A stretch of DNA of 64,000 nt, taken from NCBI GenBank assembly GCA_028290285.1, contig JAQGKD010000053.1, positions 1 through 64,000 of the forward strand, read 5' to 3'. This DNA comes from Hyphomicrobiales bacterium. Its GTDB lineage: Bacteria; Pseudomonadota; Alphaproteobacteria; Rhizobiales; Beijerinckiaceae. This document shows positions 1 to 64,000 of the stretch, in pieces. Positions within the stretch are counted from its first letter, which is position 1; each line of letters starts with the position of its first letter. The notes under the pieces were generated by a model, which saw nothing but the letters and a program-made list of their open reading frames with translations, searched no databases and was not told where the DNA came from. The position numbers and the translations under genes are program-made.

Positions 1-1
1 C

Positions 2-397
2 GACATCGTCCTGTTCATGGGCGTGCTCTACCACCTGCGCCACCCCCTGCTCGCGCTCGACCTGCTCCACGAGCAGGTGGTCGGCGACATGCTCGTGTTC
101 CAGTCCATGCTGCGCGGCAGCTCCGAGGTGATGGACGTACGCCCCGATTATCCGTTCTGGGACGTCGCGCATTTCGACGAGCCATCTTATCCAAAATTGC
201 ATTTCATCGAACATCGCTACGCGGCCGACCCGACAAACTGGTGGGCGCCCAACACCGCCTGCATGGAGGCGATGTTGCGCAGCGCCGGCTTCGTGATCGA
301 GGGCCATCCGGAAGCGGAAGTTTACATTTGCCGGCGCGGAGACCCACCGAAGGTTTCAGGCGCCGTCTATCCAGCCAAAAGAGGATCCGCCGAATGA
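2..397 (+). CDS. SAM-dependent methyltransferase, C-terminal part (Rta_06860/CmoB-like)
   Basis: This is the 3' end of a gene that begins before the window; the frame is open from base 2. The visible 131 residues start with a D-x-V-L-F-x-G-V-L-Y-H-L-R-x-P-L segment. That segment is typical of the post-motif strand in class I methyltransferases of the CmoB/DUF1698 type, and as far as I recall of the family TIGR04290 found in glycan clusters. The SAM-binding glycine loop lies outside the window. The substrate is unknown; the context suggests a sugar or lipid-linked glycan. The stop codon overlaps the start of the next gene (ATGA at 394-397), so the two are probably translationally coupled. Confidence 0.75.
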   Translation, partial: DIVLFMGVLYHLRHPLLALDLLHEQVVGDMLVFQSMLRGSSEVMDVRPDYPFWDVAHFDEPSYPKLHFIEHRYAADPTNWWAPNTACMEAMLRSAGFVIEGHPEAEVYICRRGDPPKVSGAVYPAKRGSAE

Positions 398-1284
398 TCG
401 AAGCCGCGATGATCTGGAACGAGCCGAACAACAAATCCCACTGGGACCTGGAGGTCGATTCGGATTGGCGGCTCTTCGCCGATATGGCGAGCCTCGCGGC
501 GCGGTCGATCCGAGAGGCAGCGCCGCATGTGCCGCGCGTGCTGGGCGGCATGTCGCCCATCGATCCGAGCTTTGTTCAGCGGCTCGAACGCTACGGCCTG
601 CTCGACCATATCGACGTCATCGCCGTGCATGGATTTCCACTCGACTGGAATCTCTGGAGCATCCACGAGTGGCCCGCGAAACTCGACGAGATTCGCGCTG
701 TCACATCGCTGCCGATCTGGGTGAGCGAGGTGGGCATCTCGACCTTCGGCGCGGAAGAGGTGCAGGTCTGGGGTCTCGACCGCACCGCCGAACTGCTCAT
801 CGGCCGGACGCCTCGCATTCACTGGTATTCGCTTTACGATCTTCCACGCGAATGGGAGGCGACAACACGACATCGCGAAGCGGAAGGCTCGTCCTACTAC
901 CGTCATTTCTACATGGGCCTCATCCGTGAGGATGGCTCGCCCAAGCTGGCGCTGAAACATTTCGAGAGGCATGCGCCACAGATGGGCCTCTGCCAATGGT
1001 TTCACTATCAGGACCACCGGCTCGATGACGCGGTGGCCTGGATGAAGCGGCTCGGCGTCACCTATCTACGGACCGGCCTGTCATGGGCGGATTCGTTCCG
1101 GCCTGATGCCCTCGACTGGTTCGATCGCCAGATGGACGCGCTCGCAGATTTCGACGTGACGGTTACCTTCTGCTTCACGCCGGAGCACAAGGGCATAGCT
1201 CCCCATCACACCAGCGCGCCGCGCGAGCCGCAGGAATTTGCCGACTTCTGCGCGACTATGCTCGACCGCTACGCAAAGCGTTAG
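394..1284 (+). CDS. Clan-A glycoside hydrolase (beta-xylosidase-like), apparently circularly permuted
   Basis: The start is the ATG that overlaps the previous stop (ATGA), giving 296 residues. A W-N-E-P-N motif at residues 8-12 carries the acid/base Glu10 of clan-A retaining glycosidases. A W-V-S-E-V-G motif at 109-114 carries the nucleophile Glu112. Residues 165-190 read like the usual end of such a barrel (G-L-x-x-x-D-G-x-P-K-L-A-L). Residues 197-296 then look like the missing first third: a W-F-H-Y-Q-D strand, a helix ending K-R-L-G-V, an R-T-G-L-S-W strand, a third strand with F-T-P-E-H, and a helix ending L-D-R-Y. The order is therefore beta4-beta8 followed by beta1-beta3. No signal peptide is seen, which suggests action in the cytoplasm, perhaps on a glycan intermediate. 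The 3' end overlaps the convergent glycosyltransferase gene by 4 bases. The specificity is inferred only. Confidence 0.7.
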   Translation: MIEAAMIWNEPNNKSHWDLEVDSDWRLFADMASLAARSIREAAPHVPRVLGGMSPIDPSFVQRLERYGLLDHIDVIAVHGFPLDWNLWSIHEWPAKLDEIRAVTSLPIWVSEVGISTFGAEEVQVWGLDRTAELLIGRTPRIHWYSLYDLPREWEATTRHREAEGSSYYRHFYMGLIREDGSPKLALKHFERHAPQMGLCQWFHYQDHRLDDAVAWMKRLGVTYLRTGLSWADSFRPDALDWFDRQMDALADFDVTVTFCFTPEHKGIAPHHTSAPREPQEFADFCATMLDRYAKR

Positions 1285-2387
1285 CTCGAGGCGGCCTGGC
1301 TGACGGCGGCCCGCGAGGCCCCGATGGACCCCATCAGCGCGGCTTCGAGCTCGGCTGCGCGATGCGCCGAGGTATGGGCGCCGAGAACCTTCCGGCGCGC
1401 CAGCCGTGCTATCCTGTTCCGCCGGACATCATCAGCATCGGAGAGACATGCGATGACCTCCTGCATTCCGGCAGCGATGATGATTTCGCGGTCGGGCACG
1501 AAAATCTCCTCGATCCCTTCCCAGGCGTCCGAGATGATGGGCGTATTGCAGGCCGCTGCCTCGAACAGGCGCACGCTCGGGCTATAGCCCGCAGCTATCA
1601 TGTCGCTCCGCGTCACGTTCAGCGTATAGCGGCAGGCCGCGTAGAAACGCGCATGATCCTTCGGACAGACATGCTCGAGACGCGCGACGTTCGCGGGCCA
1701 GTCGATGGCGGCTGGATATTGCGGGCCAGCCACGACGAAGCGCATGTGCGGCAGGCGCCGCGCCGGCTCGAGCAGCAACCGTTCAAGCGCCGGCTGGCGA
1801 TCGGCACTATAGGTGCCGAGATATCCGAGATCGTAGAGCCATGGCGTCTCGATGGGCCTGTAGGCTTCGGCGTCCACCGAACAATATAGCGGCAATGCGC
1901 GCTGCGCACCGAAGTCCTCTTCTAACCGCCGCAGCGTCGGGCCTCCCGTGAACGAGAAATAGAGGTCGTAAGCGGGAATGACGGCTGGCGAAAGATAATC
2001 GCAGCGCCCGTCCGCCATGAGCGCGAGGGTCACGGGCGTGTCTATATCGTAGAAGGCAGTGACGCCCCGCGCGGTCCTCTGGACCCACTGTCCGACATCA
2101 ATACCCCCGGCCACATAGGAACCGACGATGACGGCGTCAGCAGCCGCCACGCGCGCGGCGAAACGGGAGAGTTGCGAAGAACTTTTATAGAACGCCAGTT
2201 CGCAATAGTCGGGCTCGCCGAGATCGCGATGCGCGGCATACCAGGGCTGGTCCTGCTCGAGGAAGAGCACGTCGTGTCCGCGCGCGGCGAACGACTTGAG
2301 CAGCGCGCGATAGGTTGTCGCGTGCCCATTTCCCCAGGAAGAGGAGAGGCTGAGCCCAATGACGACAAGCTTCAGTTTCGTGCTCAT
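1281..2387 (-). CDS. GT-B glycosyltransferase, CgeB-like, copy 1
   Basis: This 368-residue cytosolic protein has an N-terminal Rossmann-like half starting V-V-I-G-L-S-L-S-S-S-W-G-N-G. Its C-terminal half carries the donor-binding E-x7-E type region (Y-S-P-S-V-R-L-F-E-A-A-A-C-N-T-P, residues 268-283). This matches CgeB / Glyco_trans_1_2 glycosyltransferases. It is the last gene of the minus-strand operon, and its ATG overlaps the stop of copy 2 (ATGA, 2384-2387). It shares the S-x-W-N/G motif and overall layout with the next two genes, so the three look like tandem paralogues that add successive sugars. Donor and acceptor cannot be read from the sequence. Confidence 0.8.
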   Translation of the reverse strand: MSTKLKLVVIGLSLSSSWGNGHATTYRALLKSFAARGHDVLFLEQDQPWYAAHRDLGEPDYCELAFYKSSSQLSRFAARVAAADAVIVGSYVAGGIDVGQWVQRTARGVTAFYDIDTPVTLALMADGRCDYLSPAVIPAYDLYFSFTGGPTLRRLEEDFGAQRALPLYCSVDAEAYRPIETPWLYDLGYLGTYSADRQPALERLLLEPARRLPHMRFVVAGPQYPAAIDWPANVARLEHVCPKDHARFYAACRYTLNVTRSDMIAAGYSPSVRLFEAAACNTPIISDAWEGIEEIFVPDREIIIAAGMQEVIACLSDADDVRRNRIARLARRKVLGAHTSAHRAAELEAALMGSIGASRAAVSQAASS

Positions 2388-3478
2388 GCGGTCACCTTTT
2401 CGCGTCCATGCTGCTGCATCTGCCGCAGAATGAAATCGACCTGTGCACCGCGCTTCTCATAGGTGTGATCGGCCAGCACGCGCAGGCGCGCTGCCTCGCC
2501 GATGCTGCGCGCACGCTGCGGCGTGAGATCGGCCAGCAAAGCCGCGACTTCGTCGCCGTCGTGCGCCACGAGGATCTCACGGCCCGGTTCCAGAAAGTTT
2601 TCAATACCGACCCAGGCGTCGGTGATGATGCAGGCGCCCGCGCCGGCCGCCTCGAAGACGCGGGTCGCCGGCGAATAGCCTGTGGTCGCCATGCTGTCGC
2701 GCGCGATGTTCAGCACTGCGAGCGGGGTCGAATTGAAACGATTATGCTCGTGCGTATAGACGTGTCCGTGCGAGCGCACGTTGGGCGGCATGGATTTATC
2801 GCCCCAGCCTGAGCCGCCGATCAGGAAAGACCTTCGCGGCAGAAGGGCCGCCGGTCGCAGGAAGAATTCGTCCACACGCGCCTCGCGGTCGGGGAGACGG
2901 TTTCCGAGAAAGGCCAGATCGACGGCGAATTTCGCATCCTCGCCCTCGCGGTGATGCGTCTCGGGACTCAACGCATTATAGATCGGCACGCAGCGGCGGG
3001 CGCCGAGCCCCTCATAAGCCGAGACGACAGGTGGCCCGCCGCCATAGGTGAAGACAATGTCGAGCGACGGCAGCGCGCGGCGCAGCGGCAGAGAGCCGCC
3101 GCCTGAAATCTCGGCCAGGGTCGCTGGGGCGTCGACGTCCCAGAAAATGCGGATCGCCCCGGGCTTCGCCGCAGCCATCACGCCCGCGATCAGCATATCG
3201 TCGAACACGCCGACGCCGCTCGCCTTGACGACGATGTCAGCCGACGAGGCTTCTTCGATGACGCGGCGAGCATCTTCTTCGGTCGCATCGTACACATGCA
3301 CCTGCGCCCAGTCGGGAGCCTCCATGTCGCGATGCGACTGGCGCTCGAAAGCGTTGGGCTCATAGAAATGGATCTCGTAACCGCGCGCCGCGAGATCGCG
3401 CAGCATGCCTCGATAATAAGTGGCGGCGCCGTTCCAGTAGGAGGACAGGAGGCTCGATCCGTAGAAGGCCAGTTTCAT
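2384..3478 (-). CDS. GT-B glycosyltransferase, CgeB-like, copy 2
   Basis: I chose the ATG at 3478, which opens M-K-L-A-F-Y-G-S-S-L-L-S-S-Y-W-N and has a GGGAG ribosome site about 8 bases upstream. A TTG at 3508 would add ten non-conserved residues. The protein has about 364 residues and the same plan as copy 1. A Y-S-P-A-T-R-V-F-E-A-A-G-A-G motif sits in the C-terminal donor-binding half, followed by I-T-D-A-W-x-G-I-E. It lies between two other CgeB-like genes, 4 bases overlapping one and 26 bases from the other. The role is sugar transfer in the same glycan pathway; the specificity is unknown. Confidence 0.8.
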   Translation of the reverse strand: MKLAFYGSSLLSSYWNGAATYYRGMLRDLAARGYEIHFYEPNAFERQSHRDMEAPDWAQVHVYDATEEDARRVIEEASSADIVVKASGVGVFDDMLIAGVMAAAKPGAIRIFWDVDAPATLAEISGGGSLPLRRALPSLDIVFTYGGGPPVVSAYEGLGARRCVPIYNALSPETHHREGEDAKFAVDLAFLGNRLPDREARVDEFFLRPAALLPRRSFLIGGSGWGDKSMPPNVRSHGHVYTHEHNRFNSTPLAVLNIARDSMATTGYSPATRVFEAAGAGACIITDAWVGIENFLEPGREILVAHDGDEVAALLADLTPQRARSIGEAARLRVLADHTYEKRGAQVDFILRQMQQHGREKVTA

Positions 3479-3504
3479 GCGCGTGGCTCCCAAATCGTCC
3501 AGGC

Positions 3505-4584
3505 TCAAAGGGTCGCGGTCATTTTCAACAGTTCATCGGCGCGATGCCGGCAGGTGTGTCGCGCGAAGATCGTTGCGAGGCCACGACGTACGAGGCTCGC
3601 ACGAAGACCCGCGTCGTTAGCAACGTCCCTCAAATGCCGAAGCATCTCCCCGCCGTCACGGGCGACGAGATAATCCTCGCCGGGCGTGAACAGACCCTCG
3701 GAATCCGTCCACTCCGCACTGACGAGGGGAATTCCGCAGGCCAAAGCCTCGAACACACGGATCGTGGGAATGCCCGGCAAATGCGTCGTGTAGAAGCGGC
3801 GCGGCACGTGCACGGTGACGAGATGCCGTGCGAAGACTTGCGGCGTCCGCATGTTGGGCAGCCAGCCGTGATAGCGCGCGCCATGGGCGCGAAGCATGAC
3901 GAGCGCATGTTCGGGATAACGCACGCCATGAATATCGAGCGGGAGTCCTGCGCGTTGCGCCGGTGCGAGCAACATGGACTCGAGCTCCTCGCTGCGCTCG
4001 CCATCGCCCCAATTGCCAATCCACACAGCGCCCCCGCGTGCCTGCTCGATCTCCGGCGGCCTGAAAACCCGCGTATCCGCGGCCTCGTGCCAGACGTGCA
4101 CGCGCCCTCTCCAGCCCCAGCCTTCGTAGACCCGCGCCAGGGTGGCGCCGAAGGCCAGGACGCCGTCATAGCCATCGAGGTCGAACCTGCGGATTGCGTC
4201 GGGGTCGCTCACCGCGCGGTGGTGCGTGTCATGGAACAGCAAACGGAAACTGCCGCGCGCGCGCGCCCGCCCGATGGCGGCGACGAGCGACGGCTCGTTC
4301 CACTCATGAACCATGACGAGATCCGCACCATCGAGCAGTGTGAGGGCTTCGTCCTCCGCGCTATACGTGACGGGCTTCAACAGAGGATAGCTTTTGCGAA
4401 ACGCGGTATCCGATGGTGCCTCGCGCTCGAGCAGCAGGTTCTGAAGGCTCCAGTTGGCCTCGGCCTCGATGGACAAGACCTCATGACCCTGGGCTGCAAG
4501 CTCGCTCAGCACGCCGCGCAGGAAATGCGCATTGCCGTGGTTCCAGCAGGAGCGCAGGGAATGCGTGACGTAGACAATCTTCAT
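3505..4584 (-). CDS. GT-B glycosyltransferase, CgeB-like, copy 3
   Basis: The true start is the ATG at 4584 (M-K-I-V-Y-V-T-H-S-L-R-S-C-W-N). It overlaps the stop of the upstream gene in an ATGA, and the open frame further upstream is compositionally unlike protein. The product has 359 residues, with an N-terminal Rossmann half and a C-terminal G-I-P-T-I-R-V-F-E-A-L-A-C-G-I-P-L-V donor-site motif. It is the most divergent of the three tandem copies, including an insertion rich in His and Asp near residues 130-150. It is probably a cytosolic enzyme working on a membrane-linked glycan; the substrates are unknown. Confidence 0.8.
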   Translation of the reverse strand: MKIVYVTHSLRSCWNHGNAHFLRGVLSELAAQGHEVLSIEAEANWSLQNLLLEREAPSDTAFRKSYPLLKPVTYSAEDEALTLLDGADLVMVHEWNEPSLVAAIGRARARGSFRLLFHDTHHRAVSDPDAIRRFDLDGYDGVLAFGATLARVYEGWGWRGRVHVWHEAADTRVFRPPEIEQARGGAVWIGNWGDGERSEELESMLLAPAQRAGLPLDIHGVRYPEHALVMLRAHGARYHGWLPNMRTPQVFARHLVTVHVPRRFYTTHLPGIPTIRVFEALACGIPLVSAEWTDSEGLFTPGEDYLVARDGGEMLRHLRDVANDAGLRASLVRRGLATIFARHTCRHRADELLKMTATL

Positions 4585-5705
4585 GCTGCAGCCTCCGCGC
4601 GCCGTCGCGCACGGAAGACATTGCGATAAATGCCCATCATCCGCTCCGCCTGCAATCCGGCGGAAAACGCCGCGCTTCGCGCGCTTGCCTTGCGCCCGAG
4701 ATCGTCCCGCAGAGTCACGTCGTGGCGCACGCACGCGAGCTGCGCCGCCAGCGCCGCGGCATCTCGGGGAGGAAAGAACAGCGCAGCGCCTTGCCACAAC
4801 TCCCTCAGTGTCGGGATATCAGAAAGAACGAGCGCACAACCGGCATCGGCCGCTTCGAGGATGGAGAGCCCGAAGGGCTCATAAACCGACGTGCTGACGA
4901 AGATGGGCCGCCGCGCGAGCACATATCGCATCTGCCCGGCGCCCAGCGGACCGAGCGGATGAAGATGGCGAAAAACGTTGTCGTCAGACGCTCCGCTCGT
5001 CGTCGCCCCAGCCGCATAGACAGGCATGTCGATCAGCGCGGCCGCTTCATCGAGCGTGTGCACGGCTTTCGCTTCGTCCCAAAGGCGCCCAGCCGTGAAG
5101 GCGAATACGCTCCCGGCCGGTGCCATCGCAGGCTCGACGGAAGCTGGCTGCATCGGCAAGGCATTGGAGACGACCTTCGGCGCCGGCACTGAATAGAACC
5201 GTGCGACGTCTCGCGCAAAGCTGGCCGTGGGCGCGAGCGCAATCTCCGCGTTCAGCAGTCCATCCTTCACCAGTTCGCAGCGCCAGGCGAGATCCTCCGG
5301 CAAGCCGCCGCCGCGTACGGCCGACCACCATGTGCCGACGCAGGAATGCATCACGGCGACGGCGGGAACGGAAAAAGACCCAAAGGCGAGGTAAGCAGGG
5401 CTGTGCAACTGCAGACAATCGCAGCCGGTCGATGACGCGAGAGTGGCGATCACATCTGCGGCAGCTGCGATCTCGGCGCGGCTGCGCGCCTGCCAGTCGA
5501 GAGCGGCGCCGGTGTCGATGACCCTGACGTCCTGCGCCATCGACAATTGCGCAGCACTGGGCGAAGGGCCGAGAACAGCAAGGGTCGGAGAAAGTCCAGC
5601 CGCCCGCAGCGCCGTCGCCAGAGTCGCCGCATAGGTCCAGACGCCCCCGACAGAATCCGTCGTGACAAGCACGCGCGCTGGCGCCGGTATCAGGGCTTCC
5701 GACAC
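4581..5705 (-). CDS. Glycosyltransferase family 4-like protein
   Basis: This 374-residue GT-B protein belongs to a different branch from the three downstream copies. The N-terminus has T-T-D-S-V-G-G-V-W-T-Y-A, the glycine-rich acceptor loop common in GT4 enzymes. The C-terminal half has S-T-S-V-Y-E-P-F-G-L-S-I-L-E-A-A-D-A-G, the classic E-x7-E nucleotide-sugar phosphate site. The start is a GTG at 5705, so the gene overlaps the radical SAM gene by 16 bases. The downstream gene overlaps it by ATGA. It is likely one of the chain-building transferases of this cluster; the sugar is not predictable. Confidence 0.85.
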   Translation of the reverse strand: MSEALIPAPARVLVTTDSVGGVWTYAATLATALRAAGLSPTLAVLGPSPSAAQLSMAQDVRVIDTGAALDWQARSRAEIAAAADVIATLASSTGCDCLQLHSPAYLAFGSFSVPAVAVMHSCVGTWWSAVRGGGLPEDLAWRCELVKDGLLNAEIALAPTASFARDVARFYSVPAPKVVSNALPMQPASVEPAMAPAGSVFAFTAGRLWDEAKAVHTLDEAAALIDMPVYAAGATTSGASDDNVFRHLHPLGPLGAGQMRYVLARRPIFVSTSVYEPFGLSILEAADAGCALVLSDIPTLRELWQGAALFFPPRDAAALAAQLACVRHDVTLRDDLGRKASARSAAFSAGLQAERMMGIYRNVFRARRRAEAAA

Positions 5706-6982
5706 GCTGCCTCCAGCTCCCGCAGCGGCATGGGCCGTTCGTCCTGAATGTCGCTGAACGAGTCGAATTGCCCCAGATAATGTTCATGCGCGCGTTCCCA
5801 TGCGAGATCGTCGGGCACACCCCAGAGTTTCCGGTAGTCGGGCGAACTCGGATAGGGATAAAGCGGCACCGGATCATTTGCCCAGACGCCCCCGCTCTGA
5901 AGCCGCTTGCGCCAGTCGCGGATCAATGCCGGATCGTCATTCGGCGTCTTGATCAGATTGGCCTGTACGAAAGGCACATGGCGGCGCGCATGCACGAGCA
6001 GATCCGCCAGTTCGTCCGTGCTCAGCTTGCAGCGCTTGTCGAGCGACTCGCGCCCTTCGCGCGTCAGGCTCTCGACACCGGCTTCGATAGACACGCAGCC
6101 GGCGCGCCCCAGCAATTCGAGCATGTCTGGCTTCCACAGATCGATGCGCGTCTGCACGCCGAAGCTCAATCCGCGCCCCACCAGCCATTCAAGCAGGGGC
6201 TTCTGCGGCAGAAATATCTCGTCGATGAAATAGATGTACTGCGCGCCCTGTTCCTGCAGCCGCTCAATCTCGGTTGTCACGGCGTCCAAGGAGCGCTTAC
6301 GATATTTGTCGCGGTAATCGATCTTCGCGCAGAAACTGCAGGAATAAGGACAGCCGCGCGAAGCCTCGACCTCCGCGCCCGGGCCATGGGGCGTGGTTCC
6401 GAAACGATGATGATGGTGGCTGTGCCGCGCAATCCAGCGGTCCGGCCAGGTCAATGCAGGAAGATCGGTGAAGCGCGTCGCCGCCGGCCCACCCTGCACC
6501 CTGACGCCCTCGGCAGTCTGATAGGCAATCGAGGCGACCTTCGACCAGTCCGGCGACTGCGCCAGCGCAACGATCACATCTTCGCACTCGCCCATCACGA
6601 CGACATCGACGCCGAGTTTGGCAACAGTCGCCTTGGGCGTGACGGAACCATGCGGGCCAACGGCGACGATGACGCCCCCCCGGTCCGCCAGGGCAGCAAT
6701 AAATTCGCGCGGCGCGCGCAGCTCCGGCGGGGCGCAGCGCCAGAAGAGATAGGTTGGCGCGGTCGTCACCACGGTCATTTCGGGCGCAAAATCGGCAACC
6801 TGATGGGCGAGTTGCTGCGCGTCGGCCTCATCCAGCAGACCATCGAACATGCGCGCTTCGTGCCCAGCTTGTTGGAGAAGCCCGTGGCAGGCGCCGAGTT
6901 CTATCGGCAGATGCGCCTCGCGGCAGCCGAAATAGATGCTGTTCTCGAAATGCCAGGCGGGATTGACCAGAGCGACTCTCAT
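5690..6982 (-). CDS. B12-binding-domain radical SAM protein
   Basis: The ATG at 6982 overlaps the preceding stop (ATGA) and begins M-R-V-A-L-V-N-P-A-W, the usual opening of a B12-binding Rossmann domain. It gives 430 residues. The cobalamin-type domain covers roughly 1-150. The radical SAM core starts at about 205 with C211-x3-C215-x2-C218 (R-G-C-P-Y-S-C-S-F-C) for the 4Fe-4S cluster. A His-rich stretch (187-192) lies just before it. As far as I recall, proteins of this type (TIGR04295) recur in glycan clusters. Plausible chemistry is a radical methylation or rearrangement of a sugar; the substrate is unknown. The classic cobalamin D-x-H-x-x-G motif is not evident, so B12 use is uncertain. 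Confidence 0.85.
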   Translation of the reverse strand: MRVALVNPAWHFENSIYFGCREAHLPIELGACHGLLQQAGHEARMFDGLLDEADAQQLAHQVADFAPEMTVVTTAPTYLFWRCAPPELRAPREFIAALADRGGVIVAVGPHGSVTPKATVAKLGVDVVVMGECEDVIVALAQSPDWSKVASIAYQTAEGVRVQGGPAATRFTDLPALTWPDRWIARHSHHHHRFGTTPHGPGAEVEASRGCPYSCSFCAKIDYRDKYRKRSLDAVTTEIERLQEQGAQYIYFIDEIFLPQKPLLEWLVGRGLSFGVQTRIDLWKPDMLELLGRAGCVSIEAGVESLTREGRESLDKRCKLSTDELADLLVHARRHVPFVQANLIKTPNDDPALIRDWRKRLQSGGVWANDPVPLYPYPSSPDYRKLWGVPDDLAWERAHEHYLGQFDSFSDIQDERPMPLRELEAACRKP

Positions 6983-8064
6983 GACAGAACCTCCGCGCCG
7001 GCAGCGCCCCGTCGAGGCGCACGATCTTTCATGAGCCAGCGCGTCAGCTCGGCCACACCCTCTCTCCAGCCGATGGGAGTTCGCAGCGCAAGCTCGCGTC
7101 GCACACGGCTGGTGTCGGAAACGAAATAGCGCTGATCGCCCGCACGCCATTCGTCGTGACGGAGGACGATGCGCTTGCCGATGAGGCTTTCGATATGATC
7201 GAGAAGCTGGATGAGGCTCACCGCATTGCTGGGCCCCCCGCCGAGGTTGAAGGCGCGGCCCTGCACGTGCGAGATCTGGGCCCAGAGCGCCAAATACGCG
7301 TCGACCGCATCATGCACGCACATGATATCGCGCACCTGCCGGCCATCGCCGTAGATGGTGATGGGCTGGCCGGAAAGAGCGCGCAGCACGAAATGCGCCA
7401 CCCAGCCCTGATCCTCCGTTCCCATCTGTCGCGGCCCATAAATGCAGCTCATGCGCAGTACGCCGGAGGGAATGCCGAAGCTGCGCGACGCGTCGAGCAC
7501 ATATTGATCCGCTGCGCCTTTCGAACATCCGTAGGGCGTATGGAAATCCAGCGAACGCGTCTCATCAACGCCGCGTGCCCGGAGCGTCGCGTCGCGAGGG
7601 AGGTATTGCTCGCCTGAGATTTCGAGCGCCACATCGGCAAGATCGCCGTAGACCTTGTTGGTACTCGCCATGATGAGCGGCACGGGATTGCTGCGAAGCG
7701 CATCGACGAGATCGAACGTGCCTTGCACATTCACGAGGAAATCCTCACGCGGATCGATCAGGCTCGTCGTGACGGCGACCTGAGCCGCCAGGTGGAACAC
7801 GGCCTTTGCGCCTTTCGCCGCTGCGGTCAACGCCTCGCGCTCACGCATATCCGCCCGCGTGAAATGAACGGCTCCTGGATGACGAGCCTGCAGCCAAGCC
7901 AGATTTCTCTCGACGCCCGCGCGCGCGAGGCAATCATAAATGTGGACGTGCTGCCCCTCGCGCGCCAGCCTGTCGACAAGATTCGATCCAATGAAGCCTG
8001 CGCCTCCCGTCACAAGAACGGGCCGATCGTCGGACAGATCTGGATAAGCCGAAGGGCGTGTCAT
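6979..8064 (-). CDS. NAD-dependent sugar-nucleotide epimerase/dehydratase (CDP-paratose 2-epimerase-like)
   Basis: This is an extended short-chain dehydrogenase of 361 residues. The NAD-binding G-G-A-G-F-I-G lies at residues 20-26. A-S-T-N-K-V-Y-G lies at 133-140, and the catalytic Y178-x3-K182 pair sits in P-Y-G-C-S-K. The S-T-N-K-V-Y-G variant is characteristic of CDP-paratose/tyvelose 2-epimerase relatives rather than GalE. Its ATG overlaps the previous stop by 4 bases, and its own stop overlaps the radical SAM start. It likely supplies an unusual nucleotide sugar to the downstream glycosyltransferases. The exact sugar is inferred from family resemblance only. Confidence 0.8.
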   Translation of the reverse strand: MTRPSAYPDLSDDRPVLVTGGAGFIGSNLVDRLAREGQHVHIYDCLARAGVERNLAWLQARHPGAVHFTRADMREREALTAAAKGAKAVFHLAAQVAVTTSLIDPREDFLVNVQGTFDLVDALRSNPVPLIMASTNKVYGDLADVALEISGEQYLPRDATLRARGVDETRSLDFHTPYGCSKGAADQYVLDASRSFGIPSGVLRMSCIYGPRQMGTEDQGWVAHFVLRALSGQPITIYGDGRQVRDIMCVHDAVDAYLALWAQISHVQGRAFNLGGGPSNAVSLIQLLDHIESLIGKRIVLRHDEWRAGDQRYFVSDTSRVRRELALRTPIGWREGVAELTRWLMKDRAPRRGAAGAEVLS

Positions 8065-9176
8065 GCAACAAGCCCCCTCTGCTCGAGCTCCAGACGCGCC
8101 TGCTGAACCAGATCGCGCGCTTCCTGTTCCTCGACCCAGACAGCGAGTTCACGCAATCCATCGGCGAAGTCTCGCTTGGGCGTGAATCCGAGCACACGCT
8201 CCGCTTGCGAAATATCCGCGAAGCAATGGCGGATATCGCCAGCGCGTGTCTTGCCGACGACCTCGGGCACCAGTTCCTCGCGTCCCATGGCGGAGGCGAG
8301 GAGGCGTGCGATCTCTACGATGGGGCGATGCTCGCCGCTGCCGATATTGAACACGCCGCCGGGCGCGTTTTCGTGCTCGCAGGCAACTGCGAAGGCCTCC
8401 GCGACGTCGTCGACATGAACGAAATCGCGCTGTTGTTCGCCATCTTCGAAAACAAGCGGCGCCTTGTCGTTGAGCAGGCGCGACGCGAAGATCGCAAGCA
8501 CGCCGGTATAGGGGTTGGACAGCGCTTGCCCAGGCCCATAGACGTTGAACAGGCGAAGTGCGACACCCTCCATTCCATAGGTCGAGGTCAACGTGAGCGT
8601 CAGCCGTTCCTGCACATATTTCGTCAGCGCATAGACGGAGGCGAGCGTCGGATTTTTCCACTCTGGCGTCGGCATCGGCACAAGCGGACGGCCTACGAGA
8701 TCGACGGGATCGAACGTCTGCGACAAAGGATCTATTTGCGGCCTCACGGCGTTCTGCACGACGACTCCGTCGTGCGTGCGATAAAGCCCCTCGCCGTAGA
8801 TGCTCATGGATGACGCGACGACCACGCGTCGAACCGGATTGCGGATCAACTCCTGCATGAGCACTGCCGTGCCAAGGTCGTTGACCGAGACATAGCGGTC
8901 GACCGCATACATGCTCTGCCCGACGCCGACTTCCGCCGCGAGATGAACGACTGTATCCACACCACGCAGTGCGCCTGCCAACGCCTCCGCATCGCGCACG
9001 TCACCTCTGATGAACTCGACGTCCTTGGACAGCAGCGCGGAGAATGCCTTGCCTTCGTGGACCTGTTCTATGAGGGAATCGTAAGCCCTGACCCGGTGGC
9101 CTCGACGAAGGAGCGTCCGGGCGACATGACTTCCTATGAAGCCTCCCCCGCCGGTGATGAGAATGGAATGAGCCAC
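8061..9176 (-). CDS. NAD-dependent epimerase (dTDP-L-rhamnose 4-epimerase-like)
   Basis: This is the first gene of the minus-strand operon. It starts at a GTG with a strong GGGAGGAG ribosome site 7 bases upstream, and the product has 371 residues. G-G-G-G-F-I-G-S-H (9-17) binds NAD, S-S-M-S-I-Y-G lies near 122-128, and Y182-x3-K186 is the catalytic pair. The G-Q-S-M-Y-A-V segment after H-L-A-A-E is typical of dTDP-rhamnose 4-epimerase or WbiB-like enzymes. It probably makes a 6-deoxyhexose donor for this cluster. The last 25 residues are an acidic/Gln-rich tail that is likely helical. Confidence 0.8.
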   Translation of the reverse strand: MAHSILITGGGGFIGSHVARTLLRRGHRVRAYDSLIEQVHEGKAFSALLSKDVEFIRGDVRDAEALAGALRGVDTVVHLAAEVGVGQSMYAVDRYVSVNDLGTAVLMQELIRNPVRRVVVASSMSIYGEGLYRTHDGVVVQNAVRPQIDPLSQTFDPVDLVGRPLVPMPTPEWKNPTLASVYALTKYVQERLTLTLTSTYGMEGVALRLFNVYGPGQALSNPYTGVLAIFASRLLNDKAPLVFEDGEQQRDFVHVDDVAEAFAVACEHENAPGGVFNIGSGEHRPIVEIARLLASAMGREELVPEVVGKTRAGDIRHCFADISQAERVLGFTPKRDFADGLRELAVWVEEQEARDLVQQARLELEQRGLVA

Positions 9177-9638
9177 GCGGCGCTCCTCCCGTACGAATGA
9201 CAGACTTCGCCTGTGGCTTAACCCTCACGATTGGCTCCCGCAGGTCAGGCGATCTGCGGATGTATCGTCAAGGATCAGATGCACAAACTCTTTCGAGCGT
9301 AAGACCTACCGTCGGAAGCAGGTACAAACGTTCGTCGTCGAAACGAGCCCGCTTGGTTTGAGTTCCGAAGGCCACTCAAGCTCTAGTGCGAACGTGCGAT
9401 AGCGAACCTTGTCCATATAGAGAGGGACGGTTTCGCTCAACGCCCCGGCCAATTGGGAACGGGTGCAGGGCAGGTCTCTCGACCAAGCCGCCAAACGCAG
9501 GAACGTCGTACTGCACTGCCGCATCGACGGCTGAGCTCTCGGCAACATGGGGGCGGACAGGCTCGGCACATCTGGGCATATCCCACGCAACTCATCTGCG
9601 CCCCGGCTCTTGCTCTCCGCAGCATGGGAAGAGAAGCT
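9177..9638. other. Intergenic region between divergent units
   Basis: These 462 bases separate the leftward glycan operon from the rightward DUF1003 gene, so promoters for both should lie here. I saw the ribosome site of each gene but no convincing -35/-10 pair, hairpin or repeat. Open frames across it are antisense or upstream extensions without supported starts. Confidence 0.5.
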
Positions 9639-10196
9639 ATGGCAGACGCACCAACGACACCCGAGCCGGGGCCCACCGACCTCAGCTCCTCGCTCGCCCG
9701 CAACATCAACTCGATCGCCGAGCGTCGCAAGAAGGACGCGGAGAAGTCCACGCGTCAGGAACGCTTCGCGGACTGGGTGACGTCCTTCGCGGGAAGCATG
9801 GCATTCGTCTACGTCCACATCGCCCTTTATGGCGCATGGATCGTGATCAATCTTGGCTGGATCAAGGGAATCCCACCTTTTGATCCCTCCTTCGTGGTCC
9901 TCGCCATGGAGGCTTCCGTAGAAGCAATCTTCCTGTCCACGTTCATCCTCATCAGCCAAAATCGAATGGCCGCGACATCGGAAAAGCGAGCCGATCTCGA
10001 CCTGCAAATCAGCCTGCTCACGGAGCATGAACTCACCAAGCTAACGGAGGTCGTGATTCAAATCGCCGAACGGCTGGACATCCACGCCGAACATTCGCCA
10101 GAATTGCAGGATGTGGTCAAGGACGTGGCGCCCGAGCGCGTGCTGGATGAAATCGAAGCGCATCAGAAAGGGGATGCGCACAACCAAGCGCGGTGA
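9639..10196 (+). CDS. DUF1003 family membrane protein
   Basis: The ATG at 9639 follows GGAAGAG at a suitable distance and gives 185 residues. The first 45 residues are charged and Pro-rich. R-x-A-D-W-V-T-S-F-A-G-S leads into a first membrane helix (about 53-73). A short loop with G-I-P-P-F-D-P is followed by a second helix (about 87-105) and then a long charged C-terminal helix. The two-helix plan with the central P-F-D-P-x-P/F motif is the hallmark of DUF1003 proteins of the inner membrane. Their function is not established. The gene appears to be monocistronic. Confidence 0.8.
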   Translation: MADAPTTPEPGPTDLSSSLARNINSIAERRKKDAEKSTRQERFADWVTSFAGSMAFVYVHIALYGAWIVINLGWIKGIPPFDPSFVVLAMEASVEAIFLSTFILISQNRMAATSEKRADLDLQISLLTEHELTKLTEVVIQIAERLDIHAEHSPELQDVVKDVAPERVLDEIEAHQKGDAHNQAR

Positions 10197-10490
10197 ACGG
10201 GCAAATCTCCCATTGAAGGTGAAGCATGACAGCTGAATCGACTGGTGGCCCATTACTGCCGGTCTCCACCTTTACGGCTCGGCCTCGCCGTGCCGATGGG
10301 CTGCCCAACAACGACCTGGTGAACGTGATCGCAGACATCATTGTCTCGGCGGTCGTGAACGTGACTTCGTCCGAGGCGCCGTCGTCGTCGTCGCCGCGCA
10401 GCAAATGCGCTGCGGCCTCGTTCGCCAGCGCCCACCTCAGGGAACATTCACGCGTCCTCGCCGGTTGCTGTGACAACGGAGGAACGCCCA
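10197..10490. other. Intergenic region without a supported gene
   Basis: An open frame starting at 10226 runs through here and into the next gene. It has a weak ribosome site, low-complexity Ser/Ala content and a 3' half that merely shadows the next gene, so I do not call it. No terminator or repeat stands out; a run of CGTCGTCGTC at about 10379 is composition rather than a tandem array of note. Confidence 0.4.
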
Positions 10491-10748
10491 ATGAACGCAC
10501 GTCTCGCGCTTTGTCTCGCCTTGACCCTGTCCGCCCTGCCCGCGCGTGCGGACGAAGAAACGAAGGTGCGCGCTCCTGACGGCCAGAACCTCACCGTGCG
10601 AACGGACGAGAGTGGCACGACGGTCAGCAAGGACGCACCGGGCGCCGCCCCCGCGACGACCCAACTCGAGCAGCAGCACCGCGAGGCCGTCAAGCAGGTT
10701 ACCAAGAGCGGCGGCGAGGTGCTTGAGGAGCGCAACGTCCCGCGCTAG
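10491..10748 (+). CDS. Small secreted hypothetical protein
   Basis: The ATG at 10491 has a strong ACGGAGG ribosome site 8 bases upstream and gives 85 residues. The first 20 residues form a classical signal peptide with a cleavage site after P-A-R-A. The mature part of about 65 residues is hydrophilic and rich in Thr, Glu, Ala and Gln, with no cysteines. It is likely periplasmic. I do not recognise the family. The neighbouring DUF1003 gene is on the same strand but 294 bases away, so a shared transcript is not evident. Confidence 0.7.
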   Translation: MNARLALCLALTLSALPARADEETKVRAPDGQNLTVRTDESGTTVSKDAPGAAPATTQLEQQHREAVKQVTKSGGEVLEERNVPR

Positions 10749-11358
10749 CGAACGGCGGGAGCGCCGGGCGCCTGATCGGGCGCGCCTACCGCTTCCGGTC
10801 GAGCGGACGACGGACGCAGTACCACTGGATTGCTGGACTTTGCCGGCGACGTAGGGGCGCGAACATCCATCGGCACTATTTCAACTCGCGGCGGAGGAAA
10901 GCCCCGCGACGACCAGTCCGATTCCAAACATTTCGATGTTCGCATCGCGAGAGGTAGGCGGCGCTCGAGGTCACAATTGTGTCAGGCGCGGGCGTTTGAG
11001 GGGTCGGCAGGGCGCAGAAGACGCTGCCTTTCAATAGCAGAGCCGCCCCCTCCGACGAATTCTTGCTCTGGCCGCAAGCTCGTTGTGCGAAGCGCCGGCA
11101 AAAGAGCGCATCCGAATGCAGCCTCCCGCTGACCAATACGCCGGATGCACATCGGTGAATAATTGTAATTTGAGTTCTCTCAGATCGTTCTTGGAATAAG
11201 AGCTGTGCAAGAATACGCTCTGCCGGCAATCACGTTGGAAATTGAGGGACGAAACAGCCGGCGGGTCGATTGCCGTATCTCAAAACAGAGTGGCATATGG
11301 ATTGCTTCCAAGTTGGTCGGGAATGATGCGGATGTCGTAAACCGAGGAGAGAGCCCGG
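10749..11358. other. Long non-coding stretch upstream of the catabolic genes
   Basis: These 610 bases contain no open frame with a credible start. The first half is GC-rich. The part from about 11140 to 11230 is distinctly more AT-rich (runs such as AATAATTGTAATTTGAG) and is the likeliest promoter area for the Bug-type receptor gene. I found no clear hairpin or operator. Confidence 0.5.
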
Positions 11359-12393
11359 ATGAAAATTGCATGGCAATGCATCGCTCGCCCTGTACTAAGG
11401 CAATTCGCTCTCTTGTTCCTATGTTCGGCGACGGCGCTGGCGGCCCAGCCAGCGCCTTACTACGAGGGCAAGCAGATCAGCGTTGTCGTCGGCAACCCGG
11501 CTGGAAGTGGCTACGATGCCTATGCGCGGTTGCTGACGCGACATATGGGCAAGTACCTTCCGGGTAACCCCGCCTTCGTCGTGCAGAACATGCCGGGCGC
11601 TGGCAGTATTACCGCAGCGCAATATCTTTCCAACATCGCAGCGAAGGATGGCACTGTCTTCGGGATTCTTGTTCCCGGAGCCTTGTTCGAACCTTTGATC
11701 GAGGACCCGGGAAAATTCCGTTACTCGCCGGTAAAGTTCGAATATATCGGCACGGCGGACAGCGGAACGCGTTTGTGCTTCACAACGACGGAATCCGGCA
11801 TACGCACTATCGACGATGCGCGCAAAACCAAAGTCATCGTCGCGTCCACCGCGCCACAAAGTTCAGCGACTGACTATGCGATGTTCATGAATGCACTTGC
11901 GGGGACGAAATTCGAGGTCGTGATGGGCTACAAGGGCCCGGCCGACTTGCTCCTTGCCATGGAACGGGGCGAGGTCATGGGAATATGTGCAGTGGATTCC
12001 GCCACATTGGGGGCCATTCGCCCCGATTGGATTGAAACTGGAAGAATCCATGTGCTGGTCCAGGCTGGGCTGGAGGTAAATCCCAACATCAAGGCGCCGC
12101 CAATCTGGGATTATATCAAGGGCGAGAACCGTGCCGTCGCGGAACTCATCGTCGGCCAGCAGGAATTCGGCCGACCCTTTCTCGCGCCACCCGGCACGCC
12201 TGCGGAGCAAATAAGCCTGCTGCGCAGCGCTTTCATGGCAGCCATGAAAGACCCGGAGCTGATCGCCGAAGCAGAAAAGATGAAGCTGGGCCTCAATCCG
12301 AAGGGTGGGGAAGAAATCGCCGCCGTGATCCGGAAGATGTACTCGTCTTCACCTGAGCTGATCGAACGGGCGAAGATAGCACTACGCCCCTGA
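11359..12393 (+). CDS. Bug/TctC-family periplasmic solute-binding protein, copy 1
   Basis: The ATG follows GAGGAGAG and gives 344 residues with a signal peptide ending near A-L-A-A-Q (about residue 29). The mature N-terminus has Y-Y-E-G-K-Q-I-S-V-V-V-G. It continues with G-S-G-Y-D-A-Y-A-R-L and a G-N-P-A-x-V-V-Q-N-M-P-G-A-G-S stretch, the signature of tripartite tricarboxylate transporter receptors (Bug family). These bind carboxylates in the periplasm. No TctA/TctB membrane genes are nearby. It is strongly similar along its length to the gene at 15994, so the two are recent duplicates flanking the catabolic genes. The ligand is probably the hydroxy- or keto-acid handled by this cluster. Confidence 0.88.
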   Translation: MKIAWQCIARPVLRQFALLFLCSATALAAQPAPYYEGKQISVVVGNPAGSGYDAYARLLTRHMGKYLPGNPAFVVQNMPGAGSITAAQYLSNIAAKDGTVFGILVPGALFEPLIEDPGKFRYSPVKFEYIGTADSGTRLCFTTTESGIRTIDDARKTKVIVASTAPQSSATDYAMFMNALAGTKFEVVMGYKGPADLLLAMERGEVMGICAVDSATLGAIRPDWIETGRIHVLVQAGLEVNPNIKAPPIWDYIKGENRAVAELIVGQQEFGRPFLAPPGTPAEQISLLRSAFMAAMKDPELIAEAEKMKLGLNPKGGEEIAAVIRKMYSSSPELIERAKIALRP

Positions 12394-12568
12394 TCCCCCG
12401 GACGACGTGCGCTCGTCCTGAACGGGTGCGCCCGCGCCGGATCGCCTCGCCGGATGCTGGAAAAAGGCAGCAGGGCGGAGTTGACAAGACACGTTCGATT
12501 TCTGAGGCTGGCCTGTGCTTGGCTAAAAATTCGACACAAGATCCGGAATAATCAAGCTAGGGGAAGAA

Positions 12569-12934
12569 ATGACCGAGACTCTCATCTGCAAGAAAAGCGA
12601 GTTGCAGGACGGTGACCGCCGGATCGTCGCGATCGACAAGGACGAGGTCGGCGTGTTCCTCCATCAGGATCGCTACTATGCATATAGCAATACCTGCCTG
12701 CATCAGGGCGGACCGGCCTGCGAAGGATTGATCATCGCAAAGACCGAGGAACTGCTGAATGACGACAAGACCTCTCGTGGCCTGTCCTTTTCCAAGGATC
12801 AAACGAATTTCGTCTGTCCGTGGCACGGCTATGAATACGACCTCAAGACCGGCGAATGCGACTCCGACCGGCGCCTGAAGCTGCGCAGCTATCAGGTCAT
12901 CGAAAAGGCCGGTGATCTATATGTCGTTTCATGA
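12569..12934 (+). CDS. Rieske-type 2Fe-2S protein
   Basis: This small protein of 121 residues has the two halves of a Rieske site, C43-L-H45 and C83-P-W-H86. They are separated by about 38 residues, somewhat longer than usual because of an insertion with Lys/Asp-rich sequence. The first half is followed by Q-G-G-P and the second by G-Y-E-Y-D. The chain resembles Rieske ferredoxins of oxygenase systems or NirD-like subunits. A GGGGAAG sequence precedes the ATG. No oxygenase alpha subunit or reductase lies in the window, so its electron partner is unknown. The next gene starts inside its 3' end. Confidence 0.85.
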   Translation: MTETLICKKSELQDGDRRIVAIDKDEVGVFLHQDRYYAYSNTCLHQGGPACEGLIIAKTEELLNDDKTSRGLSFSKDQTNFVCPWHGYEYDLKTGECDSDRRLKLRSYQVIEKAGDLYVVS

Positions 12935-13271
12935 TCCCATCACGCTGAGCAAGGCGGATCACAATATGTCCGGGGCACCCATCAACAACGACGCTCTTTC
13001 GGTTGAAGTCGAGCGCCTGATCAAGCTGGTCGACGAGAGTGTCGCCAAGTCGGGGCCGTTCGCAGTGTCTCCTGACACAGTGCAGAACCTGATGGGGCTC
13101 GCCTGCAGGCTTTATGGAGCCCAGATCAACAAGGGCGAGACATATCTGCCTGTCGGTGGCCATAACGCGATTACGGCGGATGACGCGCTTTTCACGTGCA
13201 GCGGGCTATTGGACGCCGCCAACCTGTCTCCTTTCGAATTTGGCATGTGGAAGAATCACACCGGTCGCTGA
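12921..13271 (+). CDS. Hypothetical protein coupled to the Rieske gene
   Basis: The frame starts at the ATG at 12921, 14 bases inside the Rieske gene, which suggests translational coupling; a GTG at 12912 or an ATG at 12966 are alternatives. The 116-residue product is soluble and mostly helical by composition, with V-E-R-L-I-K-L-V-D-E and V-Q-N-L-M-G-L-A-C-R segments. A Cys-containing tail has T-C-S-G-L-L-D-A-A-N. I do not recognise the family. Its fixed place between a Rieske protein and an amidohydrolase suggests a small subunit or accessory protein of the same pathway. Confidence 0.65.
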   Translation: MSFHDPITLSKADHNMSGAPINNDALSVEVERLIKLVDESVAKSGPFAVSPDTVQNLMGLACRLYGAQINKGETYLPVGGHNAITADDALFTCSGLLDAANLSPFEFGMWKNHTGR

Positions 13272-13304
13272 AAATAAAAACAACCCAATCAAGGAGGGTG
13301 CGCC

Positions 13305-14561
13305 ATGCATCTCGTCTCAGACAATGATCGAGTCGTTTCGGTCGAAGAACTCAATACGAGCCGCCTTCTCAGGAATGCCCGCAAACAGGCAGACGAGAGA
13401 AACTTCGACGATATGGTCATCGTCGATGTGGATGCGCATCATTACGAGAGCGAAAATTTCAAGGACATCATTCCGTTCATGGAAAATGATGTTTACCGTC
13501 AACTCTCGCTGGCGCAGGTGGCGAAGGCGGGACGCGGCACTGTCAACACAACCAATTTCGGCTTTCAGGATATTGGCGGGCGCGTGACCCGCTATCCATT
13601 GCGTGCCTCCGAACGGACGCCTCCCAACAAAATGCGTGACATCGAGATCGGTGAGCGCTGGATGGATGCGATGAGTGTCGATTATTCCTGCCTGTTTCCA
13701 ACGGGCATGTTGAACATCGGCATGCACCCGTCCAAGGAAATGGAAGTCGAATTGTGCTGGGCCTACAACCGCTGGGTCACTGAAGTCGCCCTGCCGGAAT
13801 CGCAGGGCCGCATGTATTCCATGTTGTGCCTGCCGTTTTCGTCGCCAGCGGCTTCGCTGAAGCAGGTCGAGACATTCGGTCACCGCAAGGGCGTCGGCGG
13901 GTTCATGATCACTACCGTGCGTGACAACATGCCAGTCTATGACGATGCCTATATGAGTGTCTATCGCGCGATCGAGGAGCGCGGCCTTGCGCTCTCGTTC
14001 CATTCCGGTTTCAACTGGGGGAAATCGGGCGTTTTCCAGAGCTGCAACCGCTTCATCTCGGCCCATGCGCTCGGCTTCTCCTTCTACAATATTCTCCACC
14101 TGACAAATTGGGTGGTGAACGGGATGGGTGAGCGCTTCCCCAAATTGCCGGTGATCTGGATCGAGGCAGGACTCGCCTGGGTGCCCTTCCTGATGCAGCG
14201 CCTCGATCATGAATTCATGATCCGCTCATCGGAATGTCCGCTTCTGAAAAAGAAGCCGAGCGATTACATGCGCGATATGTATTACTCGACGCAGCCGATG
14301 GAAATCCAGGACATGGAGGCGCTGGAGACGACGTTCCGCATGATCAATGCAGAAACCCAGTTGCTTTATTCCTCGGATTATCCGCATTGGGATTTCGATC
14401 TGCCCAGTACCATCTCGGATCTTCCGTTCCTGTCGGAGCGCGCCAAGCATAATATTCTGGGTGGCAATGCGGCGCGCCTCTTCAATCTGCCGCCACGCAA
14501 TGACAAGCAGCGTGAGAATCTTATCAAATATGGAAATGCCCCAGCGCGCGCAGCTGAGTGA
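13305..14561 (+). CDS. Amidohydrolase-superfamily (amidohydrolase_2) metal-dependent hydrolase/decarboxylase
   Basis: A strong AAGGAGG ribosome site sits 7 bases before the ATG; the product has 418 residues. The N-terminus has V-I-V-D-V-D-A-H-H-Y-E (metal site, about residues 38-48). A central F-H-S-G-F supplies a His ligand. The C-terminal S-S-D-Y-P-H-W-D (about 368-375) supplies the Asp ligand. This is the amidohydrolase_2 layout shared by ACMSD, gamma-resorcylate decarboxylase and related aromatic-acid enzymes. It is cytosolic. With an FMN oxidase and a ThDP enzyme nearby it probably acts on an aromatic or unsaturated acid; hydrolase versus decarboxylase cannot be decided here. Confidence 0.82.
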   Translation: MHLVSDNDRVVSVEELNTSRLLRNARKQADERNFDDMVIVDVDAHHYESENFKDIIPFMENDVYRQLSLAQVAKAGRGTVNTTNFGFQDIGGRVTRYPLRASERTPPNKMRDIEIGERWMDAMSVDYSCLFPTGMLNIGMHPSKEMEVELCWAYNRWVTEVALPESQGRMYSMLCLPFSSPAASLKQVETFGHRKGVGGFMITTVRDNMPVYDDAYMSVYRAIEERGLALSFHSGFNWGKSGVFQSCNRFISAHALGFSFYNILHLTNWVVNGMGERFPKLPVIWIEAGLAWVPFLMQRLDHEFMIRSSECPLLKKKPSDYMRDMYYSTQPMEIQDMEALETTFRMINAETQLLYSSDYPHWDFDLPSTISDLPFLSERAKHNILGGNAARLFNLPPRNDKQRENLIKYGNAPARAAE

Positions 14562-14649
14562 TCTCGGGAATGGCAAAGGCGAAGTCTTGGGGCTTCGCCT
14601 TTGCCACGTCTGTGGCGTGCGCGGTCGCGTGGATTGAAGAGACTCTCGG

Positions 14650-15858
14650 ATGGAAAAAGAGCGGGCCTATCTTCTCTCCCTAGCGCGCAAATATCCTACT
14701 GCCATGGATCTGCGCGAGCGGGCCAAGCGCCTCATGCCCCATTTTGCATTCGCTTACATGGACGGCGGCGCTGGCGCCGATCAGGGAATTCTCCGCAATT
14801 GGCAAGCACTCGACTCCGTTGAACTGGCGCCGCGTTACGGCAGGATATCGCGGCCGCCGACCTGCGACACGACCCTGTTCGGCCAGCAATATTCCGCGCC
14901 TGTCGGCATTTCGCCCATCGGCGGTCCAGGAACGGCTTTCCCGGGAGCAGAAACCTATTTGGCGGCTGCGGCGCAAGCGGCTCGCGTTCCCTACACACTT
15001 GGATTGCTCTCGGGCATCGATGTCGAGCACGCCGCCGAGATAGCGCCAGATGTCTTGTGGTTTCAGCTCTATCGTTTCGCCCGCAACGAGCACGAGATCG
15101 GCCTCGATCTGACTCGCCGCGCCGCCTCGGCTGGAGTGAAGGTTCTGGTTCTCACCATGGATACGCCGATCCGCACGATCAGGCCGCGTGAAACCAAGAG
15201 CGGAATTCTCCATCCCTTCAAGGTAACGACGCGCCTTCGGCTCGATGCCTTGAGATCGCCGCACTGGACCGCGTCGATGATCCGCAACGGCCAGCCGCGT
15301 TTCGCTTCGCTGAAACCATACATGAAGCCGGACGCCAATCTTGAGGAGGCAGCCGAATTCATTCGGCGTGAGGCCGGGGGCGCCTTCACATGGGATGAAG
15401 TCGCCCGATACCGCGACATCTGGAAAGGTCCGCTTGTCCTCAAGGGCCTGTTGCATCCGGCCGATGCGAGGCGTGCCGTCGAGATAGGCGCAGACGGTAT
15501 TTTCGTGTCCAATCACGGGGGCCGGCAAATCGAAGGCCTGCCAGCCTCGATCGACGTGCTGCCTGTCATTGCCGATGAGGTTGGAGGTCGCGCGAGTATC
15601 ATCTTCGATTCAGGCATTCGATCCGGCATCGACGCTGCGCGCGCCATGGCTCTTGGCGCAGATGCGGCCTTTTCGGGAAAGGCTTTTCTGTGGAGCCTCG
15701 GTGCGCTTGGTGCGCGTGGACCCGGGCACTTCATAAATCTGCTGACGGAGGATTTGCGTGCGACCATGGGCCAGCTGGGCTGCTCCAGTGTCAGCGATCT
15801 GCGCGCTGTCGACAGGCGGCATGCCGGGGCATGGCTGAAGAAAGATTTCACTTCCTGA
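14650..15858 (+). CDS. FMN-dependent alpha-hydroxy-acid oxidase/dehydrogenase
   Basis: This 402-residue enzyme belongs to the glycolate oxidase / L-lactate / (S)-mandelate dehydrogenase family. The S-N-H-G-G-R-Q motif contains the catalytic His at about residue 289. The upstream L-V-L-K-G-L supplies the FMN-binding Lys, and the downstream F-D-S-G-I-R-S-G and A-L-G-A-D-A bind the FMN phosphate. It oxidises a 2-hydroxyacid to a 2-oxoacid. The N-terminal segment with M-D-G-G-A-G-A-D-Q fits the family. It lies 88 bases after the amidohydrolase on the same strand, so an operon is likely. The ThDP enzyme at 17107 could use its keto-acid product. Confidence 0.88.
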   Translation: MEKERAYLLSLARKYPTAMDLRERAKRLMPHFAFAYMDGGAGADQGILRNWQALDSVELAPRYGRISRPPTCDTTLFGQQYSAPVGISPIGGPGTAFPGAETYLAAAAQAARVPYTLGLLSGIDVEHAAEIAPDVLWFQLYRFARNEHEIGLDLTRRAASAGVKVLVLTMDTPIRTIRPRETKSGILHPFKVTTRLRLDALRSPHWTASMIRNGQPRFASLKPYMKPDANLEEAAEFIRREAGGAFTWDEVARYRDIWKGPLVLKGLLHPADARRAVEIGADGIFVSNHGGRQIEGLPASIDVLPVIADEVGGRASIIFDSGIRSGIDAARAMALGADAAFSGKAFLWSLGALGARGPGHFINLLTEDLRATMGQLGCSSVSDLRAVDRRHAGAWLKKDFTS

Positions 15859-15882
15859 ACCAGGGTCGAGAGTGCAAGCCGA

Positions 15883-15948
15883 CTTAACTGGAATCCTCTC
15901 CTTGCGGGCGAGATCGAGTCTCAGTAGCTTAACTTGAATCCGTTCAAG
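15883..15948. promoter_or_regulatory. Direct repeat plus perfect palindrome upstream of the second Bug gene
   Basis: CTTAACTGGAATCC at 15883-15896 recurs with one mismatch at 15928-15941. The second copy runs into a perfect inverted repeat CTTGAA-TCCG-TTCAAG at 15933-15948, which also fits the loose FNR/CRP core TTGA-N6-TCAA. The palindrome ends 45 bases before the ATG of the Bug gene, a typical operator position. The regulator is not known. Confidence 0.45.
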
Positions 15949-15993
15949 GCGGGTCATTGAGGCGGCGAAACAGCCGCCAATAGGGAGGCTCGG

Positions 15994-17028
15994 ATGGGCA
16001 TTGCACTGCAATACATCTCTCGCGCTTTGCGGAATGGACTTGCTTTGGGGCTTTTGAGTAGCTTGGCCTCGCTGCCAGCCCAGGCCGCGGGTTTTTACGA
16101 GGGCAAGCAAATCACCCTGATCGTCGGCGGTGATGCGGGCAGCGCCTATGATGCCTATTCGCGGCTGCTGTCACGACACATGGGCAGGCACATCGAAGGC
16201 AATCCCTCCTTCATAATACAGAACATGCCGGGTGCCGGCAGCATCATCGCCGCGCAATATCTGTCCAATATCGCGACCAAGGATGGCACTGTATTCGCCA
16301 TGCTTTTTCCAGGGTCCCTCGTGGAGCCGCTGACTGGCGAAGCCGCGAAGTACCATTATTCGCCCGTGAATTTCGACTATATCGGCACGGCCGACAGCGG
16401 GACGCGACTGTGTCTTACCATGGCAAGCTCCGGTGTGCGCACGATCGAGGATGCACGGAGCCGTAAGGTGGTGATGGCGGGCACCGCGCCGGGAAGTTCA
16501 ACCACGGACTATGCCTGGTTCATGAACGACCTTGCCGGAACAAAATTCGAGGTCATCGCGGGCTACAAGGGGCCGGGTGACGTGCTGCTGGCGATGGAGC
16601 GCGGAGAGGCTGCGGGCGTCTGCGCCCTGGACTCTGCGACAGTCGCTTCCCTGCGACCGGACTGGATCGCAACGGGGAAAGTCAACGTGCTCGTTCAGGC
16701 CGGGCTCGAGGTCAATCCGAATTTCAAGGCGCCACCGCTCTGGGACTTCATCAAGGGCGATAATCGCGCCGTGGCCGAACTGATCGTCAGCCAGCAGGTG
16801 TTCGGTCGTCCTTTTCTCGCGCCGCCCGGGACGGCGGCCGAGCCCTTGCGCATCCTGCGCGCCGCTTTCATGGCGGCCATGAAAGATCCAGCCCTTCTGG
16901 AAGAGGCAAAAAGACTGAAGCTCGACGTGAATCCAAAAAGCGGTGAGGAAATCGCCGCTCTTGTTAAGGAGATGTATTCAGCTTCGCCGGCCGTCATGAA
17001 GCGGCTTAAAAAGGCACTCCGGCCCTGA
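15994..17028 (+). CDS. Bug/TctC-family periplasmic solute-binding protein, copy 2
   Basis: AGGGAGG precedes the ATG by 6 bases. The product has 344 residues, the same length as the copy at 11359. The signal peptide ends near P-A-Q-A-A-G. The mature region has F-Y-E-G-K-Q-I-T-L-I-V-G-G, a Y-D-A-Y-S-R-L-L-S-R-H-M-G segment and N-P-S-F-I-I-Q-N-M-P-G-A-G-S, all Bug-family hallmarks. Long blocks such as Y-I-G-T-A-D-S-G-T-R-L-C are shared with copy 1, showing a duplication. It is a high-affinity periplasmic carboxylate receptor. It lacks adjacent TctA/TctB genes and is followed by a strong terminator. Confidence 0.88.
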   Translation: MGIALQYISRALRNGLALGLLSSLASLPAQAAGFYEGKQITLIVGGDAGSAYDAYSRLLSRHMGRHIEGNPSFIIQNMPGAGSIIAAQYLSNIATKDGTVFAMLFPGSLVEPLTGEAAKYHYSPVNFDYIGTADSGTRLCLTMASSGVRTIEDARSRKVVMAGTAPGSSTTDYAWFMNDLAGTKFEVIAGYKGPGDVLLAMERGEAAGVCALDSATVASLRPDWIATGKVNVLVQAGLEVNPNFKAPPLWDFIKGDNRAVAELIVSQQVFGRPFLAPPGTAAEPLRILRAAFMAAMKDPALLEEAKRLKLDVNPKSGEEIAALVKEMYSASPAVMKRLKKALRP

Positions 17029-17072
17029 AGCAGGGTTTTATGGAAGCCCATTTCCGCGTGTGAATAAGTACG

Positions 17073-17108
17073 ATGGAGCGCTCCGGCTGGAGCGCTCCAT
17101 TTTTCTTC
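17073..17108 (+). terminator. Rho-independent terminator after the Bug gene
   Basis: A perfect 12-bp stem ATGGAGCGCTCC / GGAGCGCTCCAT with a GGCT loop is followed by TTTTCTTC. It ends the rightward transcript, and its tail reaches the stop codon of the convergent ThDP enzyme gene. Confidence 0.85.
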
Positions 17109-18924
17109 AGCGCGCGATAGCCGGCGCTTCGAGAGGACCCTTCTCCTGATAGCCCGCTGCCACGCGCACGTCGACCACGGCGACGCCGCCGCCATCGACA
17201 ACGGCCAGTGCTTCGCGCAGCGTTCCTGCAAGGTCGGAAAGCTTCGTCACCTGTCCAAAGCCTTTGGCGCCCTGTCCGCGCGCCATGGTCGGCAGATCGA
17301 GTTCCGGGCCAAGCATTTCCTGCCCGATCCATCTGTTTTCAGGCGGCCGTCCGCGTTCGTGGGCCAGATGTTCCTGATGCAGAACATCGTTGAAATAGGC
17401 GTGATTGTTGCAAATCACGAACAGGATCGGAATCTTGTAGTGAACCGCCGTCCAGACGGCTGTGACGCCCATCAGGAAATCGCCGTCGCCGCAGACTGAA
17501 ATTGCAAGACGACCGGTGCCGCGAAGGGCAAGGGCCGCACCGATCGATTGTCCCGGGCCACCACCGATTCCGCCGCCGCCGTCGCCGCCCAGAAAGTCCA
17601 GCGGATGGGCGATCGGCCATAACTCACCGGCCCAGGAAAGGGGCGGATGGGTGAGGCAGCTATCGCGTCCGGCCGTGACCTGCTGCAAGGCGGCGGCCAC
17701 ATGCGGGACGGTAATCGCTCCGGTGGAGTCCAGGGAGGGCAGCTGTTTCTTGGCGGGCGGTGTGCGCCCTTCCCAAGCCAGGCTGCGACGCGGGCCCAGA
17801 GCATCGAGGGCTTCTTCCAGCGCTTCGACCGTCGGTTCCGGTTCGGCGAGCAAGTAGGTATCGACAGGCGGCAGGCCCATGTAGTCCATGTTCCATGCCT
17901 TGTGCGAATATTGGTCCACGGCAACGCGTATGATGTCGTTGGTGGGTGCCGTGTCGCCAAAAGCCGTCAGCATGGTGCCGGCGAGGTCGCGCCATTCGAG
18001 GCTGAGCACGACATCGGCGTCGCGCACCAACTCCGCGCCTATCGAGCCGATGCGGCTGCCGGCGGGAGCCCCGTGCAGCGGATGCTCGTTGGGGAAAGAC
18101 GCTCCGAGCTTGAGGTCGGTGAGAACCACTGCGCCGAGCCGCTCGGCGAGCCGAACGCGGCCAGCCCATGCAGCCTCGCTGCGTGACACGCGACCCATGA
18201 GGATCAGGGGGCGTTTGGCCGAGTGAAGCTTGCGCGCCACTTCAGCGATTGCCTGCGCCGGAGGCGCCGCCGGTTCGGGCGGCGCGTAACGGCGCATGTC
18301 GGGAAGGGGGAGGGGCGCCGCGAGTTTCGCTTCCTGCATGCCGACATCGAGACAGATATAGGTGGGCCCGCGGGGCGCTGTTTCGGCAATCTGGCGCGCA
18401 CGCAGGATCGATTCCTGCAGGGCTCTTGGAGAGGCAGGTTCATCGTCCCACTTCGTAAAGTCGCGAACGAGAGAACCCTGGTCCTTGCTGGTGTGGATCC
18501 AGTCGATCCAGGGACGCCTCTTTGCCGCGTCAACCGGTCCTGTCGCGCCGAACAGCAGCAAGGGCATGCGATCACACCACGCATTGAAGACTGCCATGGA
18601 AGCGTGCATCAGGCCGACATTCGAGTGGACGATGGAAAGCAGCGGTTTTCCCGTCACTTTTGCCCAACCATGGGCAATGGCCACGGCGCTTTCTTCATGC
18701 AGGCAAAGCAGCATTTGCGGCCTTCGGTTGCCGAGCTTGTTGACCAGGCTGTCGTGAAGGCCACGAAAACTCGCCCCGGGATTGAGCGTTACGTAGGGAA
18801 TGTCGAGCGCACGCATCATTTGCGCCGCGACATCGCTCCCCCATTCTCCGCTGTCCGTCGAGGGAACCGGCAGCTCAAGCTCGACCTCATTGCGCAGATC
18901 CGGTGCTTTATCTTCGTTTGCCAT
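17107..18924 (-). CDS. Thiamine-diphosphate-dependent enzyme (acetolactate synthase/benzoylformate decarboxylase-like)
   Basis: This 605-residue protein has the three-domain ThDP plan. The N-terminal Pyr domain carries the activating glutamate in L-C-L-H-E-E-S-A (E77/E78). The central domain covers about 210-360. The C-terminal PP domain has the Mg/ThDP motif G479-D-G-D ending in N-N at 506-507. A Gly-rich loop (G-G-D-G-G-G-G-I-G-G-G-P-G-Q-S) precedes the PP motif. It probably decarboxylates a 2-oxoacid, which fits the FMN hydroxyacid oxidase on the opposite strand. The residue equivalent to Ser26 of benzoylformate decarboxylase lies in N-P-G-A-S, so the exact reaction is open. No acetolactate synthase small subunit is adjacent. 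Confidence 0.82.
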   Translation of the reverse strand: MANEDKAPDLRNEVELELPVPSTDSGEWGSDVAAQMMRALDIPYVTLNPGASFRGLHDSLVNKLGNRRPQMLLCLHEESAVAIAHGWAKVTGKPLLSIVHSNVGLMHASMAVFNAWCDRMPLLLFGATGPVDAAKRRPWIDWIHTSKDQGSLVRDFTKWDDEPASPRALQESILRARQIAETAPRGPTYICLDVGMQEAKLAAPLPLPDMRRYAPPEPAAPPAQAIAEVARKLHSAKRPLILMGRVSRSEAAWAGRVRLAERLGAVVLTDLKLGASFPNEHPLHGAPAGSRIGSIGAELVRDADVVLSLEWRDLAGTMLTAFGDTAPTNDIIRVAVDQYSHKAWNMDYMGLPPVDTYLLAEPEPTVEALEEALDALGPRRSLAWEGRTPPAKKQLPSLDSTGAITVPHVAAALQQVTAGRDSCLTHPPLSWAGELWPIAHPLDFLGGDGGGGIGGGPGQSIGAALALRGTGRLAISVCGDGDFLMGVTAVWTAVHYKIPILFVICNNHAYFNDVLHQEHLAHERGRPPENRWIGQEMLGPELDLPTMARGQGAKGFGQVTKLSDLAGTLREALAVVDGGGVAVVDVRVAAGYQEKGPLEAPAIAR

Positions 18925-19251
18925 TAAGATTTTCTCCCCGGCCGCCAGCCTTCGGCTTTATCGCGTTTTCATTTTGAACACGTGGCTACGCAACTTTTCG
19001 AGTTCTCCATCAGACTAGAGACAAACATGCTGCTCGGCCAGAGCCCAGGTCGTGCACGCCGTCGCACAGGAAGTGCGCACATCTTCGGCTTCGATGAGTT
19101 GGAGGCGACGGAGGTTCGTTCACGCGTGGTATGAACTCAGCATCTGCACGTTCGCCCTTGCCCGTCTCGTGGCGCAACACTCACCATCTACCGCAACCGG
19201 CCGGTCGGTGTTAGGAACGTCCCAACAAGAAAATATCGGGAAGGGTGCACC
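18925..19251. other. Divergent intergenic region
   Basis: These 327 bases lie between the leftward ThDP gene and a rightward small gene. The part next to the ThDP gene (about 18960-19030) is relatively AT-rich and likely holds its promoter. No palindrome of note or extra gene was found. Confidence 0.4.
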
Positions 19252-19563
19252 ATGGATTTCGACCTCGCAGATTTCAAAGATACCCCCCTGGGCACGAAGG
19301 TTGGCGCCGTTCTGACGAGCCCCGAAAACGTCATGCGCATGATAGCCCTGAGCAACAGAGGTATTCCTGCCGTCGAGGCTGTCGGCAAGGCTCTGCTGGC
19401 AGTGGACGACAGGGTATCGACCAACGACGTGAAGAGATTGGTCGGGCTCTGGGTTCGCGAAGTCATGCGCGGCACGGGCTGGGTTCCTGCCGGTGTCGCC
19501 GGGGTAAGATCGGGAAACCTGTTCGCGAGCGGGGCGCTCTTTACGCGCAGAACAGAGGGCTAA
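19252..19563 (+). CDS. Conserved-looking small hypothetical protein
   Basis: A GGGAAGGGTG ribosome site precedes the ATG; the product has 103 residues. It is soluble and predicted mainly helical: an acidic start (M-D-F-D-L-A-D-F-K-D), then amphipathic segments with V-K-R-L-V-G-L-W-V-R-E-V-M. A Gly/Val-rich turn and an Arg-rich end follow. There is no signal peptide, metal motif or recognisable domain. The good start site and protein-like composition argue that it is real; the function is unknown. Confidence 0.65.
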   Translation: MDFDLADFKDTPLGTKVGAVLTSPENVMRMIALSNRGIPAVEAVGKALLAVDDRVSTNDVKRLVGLWVREVMRGTGWVPAGVAGVRSGNLFASGALFTRRTEG

Positions 19564-19716
19564 ACTCCGCGGCTAAAGCGTAGCTGAAGGTGCGGCAGCT
19601 GCTTTTTTAAGTACGAAACCGCACCTGAGCCTCGATCATTGCAGCCTCGGCATAGCTATATTGGCTGGGACCGTTAGCAATATGCGCCTGTTCGATGAGC
19701 GGGCTGTGGGGCTCTC

Positions 19717-19950
19717 ATGAAAGATCAACCGGCATGTCGGTCTTGCCAACATCATTCCGGCCCCGGGGCCGTCTCGAAGTGCGGTCTGCGTGGCACACGC
19801 GTTCATCCCTCGCACGTCTGCGAGGCCTTTGATTTCCAGGCTCGGTTCGCCAGATCCATCAGCGTCGATGAGCTTGATGCAATGGAGAGCCTGATGGCGG
19901 CGCGCAGCGACCGGATCGTCACCCTGTATACGAAGGCTCGTAAGGCGTAG
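19717..19950 (+). CDS. Small cysteine-containing hypothetical protein
   Basis: This 77-residue frame starts at an ATG and has C-R-S-C-Q-H-H near the N-terminus, then K-C-G-L-R-G and H-V-C-E-A-F. The spacing of four cysteines and several histidines could bind zinc, like short zinc-ribbon proteins of alphaproteobacteria. The C-terminal half is a charged helix (S-V-D-E-L-D-A-M-E-S). The ribosome site is weak. The family is not recognised. Confidence 0.5.
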   Translation: MKDQPACRSCQHHSGPGAVSKCGLRGTRVHPSHVCEAFDFQARFARSISVDELDAMESLMAARSDRIVTLYTKARKA

Positions 19951-20082
19951 CCGGGACCAAGGCGCGATGGTGGCGGAAGGCTCGCGCTGGCTACGTGCCA
20001 ACAATGTGAGCTAAACGGATGCGTCGGCTTGCCTTGCGGCGCAGGTATCAGGGATCCCCCCTTCGAACATCAGGGACAATGA

Positions 20083-20301
20083 GTGGCAACTCGCGGCGAC
20101 CGGTTGGCAACCTTCATCACAGATCAGCATCCGCCGCCGGGGACGCCTGTCCGGAGTCTGTGCGAGGACCATAACGGGACTTACCTGCTGCGTTTTCCGT
20201 GCATGAGGGACGGCGATGTATGGAAGAACGCCACTACCGGAGAGGCGCTTGAAGCGACGGTTGTCGGCTGGGTACCGTGGGTGGACGCGACAGGGAGGTG
20301 A
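20083..20301 (+). CDS. Small hypothetical protein
   Basis: A 72-residue frame begins with a GTG at 20083. It reads like a folded beta-type domain: P-G-T-P-V-R-S-L-C-E-D-H-N-G-T-Y-L-L-R-F-P-C, then W-K-N-A-T-T-G-E and a V-V-G-W-V-P-W end. There is no signal peptide or known motif. It sits among several small same-strand frames. The weak start keeps confidence moderate. Confidence 0.4.
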   Translation: MATRGDRLATFITDQHPPPGTPVRSLCEDHNGTYLLRFPCMRDGDVWKNATTGEALEATVVGWVPWVDATGR

Positions 20302-20421
20302 ACTCTCATAATCGTCCCTGGCCGAGGCCCTGCAGACGAATCCTCGATTGCAGCTCCAGTTTAACGCCCCGCCGCAGGCCAGTTGATGTAAGCTCGACCT
20401 CCCGAGTACGGAGCTTTCACA

Positions 20422-20688
20422 TTGACCCAAGCCAGCACGCGATGCCCGTCGGATGCCTGCAGCGGCGCAGACCCGATCCAGGAGGCCGTGACGACGGAGA
20501 CGCTCGTCAGCGCTGGCGTGGTCGGCCCCTGGCTGGAGCATGCGAGGCGATGCACCGCCTGTGGCTGCGTGTATTCGACCGAGGGAAACACCGATACGCT
20601 CAGAGGCTATTTCGGCAACGCGATTGTCGGCCCCGGATGGCGCGCGATCTATGGCGGCAGGGAAGTGGCGCACAGAACGGCGCAGTAG
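20422..20688 (+). CDS. Small cysteine-containing hypothetical protein
   Basis: This 88-residue frame starts at a TTG preceded by CGGAG at about 9 bases. It has C-P-S-D-A-C-S near the start and H-A-R-R-C-T-A-C-G-C-V-Y in the middle, so a metal site is possible. The end has a Gly/Trp-rich P-G-W-R-A-I-Y-G-G. No family is recognised. The non-ATG start and its place in a low-density region lower the confidence. Confidence 0.4.
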   Translation: MTQASTRCPSDACSGADPIQEAVTTETLVSAGVVGPWLEHARRCTACGCVYSTEGNTDTLRGYFGNAIVGPGWRAIYGGREVAHRTAQ

Positions 20689-20724
20689 CGCTGGGTACCA
20701 GCACAAGCGTGGCTCTGCGGTGAA

Positions 20725-20750
20725 CACGAGAGGTCTTGCGACCTCTCGTG
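20725..20750 (-). terminator. Strong hairpin after the third Bug gene
   Basis: CACGAGAGGTC-TTGC-GACCTCTCGTG forms a perfect 11-bp stem just beyond the stop of the leftward Bug gene (20757). There is no T-run on the minus strand after it, so it may be a weak terminator or an mRNA 3'-end stabiliser. Confidence 0.55.
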
Positions 20751-20756
20751 GTGCTC

Positions 20757-21803
20757 TTACGGCTTGAAAGCCACGGCAGCCTTGGCCTTTTCGACGAGAT
20801 CCGCCGGTGTCGCATAGAGCTTTGCCACCTGCGCCTGCAGATCTTCGCCGGAGATCGGTCCGACGTCGAGGTTGATGCGCTTGGCTTCGGCCAGGAGTTC
20901 GGGGTCTTTCATTGTGTCCATGAAAGCCTTGCGCAGCGCCGCGATACGCTCGGCTGGGACGCCGGGGGCGGCGACATACGGGCGGCCGAATGCCGTCTGG
21001 GTGTACATGAAGTCAAGGACGCGCCGTTGCTCGTCGGTCTTGGCGAATTGCCGTGCAAGCGGCACACCCTGCCTGTCGAGTTCCGGATAGCCGCTGTTGG
21101 CTTCCTGAACGAGCGGCTTGACAAGGTTGTCCTTGAACCAGCCGGGATAATTGGCCGAGATGCTCGACCACGCGACCCCGCAGGCGCCCTGCACCTCCCC
21201 CTTTTCGAGCGCGAGATTGATCTCTCGGGTGCCGGGATAGCCCGCGACGACCTTGAGTTTTGCACCCAGAAGGTTCTTCAGCAGCAGCGGGAAATCGCGC
21301 GTCGAGGCGCCGTCGGCACTCGCTCCAACCACCAGTTCCCTGTCGAAAACATCGGCCATGGTCTTTACGGCGGCATCGGTGCGGATGATGCAGACATAGG
21401 CGTCGCTGTTGGCATTGCCGATAAAGTTGAACTTGCTCACATCGTGCGTGATGCGCTTGCCATCGCCGAGAAGCGGATCGAGCACAGCTCCCATGAACAG
21501 GCCACCGAGCACGGTTCCGTCCTTGGGCGCGACGTTGTAGACATACGAGGCGGCCACATTGGACGCCGCGCCCGGCATGTTCTGCACGACCATGGTCGGG
21601 TTGCCGGGGATGTGCTTGCTCATGAAGCGGGACAGCAGGCGTGCATAAAGGTCGTAGCCGCCACCAGGTGATGAGCCCACGATGATCGTGACGTTGCGGC
21701 CTTTGTAAAACGAGGCCACAGCATCCTGCGCCCTCGCGGAGCCGGCCATCACCGCGATAAGGCATGCCGCGGTCGCCAGATTCCGCACCCTGTTCCGAAC
21801 CAT
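20757..21803 (-). CDS. Bug/TctC-family periplasmic solute-binding protein, copy 3
   Basis: The ATG at 21803 follows GGGGAGGA and gives 348 residues with a signal peptide ending in S-A-R-A-Q-D. The mature N-terminus has F-Y-K-G-R-N-V-T-I-I-V-G-S-S-P-G-G-G-Y-D, and N-P-T-M-V-V-Q-N-M-P-G-A-A-S follows. It belongs to the same receptor family as the copies at 11359 and 15994 but is clearly more distant from them than they are from each other. It is transcribed divergently from the AraC-type regulator at 22071, which probably controls it. Membrane subunits are not adjacent. Confidence 0.87.
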   Translation of the reverse strand: MVRNRVRNLATAACLIAVMAGSARAQDAVASFYKGRNVTIIVGSSPGGGYDLYARLLSRFMSKHIPGNPTMVVQNMPGAASNVAASYVYNVAPKDGTVLGGLFMGAVLDPLLGDGKRITHDVSKFNFIGNANSDAYVCIIRTDAAVKTMADVFDRELVVGASADGASTRDFPLLLKNLLGAKLKVVAGYPGTREINLALEKGEVQGACGVAWSSISANYPGWFKDNLVKPLVQEANSGYPELDRQGVPLARQFAKTDEQRRVLDFMYTQTAFGRPYVAAPGVPAERIAALRKAFMDTMKDPELLAEAKRINLDVGPISGEDLQAQVAKLYATPADLVEKAKAAVAFKP

Positions 21804-21939
21804 TCTGTCCTCCCCGATATGCGCTCCTCTTGCGGGAGCGTCGCGCAGCATAGGCGGATCGGCGGGGTTTGTCGCGAGCGCCGCCGGGCGCTTATCCGCG
21901 ACGTGTCCGGCAAAGTCCGCTTTCGCACCCATAATTGAT

Positions 21940-21961
21940 GTTCAAGCTTTTGTAATTGAAC
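21940..21961. promoter_or_regulatory. Inverted repeat, possible operator
   Basis: GTTCAA-N10-TTGAAC lies in the AT-rich divergent region between the Bug receptor and the AraC-type regulator. It is 137 bases from the Bug start and 110 from the regulator start. It could be an operator of this pair. Confidence 0.35.
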
Positions 21962-22070
21962 GTAGAAAATAATCACAATAGAGATTCACAGCGGCCATGA
22001 CTCCGGGCGTGCGACGCCGGTTCTACATTGACGCCGATCTTATCGCGACCGGCTTGCGAAAGGATTCGCC

Positions 22071-23045
22071 GTGGAATTGCTGTCTCGCCACCGGATTTTC
22101 CAGACCGATGATCTTGATGCGGGCGTGCAATTCGCCAGTTCGATATGGGAACGCAACAAGACGCATGTCACGGAAGGAAAATACGGCCTGCGCTGGAATC
22201 ATGTCGAGCTGAACAGGTCCAGCCTGTCGCAGATCGGGTTCGATTGCAGCGCCGATCTCTCGGTCGAAGGCACCCTGTCCGATCACTTTCGGGTGCACTT
22301 CCATCAGAGCGGGTCCATCTCGCACATCGTCAACGGACGTCGGCTGACAGCTGACCCGCGCCGCCCGATGGTCCATGTTCCGGGCATCGACATGCGGCTG
22401 GGCCTCCGGCCCTTCGAGCTTCTGATGGTGAGCCTCGAAGGCGATTTCGTCCGGTCCGCCATGGCACAAAGATTCCGCAGGCTGCCACCCGTCGAGAGCT
22501 GGGCCGGGGCGCTGCCGCCGACCGGTCGCCGGGATACGTTACAATCCACCGTGACTTGGCTCGCCCGCGAAATCGACAGGCCGGACTCGCCGCTCACCCG
22601 GCCGGGCAAGCCGCGACTTCATGCCGAGCGCCTGCTGGTCAGCCTTTTCGCGGAATGCCTCTCGGATCGGATCTGCGAGGGCGCGGAGCCCATTCCCGAC
22701 ATCGGCGAGGCACAGGTGCGCCGGGCCATGGAATGGATCGACGCCCATCTCTGCGATCCCATCGGTGTCGAGGAGATCGCGACCGAGCTGGGGGTGGGTG
22801 TTCGGTCCCTGCAATGCAGTTTTCGGCGCGTCCGGGGCGCCTCACCCCATGAGGCGATCACCATGCGCCGCCTGGAAGGCGCACGCACCGCCTTGCTTAA
22901 AGCGGAGCCCCGCGAGACCGTGACGAAGATCGCCGCCGAATTCTGCTTTTTTGAGCTGGGCCGCTTCTCGAAGCGCTATCGCGAGCGCTTCGGAGAGACG
23001 CCCTCGCAGACACTGGCACGCGGCGCGGGATCTTCCGTCGCGTGA
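22071..23045 (+). CDS. AraC-family transcriptional regulator
   Basis: This 324-residue protein starts at a GTG preceded by AAGGA. Residues 1-190 look like an AraC_binding_2 type sensor domain (F-H-x-S-G-S-I-S-H-I and W-A-G-A-L-P-P segments). Residues 215-318 form the double helix-turn-helix: I-G-V-E-E-I-A-T-E-L-G-V-G-V-R-S-L-Q, then the second HTH T-V-T-K-I-A-A-E-F-C-F-F-E-L-G-R-F-S. The family signature G-E-T-P-S-Q-T-L is at the end. It probably activates the divergent Bug receptor gene and perhaps the wider catabolic block in response to its substrate. Confidence 0.88.
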   Translation: MELLSRHRIFQTDDLDAGVQFASSIWERNKTHVTEGKYGLRWNHVELNRSSLSQIGFDCSADLSVEGTLSDHFRVHFHQSGSISHIVNGRRLTADPRRPMVHVPGIDMRLGLRPFELLMVSLEGDFVRSAMAQRFRRLPPVESWAGALPPTGRRDTLQSTVTWLAREIDRPDSPLTRPGKPRLHAERLLVSLFAECLSDRICEGAEPIPDIGEAQVRRAMEWIDAHLCDPIGVEEIATELGVGVRSLQCSFRRVRGASPHEAITMRRLEGARTALLKAEPRETVTKIAAEFCFFELGRFSKRYRERFGETPSQTLARGAGSSVA

Positions 23046-23058
23046 CCGCGCGCCCAGC

Positions 23059-23562
23059 TCAGGGGCAATTGTCCCAGAAGCCGTTGCGGCGGCTCGCGTC
23101 TGTGTAATACCAGCAGAGACCGGGCTGCGGCGCGCGGTAGCCGTAGGAAGCGGCGGCGGCGGCGGAGACGAACCCGATCGCAGCGCCAGCGGCGATGGCG
23201 CCGCCAGGCGCCCAGCGGTAGGGGCGCGCCCAGCCTCCCGGTCTCGTGACCACGGCGACGCCACCCGGACGATAGCCTGGCCGATAACCCGGACGAACAC
23301 CCGGCCTGGCCACCACGACCCCGCGCGCCCCGCCGGGCCCGCGACGAACCGCCGCCGCGCCACCGCGACGGCCACCGCCGCCGCCACGCGCCCGGACCTC
23401 GACGACGTTCGAGCCATCCACCGCCATCGTCGCCACACCGACAGGCATGGCCCGGGCCTGGTCGAGCGCGGGTATTGCGAGCATACCAGCGAGACACGCC
23501 ACAGCTGGCAGTCCTGCGGTCGCGCAGCGAATGAAGGATCCGAATTTCTGCGTGACGGCCAT
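23059..23562 (-). CDS. Secreted Gly/Arg/Pro-rich hypothetical protein
   Basis: The ATG at 23562 has GAGGAGC upstream and gives 167 residues. A signal-type hydrophobic segment ends near Q-A-R-A-M-P. The middle is low complexity: runs of Gly and Arg, then a short P-G-Y-R-P-G-Y-R-P-G-G repeat. A second hydrophobic stretch rich in Ala lies at about 125-140. The C-terminus has C-W-Y-Y-T-D-x-S-R-x-x-G-F-W-D-x-C-P, a tail seen in small rhizobial envelope proteins whose two Cys may form a disulphide. It is probably periplasmic or outer-membrane associated; the function is unknown. The 3' end faces the AraC gene with a 13-base gap. Confidence 0.7.
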   Translation of the reverse strand: MAVTQKFGSFIRCATAGLPAVACLAGMLAIPALDQARAMPVGVATMAVDGSNVVEVRARGGGGGRRGGAAAVRRGPGGARGVVVARPGVRPGYRPGYRPGGVAVVTRPGGWARPYRWAPGGAIAAGAAIGFVSAAAAASYGYRAPQPGLCWYYTDASRRNGFWDNCP

Positions 23563-23734
23563 GCCCGTGCTCCTCTCGCCAGCGTGCCCCGAGGCCATCA
23601 TGGGCGCGCGCCATGTGGTGGCGCTATGCAGATTCCGAATCGCGTCTCGCTTCGCATCCGGCATAGTCGGTCCTGCCGGGATGGCCCTACAAACGCGAAG
23701 CTAGTCTTTGTATGCGTTCTCGCGAGGCGTCGTG

Positions 23735-23815
23735 ATGTTCGACATGCCCGGCATGAAGAGGTCCATCGACGATGCGATCCAGACGCTCGGCAACTCCAAA
23801 GGCTTGAACAAATGA
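23735..23815 (+). CDS. Possible 26-residue peptide
   Basis: An ATG-started frame encodes 26 residues with M-F-D-M-P-G-M-K-R-S-I-D-D-A and ends in a basic tail. It lies in the gap before the HdeA-like gene. There is no clear ribosome site, so this may be chance or a gene remnant. Confidence 0.2.
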   Translation: MFDMPGMKRSIDDAIQTLGNSKGLNK

Positions 23816-23878
23816 CCGCACGCGAACACAGGCGTGCAGGCTCTTTTTCTGCGTCATCTCGAAAGAAGAGGAATGCCT

Positions 23879-24211
23879 ATGCGAAATGCCTTGATCCTTG
23901 CCGGCTCACTCGTTCTCCTCGGCTCAGGTAGCGCGATGGCGCAAGTCGAATTGAACAAATATGCCGATACGCGTGGGTATATCGACGTACAGAAACTGAC
24001 CTGCGGCCAGCTCGCCGGCACGTTTCAGGAAGACGCGGACTTTCTGGGGATCTGGTACAGCGGCTGGTACAACGGCCTGGCCAAGAAACATGCCGTAAAC
24101 GTGCCGCGCGTGAAGGACAACATCCACAACGTTATCGTCTATTGCAAGGCAAACACCGGCAAGCGCGTGATCCAGGCCATCGACGCGGTGTTGAAGGCCG
24201 AGCGCAAGTAA
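23879..24211 (+). CDS. HdeA/HdeB-family periplasmic protein
   Basis: The ATG at 23879 lies 7-8 bases after AAGAGGA and is preferred over the in-frame ATG six bases earlier. The 110-residue product has a signal peptide ending in S-A-M-A-Q-V. The mature part has K-L-T-C-G-Q-L-A-G-T-F near the start and H-N-V-I-V-Y-C-K-A-N at the end. These two Cys are placed as in HdeA-type acid-stress chaperones, which form one disulphide. A terminator follows directly. The role as an acid-stress or general periplasmic chaperone is inferred from the family. Confidence 0.8.
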   Translation: MRNALILAGSLVLLGSGSAMAQVELNKYADTRGYIDVQKLTCGQLAGTFQEDADFLGIWYSGWYNGLAKKHAVNVPRVKDNIHNVIVYCKANTGKRVIQAIDAVLKAERK

Positions 24212-24237
24212 CCGCGCATAAAAGCTGAAGTGCAAGT

Positions 24238-24262
24238 GCCCGGCCGAGAGCCGGGCGTTTGT
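24238..24262 (+). terminator. Terminator-like hairpin after the HdeA-like gene
   Basis: GCCCGGC-CGAGA-GCCGGGC is followed by a short GTTTGTG tail, 26 bases after the stop codon. The stem is GC-rich but the T-tract is short. Confidence 0.6.
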
Positions 24263-24593
24263 GATTCAAGCGGTCGTCCGGAGCCATGATGCGTGAAACC
24301 GCTTCACGCGCAATTACTCGCCAGTCCGGCCTGACTAAATTCCACTTCATCGACGAGGTGAAGTAATTCATCACTGACCGTCCTTAGGATCGAACCTGAG
24401 GGCGCCCGGCCATTACGAGCTTTCACGCATTGCCTATTCCGGTACAGGCCGAATCCGATGCGTCACCGGGAGCGCGGACGGCGGCCCTACCCGCGCGCCT
24501 GTTTACCCGGTTCGCCGAATCTGCTTCAACATCACCATTCCGGTGTCGGGCGGATTTACGCCTGGACCCTTTTATTTTCAAAGAGACTTGGCG
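24263..24593. other. Intergenic region with inverted repeats
   Basis: No gene is supported in these 331 bases. A perfect inverted repeat GCGTGAA-ACCGC-TTCACGC lies at 24291-24309. A second, ACTTCA-N9-TGAAGT, lies about 35 bases further on. Neither is followed by a T-run, so they are more likely protein-binding or RNA structures than terminators. Confidence 0.4.
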
Positions 24594-25262
24594 ATGGCTT
24601 TTGCATTTCTGAACGGACTCAGGCTTTCAAAAATGCGCACAAGACCTCGGTCGCGCGCCGACAAAAGCGATGGGCACATCATTATCAGCGGAACGGGACG
24701 GGCGGGCACGACACTTCTCGTTCAATATTTCACGGCGCTGGGCTTCGATACCGGTTTTTCGGCCCATGATGGAATAGCCGCGAAAGACCGGATATCTCAC
24801 GCCGGGCTCGAACACGTTCTCGATCGGAACATGCCCTACGTCTCCAAGTCACCGTGGTTCAGCGAAAACATCGGAGAGTGGATGGATAGGGGAGACATCA
24901 AACTCAAATGTTGTCTGATCCCTATGCGCAATCTGTTTGCCGCAGCTGAAAGCAGACGCCGTGTCTACCGGGAGTCAGAATTGGCTGGCCTTGACCCGCT
25001 TATGCAGCCGGGGTCCATCTGGCAGACAAAGAATCCGCAGGAGCAGGAAGCCCGCCTGCTGGAGCAATTTTACAAGCTTGCGGAAGCGATGGCTGCAAGA
25101 GGTGTGCCTGTCTTCCTGTTGCATTTTCCTGAGTTTTCGCTCGAACCCAAGCTCGCCTTCAAGGCGCTGCGTCCACTGCTCGAAGAGCACGGAGTCACAG
25201 ACGACGATTCGCGAGCGGCCATGCTGTCTGTCGTCGAGCCATCGCTCATTCACGAATTTTGA
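24594..25262 (+). CDS. Sulfotransferase-like P-loop protein
   Basis: I chose the ATG at 24594 (an open frame continues upstream), giving 222 residues. I-I-I-S-G-T-G-R-A-G-T-T-L-L-V-Q at about 29-44 is the 5'-phosphosulfate-binding loop of sulfotransferases (G-x-x-R-x-G-T-T). Y-V-S-K-S-P-W and I-P-M-R-N-L-F-A-A-A-E-S-R-R follow and resemble the 3'-phosphate-binding region. The chain is shorter than typical PAPS sulfotransferases (about 260-300). The two polysaccharide clusters suggest a glycan or lipid substrate, but there is no direct link. It could also be a P-loop protein without sulfotransferase activity. Confidence 0.65.
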   Translation: MAFAFLNGLRLSKMRTRPRSRADKSDGHIIISGTGRAGTTLLVQYFTALGFDTGFSAHDGIAAKDRISHAGLEHVLDRNMPYVSKSPWFSENIGEWMDRGDIKLKCCLIPMRNLFAAAESRRRVYRESELAGLDPLMQPGSIWQTKNPQEQEARLLEQFYKLAEAMAARGVPVFLLHFPEFSLEPKLAFKALRPLLEEHGVTDDDSRAAMLSVVEPSLIHEF

Positions 25263-25272
25263 TCGCGACAAG

Positions 25273-25303
25273 AAAAAAAAACCAGCGGCGTTGCCGCCGC
25301 TGG
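25273..25303 (-). terminator. Rho-independent terminator of the outer-membrane protein gene
   Basis: Read on the minus strand, CCAGCGGCG-GCAA-CGCCGCTGG is a 9-bp stem followed by a run of nine T. It lies about 50 bases past the stop at 25356. Confidence 0.9.
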
Positions 25304-25355
25304 GTCGATTGTCTCTGTAAGGAGCTTCGTCAGACAGCCGAGGCTCCAGATCGGA

Positions 25356-26060
25356 TCAGAAGCGGTAGTTCAGGCCAGCGCGCACGACCTGGCTCTTAAC
25401 GGCGGTGCTGAGCGGAATGTTCGTAAACGGTCCGACCAAGGTGTAGGACTTCTTGCCGAGGTCTGCGTAAAGATATTCGATCTTGGCGCTGATGTTGCTC
25501 GTGATCGCATATTCGAGACCGGCGCCGAGCACCCATCCGTACTGGGTCCCGCTCACCGAGCGGTTGTCACCGGCTCCAATTACATTGGTAAGCGTGCCCT
25601 TGACGCCGCCAACGGCGAGGCCGCCGGTGCCGTAGATCAGCAGCTTGTCGATGGCGTAGCCGACGCGGCCACGGACCGTGCCCATCCAGTCGATCTTGCC
25701 GCTCGGGACCGAGGGAGAAGCGCTGAGCGGGTCGATGGCCGAGCCGGAGCCCTTCTGTGCGCTGCCCATGATGTCGGCTTCGAGGCCGAACACGAAGCTG
25801 GCCACCTGATAGTTGTAGCCTGCGGTCACGCCGCCGACGACGCCGTCCGTGCGAACGTTGACGCTGCCCGGGACGAAGATGGAGGTGCTCTTCTGGGTGC
25901 CAAAGCCATAACCGGCGACGGCGCCGACGTAGAAGCCGGTCCACGTAAACACTGGGGGAGCGACGTACACGGGCGCGCGGGTGCGGCTCGGAAGGTCAGC
26001 TGCGGAAGCGACGATGGGGAGCAGGCACATTGCGGCGCCGGTGGCGATCTGTTTGAACAT
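25356..26060 (-). CDS. Outer-membrane beta-barrel protein (Omp25/Omp31-like)
   Basis: This 234-residue protein has a signal peptide ending in A-S-A-A-D-L-P, then the rhizobial hallmark P-x-Y-V-A-P-P-V-F-T-W-T-G-F-Y-V-G. The rest alternates polar and hydrophobic residues in about eight strands and ends V-R-A-G-L-N-Y-R-F, with the C-terminal Phe used by the BAM machinery. It is a small porin-like barrel of the outer membrane. A strong terminator follows. The AT-rich upstream region (26061-26170) fits a strong promoter, as expected for an abundant protein. Confidence 0.88.
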   Translation of the reverse strand: MFKQIATGAAMCLLPIVASAADLPSRTRAPVYVAPPVFTWTGFYVGAVAGYGFGTQKSTSIFVPGSVNVRTDGVVGGVTAGYNYQVASFVFGLEADIMGSAQKGSGSAIDPLSASPSVPSGKIDWMGTVRGRVGYAIDKLLIYGTGGLAVGGVKGTLTNVIGAGDNRSVSGTQYGWVLGAGLEYAITSNISAKIEYLYADLGKKSYTLVGPFTNIPLSTAVKSQVVRAGLNYRF

Positions 26061-26287
26061 GTAGTCCTCGAAATTTTTGAAAGAGCCCTCTTGTTACACC
26101 GGCGAGCGTAACGCTAACTGTTACGTTGAAGTTGGCAGGTGGGCGTGACTGAATGGCAACATTCTGAAACTGTGTGGTTGTTTTCCTCAAACCACGAATC
26201 AGAGGGGGGACGCCGATAAGTCGACAGTCCCGTCTTTACGGACTGCCGATTCCATCGGGCAACGCAGGACCCGCACAGGACCCTTCC

Positions 26288-27109
26288 ATGTCGCCTTCCA
26301 ATCCCAAGACCATACGTGTCGCCATCGCGGGCCTCGGCGCCGTCGGAATGAAACTTGCCAACTCACTCGACGCAGGCGTCGACGGACTGCAGCTGGCTGC
26401 GGTCTCGGCGCGAGATGTGCCTGCAGCGCGTGCGCGCCTCGCCGGGCTCCGGCATCGGGTCCCCGTGGTCGCGATCGGCGATCTCGAACCCTTGGCCGAT
26501 CTCGTCGTTGAGTGCGCGCCTGCGACTCTTCTTCCGGCCATCGCACGCCCCTTCCTGGAAAAGGGCAAGATCGTCGTCGTGCTCAGCGCGGGGGCGCTTC
26601 TGACCAACATGGATCTTGTCGATCTCGCCCGCGAGCACGGCGGACAGATCATGGTCCCGACTGGCGCCCTCATCGGCCTCGACGCAGTCACCGCCGCGGC
26701 GCAGGGTGAGATCACCTCGGTTCGCATGACAACGCGTAAGCCCGTTCGGGGCCTGATCGGCGCGCCCTATCTCGTCGAGAACAATATCAACATCGAGGAT
26801 ATCAAGGAGCCACTGCGTATCTTCTCCGGCACGCCGCGCGAAGCGGCTGTCGGCTTTCCCGCCAACCTGAACGTCGCAGTCGCGTTGGGATTGGCGGGCA
26901 TCGGCGTCGACCGCACGACGCTGGAGATCTGGGCGGACCCATCACTCGACAGGAACACGCATAGCATCGAGGTCGTCTCGGACTCAGCGAGCTTCACCAT
27001 GTCGATCGCCAATATTCCCAGCGAGAACCCGAAAACAGGGCGCATCACGGCCCTCTCCGTTCTTGCTCTCCTGAAAAAGCTGGGCGCACCGTTGCGCGTC
27101 GGAACTTGA
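26288..27109 (+). CDS. nadX: L-aspartate dehydrogenase
   Basis: The ATG at 26288 gives 273 residues, close to the family length; the frame upstream of it is not protein-like. I-R-V-A-I-A-G-L-G-A-V-G at about 8-19 binds NAD(P). The catalytic domain has V-P-T-G-A-L-I-G-L-D-A and T-R-K-P-V-R-G-L. The later F-P-A-N-L-N-V-A-V-A-L-G-L-A-G-I-G and the conserved H-S-I-E-V are typical of aspartate dehydrogenase (domain DUF108). It interconverts aspartate and iminoaspartate/oxaloacetate. Here it heads a three-gene unit with an SDR and an RraA-like gene and no nadA/nadC, so a catabolic role is as likely as NAD synthesis. Confidence 0.82.
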   Translation: MSPSNPKTIRVAIAGLGAVGMKLANSLDAGVDGLQLAAVSARDVPAARARLAGLRHRVPVVAIGDLEPLADLVVECAPATLLPAIARPFLEKGKIVVVLSAGALLTNMDLVDLAREHGGQIMVPTGALIGLDAVTAAAQGEITSVRMTTRKPVRGLIGAPYLVENNINIEDIKEPLRIFSGTPREAAVGFPANLNVAVALGLAGIGVDRTTLEIWADPSLDRNTHSIEVVSDSASFTMSIANIPSENPKTGRITALSVLALLKKLGAPLRVGT

Positions 27110-27131
27110 ACCCGAAACATAGGAGCCAAAC

Positions 27132-27917
27132 ATGGATCTCGGCATAGCTGGCAAGGTCGCGCTCGTGCTCGGCGCGGGCGGTGGCCTAGGGGGAGCGATT
27201 GCGCGCACGCTCGCGGACGAGGGCGTTCATCTTGCGGTCGCGGACATTGATGGGGCTGCTCTGTCGAATGCGGTGGCGCCGGTGCGGGAGCGTGGCGTGA
27301 GGGTTCTCGAAATCCCATGGGATCTCTCGCAGCTCGATGTGATCGAGGCCAATTTCGCGCGTATCGAGGCGGAGCTGGGCACGGTCGATATTCTCATCAA
27401 CAACACCGGCGGCCCACCGCCAAGCACCGCCGCCAATGTTGCCAGCGAACTTTGGGAGAAGCAGTTCCAGAGCATGGTCCTGTCGGTCATCAAGATCACC
27501 GACCGCGCGCTTCCCGGGATGCGTGCGAAGAAGTGGGGCCGCATCGTCACCAGCACGTCGTCCGGCGTGATCGCGCCGATACCCAATCTCGGCGTCTCGA
27601 ATGCGTTGCGGTCCGCGCTGGTCGGATGGTCGAAGACGCTGGCGCGCGAGGTCGCGGCCGATGGCATCACGGCCAATGTCGTGCTGCCCGGTCGCGTGGC
27701 TACGTCGCGCATCCAGCAGCTCGACGAGGCAAAAGGCGCGCGTGAAAAGCTCAGCCTCGATCAGGTCGTGGCGCAGAGCGTCGGCTCGATTCCGTTGGGG
27801 CGCTACGGCACGCCGCAGGAATATGCGGATGTCGTAACCTTCCTGGCCAGCGCCCGCGCCTCCTATGTCACGGGCTCGATCCTGCGGATCGACGGCGGCT
27901 ATATCGCCAGTATTTAA
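27132..27917 (+). CDS. Atypical SDR oxidoreductase lacking the Tyr/Lys pair
   Basis: This 261-residue protein follows nadX by 22 bases. It has a glycine-rich start G-A-G-G-G-L-G (14-20), N-N-T-G-G at about 90-94 and the strand R-I-V-T-S-T-S-S. Where classical SDRs have Y-x3-K, this protein has S156-N-A-L-R160, so both the catalytic Tyr and Lys are replaced. The following helix ([11 protein letters not shown]) and V-V-L-P-G-R-V align normally. A subfamily of FabG-like proteins with this mismatch is known, and its activity is unclear. It is probably cytosolic and tetrameric like other SDRs. Confidence 0.82.
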
Positions 27918-27928
27918 AGGCCTCTCTC

Positions 27929-28603
27929 ATGAACCCCAGTGAACGCCAGGATATTCGCAGCCGCTTCATGAAGGTCGATACTTCAAATGTTGCCGATGTC
28001 CTCGATGAGATGGGCTTCCCCAACCAGGGGCTCGCCGCTGAATTCTCCCCCTTCCCGCAGACGACGCGACAGATCGCGGGCTTCGCCTATACGATTCGTG
28101 GCCAGATGACGCCCTACCCGCTGGGCGGCGATGCTGAAAAAATGCGCGCCTGCCACGGCATCGGCGCCGACGAAATCTCGGTGTGGAGCGGCGACGGCGA
28201 GGGCGTCTGCTATTTCGGTGAACTGATCGCAATTGGCATGAAGGAGCGGGGTGCTGTGGGGGCGCTTGTCGATGGCGGCGTTCGAGACGTGCGCTGGCTA
28301 GGGCACCACAAGATTCCCGTGTTTGCCCGCTATCGCACACCTGTGCAATCGATCGGGCGCTGGAAGGTCAATGCCTGGCAGGTGCCAGTCGAGATCCGTG
28401 GCGCCACGACGAAATTCGTGACCGTCGCGCCGGGCGATTTTATCCTTGGCGACGAGGACGGTGTGATCGTTGTTCCCGAGGCGATCATTCCGGCTGTGCT
28501 CACGCAAGCCGAGGAACTGACGGCGAAGGAAGTGCAGATCCGTGCCGAGTTGCTCAAAGGCCTCTCGCTGGCCGATGCACTGAAGACCTTCGGCCACGTT
28601 TGA
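27929..28603 (+). CDS. RraA-like / 4-hydroxy-4-methyl-2-oxoglutarate aldolase-like protein
   Basis: It starts 11 bases after the SDR stop; 224 residues. V-A-D-V-L-D-E-M-G near the N-terminus, G-A-L-V-D-G-G-V-R-D at about 110-119, and G-D-F-I-L-G-D-E-D-G-V-I-V-V-P are the hallmarks of the RraA/HMG-aldolase superfamily. The G-G-x-R-D segment supplies the metal/substrate site of the aldolases. Linked to an aspartate dehydrogenase and an SDR it is more likely a class II pyruvate aldolase or oxaloacetate decarboxylase than an RNase E inhibitor. Confidence 0.8.
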   Translation: MNPSERQDIRSRFMKVDTSNVADVLDEMGFPNQGLAAEFSPFPQTTRQIAGFAYTIRGQMTPYPLGGDAEKMRACHGIGADEISVWSGDGEGVCYFGELIAIGMKERGAVGALVDGGVRDVRWLGHHKIPVFARYRTPVQSIGRWKVNAWQVPVEIRGATTKFVTVAPGDFILGDEDGVIVVPEAIIPAVLTQAEELTAKEVQIRAELLKGLSLADALKTFGHV

Positions 28604-28740
28604 CGGACGCGAGATATGTTCCATGGAAGGGCGGCCGGCCCTGGCGGGGCCGAATGCGCCAAAGGTCTTCCGTACGCTCGCAACCCTCAGGCACGGCTGT
28701 GCGTTGCTGTCCGAACGATCAATCCGGGGAGTCACGCCAC

Positions 28741-28971
28741 ATGCGCAGAGCTATCATTGCGGCCCTATCACTCGCAGCCCTCGTAGCCATTCCAGGCGAA
28801 GCGATGGCTCTGAAAAGATCGACAGCCGTTGGCGTGGGAGCAGGCGCTGTAACCGGAGCCGTGGTCGGCGGGCCTGTGGGCGCTGTCGTCGGTGGTGCCG
28901 CGGGCGGATATGTCGGCTCGCGTTACCATGGTCGCCGGCACGTCCGCAGACATTACGACCGCAGGCGCTAG
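28741..28971 (+). CDS. Small glycine-zipper envelope protein
   Basis: The ATG at 28741 follows GGGGAG and gives 76 residues. A signal peptide ends near G-E-A-M-A. The core is a glycine zipper (G-V-G-A-G-A-V-T-G-A-V-V-G-G, continuing with G-A-V-V-G-G-A-A-G-G) that can insert in a membrane, followed by a basic His/Arg tail. Such proteins are abundant in rhizobial envelopes; the function is unknown. Its 3' end overlaps the convergent aminotransferase gene by 4 bases. Confidence 0.75.
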   Translation: MRRAIIAALSLAALVAIPGEAMALKRSTAVGVGAGAVTGAVVGGPVGAVVGGAAGGYVGSRYHGRRHVRRHYDRRR

Positions 28972-30083
28972 GCCGGCCGCAGCTCCGGACGATCCAGCAA
29001 TTCCTCGAGGATGTCGGCCAAGCGCCCGGCATCCCCGAGCGAGAGTTGCGGACCAATCGGCAAACTCAGGACATCGCCCGCCATCGCCTCGGCGTGTGGG
29101 AGTGATGCACGGGCCATGTGGCTGTAAGCCTTCTGCCTGTGCGGCGCTACGGGATAGTGAATGAGCGTGTCGACGCCGCGTTCGCTGAGCGCTTTCTGCA
29201 GTGCATCTCGACGCGGATGACGGATAACATAGAGGTGCCAGACTGGCTCGGCAAATTCGGGAACGGCGGGGACATCGAGCCCGGTCTTGCGCAACCGTGT
29301 CGTATACAGATTGGCGATGTCCCGGCGCCTGTCATTCCATGCATCCAGCGCCGGCAGTTTCGCGCCGAGGATCGCGGCCTGAAGCGGATCGAGCCTGCTA
29401 TTGTAGCCGATGACATCGTTCACGTACCGCTCGCGGGAACCGTAATTACGCAAGGCCCTGAGTTCGTCGGCGAGCGCATCGTCGTTGGTGGTAATGGCGC
29501 CCGCATCGCCCATCGCGCCGAGATTCTTTCCCGGATAGAAGCTCCAGGCGACGAGATCGCCGTGCGCGCCGATGCGCTGCCCCTTGTAGCGCGAGCCGTG
29601 TGCCTGCGCCGCATCCTCGAGTACGGCCAGGCCGGCCGCACGCGCAATGGCGAGGATGTTCGTGAGGTCGGCCGGTTGTCCATAGAGATGAACCGGAATA
29701 ATCGCCTTGGTCCGAGCGGTGATCGCCGCTTCAATTTTGTCGGGATCAATGTTGAAGGTGCTCGCGATCGGCTCGACCGGCACGGGCTTGGCACCGCAAT
29801 GACTCACGGCGAGCCACGTGGCGATGAATGTGTTGGAGGGAACGATGACCTCGTCACCCGGGCCGATACCGAGGGCTCGGAGGCCCAGGTGCAAGGCGTC
29901 CAGTCCATTTGAAACTCCGATGCAGTGGCGCGCCCCGCAATAGTCGGCGAAACTGCGTTCGAACGCCTCGACTTCCGAGCCGCCGATATACCAGCCCGAA
30001 TCCAGCACGCGCTGCACTGCGGTGCCAATTTCAGTGCGCAATTCGTCGTAGGCCGGCCGCAACTCGAGAAACGGAATCGTCAT
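28968..30083 (-). CDS. DegT/DnrJ/EryC1/StrS aminotransferase (FdtB/QdtB-like)
   Basis: This 371-residue PLP enzyme has V-S-N-G-L-D-A-L-H-L-G at about 57-67, E-D-A-A-Q with the PLP-ring Asp157, and S-F-Y-P-G-K186-N-L-G with the Schiff-base lysine. Its upstream partner, overlapping by 4 bases, encodes the 3,4-ketoisomerase. Together they fit the route dTDP-4-keto-6-deoxyglucose, then the 3-keto sugar, then dTDP-3-amino-3,6-dideoxyhexose. The product could be the Fuc3N or the Qui3N form; sequence reading alone does not decide. The dehydratase RmlB must be elsewhere. Confidence 0.87.
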   Translation of the reverse strand: MTIPFLELRPAYDELRTEIGTAVQRVLDSGWYIGGSEVEAFERSFADYCGARHCIGVSNGLDALHLGLRALGIGPGDEVIVPSNTFIATWLAVSHCGAKPVPVEPIASTFNIDPDKIEAAITARTKAIIPVHLYGQPADLTNILAIARAAGLAVLEDAAQAHGSRYKGQRIGAHGDLVAWSFYPGKNLGAMGDAGAITTNDDALADELRALRNYGSRERYVNDVIGYNSRLDPLQAAILGAKLPALDAWNDRRRDIANLYTTRLRKTGLDVPAVPEFAEPVWHLYVIRHPRRDALQKALSERGVDTLIHYPVAPHRQKAYSHMARASLPHAEAMAGDVLSLPIGPQLSLGDAGRLADILEELLDRPELRPA

Positions 30084-30982
30084 CTGGCATTCACCTCCGA
30101 CAGGAAGTCATCGTAGACACGGATATAATCGGCGGGATCATAATGCTCCGAGGCGAAAACCATGAGCACGGCATCCTCGGAATATTTGTAGTGCACGCGC
30201 CAGACCATGGGCGGCAGGAGAAGGCCTAAATTCGGCTTGTCCAGACGAAATTCCTGCCGCGTGTGTCCATCGTCCGCCACTACCGAGCAACTGCCGGCGA
30301 CGCAAACGAGAAACTCCATACATTCGCGATGGGCGTGCTCGCCGCGGATCTCGACACTAGGTACGCCAAGCACAACGAAGTACCGCTTCGCTTTGAACGG
30401 CACCGTACGCTCGAACTCTCCGACACTCAGGCTGCCACGCATGTCCTGGATCAAAGGAAGATGGTGAAGGCTCACCCCCGCCACGGAGGTCCGCGTGATC
30501 GATCCGGACGATTTATCCTCGGGCGCGGGGAGCGCTTCCGCGAGGGATGGCGACGCATCGACATAGCCGATGATTCTGGCAGGGTTTCCCGTCACGACTG
30601 CAAAGGAAGGGACGGAATGGTAAACGACGGCACCAGGTCCAACCTGCGCACAGGCGCCAATCGTAACGCCAGGCTGTATCACCGCGCCTGAATGGACCGT
30701 GGCGCCCTTTTCAACGCGTGTCGCCCCCGTGCCCGCAGGTCGCATCTCGCCGTTCGCGAAGGGCCTGGTTGCGAAAATGACGCCCGATCCGATCCGCACC
30801 TCGTCGGCTATTTTCACGTTGCCCAGCAGCTGACAGAAGGGTTCAAGCTGAACCCCCTCGCCAATCATCACGTCGGGACCGACGATACAGAAAGCCCCGA
30901 TGGCAGCGTTTCCAGCGACGCAGGCGCCTTCGCTGACGAGGCAGGATGGATGAGCCAATGAACTCGCGGGATTTCCGATCAT
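30080..30982 (-). CDS. Fusion of hexapeptide acyltransferase and dTDP-4-keto-6-deoxyglucose 3,4-ketoisomerase (WxcM-like)
   Basis: The ATG at 30982 has AGGAG 8 bases upstream and is preferred over a TTG at 31024; 300 residues. Residues 1-140 form a left-handed beta-helix with imperfect hexapeptides (I-G-E-G-V-Q, I-A-D-E-V-R-I-G-S-G-V-I, ending G-N-P-A-R-I-I-G). Residues 165-300 form a cupin of the FdtA/QdtA type with the active-site G-E-H216-A-H218-R. The two activities match WxcM of Xanthomonas, which both isomerises the keto sugar and N-acetylates the amino sugar. Its stop overlaps the aminotransferase start, so the unit makes a 3-acetamido sugar. Confidence 0.85.
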   Translation of the reverse strand: MIGNPASSLAHPSCLVSEGACVAGNAAIGAFCIVGPDVMIGEGVQLEPFCQLLGNVKIADEVRIGSGVIFATRPFANGEMRPAGTGATRVEKGATVHSGAVIQPGVTIGACAQVGPGAVVYHSVPSFAVVTGNPARIIGYVDASPSLAEALPAPEDKSSGSITRTSVAGVSLHHLPLIQDMRGSLSVGEFERTVPFKAKRYFVVLGVPSVEIRGEHAHRECMEFLVCVAGSCSVVADDGHTRQEFRLDKPNLGLLLPPMVWRVHYKYSEDAVLMVFASEHYDPADYIRVYDDFLSEVNAR

Positions 30983-31209
30983 TGCAGCAACTCCTATTGC
31001 AGCGAAGATGCACCGGACCGTCAATCCGCCACTAGCCGTATGTTATCCTTTTGCTAACAATCTGATCAAGCTGAACTAACAACTGTTGCGACATACTGTC
31101 ATCATCGTAAATTCTGGTGGTGCTTTTGGGCTTCAGCTGGTTGTCACTGCGATCGGTCTGGGCGATGAAGACCGCCCAGCTAGGTGGCGATACCCCGGGA
31201 GATGCGAAT

Positions 31210-32088
31210 ATGACACGCAAGGGAATCATTCTGGCCGGAGGCTCGGGCACGCGACTGCATCCGCTCACGCTCGCGACATCGAAGCAACTCCTGCCGGTCT
31301 ACGACAAGCCGATGATCTACTATCCGCTGGCGACGCTGATGCTCGCAGGGATCCGCGAGATCCTCATCATCACCACGCCCGAAGAGCAGCCGGCATTCCG
31401 GCGCCTGCTCGGAGACGGCAAGCAATGGGGCATCGACTTGACCTTCGCCGTGCAAGCGGAGCCGAATGGGCTGGCCCAGGCGTTCATAATCGGGGAAGAC
31501 TTTCTTGCGGGCCAGCCGAGCTGCCTCGTTCTCGGAGACAATCTCATCTATGGCCACGGCCTGACGGACTCCCTCGCAAACGCGGCCAAGCAGAGTGAGG
31601 GCGCGTCAGTCTTTGCGTACCGGGTGGAGGACCCCGAACGGTATGGCGTGGTGGCTTTCGACGATGCAGGCGTTGCGACCTCAATCGAAGAAAAGCCTGC
31701 AAGTCCTAAATCTCCATGGGCGGTAATCGGCCTGTATTTCTATGATGGTCGAGCATCCGAATTCGCGCGACAGCTGAAGCCCTCGGCACGAGGTGAATAC
31801 GAGATCACCGATCTCAACAATGTCTATCTGGCCCAAGGCCAGTTGCGCGTGGAGAAACTCGGACGCGGTTTTGCCTGGTTCGACACAGGCACGCACGATG
31901 CTCTGCTCGAAGCCGGGGCTTTCGTTCGCACGCTGCAATCTCGACAGGGGCAGATCATCTCTTCGCCGGAAGAGGTCGCATTCGGACAAGGCTGGACATC
32001 AATCGAGCAGCTGACGGCACAGGGCCGGGCACTTGAAAAAACCCGCTATGGAAAGGCACTTCTGCAGTCGGCCGAAGACAGGGCCTGA
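31210..32088 (+). CDS. rmlA: Glucose-1-phosphate thymidylyltransferase
   Basis: The ATG at 31210 follows GGGAG by 8 bases; 292 residues, the usual length. [14 protein letters not shown] (5-18) is the nucleotidyltransferase signature. [17 protein letters not shown] follows, with V-L-G-D-N for metal binding and E-E-K-P in the middle. It makes dTDP-glucose from glucose-1-phosphate and dTTP, the first step toward the dTDP-amino sugar of the divergent genes. The 227-base gap from the acyltransferase-isomerase gene should hold divergent promoters. The MBOAT gene follows by 48 bases. Confidence 0.92.
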
Positions 32089-32136
32089 TGTTGCGTAACA
32101 CTTCGTACTTTAGCCTTCGTCTTCAGAAGCTCGGTC

Positions 32137-33573
32137 ATGCAATTCAATTCCGTCGCCTATGTCTTCGGTTTCCTGCCTTTGGTGGTCGCGGGCTGGGCGA
32201 TGCTGCGTCGTACGCATTACGCCAACCTCTTCGTGGCCTCTGCCAGCCTATATTTCTATGCATCTTCGGAGATCTGGTACCTGGTGCCACTGTTCGTGAC
32301 GGCGCTGCTGGACTATGTCATCGGCCAACGCGTGTACTCCGCGCGCGATGAGAAAAAGCGGCGCGGCCTGACGGCCTTCAGCGTCGTAGCCAATCTCGGC
32401 CTGCTGTCTTATTTCAAATACGGGCCCTGGCTCACGTCCAAACTTGCTCCCGCACTCGCCAGTGTCGGGCTTGCAATTCCTGTCATTTCCGTTGGACTGC
32501 CACCAGCGATTTCGTTCTACACATTTCAGTCGATGAGTTACACCATCGACATCTACCGCGGTGAGTTCAAGCCCTACCGGTCAGTGGTCGACTATATTTC
32601 CTTCGTCACCTTTTTTCCGCATCTCGTCGCCGGTCCGATCATGCGGGCGCGAGACCTGCTGCCGCAGCTGGCCAAGGACAGAGCGCTTCCGAGCACAGAG
32701 CAGGTCTCGATGGGCTTGTTCATGATTCTGTTCGGCCTGTTCCAGAAGATCGTCGTGGCGGACAACATGGCGGCGGTGGTGGACGATATTTCCTCGGCGA
32801 CACAGACCTCGCAGATCGGGCCGGGCATCGGCCTCATTTACGCCTATGCCTTCGCCATACAAATCTATTGCGATTTCGCGGCCTATTCGACGATTGCCCG
32901 GGGTTCAGCGAAACTTCTCAATGTCGAGCTGATGCGAAATTTCGCCACGCCCTATTTCGCGTCCAGCCCGTCCGAATTCTGGCAGCGCTGGCACATTTCG
33001 CTTTCGACATGGTTACGTGACTACCTCTACATTCCGTTGGGCGGAAACCGTAACGGAACGATTGCGACCTATCGCAACCTGATGCTGACGATGGTGATCG
33101 GCGGTCTCTGGCACGGCGCCGGCATTCTTTTTGTAGTCTGGGGATTCTGGCACGGCTGCCTTTTGATCTTCTACAGGATTGTGCCCGTAGATCGGATGCT
33201 CGCACGTTTCGGTGCGGCGGGCCGCGCGGTGTCGTCAGTGCTGTTCTTCCACCTCGTCTGCATTGGGTGGATCTTCTTTCGCTCGACTGTTGGGGAATTG
33301 CCGCAGCTCTTCCGGTCGATCATGGCTCTTCCGCAAGTCGCTTTCTCCCCAGCTTCACACATGGATTTCTTCGTTTATTCCTGGTTTATTTTCCTGTTCT
33401 GGATTCCGATAGTGATCTTCGACTTTTTGGGGTGGCGCAGAAACGGCGAATTCACAGACGTTTTCCCGCACCTTGGTAATCCGGGCAAGATCGCCGTGGC
33501 TCTGACCCTTATCTACGGGATCGTTTTTTTCGGACGGAGGCAGGCGAGTGAGTTCATCTATTTCGCATTTTGA
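32137..33573 (+). CDS. MBOAT-family membrane O-acyltransferase (AlgI-like)
   Basis: This 478-residue polytopic protein has about ten or more membrane helices. Family markers include I-S-F-Y-T-F-Q-S-M-S-Y-T-I-D, F-F-P-H-L-V-A-G-P-I, S-E-F-W-Q-R-W-H-I-S-L-S-T-W-L-R-D-Y-L-Y-I-P-L-G-G, and G-G-L-W-H-G-A-G with the catalytic His at about residue 326. It passes acyl groups, usually acetyl, across the inner membrane to an extracytoplasmic glycan. The next gene overlaps its end by 26 bases and encodes a periplasmic SGNH-like partner, as in alginate and other exopolysaccharide acetylation systems. Confidence 0.9.
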   Translation: MQFNSVAYVFGFLPLVVAGWAMLRRTHYANLFVASASLYFYASSEIWYLVPLFVTALLDYVIGQRVYSARDEKKRRGLTAFSVVANLGLLSYFKYGPWLTSKLAPALASVGLAIPVISVGLPPAISFYTFQSMSYTIDIYRGEFKPYRSVVDYISFVTFFPHLVAGPIMRARDLLPQLAKDRALPSTEQVSMGLFMILFGLFQKIVVADNMAAVVDDISSATQTSQIGPGIGLIYAYAFAIQIYCDFAAYSTIARGSAKLLNVELMRNFATPYFASSPSEFWQRWHISLSTWLRDYLYIPLGGNRNGTIATYRNLMLTMVIGGLWHGAGILFVVWGFWHGCLLIFYRIVPVDRMLARFGAAGRAVSSVLFFHLVCIGWIFFRSTVGELPQLFRSIMALPQVAFSPASHMDFFVYSWFIFLFWIPIVIFDFLGWRRNGEFTDVFPHLGNPGKIAVALTLIYGIVFFGRRQASEFIYFAF

Positions 33574-35149
33574 TCCGCCGCGCACGAGCCCCTGGCGAAA
33601 GCTGACGTGGATATTCGCGACGGTCGTGGCCGTCACCGTCATCGAGGCCTTTGTCGCGATCGTACATCCAACCGCGGATCAGGATCGCAACAATATCTTT
33701 GAGTATCGGCCTGGTCGCGCCGAAGATGCGACCCGCCTTTTCGTTGCCGAAAAGATGAAGCTGTTCGGGAATGAAGAACCTACCATTGTACAGGTCGGCG
33801 ACAGCTCCGGCTTTCATGGCGTGCAGCCGCCCGTCGTCGAAGCGTTACTGCCGCATGCCAGCTTTCTCAACATGAGCGTTTTCGCCAACCTCGGCTACAG
33901 CGGCCATTATGAAATGGCGCGGCATATTCTCGAGCACAGCCGCAAGACGAAATATCTCGTTTTGTATTTCACGCCGGCGAACTTCCAGCCCAACGCGGAC
34001 ATGGTGAGTGCCAAGAACCTGCTCGGCGACGACATTCAGCGCGAATACAACAGCCCCGTTCACCGCCTGCTGCATCTCCCGTCGCTGGCGTTTCGGAAAG
34101 ACGTTACAGATCTCGTATATTATGGCGCAGCGGCGGCGGGCGGGGATCGTGAACTCAGCAGGAATACGCGTTATCCCGAGGCCTCGACACTGCTGCCCGA
34201 AAGCGGCGGCTGGACACGCGAGCATGATAACGCCGACGATGTCGCTGCAGGCGTTCTGTCCTGGGTGCGAGCCACCATTCCGGGCGCAGCAGCGCAATCT
34301 GTCGAAAAGGCGATCCAGAAGGCCGGCGCCGAATATGGAGACAGCCCCGATGTCTTCGACTGGCGGCATCTGCGTTGGACCAGCATGGCCGACCAGGTGT
34401 TCGAGCGGTTCAGGACTCTGGCGCAGGCGCACGGAGCGCGCCTCATCATCGCTGCGGCGCCCGTCTCCGACATTTTCAGAAATGGAGAAGTCGGCAGGAA
34501 GCTCACGCGCTTTGAAGCAACGCTCGAGCGCTATCGCGCTGCGCACCCGGACGTCGGGCTTGTTCCGATGGAATTTTGGCCCGACGCGCGGTTTTCCTCG
34601 CCCGTCCATGTGGCGACGTCCTACACGCGCCTGAATACAATCCGCTTTGCGCAGGCGCTCAAGGCAGCGATCGGACCTGACGAACTGGCCGCCCTCAAGA
34701 GCCCGGTGCGGCCTGAACGCCCGGTCGCAGCCAATATCGACATGGCGAAACCCGTGCCAGGCTATGGATTCAGCGCTGCGCTACCGGACCAAACTGGCGC
34801 GATCCGGACCATCCGGGCCGGACGGTCAGAGTCCCTCCTGTTTGCCCGAATTGCGCCCGATGCGACGGAGGTCCGGGTAGATATCGCAGCCGGAACTCCG
34901 CCCGAAATCCTGCAAGGCGTGAGCCTCAGTGTTTCAGGCCTTTTGGCCCAGCGGGTGGAAGAAAATGACGCGAAGGGTGCCCCACCCTTCCGCCAGCTCG
35001 CCTGGCGACTGCCCCCCGGCACATTTCAATATGGCGGGTGGGTAGAAGTAATGATTTCCACTCGCGGGCTCGTCACGTGGCCGGGAGACCAGCTGGAAGC
35101 GGATGCTTCCGGGCCCCTGCTGCAGATCTCCAGGGTCAGGTTCGACTGA
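33548..35149 (+). CDS. Membrane-anchored SGNH-hydrolase-like protein, MBOAT partner
   Basis: The GTG start lies 26 bases inside the MBOAT gene, implying coupled translation; 533 residues. One membrane helix (about 20-38) anchors it, with the rest in the periplasm. I-V-Q-V-G-D85-S86-S-G-F-H-G carries the nucleophile block of SGNH/AlgJ-type enzymes. The matching Asp/His block may be in A-T-S-Y-T-R-L-N or upstream of it but is not obvious. The C-terminal 150 residues look like an extra beta domain. It likely receives acyl groups from the MBOAT protein and places them on the polysaccharide. Confidence 0.75.
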   Translation: MSSSISHFDPPRTSPWRKLTWIFATVVAVTVIEAFVAIVHPTADQDRNNIFEYRPGRAEDATRLFVAEKMKLFGNEEPTIVQVGDSSGFHGVQPPVVEALLPHASFLNMSVFANLGYSGHYEMARHILEHSRKTKYLVLYFTPANFQPNADMVSAKNLLGDDIQREYNSPVHRLLHLPSLAFRKDVTDLVYYGAAAAGGDRELSRNTRYPEASTLLPESGGWTREHDNADDVAAGVLSWVRATIPGAAAQSVEKAIQKAGAEYGDSPDVFDWRHLRWTSMADQVFERFRTLAQAHGARLIIAAAPVSDIFRNGEVGRKLTRFEATLERYRAAHPDVGLVPMEFWPDARFSSPVHVATSYTRLNTIRFAQALKAAIGPDELAALKSPVRPERPVAANIDMAKPVPGYGFSAALPDQTGAIRTIRAGRSESLLFARIAPDATEVRVDIAAGTPPEILQGVSLSVSGLLAQRVEENDAKGAPPFRQLAWRLPPGTFQYGGWVEVMISTRGLVTWPGDQLEADASGPLLQISRVRFD

Positions 35150-36095
35150 GCGGCGCCTGATAGGTTTCAGGCGGCGGCCCCTGAGGAGTGCCTGGAGCGG
35201 GCGATTCGTCGTGGGTCTTTGACGTGGCGAAAGCCAGAGCGCCAAGGATCGTATGGCAGACGCGTGGCCCGTGACGAAAGCCCAACGCGGTGTTGAACAA
35301 TTTACCGCCGAATGGCTCCATCACTGCATTGCGGATATCCCAATAAAAGTTCTTGAGGATGCTGGGTGCGGCCAGCGCATGCTTGGCGTAGAATGCCCCA
35401 TCCGCTCGATTATAGGTTCGAAAAAGGCGCGCCACATCGTCAGCCTGATTGCGCCCGTGATGATGGTAGATGACAATTGATGGATCGTAGACGACGGGCA
35501 CACCGAGCTTCCAGGCCCGGAAGAGATAATCCGTGTCCTCAGCAGCACCTACGGCTGTGCCGGGTCCGAACCGCGTGTCGAGGAAGCCCACTCGCTCAAC
35601 GACCGGCCGCGTGAAGGTGAAGTTGCAGCCGTGCAGGAAGCCGCCCGGAAACACCGGCGGCTCGAAATGCGCGAGGTGGAGCTCGGTCTTGACCGTCATC
35701 GGCAGATCGGATGCATCACCAAGCTCAAGCCGGCCGCCGCGCAGGGTGGGGACCAGATCGCTGTCATGGGCGGCGACGAGACGAACAATGTAATCCTCGG
35801 CCAGACGACAATCGTCATCGGTAATCGCCATGATGCGGCCGCGTGCCTCGGTAATGCCAAGGTTGCGCGCGCGGCATGCACCCTGACGCGGCTCCTCCAA
35901 TACCCGCACTGGAAACCCTGCGGTTTCCGCCCAAGCACGCGCCACGTCGGGCGTGTCATTCGGTGACGCGTTGGCAACGACGATCAGTTCCGTCATCAGC
36001 GGCCGCGCAAATTCGGCGGCTCTCTTGACCGAGTCCAGGGCATAAACCAGCGCCCTGGATCTATCATAAGTCGCAATGATTATCGTGACGTCCAT
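35136..36095 (-). CDS. Family 2 glycosyltransferase
   Basis: This 319-residue GT-A enzyme starts V-T-I-I-I-A-T-Y-D-R-S-R-A-L. A-R-N-L-G-I and I-T-D-D-D-C-R (DxD-type metal site at about 91-93) follow, and later G-A-A-E-D-T-D-Y-L-F-R with the acceptor-site E-D. The C-terminal 60 residues contain a possible amphipathic membrane-contact helix, and the last 30 are Pro-rich. It is probably cytosolic at the inner membrane and adds one sugar to the polysaccharide repeat. Its 3' end overlaps the convergent SGNH gene by 14 bases. Confidence 0.87.
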   Translation of the reverse strand: MDVTIIIATYDRSRALVYALDSVKRAAEFARPLMTELIVVANASPNDTPDVARAWAETAGFPVRVLEEPRQGACRARNLGITEARGRIMAITDDDCRLAEDYIVRLVAAHDSDLVPTLRGGRLELGDASDLPMTVKTELHLAHFEPPVFPGGFLHGCNFTFTRPVVERVGFLDTRFGPGTAVGAAEDTDYLFRAWKLGVPVVYDPSIVIYHHHGRNQADDVARLFRTYNRADGAFYAKHALAAPSILKNFYWDIRNAVMEPFGGKLFNTALGFRHGPRVCHTILGALAFATSKTHDESPAPGTPQGPPPETYQAPLSRT

Positions 36096-36205
36096 CGCAA
36101 GTGCATCCTGGGATCGGGCTGATGATCGAACTTTTGATTACAGTTTCGTGGCGAAGGAATGGCTGAGAACGAAATGCATGGCTCTTATATTGAAACTAGC
36201 CCGCT

Positions 36206-37273
36206 TCAAGAGCCGCGTGCGAGCCTCGAATTCCGCGCCAGAACGCAGCGTGTCAGTAAATGATCCATCTTGCGCACGCATCTCTTCATAAAAATGGCGA
36301 CAGGCGTACCGGATGCATTGGCCCTCGACTGGACGCCATAGACAAATAGCTTAAACATCAAGCCTGCCTTCGACAATCCATGCAGCTCACGTGCAATGAG
36401 CCGTTCGGCATCACGGTTCTGTTTCTCCACCATAGGCCCCAACACGCGAGATACATTGGCGCCGTGAAGCCGATATGAAGCCACCTTCGCATCAATGAAG
36501 CCAATCTGCTTCCGTGCCAGAGCCGACAAATAGAAATCACGGTCCTCGACGATGCGATCTTCCGGGTAGAGGCCATAGCCACCGGGTGCAAAATACATGC
36601 GGCGATCCACAAGAAGCACTGGGCCAGGCACGCTCCAGCGCCAGATCAATTCGGTTTCGATGCGGCGCGGATCGGCCAGCGCGACCTTGTCGGCACCAGC
36701 CAGATCTGTAAAACCGCTCGCGTGGGTCTGGTGCCCGTCGCGATCGATTACGTCACAATCACCGAATACGGCAAGCCATTGCGGATGTTCGCGCAGGGCA
36801 GCGACGCGCGCCGATATGCCCCCCGGGCTGAGCATATCGTCGCTGGCGAGCAGGCAGATATATTGGCCCCTCGCCATACCGATGAGCTTGTTCAGTGTAC
36901 GGTTCAGACCTTCGTTGTCCTGCCTGCAAAGACGGAACGAACCGAAGGCAGAAGGGTGATCTTCCCTCCATTGCGCGGCTACCTCGTACGTGCCATCGCA
37001 GGAGCCATCGTCGATCAGGATCACCTCCAGCGAAGCGTAACCGTCATCTACGATGCTCGACAAGCAGTCGGAAATGTAAGGGGCATGATTGTAGCTTGGG
37101 ATCAGAACGCTGACCAATCCCGGGATACCCATGTTCTCATTCAGCACACCGGCCTCCTGATGCTCGCGCGGTCGCATGGGAACGACCATTTCCGATATCG
37201 GTGGCGACAACGGGGCGGGCACGAAAAAGTCGCCCAGAGTGGCGTGAAACATCTCAGGTGTCACTCTGTTCAT
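36206..37273 (-). CDS. Family 2 glycosyltransferase
   Basis: The ATG at 37273 overlaps the stop of the FAD protein gene (ATGA), so I reject the longer upstream frame; 355 residues. After about 48 variable residues, V-S-V-L-I-P-S-Y-N-H-A-P-Y-I and I-L-I-D-D-G-S-C-D-G-T open a GT-A fold. L-L-A-S-D-D-M-L gives the metal site and P-E-D-R-I-V-E-D-R-D the acceptor region. The C-terminal 60 residues are basic. It likely adds a sugar to the surface glycan made here, and its tight coupling to an FAD protein is unusual. Confidence 0.85.
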   Translation of the reverse strand: MNRVTPEMFHATLGDFFVPAPLSPPISEMVVPMRPREHQEAGVLNENMGIPGLVSVLIPSYNHAPYISDCLSSIVDDGYASLEVILIDDGSCDGTYEVAAQWREDHPSAFGSFRLCRQDNEGLNRTLNKLIGMARGQYICLLASDDMLSPGGISARVAALREHPQWLAVFGDCDVIDRDGHQTHASGFTDLAGADKVALADPRRIETELIWRWSVPGPVLLVDRRMYFAPGGYGLYPEDRIVEDRDFYLSALARKQIGFIDAKVASYRLHGANVSRVLGPMVEKQNRDAERLIARELHGLSKAGLMFKLFVYGVQSRANASGTPVAIFMKRCVRKMDHLLTRCVLARNSRLARGS

Positions 37274-38829
37274 TCGTTGCACACGCGGGCGACGAGGATG
37301 GGGGCCATCAGCTCGGAAATGGCATGAATGCGGCGCACGTTCTCGACGTGCCAAAAGCGAGCGCTGCTGTTGAAGACGCCGCCAAGCATGGGTCCGCAAA
37401 CGAACAGATTAGCCGCTGTCTCAAAATTATCGTCAACGACGAAGCCGCGACCTGTGTCGTTTACGGTCGCCAGTTCCCTGCGCACGAGGTTTGCGATCAA
37501 TGGTGAACGAGACGACATGGAAAGACGCTCGAAGCCGCTGCAATTCAGGACTGCCGCAAAATTCAGCGGGTGGTCGACGTCGCCCTGATCGGTACCGATC
37601 GTCAGCCTTGCTGCTTCCTTCCCCGCGATCGGGTGAAGCGAAACAAAGCGGCCCGCAAGGAGCTCCAACTGGCCCGTTTCGAGAAGTTCGTCCGCAGCGT
37701 CGCGGTATTCGGCTCCAGCGCGGCGTATCAGGCGTGAAAACCGCATCCCGTAAGCTCGGTGGAATTCGCGCTGACCGTCTTCATCCAATTTGACGAGGAG
37801 TTCGACGAGATCGCAGCTCAGCTGGTGAAATGTGTCGCCGACTTCGAGTTGTGCCGGATCGAGTTCACCGACATCCATCTCGGCGGCCGTAATGATATCG
37901 CGCGCTGTCACACCCGTTGAGGTCATCAAGGCTCGGATGCGGGTGAATTCCTGCGGACGAAAACGATCCCGGGTCATCTTGCAGGGAAGCCGGCCGCCAA
38001 GTGACAGTGAAACGACCTTGTTGAGGGCATTCCGCAACCCCGGCCTCCGCGCGATCATGTAGATCGTTTCAAGTGCGGTCGCGTTCGCGCCGACGATCAG
38101 AAAATTCCTGTCGTCGGGATCGGCGATGGCTTCCAGTTTTAACTGCAGCGCTGCAAGATTTTCGGACAGCCCCGGCTCATATGCATTCTCGATGGAAAAA
38201 TAACTGCCCTGCGCCCCTTCCGATCCCTCGAGCGGCGGGACGGGAGGGCTGCCTATGGCGAGAAGTACAACGCGACTGTGCAGGGTCGAAACCGCGTCGT
38301 GATGACGAAGCGTGACGCGATAGCCGGTTTTCAGCCCTTCCACGTCGGTAGCCTCGGATTGGATCAGCTTGACTTCGGCAACTCCATCGAGCCGCGCGTG
38401 TTCTATTGCCGCCGTGAGACGGCTTTCCGCGAACTGGCCATAAAGAACCCGTGGGATGTAAACTTCATTCCAGTCACGTGCTGCGATTGCCGCTTCGTTG
38501 TTCTCCAACCAGGACAAACCAACTTCGCCACTGTCGCGCAGTTCTTGCATCCAGCGAGGCTGTTCCGTTTCAAGCCAAGAGACGAATTCTGCGAACTCCT
38601 CGTCGGGTAGGAATTCACCGAGGGTCGTTATGATCAGCGAGTTCTCCGATGACCTCTGGCCGTACGGAAAGCCGCGCCAGAACTGTGGCTCCTTCTCCAC
38701 GACGGCTACGGTTACGGTTGACTTCCGACCTTCCGCACGCAGCTTTTCCAAGAAGGCGATGAGCGTCAGGGTGCAGGCAATTCCGCTACCCAGAATGGCG
38801 AAGTCGAAAACTTCCGGACTATCGGACAT
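37270..38829 (-). CDS. FAD/NAD(P)-binding protein of unknown substrate
   Basis: This 519-residue protein begins D-F-A-I-L-G-S-G-I-A-C-T-L, a dinucleotide-binding loop. R-G-F-P-Y-G-Q at about 53-59 and a second Rossmann motif F-L-I-V-G-A-N-A-T-A-L-E at about 242-253 follow. The A-V-L-N-C-S-G-F-E-R segment near 430 is typical of the NAD_binding_9 / FAD-NAD(P)-binding family related to HI0933- and lysine-hydroxylase-like enzymes. It is cytosolic. The 4-base overlap with a GT2 gene suggests oxidation of a sugar or lipid intermediate in the same pathway. The substrate is unknown. Confidence 0.75.
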   Translation of the reverse strand: MSDSPEVFDFAILGSGIACTLTLIAFLEKLRAEGRKSTVTVAVVEKEPQFWRGFPYGQRSSENSLIITTLGEFLPDEEFAEFVSWLETEQPRWMQELRDSGEVGLSWLENNEAAIAARDWNEVYIPRVLYGQFAESRLTAAIEHARLDGVAEVKLIQSEATDVEGLKTGYRVTLRHHDAVSTLHSRVVLLAIGSPPVPPLEGSEGAQGSYFSIENAYEPGLSENLAALQLKLEAIADPDDRNFLIVGANATALETIYMIARRPGLRNALNKVVSLSLGGRLPCKMTRDRFRPQEFTRIRALMTSTGVTARDIITAAEMDVGELDPAQLEVGDTFHQLSCDLVELLVKLDEDGQREFHRAYGMRFSRLIRRAGAEYRDAADELLETGQLELLAGRFVSLHPIAGKEAARLTIGTDQGDVDHPLNFAAVLNCSGFERLSMSSRSPLIANLVRRELATVNDTGRGFVVDDNFETAANLFVCGPMLGGVFNSSARFWHVENVRRIHAISELMAPILVARVCNE

Positions 38830-39027
38830 TGGTTATCCGCAACGCTGAAGGCAGACGCATGAAGCGCCGTTCTTTTGAACCAAGTTCGCCGCAAAGCGAC
38901 CTTTCTCGTTATAAGGGACTCAGGGCTTTATCGCTACGGTCCTTCCTTCGAAGAGTCACGGTAACCTTGACATGATGGAGTGTCCCGGTGAGCCATTTCG
39001 ATGCGTTAGAAGAGGGAGATCGGGACG

Positions 39028-40005
39028 GTGAGGCTGGATATGAAAGCGCTCTTGAGCAAGTATGTGCATCGAGTTTTCGCCGCGCAGGGGAAGGTTCTCC
39101 GAGCGCGCAGTGAGGTGGAACTCGATCTTTTGTTCACTCAAGCTTTGGCTGCGATGGACGACACGGCGGGCGGTGAGTTGGAGTGTGTCATCTTCTCCAA
39201 AGACCGTGCGATGCAGCTCCATGCGCTGCTCGGCTCGTACCTCGACATGGTCAAAAACCCGCGGCCTGTGACAATTTTGTACAAGGCCAGCGACACAGAA
39301 CATCGCCAGGCGTACTCGGAGCTTGCGGATCTCTTCGCTGATCCGGACATCCGCTTCGTCGAGGAGACCGACTTCCGGCAACAGATGATTGAGCATGCGA
39401 CGCGCTCTCCCGCGGCCAAGATTATGCTGCTCGTCGACGATATGCTTTTTAAGGACCGTCTCGATTTCGAGCGTCTGGTCGAGGTCGATAGCTCCAAGCA
39501 CATTCTGGTCCTGACCCGCGGACGAGACCTGACCTACAGCTCGGTTCTACAGAAGCCGCTGGTGCCGCCCGCCATGCGGACCTCGGCCGCGGGATTTCAG
39601 GAATTCAGCTGGTACTCTGAGGACTTCAGCGACTGGACGTTTCCACTGGGTGTCTCCGGCTACATGTTCGGCCGGAAGGAATGGCTGGCCATGCTGACCA
39701 CGCTCAAGTTCAAGGCGCCGAATTCGTTGGAGGCCGCCATGCAGGCCTTCGTGCCTGTCTATCGGGACCGTCCGGGCCTGTGCCCAGAGACCGCGACCTG
39801 CGTCTGCGTACACGCAAATATGGTGCAGACGGAGCTGAGCAATCCAACGCTCGGCACATTCTCCATCGAAGAACTTTTGCGCCTGTGGCAGGAGAAAAAG
39901 ATGATCGACCGCAGTTGCTTCTACGGCCTCGGCCTGGCAGAGGCCGAGGTGCTCAGCTACAGGTTCGTCGAACGTTTACCAGTTGCACTTCAGAGATCGA
40001 GATAG
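39028..40005 (+). CDS. Putative glycosyltransferase-like protein of unknown family
   Basis: The start is a GTG at 39028, with an ATG at 39040 as alternative; up to 325 residues. [17 protein letters not shown] at about 51-67 recalls the first strand of GT-A enzymes that read [15 protein letters not shown] at about 131-140 could be a DxD-type site. Later parts have [12 protein letters not shown] and a Cys-containing [10 protein letters not shown]. There is no signal or membrane segment. Its position between glycan genes supports a sugar-transfer role, but the family is not firmly recognised. It overlaps the next convergent gene by 16 bases. Confidence 0.65.
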
Positions 40006-40457
40006 CGCACCAACCTTGCCGGCGAGCCCACGACGAGAGCGCGCGCGGGAACGTCCTTGGTCACGAGCGCGCCTGCGCCGACCATGGCGTACTCACCTAT
40101 CTCCACACCGGGCAGGAGAATCGCGCCGCCTCCGATGGAAGATCCACGCCTCAACGTCGTGCGCGGGTAGCCGTCAGGATACTGTTTGGAGCGCGGCATT
40201 TTGTCTGTGGTGAACGTGACGTTGGGGCCTATGAAAACGTCATCTTCGATCCTGATGGAGTCCCAGATGTAGACTCCCGATTTCACGGTCACGTTATCCC
40301 CGATGACGACATCGTTCTCGATGAAGCAATGGCAGTTCACGTTGCAATTCTCACCGAGAACAGCGCCCGCCAGAACGATGGAAAACTGCCAGATCTTCGT
40401 CCCTGCCCCGATCTGCGTTGTCTTGCAATCAGCCAGAGGATGTATTTCGATAGACAT
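39990..40457 (-). CDS. Hexapeptide-repeat acyltransferase (FdtC/WbpD-like)
   Basis: This 155-residue left-handed beta-helix protein has repeats such as [32 protein letters not shown] and [10 protein letters not shown]. It ends [20 protein letters not shown]. The W-Q-F-S and N-x-H/C-x-F-I-E motifs are typical of sugar 3-N-acyltransferases of the QdtC/FdtC and WbpD types. It uses acyl-CoA and probably acylates an amino sugar in the cytosol. It is the second such enzyme of this region, so one copy may act on a different sugar. Confidence 0.85.
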
Positions 40458-41010
40458 GCAAAGAACTCATCGTTGATGCTGATCGACGTTGAACCCGCGA
40501 TCTGCAATGGCTGCAAGACGACGTTCGGCGCCATTCAGGCGGAGACTTGTGGCCTTATCGAGGCTTCATCCACTCGAATGATGCCCGGAACACTGCCAAC
40601 CTTGCAAGCGCTAGCCTTTCTATTTTCAGACCTAAGCTTTGCCTTCAGCCCGTTCACGAGCCTTTCATCTGCGGAAGACGTCACGGATGCAGCACCAGGA
40701 GGTGCTGCGGTTGGAAATGCAGCATCCGTGGCCAAGGGACTCACAGGGGTGGGAGGGGCGCACGCCGTTCCACTTGCGGATGTCCCGTCCGCCCGAATTC
40801 TCAGGCTGCGCAGAAGAGAGCCCCTTACAAGGGGGACGTTCTTTTCTTTCGACTTGACTATATCGAAGCGCCGGCAATTGAACGCTGCGTAAATATGAGC
40901 GGGCGTGCCGCCGTTCCATGCTATCGTCATGTTGATTTCGAGCATGAGTCTTTCGTTGTGACCGGTGGAGCTTGATCAGGTTTCAACGGGCAAGGAGCAC
41001 AGGTTGCACA
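40458..41010. other. Intergenic region, 553 bases
   Basis: Two opposing open frames cover much of it (minus 40535-40945, plus 40547-40975). Both are rich in Ala/Pro/Ser or Arg/Cys, lack good ribosome sites and look like chance frames. The notable structure is the nested inverted repeat listed separately. Promoters for the flanking genes are expected here, but none is obvious. Confidence 0.4.
40682..40730. repeat. Nested inverted repeat
   Basis: An outer pair CACGGATGC (40682-40690) and GCATCCGTG (40722-40730) encloses an inner hairpin GCAGCACC-AGG-GGTGCTGC-type stem (40690-40708). Both stems are perfect or nearly so. No T-run follows on either strand. It could be an RNA structure or a small repeat unit. 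Confidence 0.6.
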
Positions 41011-41322
41011 ATGGCACCGTTTTCGTGGCTGACCCGGTCGATCCCCACTGCGGGGGGAAGCGGATTGCGATTTTCCAATCCGAGCCGCACCTATAATGAA
41101 ACAAAGCGGTGCATCAGCTTCTGGGGCTACACATCGACTTTTGAAGTGGCGTTCGACCTTGCGGAGGATGCACTCGATCGCATGAGTCCTAATATGGAGC
41201 ATGACGATGCAAACGTGCTGCGGGTGTTTGACCTCAATCGCGCGCGTATCGAGAAAGCAGCCGGAGGCGCCCACCAGCGCAACCAAAAGAATTACCACTG
41301 GCTGGCTGCATCCGAGTTCTAA
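41011..41322 (+). CDS. DUF1488-like small protein
   Basis: The ATG at 41011 gives 103 residues; AAGGAG lies about 13 bases upstream, a little far. The sequence L-R-F-S-N-P-S-R-T-Y-N-E-T-K-R-C-I-S-F-W-G-Y leads to F-E-V-A-F-D-L-A-E-D-A-L. It continues with F-D-L-N-R-A-R-I-E-K-A-A and ends W-L-A-A-S-E-F. This is the pattern of DUF1488 proteins of alphaproteobacteria, here with an N-terminal extension. It is soluble and its function is unknown. The neighbours give no clue. Confidence 0.65.
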   Translation: MAPFSWLTRSIPTAGGSGLRFSNPSRTYNETKRCISFWGYTSTFEVAFDLAEDALDRMSPNMEHDDANVLRVFDLNRARIEKAAGGAHQRNQKNYHWLAASEF

Positions 41323-41433
41323 CCCAGCCTTCAGCTCGTAAGAAATTTGCCTCAAATACTGTCTTTTCTGGTGCGGAACCCCCGAGGTTTGCCTGAGTTG
41401 TGTGCAGGAGATCCAACAACACAGGAGATTCGC

Positions 41434-41748
41434 ATGCGTTTACGTATTACCGCCTTGGCCGTGGCTCTCGCCGGTTTCGCCGCACTTTCGGCGCCTGCTT
41501 CCGCAGCAGCGCTGTCTCCCTCGAACGACGGCCGGATTGTCGTCGCCCAGGGCTATGACGGGCGCATGGGCGAGCGCGATATGGGCGGGCGGGACCGCGA
41601 TATGCGTGGCGGAGATCGCGACCGCATGGGCGAGCGTCATATGGATCGCCGTATGATGCATCGTGGGCCGGAGCGTTGCCGCGTGACGATCGTGCGTGAG
41701 CGCACCCGTCACGGCATGGTCGAGCGCCGTATCCGTCGCTGCCGCTAA
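41434..41748 (+). CDS. Small secreted Arg/Asp/Met-rich protein with internal repeats
   Basis: The ATG at 41434 follows AGGAG; 104 residues with a signal peptide ending near A-S-A-A-A-L. The mature N-terminal half repeats G-R-M-G-E-R-D-M-G / R-D-R-M-G-E-R-H-M units, giving many Met, Asp and Arg. The C-terminal part is basic with two Cys (E-R-C-R-V-T and R-R-C-R), which may form a disulphide. It is probably periplasmic; Met/His content could bind metal, but this is speculative. A terminator follows directly. Confidence 0.7.
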   Translation: MRLRITALAVALAGFAALSAPASAAALSPSNDGRIVVAQGYDGRMGERDMGGRDRDMRGGDRDRMGERHMDRRMMHRGPERCRVTIVRERTRHGMVERRIRRCR

Positions 41749-41754
41749 CATCCC

Positions 41755-41786
41755 CGGGGGTCGGCCCAAAGCCGCCCCCCTTTTCG
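41755..41786 (+). terminator. Rho-independent terminator
   Basis: A GGGGGTCGGC / GCCGCCCCCC stem with one bulge and a short loop is followed by TTTT, just after the stop codon at 41748. Confidence 0.75.
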
Positions 41787-41895
41787 CCTGATCGACCTTT
41801 CCGCATTCCTGCCCTTTGCGCTCGTTCAAGCCCTCACATAAGCTGCTGCACAAGACGTCGCTACACTTGGACGACGAGACGGGGCTGGAGGGATC

Positions 41896-42630
41896 GTGGA
41901 CGAGACATTACGCCGGGCAATGGCCCCGACGGACGCGGAAATCGCGGCCCTTCCTCTCAGTTCCAACGCGAAGGCTGCAAGCGAGCTTCTCTCCGGACGT
42001 GGCGAGCGTGCTCTCGATATCGGCTGTGGCGAAGGCAAATTCACGCGTGCCGTCGCGAGTTTCATACCTCATGTCAGTGGCGTCGATATCAAGGACGGGA
42101 AAATCGCGCAGGCGCAGACGGCCGCCGCGGATGCTGGCCTGGCGGTGGATTTCCGCGTTGGAAGTGGAGAAGACCTACCCTACCCGGCCGGGCATTTCGA
42201 CATCGTGATCTTCTCGAACAGCCTGCATCACATGCCCACGCCAGCCAAGGCCCTGAGCGAAGCCTCGCGTGTCCTGAAAGGCGGTGGCCTTCTCTATGTG
42301 ATGGAGCCCGTCCCCGCAGGAAACTATTTCGAGGCGACAAAGCTGGTAAACGACGAGACGGCGGTGCGGACGCAGGCCTACCGGGACATGGCAGAACTCG
42401 ATTCTGTCGAGCCGCTTCTAGAGAGCCTTTATCGCTCGCAACGCAGTTTCGCCGACTTCGAGGATTGGCGGTCAGACCAGATAGATCGCGACCCCAAACG
42501 CAAAGCACTCTTCGATGCGCAACCTGACGAGGTTCGGTCCCGTTTCGAATCGTGCGCGGAGAGACAGGACGGTCGCCTGGTCTTCAATCAGGTCTTCCGC
42601 GTCAACCTCCTGCGGAAGAAATCCGACTGA
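41896..42630 (+). CDS. Class I SAM-dependent methyltransferase
   Basis: This 244-residue protein starts at a GTG with GGAGG 5 bases upstream. A-L-D-I-G-C-G-E-G-K-F-T at about 36-47 is SAM motif I. V-S-G-V-D-I-K is motif II, G-S-G-E-D-L-P-Y-P-A-G-H-F-D-I-V-I-F-S-N-S-L-H-H is split across motifs III-IV, and A-S-R-V-L-K-G-G-G-L-L follows. It resembles UbiE/COQ5 and Methyltransf_11 proteins acting on small molecules. The neighbours do not point to a pathway. It faces the arsC gene with a 17-base gap. Confidence 0.85.
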   Translation: MDETLRRAMAPTDAEIAALPLSSNAKAASELLSGRGERALDIGCGEGKFTRAVASFIPHVSGVDIKDGKIAQAQTAAADAGLAVDFRVGSGEDLPYPAGHFDIVIFSNSLHHMPTPAKALSEASRVLKGGGLLYVMEPVPAGNYFEATKLVNDETAVRTQAYRDMAELDSVEPLLESLYRSQRSFADFEDWRSDQIDRDPKRKALFDAQPDEVRSRFESCAERQDGRLVFNQVFRVNLLRKKSD

Positions 42631-42647
42631 AAATTTCGCGTGGACGC

Positions 42648-43079
42648 TCAGACCGTCGCGACACGCCGGCCGTGTTCGTCGACGACGCGCTCGCCATCTT
42701 CCTTATAGAATTCGCCGCGCTGCGGGGGAAGCAGGTCCAGCACGAGTTCTGAGGGCCTGCAGAGGCGTACGCCTTGCGGTGTCACCACGAAGGGCCGGTT
42801 CATGAGAACGGGATGAGCCATGATCGCGTCGAGCAGCTTGTCGTCGCTCAGCGCGCGGTCATCGAGCTTCATTTCGCGGAACGGCGTTCCCTTCTCACGC
42901 AAGATGTCACGTACCGTCAGCCCTGCGCGTGTGATGAGATCCTGCACCATGCGGCGTGTTGGAGGCACCTTCAGATACTCGATGACATGCGGCTCGATCC
43001 CGGCGTTGCGAATGAGGCCAAGTACGTTGCGGGACGTCTCGCACGCGGGATTATGATAGATGACGACATCCATTTTCAT
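42648..43079 (-). CDS. arsC: Arsenate reductase, glutaredoxin-coupled type
   Basis: GGAGGAG precedes the ATG by 7-8 bases; 143 residues. Y-H-N-P-A-C13-E-T-S-R is the active-site loop of ArsC. The substrate Arg residues lie in R-P-F-V-V-T-P and R-L-C-R-P-S-E. It reduces arsenate to arsenite with glutathione and glutaredoxin in the cytosol. No arsR, arsB or acr3 is nearby, so it stands alone here. Confidence 0.88.
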   Translation of the reverse strand: MKMDVVIYHNPACETSRNVLGLIRNAGIEPHVIEYLKVPPTRRMVQDLITRAGLTVRDILREKGTPFREMKLDDRALSDDKLLDAIMAHPVLMNRPFVVTPQGVRLCRPSELVLDLLPPQRGEFYKEDGERVVDEHGRRVATV

Positions 43080-43265
43080 GCTGCATCTCCTCCATTTCGG
43101 CGCTCAGCTTGTCGCTGTCGAGCGATTCGACCGGGAGGTCATGAAAGCCGAATTTTCTTTGGGCGGGAAGCAGGCGGCAGTCACGATTGCTGCGTCCTCC
43201 GGAAATAACCGCGAGAGCATCGCCAGAAGTCTCAGAAGGTGCGTTCAGCCTGCCGCTCAGCCCAG

Positions 43266-44348
43266 CTACTGCTCGTGGGAGGCCGCGCGCGGATAGTGGG
43301 CCACGGTCGCAAGCAGATCTGTCTGCGTGATCATGCCGACGGGGCGGCGTTCACCATCGATCACGATGACCGCGTGCCTCTTTCCGTCACTGAGCTTTGT
43401 GACGAGGCCGAATGCCGGGGCTTCCGGGACGCTGGTCAAAGCCTCGACCATGGCGTCCGCGACGAGTTTCGATTGCTGGCCCAGCTCCCGCAGGCCGAGC
43501 GCGCCGAGCAGTCGTCCGTGATCGTCGACAACCGGCAAAGTACGAATAGCGTGTTTCAGCATCAGCGCATGCGCCGAGGTCAATGGTGAGCTGTCTTTGA
43601 TCGTAACGAGGTCGCGCGACATCACGTCGTCACAGCGCGGATCTCCGAGCCTCCGGGCAAAAGAGCGCAGCTCGATGCGGCGAAGCAATGTATCGAGATC
43701 CTCGCGCGCGATGTCGAAGGTCTCGCCAATATCTTCCAGCGCGGCATCAACATCGGTCGTATCGAATCCCACGCGTGTTTCCGGTGCTGGGTCTTTGGTG
43801 CCGTGCGGATTGGCCGCCAGGGCCACAGCTGCATGAGGGTATGAATGTCGGGAAAACTTGTGAAACAGCCAGCCCAGCGCGACGAGCGCTGCCGAGTTGG
43901 CCGCAACGGGTAGCAACGCAAATTTGTACCCGGCGGCTAGCACCGTCGGTCCCCCGAGCACGGCTGTCAGGGCTGCGGCGCCGCCGGGCGGATGAAGACA
44001 GCGCCCGAAAGACATCCCGGCGATCGCGAGCGACACGGCAACGGCACTGGCGATGAGGGGGTCATGAATGACTCCACCGACTGCGATCCCGACCAGCGCT
44101 CCAAGCGTATTGCCGCCGATCACCGACCACGGCTGGGCCAGAGGGCTCGCAGGCACCGCGAAAACGAGGACGGCGGAAGCCCCCATGGGGGCGACGAGGT
44201 ATGGCAGGCTTGCATCACGCCCGAATGCCAGCAATCCGACCAGGGCGGTCACACCGATGCCGGCCAATGCGCCGACACAGCAGATCATCCGATCAAGGAG
44301 CTTGGCGCCTGCCAGGCTTGGAACAAACAGTCGCGACGGGATCTTCAA
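43266..44348 (-). CDS. HPP-family membrane protein with two CBS domains
   Basis: This 360-residue protein has four predicted membrane helices in residues 15-170, with the family motif G-R-C-L-H-P-P-G-G-A-A-A-L at about 115. A linker (170-230) follows, then two CBS domains (about 240-295 and 305-355) ending in G-M-I-T-Q-T-D-L-L-A. HPP proteins of cyanobacteria and chloroplasts have been reported to transport nitrite. CBS domains usually sense adenine nucleotides. A copper nitrite reductase lies just beyond the divergent region, so nitrite transport is a reasonable inference. A 52-residue membrane protein is encoded 49 bases upstream, probably in one transcript. Confidence 0.85.
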   Translation of the reverse strand: MKIPSRLFVPSLAGAKLLDRMICCVGALAGIGVTALVGLLAFGRDASLPYLVAPMGASAVLVFAVPASPLAQPWSVIGGNTLGALVGIAVGGVIHDPLIASAVAVSLAIAGMSFGRCLHPPGGAAALTAVLGGPTVLAAGYKFALLPVAANSAALVALGWLFHKFSRHSYPHAAVALAANPHGTKDPAPETRVGFDTTDVDAALEDIGETFDIAREDLDTLLRRIELRSFARRLGDPRCDDVMSRDLVTIKDSSPLTSAHALMLKHAIRTLPVVDDHGRLLGALGLRELGQQSKLVADAMVEALTSVPEAPAFGLVTKLSDGKRHAVIVIDGERRPVGMITQTDLLATVAHYPRAASHEQ

Positions 44349-44397
44349 AAGCTACTCTTTTTTTTCGGGTCCGACTGCCGAAGCAAACGACGAGCAA

Positions 44398-44556
44398 TCA
44401 AGCCAGATAGAACGCGATGGTTGCTCCGATGAGATTCCAGAACAGCATATTGATGAGGGTTCGCATCATCCCGCGGTCGTCGTTTGCAACGATGCCGGCG
44501 AAATCCGAAACCAGGTTTCCCGGGAGAAGAAAGACCTTTGTAAGAGTGGCAAGCAT
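44398..44556 (-). CDS. 52-residue single-pass membrane protein
   Basis: This gene is shorter than common ORF cut-offs. Its ATG has an excellent AAAGGAG ribosome site 6 bases upstream. The protein starts M-L-A-T-L-T-K-V-F-L-L-P-G-N-L-V. A short charged loop A-N-D-D-R-G-M-M-R follows, then a membrane helix L-I-N-M-L-F-W-N-L-I-G-A-T-I-A-F. The stop is followed after 49 bases by the HPP-CBS gene on the same strand. Charge pattern and composition look genuinely coding. The function is unknown; a small partner of the HPP protein is the obvious guess. Confidence 0.7.
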   Translation of the reverse strand: MLATLTKVFLLPGNLVSDFAGIVANDDRGMMRTLINMLFWNLIGATIAFYLA

Positions 44557-44595
44557 GGCGTGCTCCTTTCCGGCTCTCTCTCGACTAGCGCCTTA

Positions 44596-44618
44596 AAGAT
44601 GCATTGTAAATACCTGTT
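44596..44618 (-). promoter_or_regulatory. NsrR-like palindromic sequence
   Basis: The 23 bases starting AAGATGCATT match 19 of 23 positions of the palindrome AAGATGCATT-TTA-AATGCATCTT that I recall for NsrR. The first half-site is perfect and the second is degenerate. The centre is about 51 bases upstream of the 52-residue protein gene, in a promoter position. NsrR control by nitric oxide would fit the nitrite context. Confidence 0.35.
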
Positions 44619-44745
44619 TACGTGTTATGAGATGATGCACGTGCGAATCTCGCACGGCAGCGCGGTACGTGTGCGCGTTTGGAGATCTGGCCGACCAAAT
44701 GAAGTCGGCGCGTTTCACTTGGCTCTAATTTCTGAAAAGCGGCGC

Positions 44746-44759
44746 TTGATTGCAATCAG
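44746..44759. promoter_or_regulatory. FNR/FixK/NnrR-type box
   Basis: TTGAT-TGCA-ATCAG matches 13 of 14 positions of the consensus TTGAT-N4-ATCAA. It lies in the divergent region between the HPP-CBS unit and nirK, about 270 bases from the nirK start and 190 from the small gene. Low-oxygen or NO-linked regulation is expected for nirK. Confidence 0.5.
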
Positions 44760-45026
44760 GCGTGCTGCGCGCTGCGTCGTCAGCACGAAAACGATGTTAG
44801 ACTTATTATTGCGATGAGAAGTCAAGAACAAGCTTGCTGGAACACCCATATCGTGACCCTGATTATGAGTGGTTACAATAACCTAATTGCCGTTTAGCGG
44901 CTCTATCTCACTCATGGCGTGCTTGACGGCCTTACCATCTGGCCAAGCATTTCCCTCTGGCGCATCGACGCCATCGGAGCTTTGAACAGGTTGGGATCGC
45001 CGACGGACTGTCCGCGGAGAGACACT

Positions 45027-46511
45027 ATGAAATTCCTGGGTGCTATCGCATTCGCACTTGCCGTGACGTTTGGCTCAGCAGGCGAGGCGCAGCACGCGCA
45101 CCCGCCGGCGAAAGCGCCACCAAAAGTCTCGGTCGCACAATCCCAGTCGCCGCCGCCGGCCGCCGCTGCTGCACCGGCACGCGCAGCCGACACGGTCGCG
45201 ACACCATCCAGCGGAATGATGGCGCATGGGGACATGCACTCCCCGCTCGTATTTACGCTTCGCTCAGGGATCGCGTCGGGCCGCATGGTCTACATCGGTG
45301 TTGGTGGCGATATCAACGATCAGGTCAACCCGTCGCTCACCGTGCATGAGGGCGAGATGGTCCAGATCAACCTCATCAATGGTGAAGGCGCTGAACACGA
45401 CATCGTCGTCGACCAATATGCGGCGCGCTCCGGCCGTATCGTCGCCAAGGGCGCCAGTAGCACGATTTCTTTCTCCGCCACCAGGACGGGTGATTTCGCT
45501 TATTACTGTTCCCTGCCTGGACACAGGGAAGCCGGCATGGAGGGCCTGATCAAGGTTCTTCCTGGCGCCCGCTCGGCCGCGACGCAGATTGCACCCGACA
45601 TCAGCCGGGATCCATCGGACCTGCCCCCACCCATCCATGCGCGCGCGCCGCGTGTGGTCCGTGTCGATCTTGAAACCGTCGAGATGGCCGGTCAACTCGA
45701 CAACAAGACGAGCTACAATTTCTGGACGTTCAACGGGAAGGTACCCGGCCCGTTCATCCGCGTGCGCGTCGGCGACACTGTCGAGGTTCACCTCACCAAC
45801 AAATCAGATAGCATGATGGTGCATTCCGTCGATTTCCATGCCGCGACGGGGCCCGGAGGCGGCGCTGAGTTCACGCAAGCCGAGCCGGGACAAGAAAAGA
45901 TCGTGACGTTCAAGGCCATCATTCCTGGGCTTTTCGTCTATCATTGCGCGACGCCGATGGTTGCTCATCACATCACCAACGGCATGTACGGCCTGATCCT
46001 GGTCGAGCCGGAAGGCGGTCTGCCGCAGGTGGATCGCGAATTCTATGTCATGCAGGGCGAACTCTACACGGCCAAGCCTTTCGGCACGCAGGGCGAGCAG
46101 GAAATGGATTACGAGAAGCTCGTCTCGGAGCGTCCCGAATATTTCCTCTTCAACGGCGCGGTCGGCGCATTGACCAAGAACCATCCGATGCGCGCCCGCG
46201 TCGGCGAGACGATCCGCATCTTCTTCGGTGTCGGCGGCCCCAACTTCACATCGTCGCTGCATCTCATCGGTGAAATGTTCGATCACGTGTATCAGAGCGC
46301 CAGCCTCGGAAGCCCGCCGCTGACCGGTGTCCAGACGGTGTCTGTCCCGCCCGGTGGAGCAACGGTCGTCGATCTCAAGGTCGATCGCGCTGGCAAGTAC
46401 ACGCTCGTCGATCACGCCTTGTCGCGCGCCGAGCGTGGGCTTGCAGGCTTCCTGATCGTCGAGGGGCCGGGAGAAGATGACCTGATGCATTCAGGGGCTG
46501 CTGCTCAGTAA
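45027..46511 (+). CDS. nirK: Copper nitrite reductase with extra N-terminal cupredoxin domain
   Basis: The ATG at 45027 follows GGAGAG; 494 residues with a signal peptide and a Pro/Ala-rich linker to about residue 70. An extra cupredoxin domain (about 75-180) has a full type 1 copper set H124, C161, H166, M171. The NirK core follows: type 1 ligands H266, C307, H315, M320; type 2 ligands H271, H306, H463; catalytic D269 and H412. C307 and H315 are one residue closer than in the Alcaligenes enzyme. The three-domain plan matches the Hyphomicrobium denitrificans nitrite reductase. It reduces nitrite to NO in the periplasm, and the extra domain probably carries electrons. Confidence 0.92.
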   Translation: MKFLGAIAFALAVTFGSAGEAQHAHPPAKAPPKVSVAQSQSPPPAAAAAPARAADTVATPSSGMMAHGDMHSPLVFTLRSGIASGRMVYIGVGGDINDQVNPSLTVHEGEMVQINLINGEGAEHDIVVDQYAARSGRIVAKGASSTISFSATRTGDFAYYCSLPGHREAGMEGLIKVLPGARSAATQIAPDISRDPSDLPPPIHARAPRVVRVDLETVEMAGQLDNKTSYNFWTFNGKVPGPFIRVRVGDTVEVHLTNKSDSMMVHSVDFHAATGPGGGAEFTQAEPGQEKIVTFKAIIPGLFVYHCATPMVAHHITNGMYGLILVEPEGGLPQVDREFYVMQGELYTAKPFGTQGEQEMDYEKLVSERPEYFLFNGAVGALTKNHPMRARVGETIRIFFGVGGPNFTSSLHLIGEMFDHVYQSASLGSPPLTGVQTVSVPPGGATVVDLKVDRAGKYTLVDHALSRAERGLAGFLIVEGPGEDDLMHSGAAAQ

Positions 46512-46543
46512 GGTCAGCATCGCGTGGTGTTGACTAGAAAGAA

Positions 46544-46577
46544 AAGCCGGCCGGGAAATGACCCGGCCGGCTTTTTC
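46544..46577. terminator. Bidirectional terminator after nirK
   Basis: AAGCCGGCCGGG-AAATGA-CCCGGCCGGCTT is a perfect 12-bp stem with T-runs on both sides (CTTTTTC forward, CTTTTCTTTC reverse). It ends nirK and could end a leftward transcript from 46655. Confidence 0.88.
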
Positions 46578-46586
46578 AGGTTGAGT

Positions 46587-46655
46587 TCAGTGTCCGAGAA
46601 GCCGAAGGCCTGGCTCGTTGGGCGCAGTTTTCGCGGGCAAGTTGCCAACGTACAT
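46587..46655 (-). CDS. Possible 22-residue peptide gene
   Basis: An ATG at 46655, preceded by AAAAGGAG at short spacing, opens a frame reading M-Y-V-G-N-L-P-A-K-T-A-P-N-E-P-G and ending L-R-L-L-G-H. The stop lies 10 bases before the bidirectional terminator. The open frame continues upstream with charged residues, so a longer form is possible. Real coding is unproven. Confidence 0.3.
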   Translation of the reverse strand: MYVGNLPAKTAPNEPGLRLLGH

Positions 46656-46833
46656 CGACTCCTTTTCCTGCTCTTTTGAACTTCTGGAGCGAACGGCAAG
46701 ACCTGCGCGCGTTCCCGGGATGGATAATCTCTCAGCGGATCCGACGAGCGCTTAAGCCGTTCTTGACCTTACTGGCTTACACGGAGGGAAGCTTCGAGGT
46801 GCTGAGGCTGTCACGGCTTCGGGAGATTTTTTC

Positions 46834-47976
46834 ATGGCGTTGCAATCATTGCGCGTCCTCATCGTCGGCGGTTATGGCGTCTTCGGCGGTCGGCTTATCC
46901 AGCTCTTGGCGGACGAGCCCGGCCTGACGCTGATAGTCGCAGGGCGATCAAGGGCCAAGGCGGAAGCTTACTGCCGCGGTGTCGCTGGTCGCGCGATTGT
47001 TCTTCCCGAGGTCATCGATAGAGACGCCGACATCAAAGGCCAGGTCGCCCGCCTTCGTCCGGATGTAGTCGTGGACGCCGCAGGCCCGTTCCAGGCTTAC
47101 GGCGTCGATCCGTATCGGGTGGCGGAGGCGGCGCTGGCCGCCGGTGCCGACTACCTTGACCTAGCCGACGCGCCCGATTTCGTTGCCGGCATAGATCGCC
47201 TCAATTCGATAGCTCACGATCATGGGCGGTTCGCAATTTCCGGCGCCAGCACATGCCCGGCACTGACGGCCGCCGTCGTTCGTCACCTGGCCACGGGGGG
47301 CTCCCGCGTCGAGAGTATCGAAGCCGGAATCGCGCCGTCGGCGCGAGCCGATATGGGTCTCAGCGTCATGCGCGCCATCGCGGGCTATGCTGGCCGCGAT
47401 TTGAAAATCGTGTGCGGCGGCCGGAGCAGGCACGCCACCGCGCTTGTCGACTCTCGGCGTCACACGATTTCGCCGCCGGGCGTGCAGGCACTGAAGGAGC
47501 GCCTGTTCTCGTTGGTCGATGTCCCAGATCTCCGGCTCCTGCCGAAGCAATGGCCCGACCTCCAATCCATCTGGTTCGGAGCTGGGCCGGCTCCTGTCAT
47601 CCTGCACAGGGCCTTCGTGGCGCTGGCTTGGCTATCGCATCGGGGCGTGTTGCCGTCGCTCGCTCCAGCCGCCCAACTGCTATACCGCGCGCGCAAGTTC
47701 CTGAAGTGGGGCGAGCATCGCGGCGGGATGTTTGTGGTCGTCGAAGGAGTCGATGCGAACTGCGATCGAATTCGACGCGAGTGGAGCCTGATCGCAGAAG
47801 GCGATGATGGCCCCTTCATCCCAGCCATGGCCTCCGCGGCTCTCATTTTAAAGCGACGGGATGGCCTCGGGCCAGCGGCTGGCGCCCGCGCGGCAACGCG
47901 CGAGCTCGACTATGCTGACTTCGAGAGGTTCTTCGCAACCAAGCGGATCACCGCTGGGCAGCGCACCCTCGATTGA
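46834..47976 (+). CDS. Saccharopine dehydrogenase-like NAD(P)-binding oxidoreductase
   Basis: This 380-residue protein starts V-L-I-V-G-G-Y-G-V-F-G-G-R (8-20), a variant Rossmann loop. V-D-A-A-G-P-F-Q, A-D-Y-L-D-L-A-D and I-S-G-A-S-T-C-P follow, as in saccharopine dehydrogenase NADP-binding (Sacchrp_dh_NADP) proteins. The C-terminal half has no clear lysine-pathway features. It is probably a cytosolic reductase of unknown substrate. It stands alone between nirK and gyrB, and its 3' end is 32 bases from the convergent gyrB. Confidence 0.75.
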   Translation: MALQSLRVLIVGGYGVFGGRLIQLLADEPGLTLIVAGRSRAKAEAYCRGVAGRAIVLPEVIDRDADIKGQVARLRPDVVVDAAGPFQAYGVDPYRVAEAALAAGADYLDLADAPDFVAGIDRLNSIAHDHGRFAISGASTCPALTAAVVRHLATGGSRVESIEAGIAPSARADMGLSVMRAIAGYAGRDLKIVCGGRSRHATALVDSRRHTISPPGVQALKERLFSLVDVPDLRLLPKQWPDLQSIWFGAGPAPVILHRAFVALAWLSHRGVLPSLAPAAQLLYRARKFLKWGEHRGGMFVVVEGVDANCDRIRREWSLIAEGDDGPFIPAMASAALILKRRDGLGPAAGARAATRELDYADFERFFATKRITAGQRTLD

Positions 47977-48008
47977 GGCTGTTTGGTTTTCGAAGAAACC
48001 AATGCGAT

Positions 48009-52434
<4,426 letters not shown>

Positions 52435-52437
52435 GTT

Positions 52438-53634
52438 TCAGCTTTTTCCCGTCGCGGGCGACGACATGCGTGTGATGTTGCCCAGCGTGACGGACAGCAT
52501 GGTGGCGCGTGGCGCGATGTCGGCGAAGGCCGCCGGATCCGCTCCCGTCATCCAGACCTGTGCGCCAAGACGCGCAAGTCCGTCGTAAAGGGCGGCGCGG
52601 CGAACCGGATCGAAATGGGCGGCGATTTCGTCGAGGAGGACAAAGGGCGCCATGCCGCTCATGGAGGCGACGAGCCGCGCATGCGCGAGCACGAGGCCGA
52701 CGAGAAGCGCCTTCTGTTCGCCGGTGGAGGAGCGCGCAGCGTCTGCGTTCTTGGGGCCGTGGCGCACGATGAGATCACTCGCCTGCGGGCCGATGAGCGT
52801 TCGGCCCGCAGCCGCATCACGTCCGCGATTGGCGCGCAGGATCGCACGATAGCGTTCCTCGACTTCCAGCGCCGGATGGTCGGGGATCATGGCTTCGAGT
52901 TCGCCGGCGAGCGCCAGTTCGGCCCAGGGAAAGGGTGAGGCATCGTCGCGCTCGGCCGCCACGAGACTTGCGAGCCGGGAGACCGTTTCGCTGCGCGCGG
53001 CGGCAACCGCCACCGCGAGTTCGGCGATCTCGCGTTCGGCCGCGTCGAGCCAGACGATGTCCGACGTTTGATCCTCGAGCAGCCGGTTGCGATTGCGCAA
53101 GGCGCGTTCCAGCGCGCTGACGCGCGGCCCGTGATCGGCATCCACCGCCAGCACGAGACGATCGAGAAAGCGGCGGCGCTCACCTGCGGGGCCGGTGAAA
53201 AGGCCGTCCATGGCGGGTGTCAGCCAGACGACCCGCACATGGTCGGAAAAAGCGCGCGCCGAGCCGACGGGCGCGCGATCGATGCGGCATCGGCGCGTCT
53301 GCGGCTGGGCGGTTTCCGGCGGCTCGACGCCCGTGCCCAGCTGCACGCTCATGTCGCCGTCGTCGACTTCGACGGACACGGCCCAGCCGCCGGAGCCGCC
53401 TTCCCGCGCGCAATCGGCGAGATCGGCCCGGCGAAGCCCGCGACCTGGGGTCAGCAGTGAGAGCGCTTCGAGAACATTGGTCTTGCCTGCGCCGTTCTCG
53501 CCCGTGAGGACGATCAGATCGCCCTCGATCTCCAGATCGAGGCTCGCATAGGAGCGGAAATCGGAGAGGACGAGGCGTCTGACCTTGGGCCGGCGAATCG
53601 GCGCGACACAGGACGGGTCAAAAACGAAAGTCAT
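52438..53634 (-). CDS. recF: DNA replication and repair protein RecF
   Basis: The ATG at 53634 gives 398 residues, near the usual length. L-T-G-E-N-G-A-G-K-T at 43-52 is the Walker A loop of SMC-like ATPases. F-R-S-Y upstream is conserved in RecF. S-S-T-G-E-Q-K-A-L-L is the ABC signature and F-V-L-L-D-E-I-A-A-H-F-D is Walker B with D-loop. It loads RecR/RecO at single-strand gaps. It lies 82 bases after dnaN and is tightly followed by recQ. Confidence 0.93.
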   Translation of the reverse strand: MTFVFDPSCVAPIRRPKVRRLVLSDFRSYASLDLEIEGDLIVLTGENGAGKTNVLEALSLLTPGRGLRRADLADCAREGGSGGWAVSVEVDDGDMSVQLGTGVEPPETAQPQTRRCRIDRAPVGSARAFSDHVRVVWLTPAMDGLFTGPAGERRRFLDRLVLAVDADHGPRVSALERALRNRNRLLEDQTSDIVWLDAAEREIAELAVAVAAARSETVSRLASLVAAERDDASPFPWAELALAGELEAMIPDHPALEVEERYRAILRANRGRDAAAGRTLIGPQASDLIVRHGPKNADAARSSTGEQKALLVGLVLAHARLVASMSGMAPFVLLDEIAAHFDPVRRAALYDGLARLGAQVWMTGADPAAFADIAPRATMLSVTLGNITRMSSPATGKS

Positions 53635-53716
53635 GGCCCCGATGTCGCACGATCCTGCGCTTGGGGAAACCTGCGGCGGCAACAAAGCGCGTGACGCTTT
53701 GACGCCGCACGCGCAT

Positions 53717-54835
53717 TTACACACGCATCGGCATGAGAACGTACAGCGCGGCGGCTCCGTCGCGGTCCTGAATCAGCGTCGGCGAACCGGGATCGGCGAG
53801 TTTGAAGACTGCCGTGTCGGAGTCGAGCTGGTTGGTGATGTCGAGCAGGTAGCGCGCGTTGAAGCCGATTTCAATCGGACCGGCGTCGTAATCGACTTCC
53901 AGCTCCTCGGTCGCCGAACCTGAATCCGGGTTGGTAACGGACAAGGTCAGTCGGCCATCGGCCAGCGACAGTTTCACGGCGCGGCCACGCTCGGATGAGA
54001 TGGTCGAGACACGGTCGACCGCCGCCGCGAAGGGCGCGCAATCGATGACCAGACGCTTGTCGTTGCCGGAGGGAATGACACGCGCATAGTCGGGGAAGGT
54101 GCCGTCGATCAGCTTGGAGGTCAGCACCACGTCACCGAAGGTGAAGCGCGCCTTGGTGGTCGACAGTTCGACCAGCACTTCCGCGTTCACGTCCTCGACG
54201 AGCTTCTGCACTTCGGCGACAGCCTTGCGCGGCACGATGATACCCGGCATTCCGGCCGATCCGGCGGGCGCGGGAATTTCGACGCGCGCGAGGCGGTGAC
54301 CGTCGGTCGCGACGGCGCGCAGCATGGTGTGTCCGTCAACCTCGGTCGTGTGCACGAAAATACCGTTGAGATAGTAGCGCGTTTCCTCCGTAGAGATCGC
54401 GAATTGGGTCTTGTCGATCAGCTTCTTCAGGTCACCGGCAGGAAGCGTGAAGCGATGCGTCAGGTCGCCGGCGTTGAGATCCGGGAAGTCGCTCTCGGGC
54501 AGGGCCTGCAGGGTGAAGCGCGAGCGTCCGGAGCGCAGAAGGAGCTGGCCCGTATCACCGGCCGTCTCCAGCGAAACCTGCGCGCCATCGGGCAGTTTGC
54601 GAACGATGTCGTAGAGAACATGGGCTGGCAGCGTAGTCGCGCCGGCCTGCCCGACATCCGCGCCGAGGCTCTCGGTGACCTCGAGGTCGAGATCGGTCGC
54701 CTTCAGCAGCAGCCGCCCATCGGCCGCCCGCAAGAGCACGTTGGAGAGGATCGGGATCGTGTTGCGGCGTTCGACCACGCGATGCACATGGCCCAGCGAT
54801 TTGAGAAGCGCCGCTCTTTCGAGAGTGACTTTCAT
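53717..54835 (-). CDS. dnaN: DNA polymerase III beta subunit (sliding clamp)
   Basis: I start at the ATG at 54835 (M-K-V-T-L-E-R-A-A-L-L-K-S-L), eight codons into the open frame, giving 372 residues as in other alphaproteobacteria. Markers are N-T-I-P-I-L-S-N-V-L-L, A-T-D-L-D-L-E-V, A-T-D-G-H-R-L-A and the C-terminal M-P-M-R-V, which contacts clamp-binding partners. The ring of two clamps tethers polymerase III to DNA. It is first in the dnaN-recF-recQ-gyrB series; dnaA is not adjacent. Confidence 0.96.
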   Translation of the reverse strand: MKVTLERAALLKSLGHVHRVVERRNTIPILSNVLLRAADGRLLLKATDLDLEVTESLGADVGQAGATTLPAHVLYDIVRKLPDGAQVSLETAGDTGQLLLRSGRSRFTLQALPESDFPDLNAGDLTHRFTLPAGDLKKLIDKTQFAISTEETRYYLNGIFVHTTEVDGHTMLRAVATDGHRLARVEIPAPAGSAGMPGIIVPRKAVAEVQKLVEDVNAEVLVELSTTKARFTFGDVVLTSKLIDGTFPDYARVIPSGNDKRLVIDCAPFAAAVDRVSTISSERGRAVKLSLADGRLTLSVTNPDSGSATEELEVDYDAGPIEIGFNARYLLDITNQLDSDTAVFKLADPGSPTLIQDRDGAAALYVLMPMRV

Positions 54836-55074
54836 GGGCCCAGATCCATCCTGCTGCATGCGTGAAGCCCCGGCCGGAGTGCCGGGGGCGCGACTTTGAC
54901 TTGAGCCCGCCCGGAGGGCAAGCGCGACCTTGGCGACAACGCCCGGTCCCGGCGTTTCTTCCCCATGTTTCTGTGACGCCTTACGGGTGGCGCTGTGTGC
55001 GGCAGGCTTAACCGGCCCTTAATCCGCCGAGATTAATCTCGACAGATGGCCGCTGTCCAACCTCGGGAACGGCA

Positions 55075-57453
55075 ATGACAGATAAAGCGGGCGCTATGGG
55101 GAGCAAGCGACGCGAACCTGACATCTCGACCGGCGACCGCGACTTGCGGGCCGCGCCCGACGATCGCGTGGCGGGCGGGCGGCGGCGCGCCAAGGGCGAG
55201 CGGATCGAGCCGCACCTGGGAACGCGCGGGAAAAGCGACTTGATCGCCATGCGCGACGAAGAGGACGAGACGTCCATGGGCCGTTCTGCGAAAAAGGGCG
55301 GCAAGAGCCGTTCACGCGCCAACGAGGATGACGAGCGCAGACGCGAACCCAGGCGCCGGAGCGGCGCGGGAAGCGGCGGCGGACGCTCGTTTTTCGGGAC
55401 CCTCTTCTACTGGTCGGGTGTGCTCGCCGTCTGGGGCGTCATCATTCTGGGCGGCATCGTCGCGTACCACGCTGCGCAACTGCCGCCCATCGACAAGCTC
55501 GCCGTGCCCAAGCGACCGCCCAACATCGCCATTCTCGGCGATGACGGCACGCTGCTGGCCAACCGCGGCGACACCGGCGGCGCGGCCATCCACCTGCAGC
55601 AATTACCGCCGTATCTGCCGAAGGCCTTCATCGCCATTGAGGACCGGCGCTTCTACCATCATTGGGGTGTCGATCCCGTCGGCATCGCGCGCGCGATGGT
55701 GCGCAACGTCACGGGGCGCGGAGGCATGCAGGGCGGCTCGACGCTGACCCAGCAGCTCGCCAAGAATTTGTTCCTGACACAGGAACGCACGATGTCGCGC
55801 AAGATCCAGGAGGCAATCCTGGCCTTGTGGCTCGAGCACAAATATTCAAAAGACCAGATCCTCGAACTCTATCTCAACCGCGTCTATTTCGGTTCCGGGG
55901 CCTATGGCGTCGAAGCAGCCGCACGGAAATATTTCGGCCACGGCGCGGCCCAGGTGACATTGCCCGAGGCGGCCGTCCTCGCAGGCTTGATGAAGGCGCC
56001 GACTAAGCTCGCGCCCAACCGCAATCCGCAAGGCGCTACCGAGCGCGCGGCACAGGTCATCACGGCCATGGCCCAGGAAGGCCATATCACCGAGTCCATG
56101 GCGAAGCTGGCCCTGTCGCGGCCCGCGTCGGTGGCGCACGAATATGCGGGCTCGATCAATTATGCGGCCGATTATGTCATGGACGTGCTCGACGAGACCG
56201 TCGGGGCAATCGACGAGGATATCGTCGTCACCACGACACTCAGCGCGGAAAAGCAGGCGGCGGGCGAGCGCGCGCTGGCGGCACAACTCGACAAGGGCGG
56301 CATTCGCTACGGCGTGGCGCAGGGCGCCCTCGTCTCGCTGGATCCGGGCGGACAGATCAAGGCGCTCGTGGGTGGCCGCAATTATTCCGACAGCCAGTTC
56401 AACCGCGCGGTCGCCGCCAAACGGCAGCCGGGTTCCGCCTTCAAGCCCTTCGTATATCTGACTGCGCTGGAGCGCGGACTGACCCCCGACACACTGCGCG
56501 ACGATGCGCCGATCAACGTAAAGGGATGGCAGCCGGAAAATTCGTCCCACGACTATAATGGCCCGGTCACATTGACGCGCGCGCTCGCCATGTCGCTGAA
56601 CACCGTCGCCGTGCGTCTGGGGCTCGAGGTCGGGCCCAAGGCCGTAGCCGCCACCGCGCATCGCCTCGGGATAACTTCGGATCTGCAGGCGAATGCGTCG
56701 ATCGCCTTGGGCACATCTGAGGTCACTCCGCTCGAACTCGTCACCGCCTATGCGCCTTTTGCAAACGGGGGCATTCGCGTGCAGCCGCATATCATCACGC
56801 GCGTGCGCACCGCCGACGGCAAGCAGCTGTATCAGCGCAAGGGCGCGAGTTTCGGCCGGATCATCGAGCCGCAATATGTGGCGATGATGAACGCCATGCT
56901 GCAAGAAACTTTGCTGACAGGCACGGCCCGCAAGGCCGAATTGCCGGGCTGGCAGGCTGCGGGAAAAACAGGCACGTCGCAGGATTATCGCGACGCGTGG
57001 TTTGTCGGATATACGAGCGCGCTGGTGACAGGCGTCTGGCTCGGAAACGACGACAATTCACCGACCAAGAAGGTTTCAGGCAGCAATCTTCCGGTTGCGG
57101 TCTGGAGCCATTTCATGCGCGATGCGCTGAAGAATGTACCGCCTGCAGCCCTGCCATCGGGAGTCTGGCGCAATCCCGCGGGTTCGGTTCCGCCGCCGTT
57201 GGCGCCGCCTGCGGATATCGGGCAACCAATGGCGACAAACAGGGCGCTTCCGGGCGCTCCGATGGGTATCGCTCCATCAGCCCAAATGGCGCAGGGACAA
57301 TTCATGCAAAGCCGGCCGCAGCCGTCCCGGGCGGACCCGATTGGCTCGCTCATTCCGCCGGGCTCGATCCCCAATGCCAATGCGCGCGACGTCAACCGGA
57401 CACCGATGCCACCGCAAGAGCGTAATATTTTCGAGAAGCTTTTCGGGGGGTGA
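55075..57453 (+). CDS. mrcA: Penicillin-binding protein 1A (class A, bifunctional)
   Basis: This 792-residue protein has a cytosolic basic region of about 105 residues with many Arg and Lys, then one membrane helix (about 107-130). The GT51 transglycosylase has I-E-D-R-R-F-Y-H-H-W-G and G-G-S-T-L-T-Q-Q-L-A-K-N. The transpeptidase has S454-A-F-K457, S-L-N and K631-T-G-T. It builds and cross-links peptidoglycan at the inner membrane. The last 100 residues are Pro-rich and disordered. An ATG seven codons in is an alternative start. It is divergent from dnaN. Confidence 0.93.
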   Translation: MTDKAGAMGSKRREPDISTGDRDLRAAPDDRVAGGRRRAKGERIEPHLGTRGKSDLIAMRDEEDETSMGRSAKKGGKSRSRANEDDERRREPRRRSGAGSGGGRSFFGTLFYWSGVLAVWGVIILGGIVAYHAAQLPPIDKLAVPKRPPNIAILGDDGTLLANRGDTGGAAIHLQQLPPYLPKAFIAIEDRRFYHHWGVDPVGIARAMVRNVTGRGGMQGGSTLTQQLAKNLFLTQERTMSRKIQEAILALWLEHKYSKDQILELYLNRVYFGSGAYGVEAAARKYFGHGAAQVTLPEAAVLAGLMKAPTKLAPNRNPQGATERAAQVITAMAQEGHITESMAKLALSRPASVAHEYAGSINYAADYVMDVLDETVGAIDEDIVVTTTLSAEKQAAGERALAAQLDKGGIRYGVAQGALVSLDPGGQIKALVGGRNYSDSQFNRAVAAKRQPGSAFKPFVYLTALERGLTPDTLRDDAPINVKGWQPENSSHDYNGPVTLTRALAMSLNTVAVRLGLEVGPKAVAATAHRLGITSDLQANASIALGTSEVTPLELVTAYAPFANGGIRVQPHIITRVRTADGKQLYQRKGASFGRIIEPQYVAMMNAMLQETLLTGTARKAELPGWQAAGKTGTSQDYRDAWFVGYTSALVTGVWLGNDDNSPTKKVSGSNLPVAVWSHFMRDALKNVPPAALPSGVWRNPAGSVPPPLAPPADIGQPMATNRALPGAPMGIAPSAQMAQGQFMQSRPQPSRADPIGSLIPPGSIPNANARDVNRTPMPPQERNIFEKLFGG

Positions 57454-57504
57454 GGAAGGCTGACGCCACCCGCCCTGACCAGAAGCGAGTGGCGCAGATT
57501 GCCT

Positions 57505-57771
57505 TTAGTGCAAGCTGACCGTCTGCAGGTCGTTCTGCCAGGCGTTTGCGACTGCGGCGTCGCGCGAGTCGGTCAGGACGATCGGCGTTCCATCTGCGCT
57601 GAGCAGCGCGAAGAGCTGGAGGCCGGGTTGAATTTCAGGGGCCTGCGGAAACAGGCGGGTGACATCTTCCGAGCGCATTTCCTTGACATAGGCGATCGCG
57701 CCATCACCGAGATGGGCGAATTGCTCCTGCGTGAGCGGCGCACTGGAAGATGAAGTCTTGTCGACGATCAT
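57505..57771 (-). CDS. DUF1150 family protein
   Basis: The ATG at 57771 has AAGGAGC upstream; 88 residues. The pattern L-T-Q-E-Q-F-A-H-L-G-D-G-A-I-A-Y-V-K leads to G-L-Q-L-F-A-L-L-S-A-D-G-T-P-I-V-L-T-D-S and A-N-A-W-Q-N-D-L. This is DUF1150, a small alphaproteobacterial protein commonly placed beside hsp20. It lies 58 bases after the Hsp20 gene on the same strand and is probably co-expressed under heat-shock control. The function is unknown. Confidence 0.85.
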   Translation of the reverse strand: MIVDKTSSSSAPLTQEQFAHLGDGAIAYVKEMRSEDVTRLFPQAPEIQPGLQLFALLSADGTPIVLTDSRDAAVANAWQNDLQTVSLH

Positions 57772-57829
57772 GTGCTTGCTCCTTGCTTTTTGGCGGTCCC
57801 TCATGGACCCGCACCCTTCGTGAGGACTT

Positions 57830-58258
57830 TCAGTCCCTCACGGAGATTCCGATTTTTCTCACCACCCGCTCCGGTTCCGGCCGCGCGAGGTCGATGCAGA
57901 GAAGGCCGTTCTTGAGATCCGCGCCGAGCACCTGCATGCCCTCAGCGAGAAGAAAGGCACGCTGGAACTGCCGTGCTGCAATGCCCCGATGAAGGTAATG
58001 CCGCTCGGTACTGTCGGTCTGGCGACCACGAATGACGAGTTGCCGCTCGTCCAGCTCAATATCCAGCTGCTCCTCGGTGAACCCGGCGACCGCCAGCGTG
58101 ATCCGCAATCGCTCGGGCACGTCCTCGGCTCGCGCCAGGCGTTCGATATTGTAGGGCGGGTAGCCGTCAGAAGGGCTCCGCGCTACGCGGTCGAGCGCCC
58201 GTTCGATATCGTCGAAGCCGAGCAGAAACGGGGAGTTCAAGGTCGGTACGCGGGACAT
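57830..58258 (-). CDS. Small heat-shock protein Hsp20
   Basis: The ATG at 58258 has GAAGGGC 8 bases upstream; 142 residues. Y-P-P-Y-N-I-E opens the alpha-crystallin domain. L-A-V-A-G-F-T-E-E-Q-L-D-I-E and L-V-I-R-G-R-Q continue it, with R-G-I-A-A-R-Q-F-Q-R-A-F-L-L in the dimer loop. G-L-L-C-I-D-L is the A-x-x-x-n-G-v-L equivalent, with Leu-Leu-Cys at its end. It holds unfolding proteins as an ATP-independent oligomeric chaperone. An RpoH-type promoter lies about 70-97 bases upstream. Confidence 0.9.
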   Translation of the reverse strand: MSRVPTLNSPFLLGFDDIERALDRVARSPSDGYPPYNIERLARAEDVPERLRITLAVAGFTEEQLDIELDERQLVIRGRQTDSTERHYLHRGIAARQFQRAFLLAEGMQVLGADLKNGLLCIDLARPEPERVVRKIGISVRD

Positions 58259-58327
58259 GACGAAGCCCTTCAGGCACTTCGGATCCTGGAGCCCTTGCGG
58301 CACTCCCCGGCTTTCGCCGTGAACCAG

Positions 58328-58355
58328 ATATGGGGGTGGCCCCCGATGGTTCAAG
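58328..58355 (-). promoter_or_regulatory. Sigma-32 (RpoH) promoter of hsp20
   Basis: On the minus strand CTTGAAC is followed after 13 bases by CCCCATAT. This fits the RpoH consensus CTTGAAA-N11-16-CCCCATNT. It would start transcription about 60 bases before the hsp20 ATG. Confidence 0.75.
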
Positions 58356-58384
58356 ACCAGACCAATCCGTCCCGGAATGGGCCC

Positions 58385-59380
58385 TCAGAGCATGCTCGGC
58401 AGAACCCTGTCCGGCGGACGGTGCCCGTCCATGAAGGTCTTCACGTTGATAATGACCTTTTCGCCCATGTCGATCCGGCCTTCGACCGTGGCCGAACCCA
58501 TATGCGGCAGCAGCGTCACCTTGCCCGCCCGGACCAACTTGACCAGCTTGGGCGAGACGGCAGGCTCATGCTCGAAGACGTCGAGACCGGCGCCCCCTAT
58601 TTCGCCCGCCTCGAGCATGCGGGTCAGCGCGTTCTCGTCGATGATCTCGCCGCGTGCCGTATTCACGACGATCGCGGTCGGGCGCAGATATTTCAGGCGG
58701 CGCGCCGAGAGCAGATGATAGGTCGCAGGCGTATGCGGGCAATTCACGGAGACGATGTCCATCCGCGCCAGCATCTGGTCGAGCGATTCCCAATAGGTCG
58801 CCGAGAGCGATTCCTCGATGGCGGGGGAGACGCGGCGGCGGTTGTGATAGTGGATCGACAGGCCAAAGGCCGCCGCGCGACGCGCCAGAGCCTGCCCGAT
58901 GCGGCCCATGCCGACGATGCCCAGCCGCTTGCCGGTGATGCGCCGACCAAGCATCCAGGTGGGCGACCAGCCCTCCCATTCGCCAGCGGGAATAACGGCG
59001 GCTCCTTCGACGAGACGCCGGGCGACCGCGAGGATCAACGCCATCGTCATGTCGGCGGTGTCCTCCGTGAGGACACCGGGCGTGTTGGTGACGGTGATGC
59101 CCCGGCGCAGGGCCGCGGTGACGTCGATGTTATCGACGCCATTGCCGAAATTGGCGATCAACTTGAGCGATTCGCCCGCCTGCGCGATGAGCCCGGCGTC
59201 GATGCGGTCGGTCACGGTCGGCACGAGCACATCGGCAACCCGTAGAGCTTCTGCGAGCTCCGCCGAGGTCATCGGCTTGTCGGTTTCGTTGAGACGGGTC
59301 TCGAACAATTCGCACATACGCGTCTCGACGACGTCCGGCAATTTGCGCGTGACGATCACCAGGGGTTTTTTCTTGGCCAT
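58385..59380 (-). CDS. D-isomer 2-hydroxyacid dehydrogenase (glyoxylate/hydroxypyruvate reductase-like)
   Basis: This 331-residue enzyme has the two-domain fold of the family. N-F-G-N-G-V-D-N-I-D marks the substrate-binding turn. G157-M-G-R-I-G162 binds NAD(P). The catalytic trio is R243 (N-T-A-R-G), E272 (D-V-F-E-H-E-P) and H293 (L-P-H-M-G-S). It reduces glyoxylate, hydroxypyruvate or a similar 2-oxoacid. The stop is 29 bases from the hsp20 promoter, and the gene appears to stand alone. Confidence 0.9.
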   Translation of the reverse strand: MAKKKPLVIVTRKLPDVVETRMCELFETRLNETDKPMTSAELAEALRVADVLVPTVTDRIDAGLIAQAGESLKLIANFGNGVDNIDVTAALRRGITVTNTPGVLTEDTADMTMALILAVARRLVEGAAVIPAGEWEGWSPTWMLGRRITGKRLGIVGMGRIGQALARRAAAFGLSIHYHNRRRVSPAIEESLSATYWESLDQMLARMDIVSVNCPHTPATYHLLSARRLKYLRPTAIVVNTARGEIIDENALTRMLEAGEIGGAGLDVFEHEPAVSPKLVKLVRAGKVTLLPHMGSATVEGRIDMGEKVIINVKTFMDGHRPPDRVLPSML

Positions 59381-59672
59381 GCCGTCCTGTCCCCGCCTCT
59401 GCCTCTCACCGCCCTGCCGCCCCCCGGTCCGGCTGGCACGTCCGCGCCGGCTGAATCCGCAGGGTCTTCAGGATGAAGAGTTTTTCTGGAATTCACCATC
59501 CATTAACGTCAACCGCTCTTTAATCGCGGCTGGCGATCATGCACGCATTCGCCCATGAACCACAGTTCCGGCCTCTCTATCAGATGGCCCGGCAAAGACA
59601 AGAATAGCAGGTATCGTCCGGACGCATGCGCCCGCGTGCCGCCCCTGCTTGCGTTCAAGGAGATCTATCCGG

Positions 59673-60251
59673 ATGGCCGCTCAGATCGCGAAACCCTCTG
59701 ACACGATCAAAAGAGCCGCGGCCCGCAAGGGTTTCGTGCAGGCCAGCGTCTGGCTGTCGATTGTGGCCGCGACGGTTTTCGCAGGCATGGCACGGGCCGC
59801 TGGAACCGATCCGGTTGGCACGGCCACGGGGCTGCCGATCCCGCGCTACGTCAGCCTAAAGTCTGATCGGGTGAACCTTCGCGAAGGACCTTCCAAGGAT
59901 CACCGCACGGCCTGGGTATTCCAGCGCGCCGGCCTGCCCGTCGAGGTCACGGCGGAATTCGAGAATTGGCGCAAGATCCGCGATTCGGAGGGTTCGGAGG
60001 GCTGGGTGCTGCAGTCGCTTTTGTCTGGACGGCGAACTGCGCTCGTGGCGCCGTGGAAGAAGGGCGAGATCTTCCCGCTCTATGCCAAGCCTGCCGACGG
60101 TTCCAATCAGGTTGCCCGGCTGCAACCGGGCGTGCTGGGAAGCGTCCGTCATTGCGAGGGCGGGTGGTGCCGCATGACGGGCGAGGGCTATGACGGCTTC
60201 ATCAAGCAGTCGATCCTCTGGGGTGTCTACCCCAATGAAAAGATCGACTGA
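59673..60251 (+). CDS. Secreted SH3-domain protein
   Basis: The ATG at 59673 follows AAGGAG; 192 residues. A signal/anchor segment covers about 25-45 and ends near M-A-R-A-A. A bacterial SH3 domain follows: R-V-N-L-R-E-G-P-S-K-D-H-R, W-R-K-I-R-D-S-E-G-S-E-G-W-V-L-Q-S-L-L-S-G. A second SH3-like unit ends G-W-C-R-M and G-Y-D-G-F-I-K-Q-S-I-L-W-G-V-Y-P. Such proteins bind peptidoglycan in the periplasm. Similar genes are common near irr in Hyphomicrobiales, as far as I recall. Confidence 0.85.
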   Translation: MAAQIAKPSDTIKRAAARKGFVQASVWLSIVAATVFAGMARAAGTDPVGTATGLPIPRYVSLKSDRVNLREGPSKDHRTAWVFQRAGLPVEVTAEFENWRKIRDSEGSEGWVLQSLLSGRRTALVAPWKKGEIFPLYAKPADGSNQVARLQPGVLGSVRHCEGGWCRMTGEGYDGFIKQSILWGVYPNEKID

Positions 60252-60278
60252 CGCCACAGCGTTGCAAGGAGCGTGGGG

Positions 60279-60782
60279 TCAGGCCTTGCGACGCAGTCGC
60301 ACGACCACGTCGACGCTGGCGATTTCCATGCCCTCGGGCACGACCGGAATACACACGACATCGACGAGCTCGTCGGGAATATCGACGAGCTGATTGGTTT
60401 CCTCGATCAGGAAATGATGATGCCGCGAGGTGTTGGTGTCGAAGTAGGTCTTCGATCCGTCAACCGAAATCTCCCGAAGCAGGCCCGCTTCCGTGAACTG
60501 GTGCAGAGTATTGTAGACAGTGGCCAGGGAGATCGCGACGCGCGAGCCCGTCGCTTCCTCGTAAAGCCGTTCCGCGGTGATGTGCCGGTCGCCCTTTGCG
60601 AACAGCAGCCAGCCGAGGGCCACGCGCTGGCGCGTCGGACGGAGGCCGGAGCGGCGGAGCTTCGCACGCAACTCATGAACGGGGCAGCCCGCCATGGCGT
60701 CGTTGGACGGCATGGCGCGCGCTACGACCGGAGCCGCTGTTCTGCCGGGTAGGATCTTCGGCTCTGCAATCAGTCGGGACAT
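60279..60782 (-). CDS. irr: Fur-family iron response regulator Irr
   Basis: This 167-residue protein has the winged helix L-R-P-T-R-Q-R-V-A-L and L-A-T-V-Y-N-T-L-H-Q-F. H121-H-H123-F-L is the His-rich site known to bind haem/metal in Irr. G-C33-P34-V-H is a Cys-Pro haem-regulatory-type motif near the N-terminus. Irr represses or activates haem and iron genes according to haem status. It is next to fabA, as in many Hyphomicrobiales. It probably regulates distant targets rather than its neighbours. Confidence 0.92.
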   Translation of the reverse strand: MSRLIAEPKILPGRTAAPVVARAMPSNDAMAGCPVHELRAKLRRSGLRPTRQRVALGWLLFAKGDRHITAERLYEEATGSRVAISLATVYNTLHQFTEAGLLREISVDGSKTYFDTNTSRHHHFLIEETNQLVDIPDELVDVVCIPVVPEGMEIASVDVVVRLRRKA

Positions 60783-61021
60783 GGGCTTTCTGACGTCGGG
60801 TAAAGGCGCCGCGCATCGAAAGTCAGCGCTGCCGAGAGGAATGATAGGCTTTCAACATAGGAACTCGCGGGGCTTGCGGCAACTTTTTCCGGTCTGGATC
60901 GTGAACCAAGCTGAAAGTCGGCCATACCCGGCCCCTACGACCCTTCCGGCCCGCGCAGGCCTGTGCTAGAAGGCCGCGTCCGGGGCATAGGCCCCGCTGC
61001 CAGACGATCTAAGGGGACGTG

Positions 61022-61534
61022 ATGGGCGATCGGCGCTCGAGCTTCGAATATGAAGACCTGCTGGCCTGCGGACGGGGCGAATTATTCGGCCCCGGCAACG
61101 CACAGCTGCCGCTTCCACCCATGCTGATGTTCGACCGCATCGCTGAGATTTCGGAGACGGGTGGCGCATACGGCAAGGGCGTGATTCGCGCCGAACTCGC
61201 CGTTCGGCCCGACCTCTGGTTCTTCGCCTGCCACTTCAAGGGCGACCCGGTCATGCCGGGATGTCTCGGGCTCGATGCCCTTTGGCAGCTCGTCGGCTTC
61301 TACCTCGGCTGGCTCGGGTCGCCGGGACGTGGCCGCGCGCTCGGTGTCGGCGAGGTGAAATTTGCGGATCAGGTGCTGCCGACCGTTTCAAAGGTCGTTT
61401 ACGGCGTCGAATTGAAGCGCGTTTTCCGTGGCAAGCTCGTGCTCGGCATCGCTGATGGCTGGCTTGAGGCCGACGGCAAGCGCATCTACGAGGCCAAGGA
61501 TCTTCGCGTCGGGCTTTTCAAGCCCGAGGCGTAA
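61022..61534 (+). CDS. fabA: 3-hydroxydecanoyl-ACP dehydratase/isomerase
   Basis: The ATG at 61022 follows AAGGGG; a GTG one codon earlier is possible. The product has 170 residues. C-H71-F-K-G-D-P-V-M-P-G carries the catalytic His and D85-A-L-W-Q the catalytic Asp of the hot-dog fold. It dehydrates 3-hydroxydecanoyl-ACP and isomerises trans-2 to cis-3, the branch point to unsaturated fatty acids. The next genes are fabB and fabI on the same strand, an established FabA-FabB unit. Confidence 0.95.
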
Positions 61535-61619
61535 CCCCACCTTCGACAGGATCCCTCCGCGCCCGGCAGGGACAGGTCCACCAGTGCATCGGCCATCCAG
61601 GCCCGAGCAGGAGAATGCA

Positions 61620-62843
61620 ATGAGACGCGTCGTCGTCACCGGCATGGGAATCGTTTCTGCAATCGGCAATGATTCGCAGGAAGTCCTGTCATCGCTTCGC
61701 GAAGCCCGGTCTGGCATCGTCCGTGCCGCCAGCTACGCGGAACTCGGCTTTCGCTGTCAGGTCCACGGCGCGCCGACCCTGAACCCGGAAGAGCTCGTTG
61801 ATCGCCGCGCCATGCGCTTCCATGGTGGCGGCACAGCCTGGAACCATGTCGCCATGGATCAGGCCATCGCCGATTCGGGTCTCGAGACCAGCGATATTTC
61901 GAATCATCGCACCGGCATCATCATGGGCTCGGGCGGCCCATCCGCGCGCACACTCGTTGAAGCCGCCGATATCACGCGCACCAAGGGGCCCAAGCGCGTC
62001 GGGCCCTTCGCCGTGCCCAAGGCCATGTCGTCGACGGCATCGGCGACGCTCGCCACTTGGTTCAAGATCAAGGGCATCAATTATTCAATCTCGTCCGCCT
62101 GCGCGACATCCAGCCATTGCATCGGCAATGCCGCCGAGATGATCCAGTGGGGCAAGCAGGACGTGATGTTCGCGGGTGGCTGCGAAGAGCTCGACTGGAC
62201 TCTGTCCGTCCTCTTCGATGCCATGGGCGCCATGTCGTCGAGCTATAACGAGACGCCCGCTATCGCCTCGCGCGCCTATGACAAGAATCGCGACGGTTTC
62301 GTGATCGCCGGTGGCGCCGGTGTGCTGGTTCTCGAGGAATACGAGCACGCCAAGGCACGCGGCGCGAAGATCTATGCAGAACTCGTCGGCTATGCCGGGA
62401 CCTCCGATGGCTACGACATGGTTGCTCCGTCGGGCGAAGGCGCCGAGCGCTGCATGCGCCTCGCCATGGAAAACGTGAACACGCCGATCGACTACATCAA
62501 CCCGCATGCGACCTCGACGCCGGTTGGCGATCTCAAGGAGATCGAGGCCATTCGCCGCGTGTTCGGCGCGGGCGACAAGTGCCCGCCTATCTCAGCAACC
62601 AAGTCGCTTACCGGCCATTCCCTGGGAGCGGCAGGCGTTCAGGAGGCGATCTATTCGCTCCTGATGATGCAGAACAGCTTCATCGCGGAAAGCGCGAACA
62701 TCCAGGAACTGGACCCCGCTTTTGCCGACATGAACATCATACGCAAGCGCATCGACGGGCGTCAGCTCGGCACGGTTCTTTCGAATTCCTTCGGCTTCGG
62801 CGGCACAAACGCCTCCCTTGTCTTCAAACATATCGACGCGTGA
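61620..62843 (+). CDS. fabB: 3-oxoacyl-ACP synthase I
   Basis: AGGAGA precedes the ATG at 61620; 407 residues. The thiolase fold has [10 protein letters not shown] with the catalytic Cys at about 163. [11 protein letters not shown] and T-G-H-S-L-G-A-A-G give the two catalytic His. The final F-G-F-G-G-T-N-A is typical. It elongates cis-3-decenoyl-ACP from fabA. It lies 85 bases after fabA and 13 before fabI. Confidence 0.95.
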
Positions 62844-62856
62844 GGCGATCATTTCC

Positions 62857-63675
62857 ATGAGCCACCCCAACGTCGGACTGATGCAAGGCAAGCGCGGGCT
62901 CATCATGGGCGTCGCCAACGATCATTCGATCGCTTGGGGAATCGCACAGGCCCTTGCCGCGCAGGGCGCAGAACTGGCCTTCACCTATCAGGGTGAAGCG
63001 CTGGGCAAGCGGGTGAAGCCGCTGGCCGAGAGCGTCGGATCGTCGATCGTGCTGCCCTGCGATGTCGAGGATATCGCGAGCGTCGACACGCTGTTCGAAA
63101 CGCTCAAGCAGTCCTGGTCGCATCTCGATTTCGTCGTGCACTGCATCGCCTATGCCGACAAAGCCGGCTTGAAGGGGCGTTATGCCGACACGACGCGCGA
63201 AAATTTCACGCGTTCGATGGTTATCTCGGCCTTTTCCTTCACCGAGATTGCGAAGCGTGCCGGTGACATGATGGGCGAGGGTGGCGCCATGCTGACGCTC
63301 ACCTTCGGTGGCGCCACGCGGGTCATGCCAAACTACAATGTCATGGGCGTCGCCAAGGCGGCCCTTGAAGCAGGCGTTCGTTATCTGGCCGCTGATTTCG
63401 GTCCGCAGGGCATACGGGTTAACGCGATCTCGGCCGGACCTATCCGGACCCTCGCGGGCGCTGGTATTTCGGACGCCCGTACCATGTTCAATTATCAGCG
63501 CAACCACTCGCCGCTGCGTCGCAGCGTGTCCATCGAGGACGTCGGGGGAGCGGCGCTCTATTTGCTGTCGCCGCTGTCGGCGGGGACCACAGGCGAGGTG
63601 CATTTCGTCGATGCGGGTTACAACATCATCTCGATGCCTCGGCCCGAGGACCTGCGGGATCCCGCCGGTAATTGA
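62857..63675 (+). CDS. fabI: Enoyl-ACP reductase
   Basis: The ATG at 62857 gives 272 residues. G-V-A-N-D-H-S-I-A-W-G-I is the FabI dinucleotide loop. N-Y160-N-V-M-G-V-A-K167 is the Tyr-x6-Lys active site. The position of E. coli Tyr146 is Phe150 here. S-A-G-P-I-R-T-L-A-G-A-G-I is intact. It reduces the enoyl-ACP double bond with NADH, ending each elongation cycle, and is the triclosan target. A strong terminator follows. Confidence 0.93.
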   Translation: MSHPNVGLMQGKRGLIMGVANDHSIAWGIAQALAAQGAELAFTYQGEALGKRVKPLAESVGSSIVLPCDVEDIASVDTLFETLKQSWSHLDFVVHCIAYADKAGLKGRYADTTRENFTRSMVISAFSFTEIAKRAGDMMGEGGAMLTLTFGGATRVMPNYNVMGVAKAALEAGVRYLAADFGPQGIRVNAISAGPIRTLAGAGISDARTMFNYQRNHSPLRRSVSIEDVGGAALYLLSPLSAGTTGEVHFVDAGYNIISMPRPEDLRDPAGN

Positions 63676-63711
63676 CCCGCCTGGCCCGCTCATCGGCCAG
63701 GCAATAGATAC

Positions 63712-63755
63712 AAAAAAAAGCCCGCCGCGCTGATGCGCTGGCGGGCTTTTCTTTT
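63712..63755. terminator. Bidirectional terminator between fabI and the porin gene
   Basis: AAAAGCCCGCC and GGCGGGCTTTT flank a smaller GCGC/GCGC hairpin. T-runs occur on both strands, so it can end both convergent genes. Confidence 0.9.
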
Positions 63756-63767
63756 TGGGCTTGGAGC

Positions 63768-64000
63768 CTAGTGGAAGTGATAGGCGACGCCGACACGAAC
63801 GATGTCCGCGCTGCGCGACTGGTCGAGCGCCGCGCCGTTCAGATCGAGGCTGATGTTCTTCAGCGTCTTCTGATGCAGGTATTCGACACGGGCTGAAACG
63901 CGCTCGGCAATCATGTAGTCGACGCCAGCGCCGATGGTCCAGGCTTCGGTCGGGATGCGACCGCGCTCAGAACCAGTGACACGATCGATCTGTTCGCTGC
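63768..64000 (-). CDS. Outer-membrane beta-barrel protein, C-terminal part
   Basis: Only the last 76 residues are in the window; the gene continues past base 64000. The visible part has W-T-I-G-A-G-V-D-Y-M-I-A-E-R-V-S-A-R-V-E-Y-L, a turn, and a last strand I-V-R-V-G-V-A-Y-H-F-H. The alternating pattern and the aromatic end fit Omp25/Omp31-like barrels such as that at 25356, though the terminal residue is His rather than Phe. Confidence 0.75.
   Translation of the reverse strand, partial: SEQIDRVTGSERGRIPTEAWTIGAGVDYMIAERVSARVEYLHQKTLKNISLDLNGAALDQSRSADIVRVGVAYHFH

Follow-up and report, generated by a model that had tools for sequence, protein, structure and literature searches.

The gene at positions 394-1284 of the window, by which we mean the whole stretch of 64,000 nucleotides analysed here, most probably encodes a complete, cytoplasmic, retaining beta-glycosidase of clan GH-A type that is predicted to be active and whose barrel is circularly permuted. 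We put the probability of this reading at about 0.9. The conclusion of permutation, which a sequence-only reading of this DNA had reached, follows from profile alignment together with strand order, and unpermuted homologues further supported it. The gene, its parts, and its neighbours are as follows.

2..397 (+): 3' part of a TIGR04290-family methyltransferase gene (profile positions 117-226)
394..1284 (+): glycoside hydrolase of 296 aa, circularly permuted, with its strands in the order b4-b5-b6-b7-b8-b1-b2-b3
394..978 (+): residues 1-195, the N-terminal segment with strands 4-8 of the barrel, E10 (acid/base), and E112 (nucleophile)
979..1281 (+): residues 196-296, the C-terminal segment with strands 1-3 of the barrel, helix 3, and conserved R226 on strand 2
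1281..2387 (-): glycosyltransferase (PF13524)
2384..3508 (-): glycosyltransferase (PF13524)
3505..4797 (-): glycosyltransferase (PF13524); true start probably nearer 4600, because the frame overlaps the next gene
4581..5705 (-): GT4-type glycosyltransferase
5690..7150 (-): TIGR04295 B12-binding radical SAM protein (711.6 bits, cut-off 400); true start probably near 6979, because the match starts at residue 58
6979..8064 (-): SDR2, NAD-dependent epimerase/dehydratase, whose homologue in other genomes bears an N-terminal fusion to an unpermuted glycoside hydrolase (GH) domain
8061..9176 (-): SDR1, NAD-dependent epimerase/dehydratase
9342..9366 (-): sigma-EcfG-like motif GGAAC-N16-CGTT, about 165 bases before the start of SDR1

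The sequence-only reading had described a gene with W-N-E-P-N at residues 8-12 and Glu112 further on, preceded by a gene that ends at 397, and both descriptions were borne out. The open reading frame encodes 296 amino acids beginning with MIEAAMIWNEPNNKS, E112 lies within WVSEVG, and the TGA of the TIGR04290 methyltransferase gene, which ends at 397, overlaps the ATG of the hydrolase gene at 394 (ATGA). The window is the beginning of contig C43, and its first 22 bases are the last 22 of contig C76 of the same genome. This contig break splits the methyltransferase gene, whose profile positions 2-123 are found at the right end of C76 (G000:C76:14230). Inositol-3-phosphate synthase, histidine phosphatase, and glycosyltransferase genes precede it on the same strand of C76, which implies that the permuted gene is most likely the last in a co-directional run. 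In a near relative (L008), the run leading to the hydrolase has a nucleotidyltransferase-like frame, recognized by eye, at approximately 3350-4180 (+), flanked by the glycosyltransferase and methyltransferase genes. A 427-aa open frame in the window was considered as a hidden N-terminal part upstream, and was rejected as another frame of the methyltransferase gene.

Relatives were collected from one genome per species, giving at least 572 stretches that encode one, and the best 80 were kept. Together with seven loci from 101 genomes, the window's own included, they make up the 87 loci (85 distinct proteins) compared here. Apart from the window itself, these proteins are 70-83% identical to the window protein. 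WNEPNNKS stands at the identical place in all 87 loci, and the aligned first codon is ATG in 75/87 and GTG in 11/87; in L040 it is ACC, with GTG one codon earlier. An in-frame stop lies at most 30 codons upstream of the start in 28/87 loci, so a hidden N-terminal half-barrel does not fit there. The proteins of the window and of 61 of the 80 loci, which are 75-83% identical to it, align without insertion across 296 columns, and no conservation was seen among the family loci in C-terminal tails past residue 296. Thus, when we asked, as the sequence-only reading had proposed, whether homologues share the same order, they were found to begin at the same place as the window protein and to lack a full N-terminal barrel. 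The permuted form is fixed as a stable family, which occurs in bacteria of soil and plants. Plasmid records contain 148 matching places in 146 records, including a second two-place record, and the public plasmid annotations seen call the gene 'beta-xylosidase', 'glycosyl hydrolase', or 'hypothetical protein'.

The AlphaFold2 model, built from the family alignment (window and 61 loci; pLDDT 88.5, pTM 0.88), is a (beta/alpha)8 barrel as in clan GH-A, with strands at residues 2-7, 48-53, 75-80, 108-113, 142-145, 198-200, 224-228, and 254-259, helices between them, and a closing helix at 279-293. Along the chain, beta4-beta8 come first and beta1-beta3 follow, in place of the clan GH-A order of 1 to 8. 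Structure prediction had been suggested as the check that would separate one barrel from two half-barrels, and it returned one complete eight-stranded barrel. We therefore rejected the reading that the protein is a rearranged fragment, whether a pair of incomplete half-barrels or what is left of a longer, broken enzyme. Nothing but the unusual motif order speaks for such a fragment; the complete model, the shared starts, the absence of insertions in 62 members over 296 columns, and the invariant catalytic residues make it extremely unlikely.

Sequential searches of the PDB with Foldseek gave 1,558 matches at E up to 10, with a top match at E 1.1e-4 (TMq 0.36), and the maximum TMq among the 50 matches listed was 0.47, with no good sequential partner there. 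GH10 xylanases at ranks 7, 12, 17, and 44 aligned over 158-175 columns only, at 3.1-4.0 A, and the alignment to a beta-glucuronidase at rank 50 spanned 235 columns, but at 10.0 A. An order-dependent search should return such partial or poor matches for a permuted barrel, though they are no proof of one.

The permutation was further borne out by relatives that have the conventional order. In a search of the phylum, genome G408 matched residues 196-294 first and residues 7-189 directly after, within one 703-aa frame, and genome G358 likewise carried the segments in opposite order in one 784-aa frame. Thus, two segments homologous to a relative occur in swapped order and together cover the domain. 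Using hhalign, we compared the profile of the permuted family, which has 86 rows because one of the 87 loci (L007) is truncated, with ten unpermuted fused homologues. In native order it aligned over 177 columns with a score of 202.8, compared to 278 columns and 289.0 after rotation at residue 195. These ten rows, here, in the residue counts below, and in the first of the two trees, include an odd sequence (L115, from Xanthomonas sacchari) whose first part lies in another frame; without it, the values were 176 columns and 188.7 in native order and 277 columns and 274.7 after rotation. When the C-terminal columns were shuffled in 40 trials, the rotated score reached 207.4 at most. The sequence-only reading took the last 100 or so residues for beta1-beta3, and the C-terminal segment alone did align to columns 12-112 of the unpermuted relatives, with a score of 91.3 compared to at most 22.2 in 40 column shuffles. 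The same behaviour was seen with four PslG-like sequences, whose matched frames belong to families other than the epimerase fusion: 171 columns and 92.1 in native order, and 255 columns and 125.2 after rotation. We take L102-L104 and L106 to be these PslG-like proteins.

Because TIM barrels can be aligned to each other at several rotations, an apparent permutation might arise as a register shift from their eight-fold quasi-symmetry. This explanation has very little probability. A scan of 26 cuts gave a single peak, at 192 (289.3) and 195 (289.0), with scores dropping on both sides and no second, equal rotation among the cuts tried. Moreover, the C-terminal segment by itself fits the N-terminal part of the relatives far better than its shuffles do, and six active-site residues are identical at matching places, which indicates sequence homology and not likeness of fold. 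The register shift was rejected on these grounds.

Among single family models, Pfam PF11790 (Glyco_hydro_cc; cut-off 21 bits) scored 19.4 bits in native order and 23.2 bits after rotation. At E up to 1, it was the only Pfam match of the native sequence, and the rotated sequence also matched PF00150 (15.8 bits, cut-off 23.5). No GH39 model matched in Pfam at E up to 1 in either order, no NCBIfam model matched the hydrolase, and single phmmer searches of the PDB with native, rotated, and conventional sequences gave nothing significant (lowest E 0.063). The sequence-only reading, which had proposed alignment against GH39/GH5-type barrels, thus needs a small correction, as no GH39 model was listed and the GH5 model matched below cut-off and in rotated order only. 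Likewise, W-N-E-P-N is unusually early, as that reading observed, but the unpermuted relatives aligned here have W-N-E-P about 105-125 residues into the domain and not at the 130-150 that it gave.

Enzymes of clan GH-A carry the acid/base Glu, preceded by Asn, at the end of strand 4 and the nucleophile Glu at the end of strand 7. In the model, N9-E10 follow strand 2-7, which is strand 4 by alignment, and E112 lies on strand 108-113. In permuted numbering, N9-E10, H79, E112, W144, and R226, which we take to be clan GH-A signature residues, fall on strands 4, 6, 7, 8, and 2, respectively. N9, E10, H79, E112, W144, and R226 are invariant in 86/86 permuted proteins and kept in 10/10 fused unpermuted homologues; the PslG-like proteins keep the same residues in 4/4, except that W144 is Leu. 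This pattern argues against a non-catalytic binding protein that retains only the barrel. Such a role might suit a cluster that is biosynthetic rather than degradative, but both catalytic Glu and four neighbouring GH-A residues would hardly be invariant in all 86 proteins, and a related fused domain that did lose its catalytic Glu (L122, described below) provides the contrast. We consider a binding protein unlikely. The loop at residues 155-167 is the sole stretch with pLDDT below 50, and most of its residues are invariant in the family; it may bind substrate. The hydrolase probably acts in the cytoplasm, because strand 4 stands at the very start of the chain, which leaves no space for a signal peptide, and because the counterpart of the hydrolase is fused to an epimerase.

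The new chain ends would lie where helix 3 formerly led into strand 4, and a short loop from helix 8 to strand 1 would connect the former ends. Such a protein would have arisen from an ancestor of conventional order along the route that permutations usually take, namely tandem duplication followed by a new start in the first copy and a new stop in the second. No relic of such a duplication was seen. A candidate duplicated segment after the permuted gene of G801 amounted to two residues past the TGA in a tblastn alignment and was judged to be chance.

The permuted gene resides in a cluster with inositol synthase and glycosyltransferase genes. In 81 stretches (80 loci and the window), many of them cut at 5 kb and some by contig ends, TIGR04290 was found near the permuted gene in 68/81, inositol synthase and histidine phosphatase each in 57/81, a Gfo/Idh/MocA oxidoreductase in 34/81, and a zinc dehydrogenase in 33/81. 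Among 61 genomes (the window's own and 60 relatives), TIGR04290 scored above cut-off in G002, G008, G064, and G070, and the copy in the window's genome (G000) is split over two contigs. The permuted gene is present in G000, G002, G008, and G070, and G064 has the methyltransferase without it. TIGR04295, a family with no stated function, is present in some of these clusters. A 582-aa protein of L110 (11365-13113, -) had no Pfam match at E up to 0.001; relatives of it are encoded in 14/81 stretches and also on C76 of the window's genome. A literature search that left most subscription papers outside its coverage found nothing on TIGR04290, TIGR04295, or Rhizo-twelve, nor, among the titles and abstract openings listed, anything on this cluster.

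The families of the cluster, namely inositol synthase (PF01658), phosphatase (PF00300), two oxidoreductases, epimerases, several glycosyltransferases, and a methyltransferase, suggest that its product is likely a methylated, inositol-containing oligosaccharide. The predicted hydrolase would most likely trim, recycle, or transglycosylate this oligosaccharide of its own cluster inside the cell.

The cluster may also be stress-induced, as suggested by a motif similar to that of sigma-EcfG in the general stress response of Alphaproteobacteria, for which the available texts give GGAAC-N16-CGTT in Rhizobium etli (PMC3892343) and GGAAC-N17-20-GTT in Sphingomonas (PMC6599016). GGAAC-N-(C/G)GTT with a spacing of 15-18 occurs within 300 bases upstream of inositol synthase in 32/57 loci and of SDR1 in 8/21 loci, where single-base shuffles predict 0.65 and 0.1, respectively. 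It is hardly found before other cluster genes and is found before the permuted gene in 0/79. The motif precedes inositol synthase in the window's genome also. The whole window contains 5 matches, compared to 2.97 expected, and 19/100 shuffles reach 5; the motif at 9342-9366 is therefore a candidate solely by its position. The hydrolase and its cluster thus suggest that many Alphaproteobacteria have an inositol-glycan pathway that is uncharacterised and may be induced by stress.

DISPLACEMENT

Among the conventional-order relatives found, the nearest form the N-terminal domains of proteins that continue into a NAD-dependent epimerase as their second half (PF01370 in L112). This epimerase is SDR2: it is 53-68% identical to the free SDR2 of permuted clusters and 23-33% identical to SDR1. 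In these GH-SDR2 fusions (Rhizobium, Tistrella, Xanthomonas sacchari, and others), the barrel is homologous to that of the permuted hydrolase after rotation (278 columns, 32% identity to L100), and the catalytic residues and the gene families of the clusters are the same. They differ in their conventional strand order and in forming the N-terminal part of a fused protein of about 680 residues (L112). Thus, the unpermuted counterpart, in fused form, occupies clusters that match those of the permuted gene. The fused cluster of Rhizobium NXC14 contains SDR1, the fused SDR2, GT4 and other glycosyltransferases, a UDP-glucuronate decarboxylase, the TIGR04290 methyltransferase, a zinc dehydrogenase, and a Gfo/Idh/MocA oxidoreductase. 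That of Tistrella has TIGR04295 and lacks the two oxidoreductases in the stretch read, and a similar one is present in Xanthomonas sacchari. The permuted-gene clusters compared were those of Roseomonas, Sinorhizobium, and Paracoccus. In the fused gene of X. sacchari (L115, 13310-15208, -), the first 70 or so GH residues match separately from the remainder, which points to a frame change in this copy.

We searched 247 genomes of the family of G358, presumably the Rhizobiaceae, since the fused domain of G358 pairs with that of Rhizobium NXC14 (100/98 in the tree). Of the 44 that match, 18 have the permuted form only, 25 the conventional form only, none both, and one (G915) a weak partial match. 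In the 25 conventional genomes, both halves occur in the opposite order in one frame. About 1.8 joint genomes would be expected if the two forms were independent, and zero co-occurrence is thus weak evidence taken alone. Among 385 genomes of the class, 14 match: six have the conventional form only, six the permuted form without a close conventional copy (one of these, G737, has a distant match at 27%), and two (G670 and G801) have both. The fused copy of G670 is cut by a contig end and retains the nucleophile. In G801, the fused GH domain (L122; G801:C1:4042191-4042655 and upstream) has lost W-N-E-P-N, and Gly replaces its nucleophile Glu; an intact permuted gene is present beside this domain lacking both catalytic Glu. 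On a plasmid of Rhizobium sp. CB3090 (L113), a fused gene at 11896-13977 (-), which retains W-N-E-P, lies about 15 kb from a permuted gene at 28568-29530 (+).

These distributions are consistent with a displacement in which, within a conserved and stress-linked glycan cluster, the permuted enzyme took the place of its unpermuted homologue, and of which present-day genomes would show the steps. We give this account even odds. The steps would run from the fused form only (25/247), through both forms (CB3090) and a fused form without both catalytic Glu (G801), to loss of the fused domain (Sinorhizobium). On the way, the permuted form would have travelled together with its gene cluster and supplanted the fused domain of conventional order. 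In the tree of SDR2, for which matches above 45% identity and longer than 280 residues were kept (24 loci; L120 was left out, as it gave no motif), the free SDR2 of Sinorhizobium stands among fused ones, with the fused one of CB3090 as its neighbour (96/93), and the tree requires two or more switches between fused and free. The free SDR2 of Sinorhizobium medicae (L110 6695-7816, -) has probably lost a fused GH domain. A remnant of the GH-SDR linker in the Sinorhizobium SDR2, suspected by eye, was not supported by shuffles, which gave 19/2000 for one of five fused linkers and 234 to 1528 for the other four, and Roseomonas did about as well. The permuted group formed one clade in a first tree (83/93). 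In a second, which left out L115, the fused clade was placed next to a single permuted row on a very long branch, and only 8% of bootstraps united the permuted group in one clade. These trees took in 19 of 86 permuted rows. Their rooting was unstable, so we claim no direction from them; instead, the direction from conventional to permuted is indicated by the conventional order of other related families.

Alternatively, the permuted enzyme could be a paralogue that performs a separate step in an inositol branch, in which case the clusters would be related without any replacement of the fused domain. That CB3090 keeps both forms some 15 kb apart agrees with a paralogue, as do the inositol synthase and phosphatase genes, which are each near the permuted gene in 57/81 stretches; inositol synthase is not among the annotated genes of the three fused-form clusters (Rhizobium NXC14, Tistrella, and Xanthomonas sacchari). 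Moreover, in the alignment, the loop after strand 8 differs between the permuted and fused forms. A separate step fits less well with the finding that 0/18 permuted-gene genomes in the family of G358 show the fused form, or with the state of the fused domain in G801, where it lacks catalytic Glu, and in Sinorhizobium, where it is absent, as both have the permuted gene. We regard the paralogue as possible, though less likely than not. Displacement, if true, would put a natural circular permutation in clan GH-A on view with its evolutionary intermediates. Because an unpermuted homologue occupies matching clusters, the cost, benefit, and route of the permutation can be tested directly by a swap. 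The hydrolase also illustrates that order-dependent searches under-score permuted proteins: its Pfam score was below cut-off until rotated, and it has no NCBIfam match.

The literature search, with most subscription papers outside its coverage so that absence is unproven, found no natural permutation in clan GH-A among the papers listed. Several known systems resemble the hydrolase in part. PslG, a periplasmic GH39 enzyme encoded in the Psl exopolysaccharide operon according to the available text of PMC10485009, is likewise a hydrolase whose gene lies in a biosynthetic operon, and the rotated profile aligns with PslG-like proteins. PslG differs in its conventional order and periplasmic location, whereas the window protein starts directly at a barrel strand. 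The deacetylase domain of PgaB (CE4), cited in the same text as a natural permutation in a carbohydrate-active enzyme, belongs to an esterase of another family. MalS (GH13 subfamily 19), described with circularly permutated domains in the accessible part of PMC10223318, is an alpha-amylase. The 1,3-1,4-beta-glucanase of Fibrobacter succinogenes, a natural circularly permuted glycanase as cited in the portion available of PMC2213659, has a jellyroll fold and not a TIM barrel. Catalytic barrels are seldom permuted in nature, and the best-known example is that of the GH70 glucansucrases, which, as far as the available text of PMC5216370 goes, are a permuted form of GH13 (clan GH-H) with motif order II-III-IV-I. 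As in the hydrolase here, the catalytic (beta/alpha)8 barrel of GH70 is naturally circularly permuted. However, GH70 enzymes belong to clan GH-H, are alpha-retaining, and are large multidomain proteins, whereas the hydrolase described here is of clan GH-A type and is a single, bare, highly conserved permuted domain of fewer than 300 residues.
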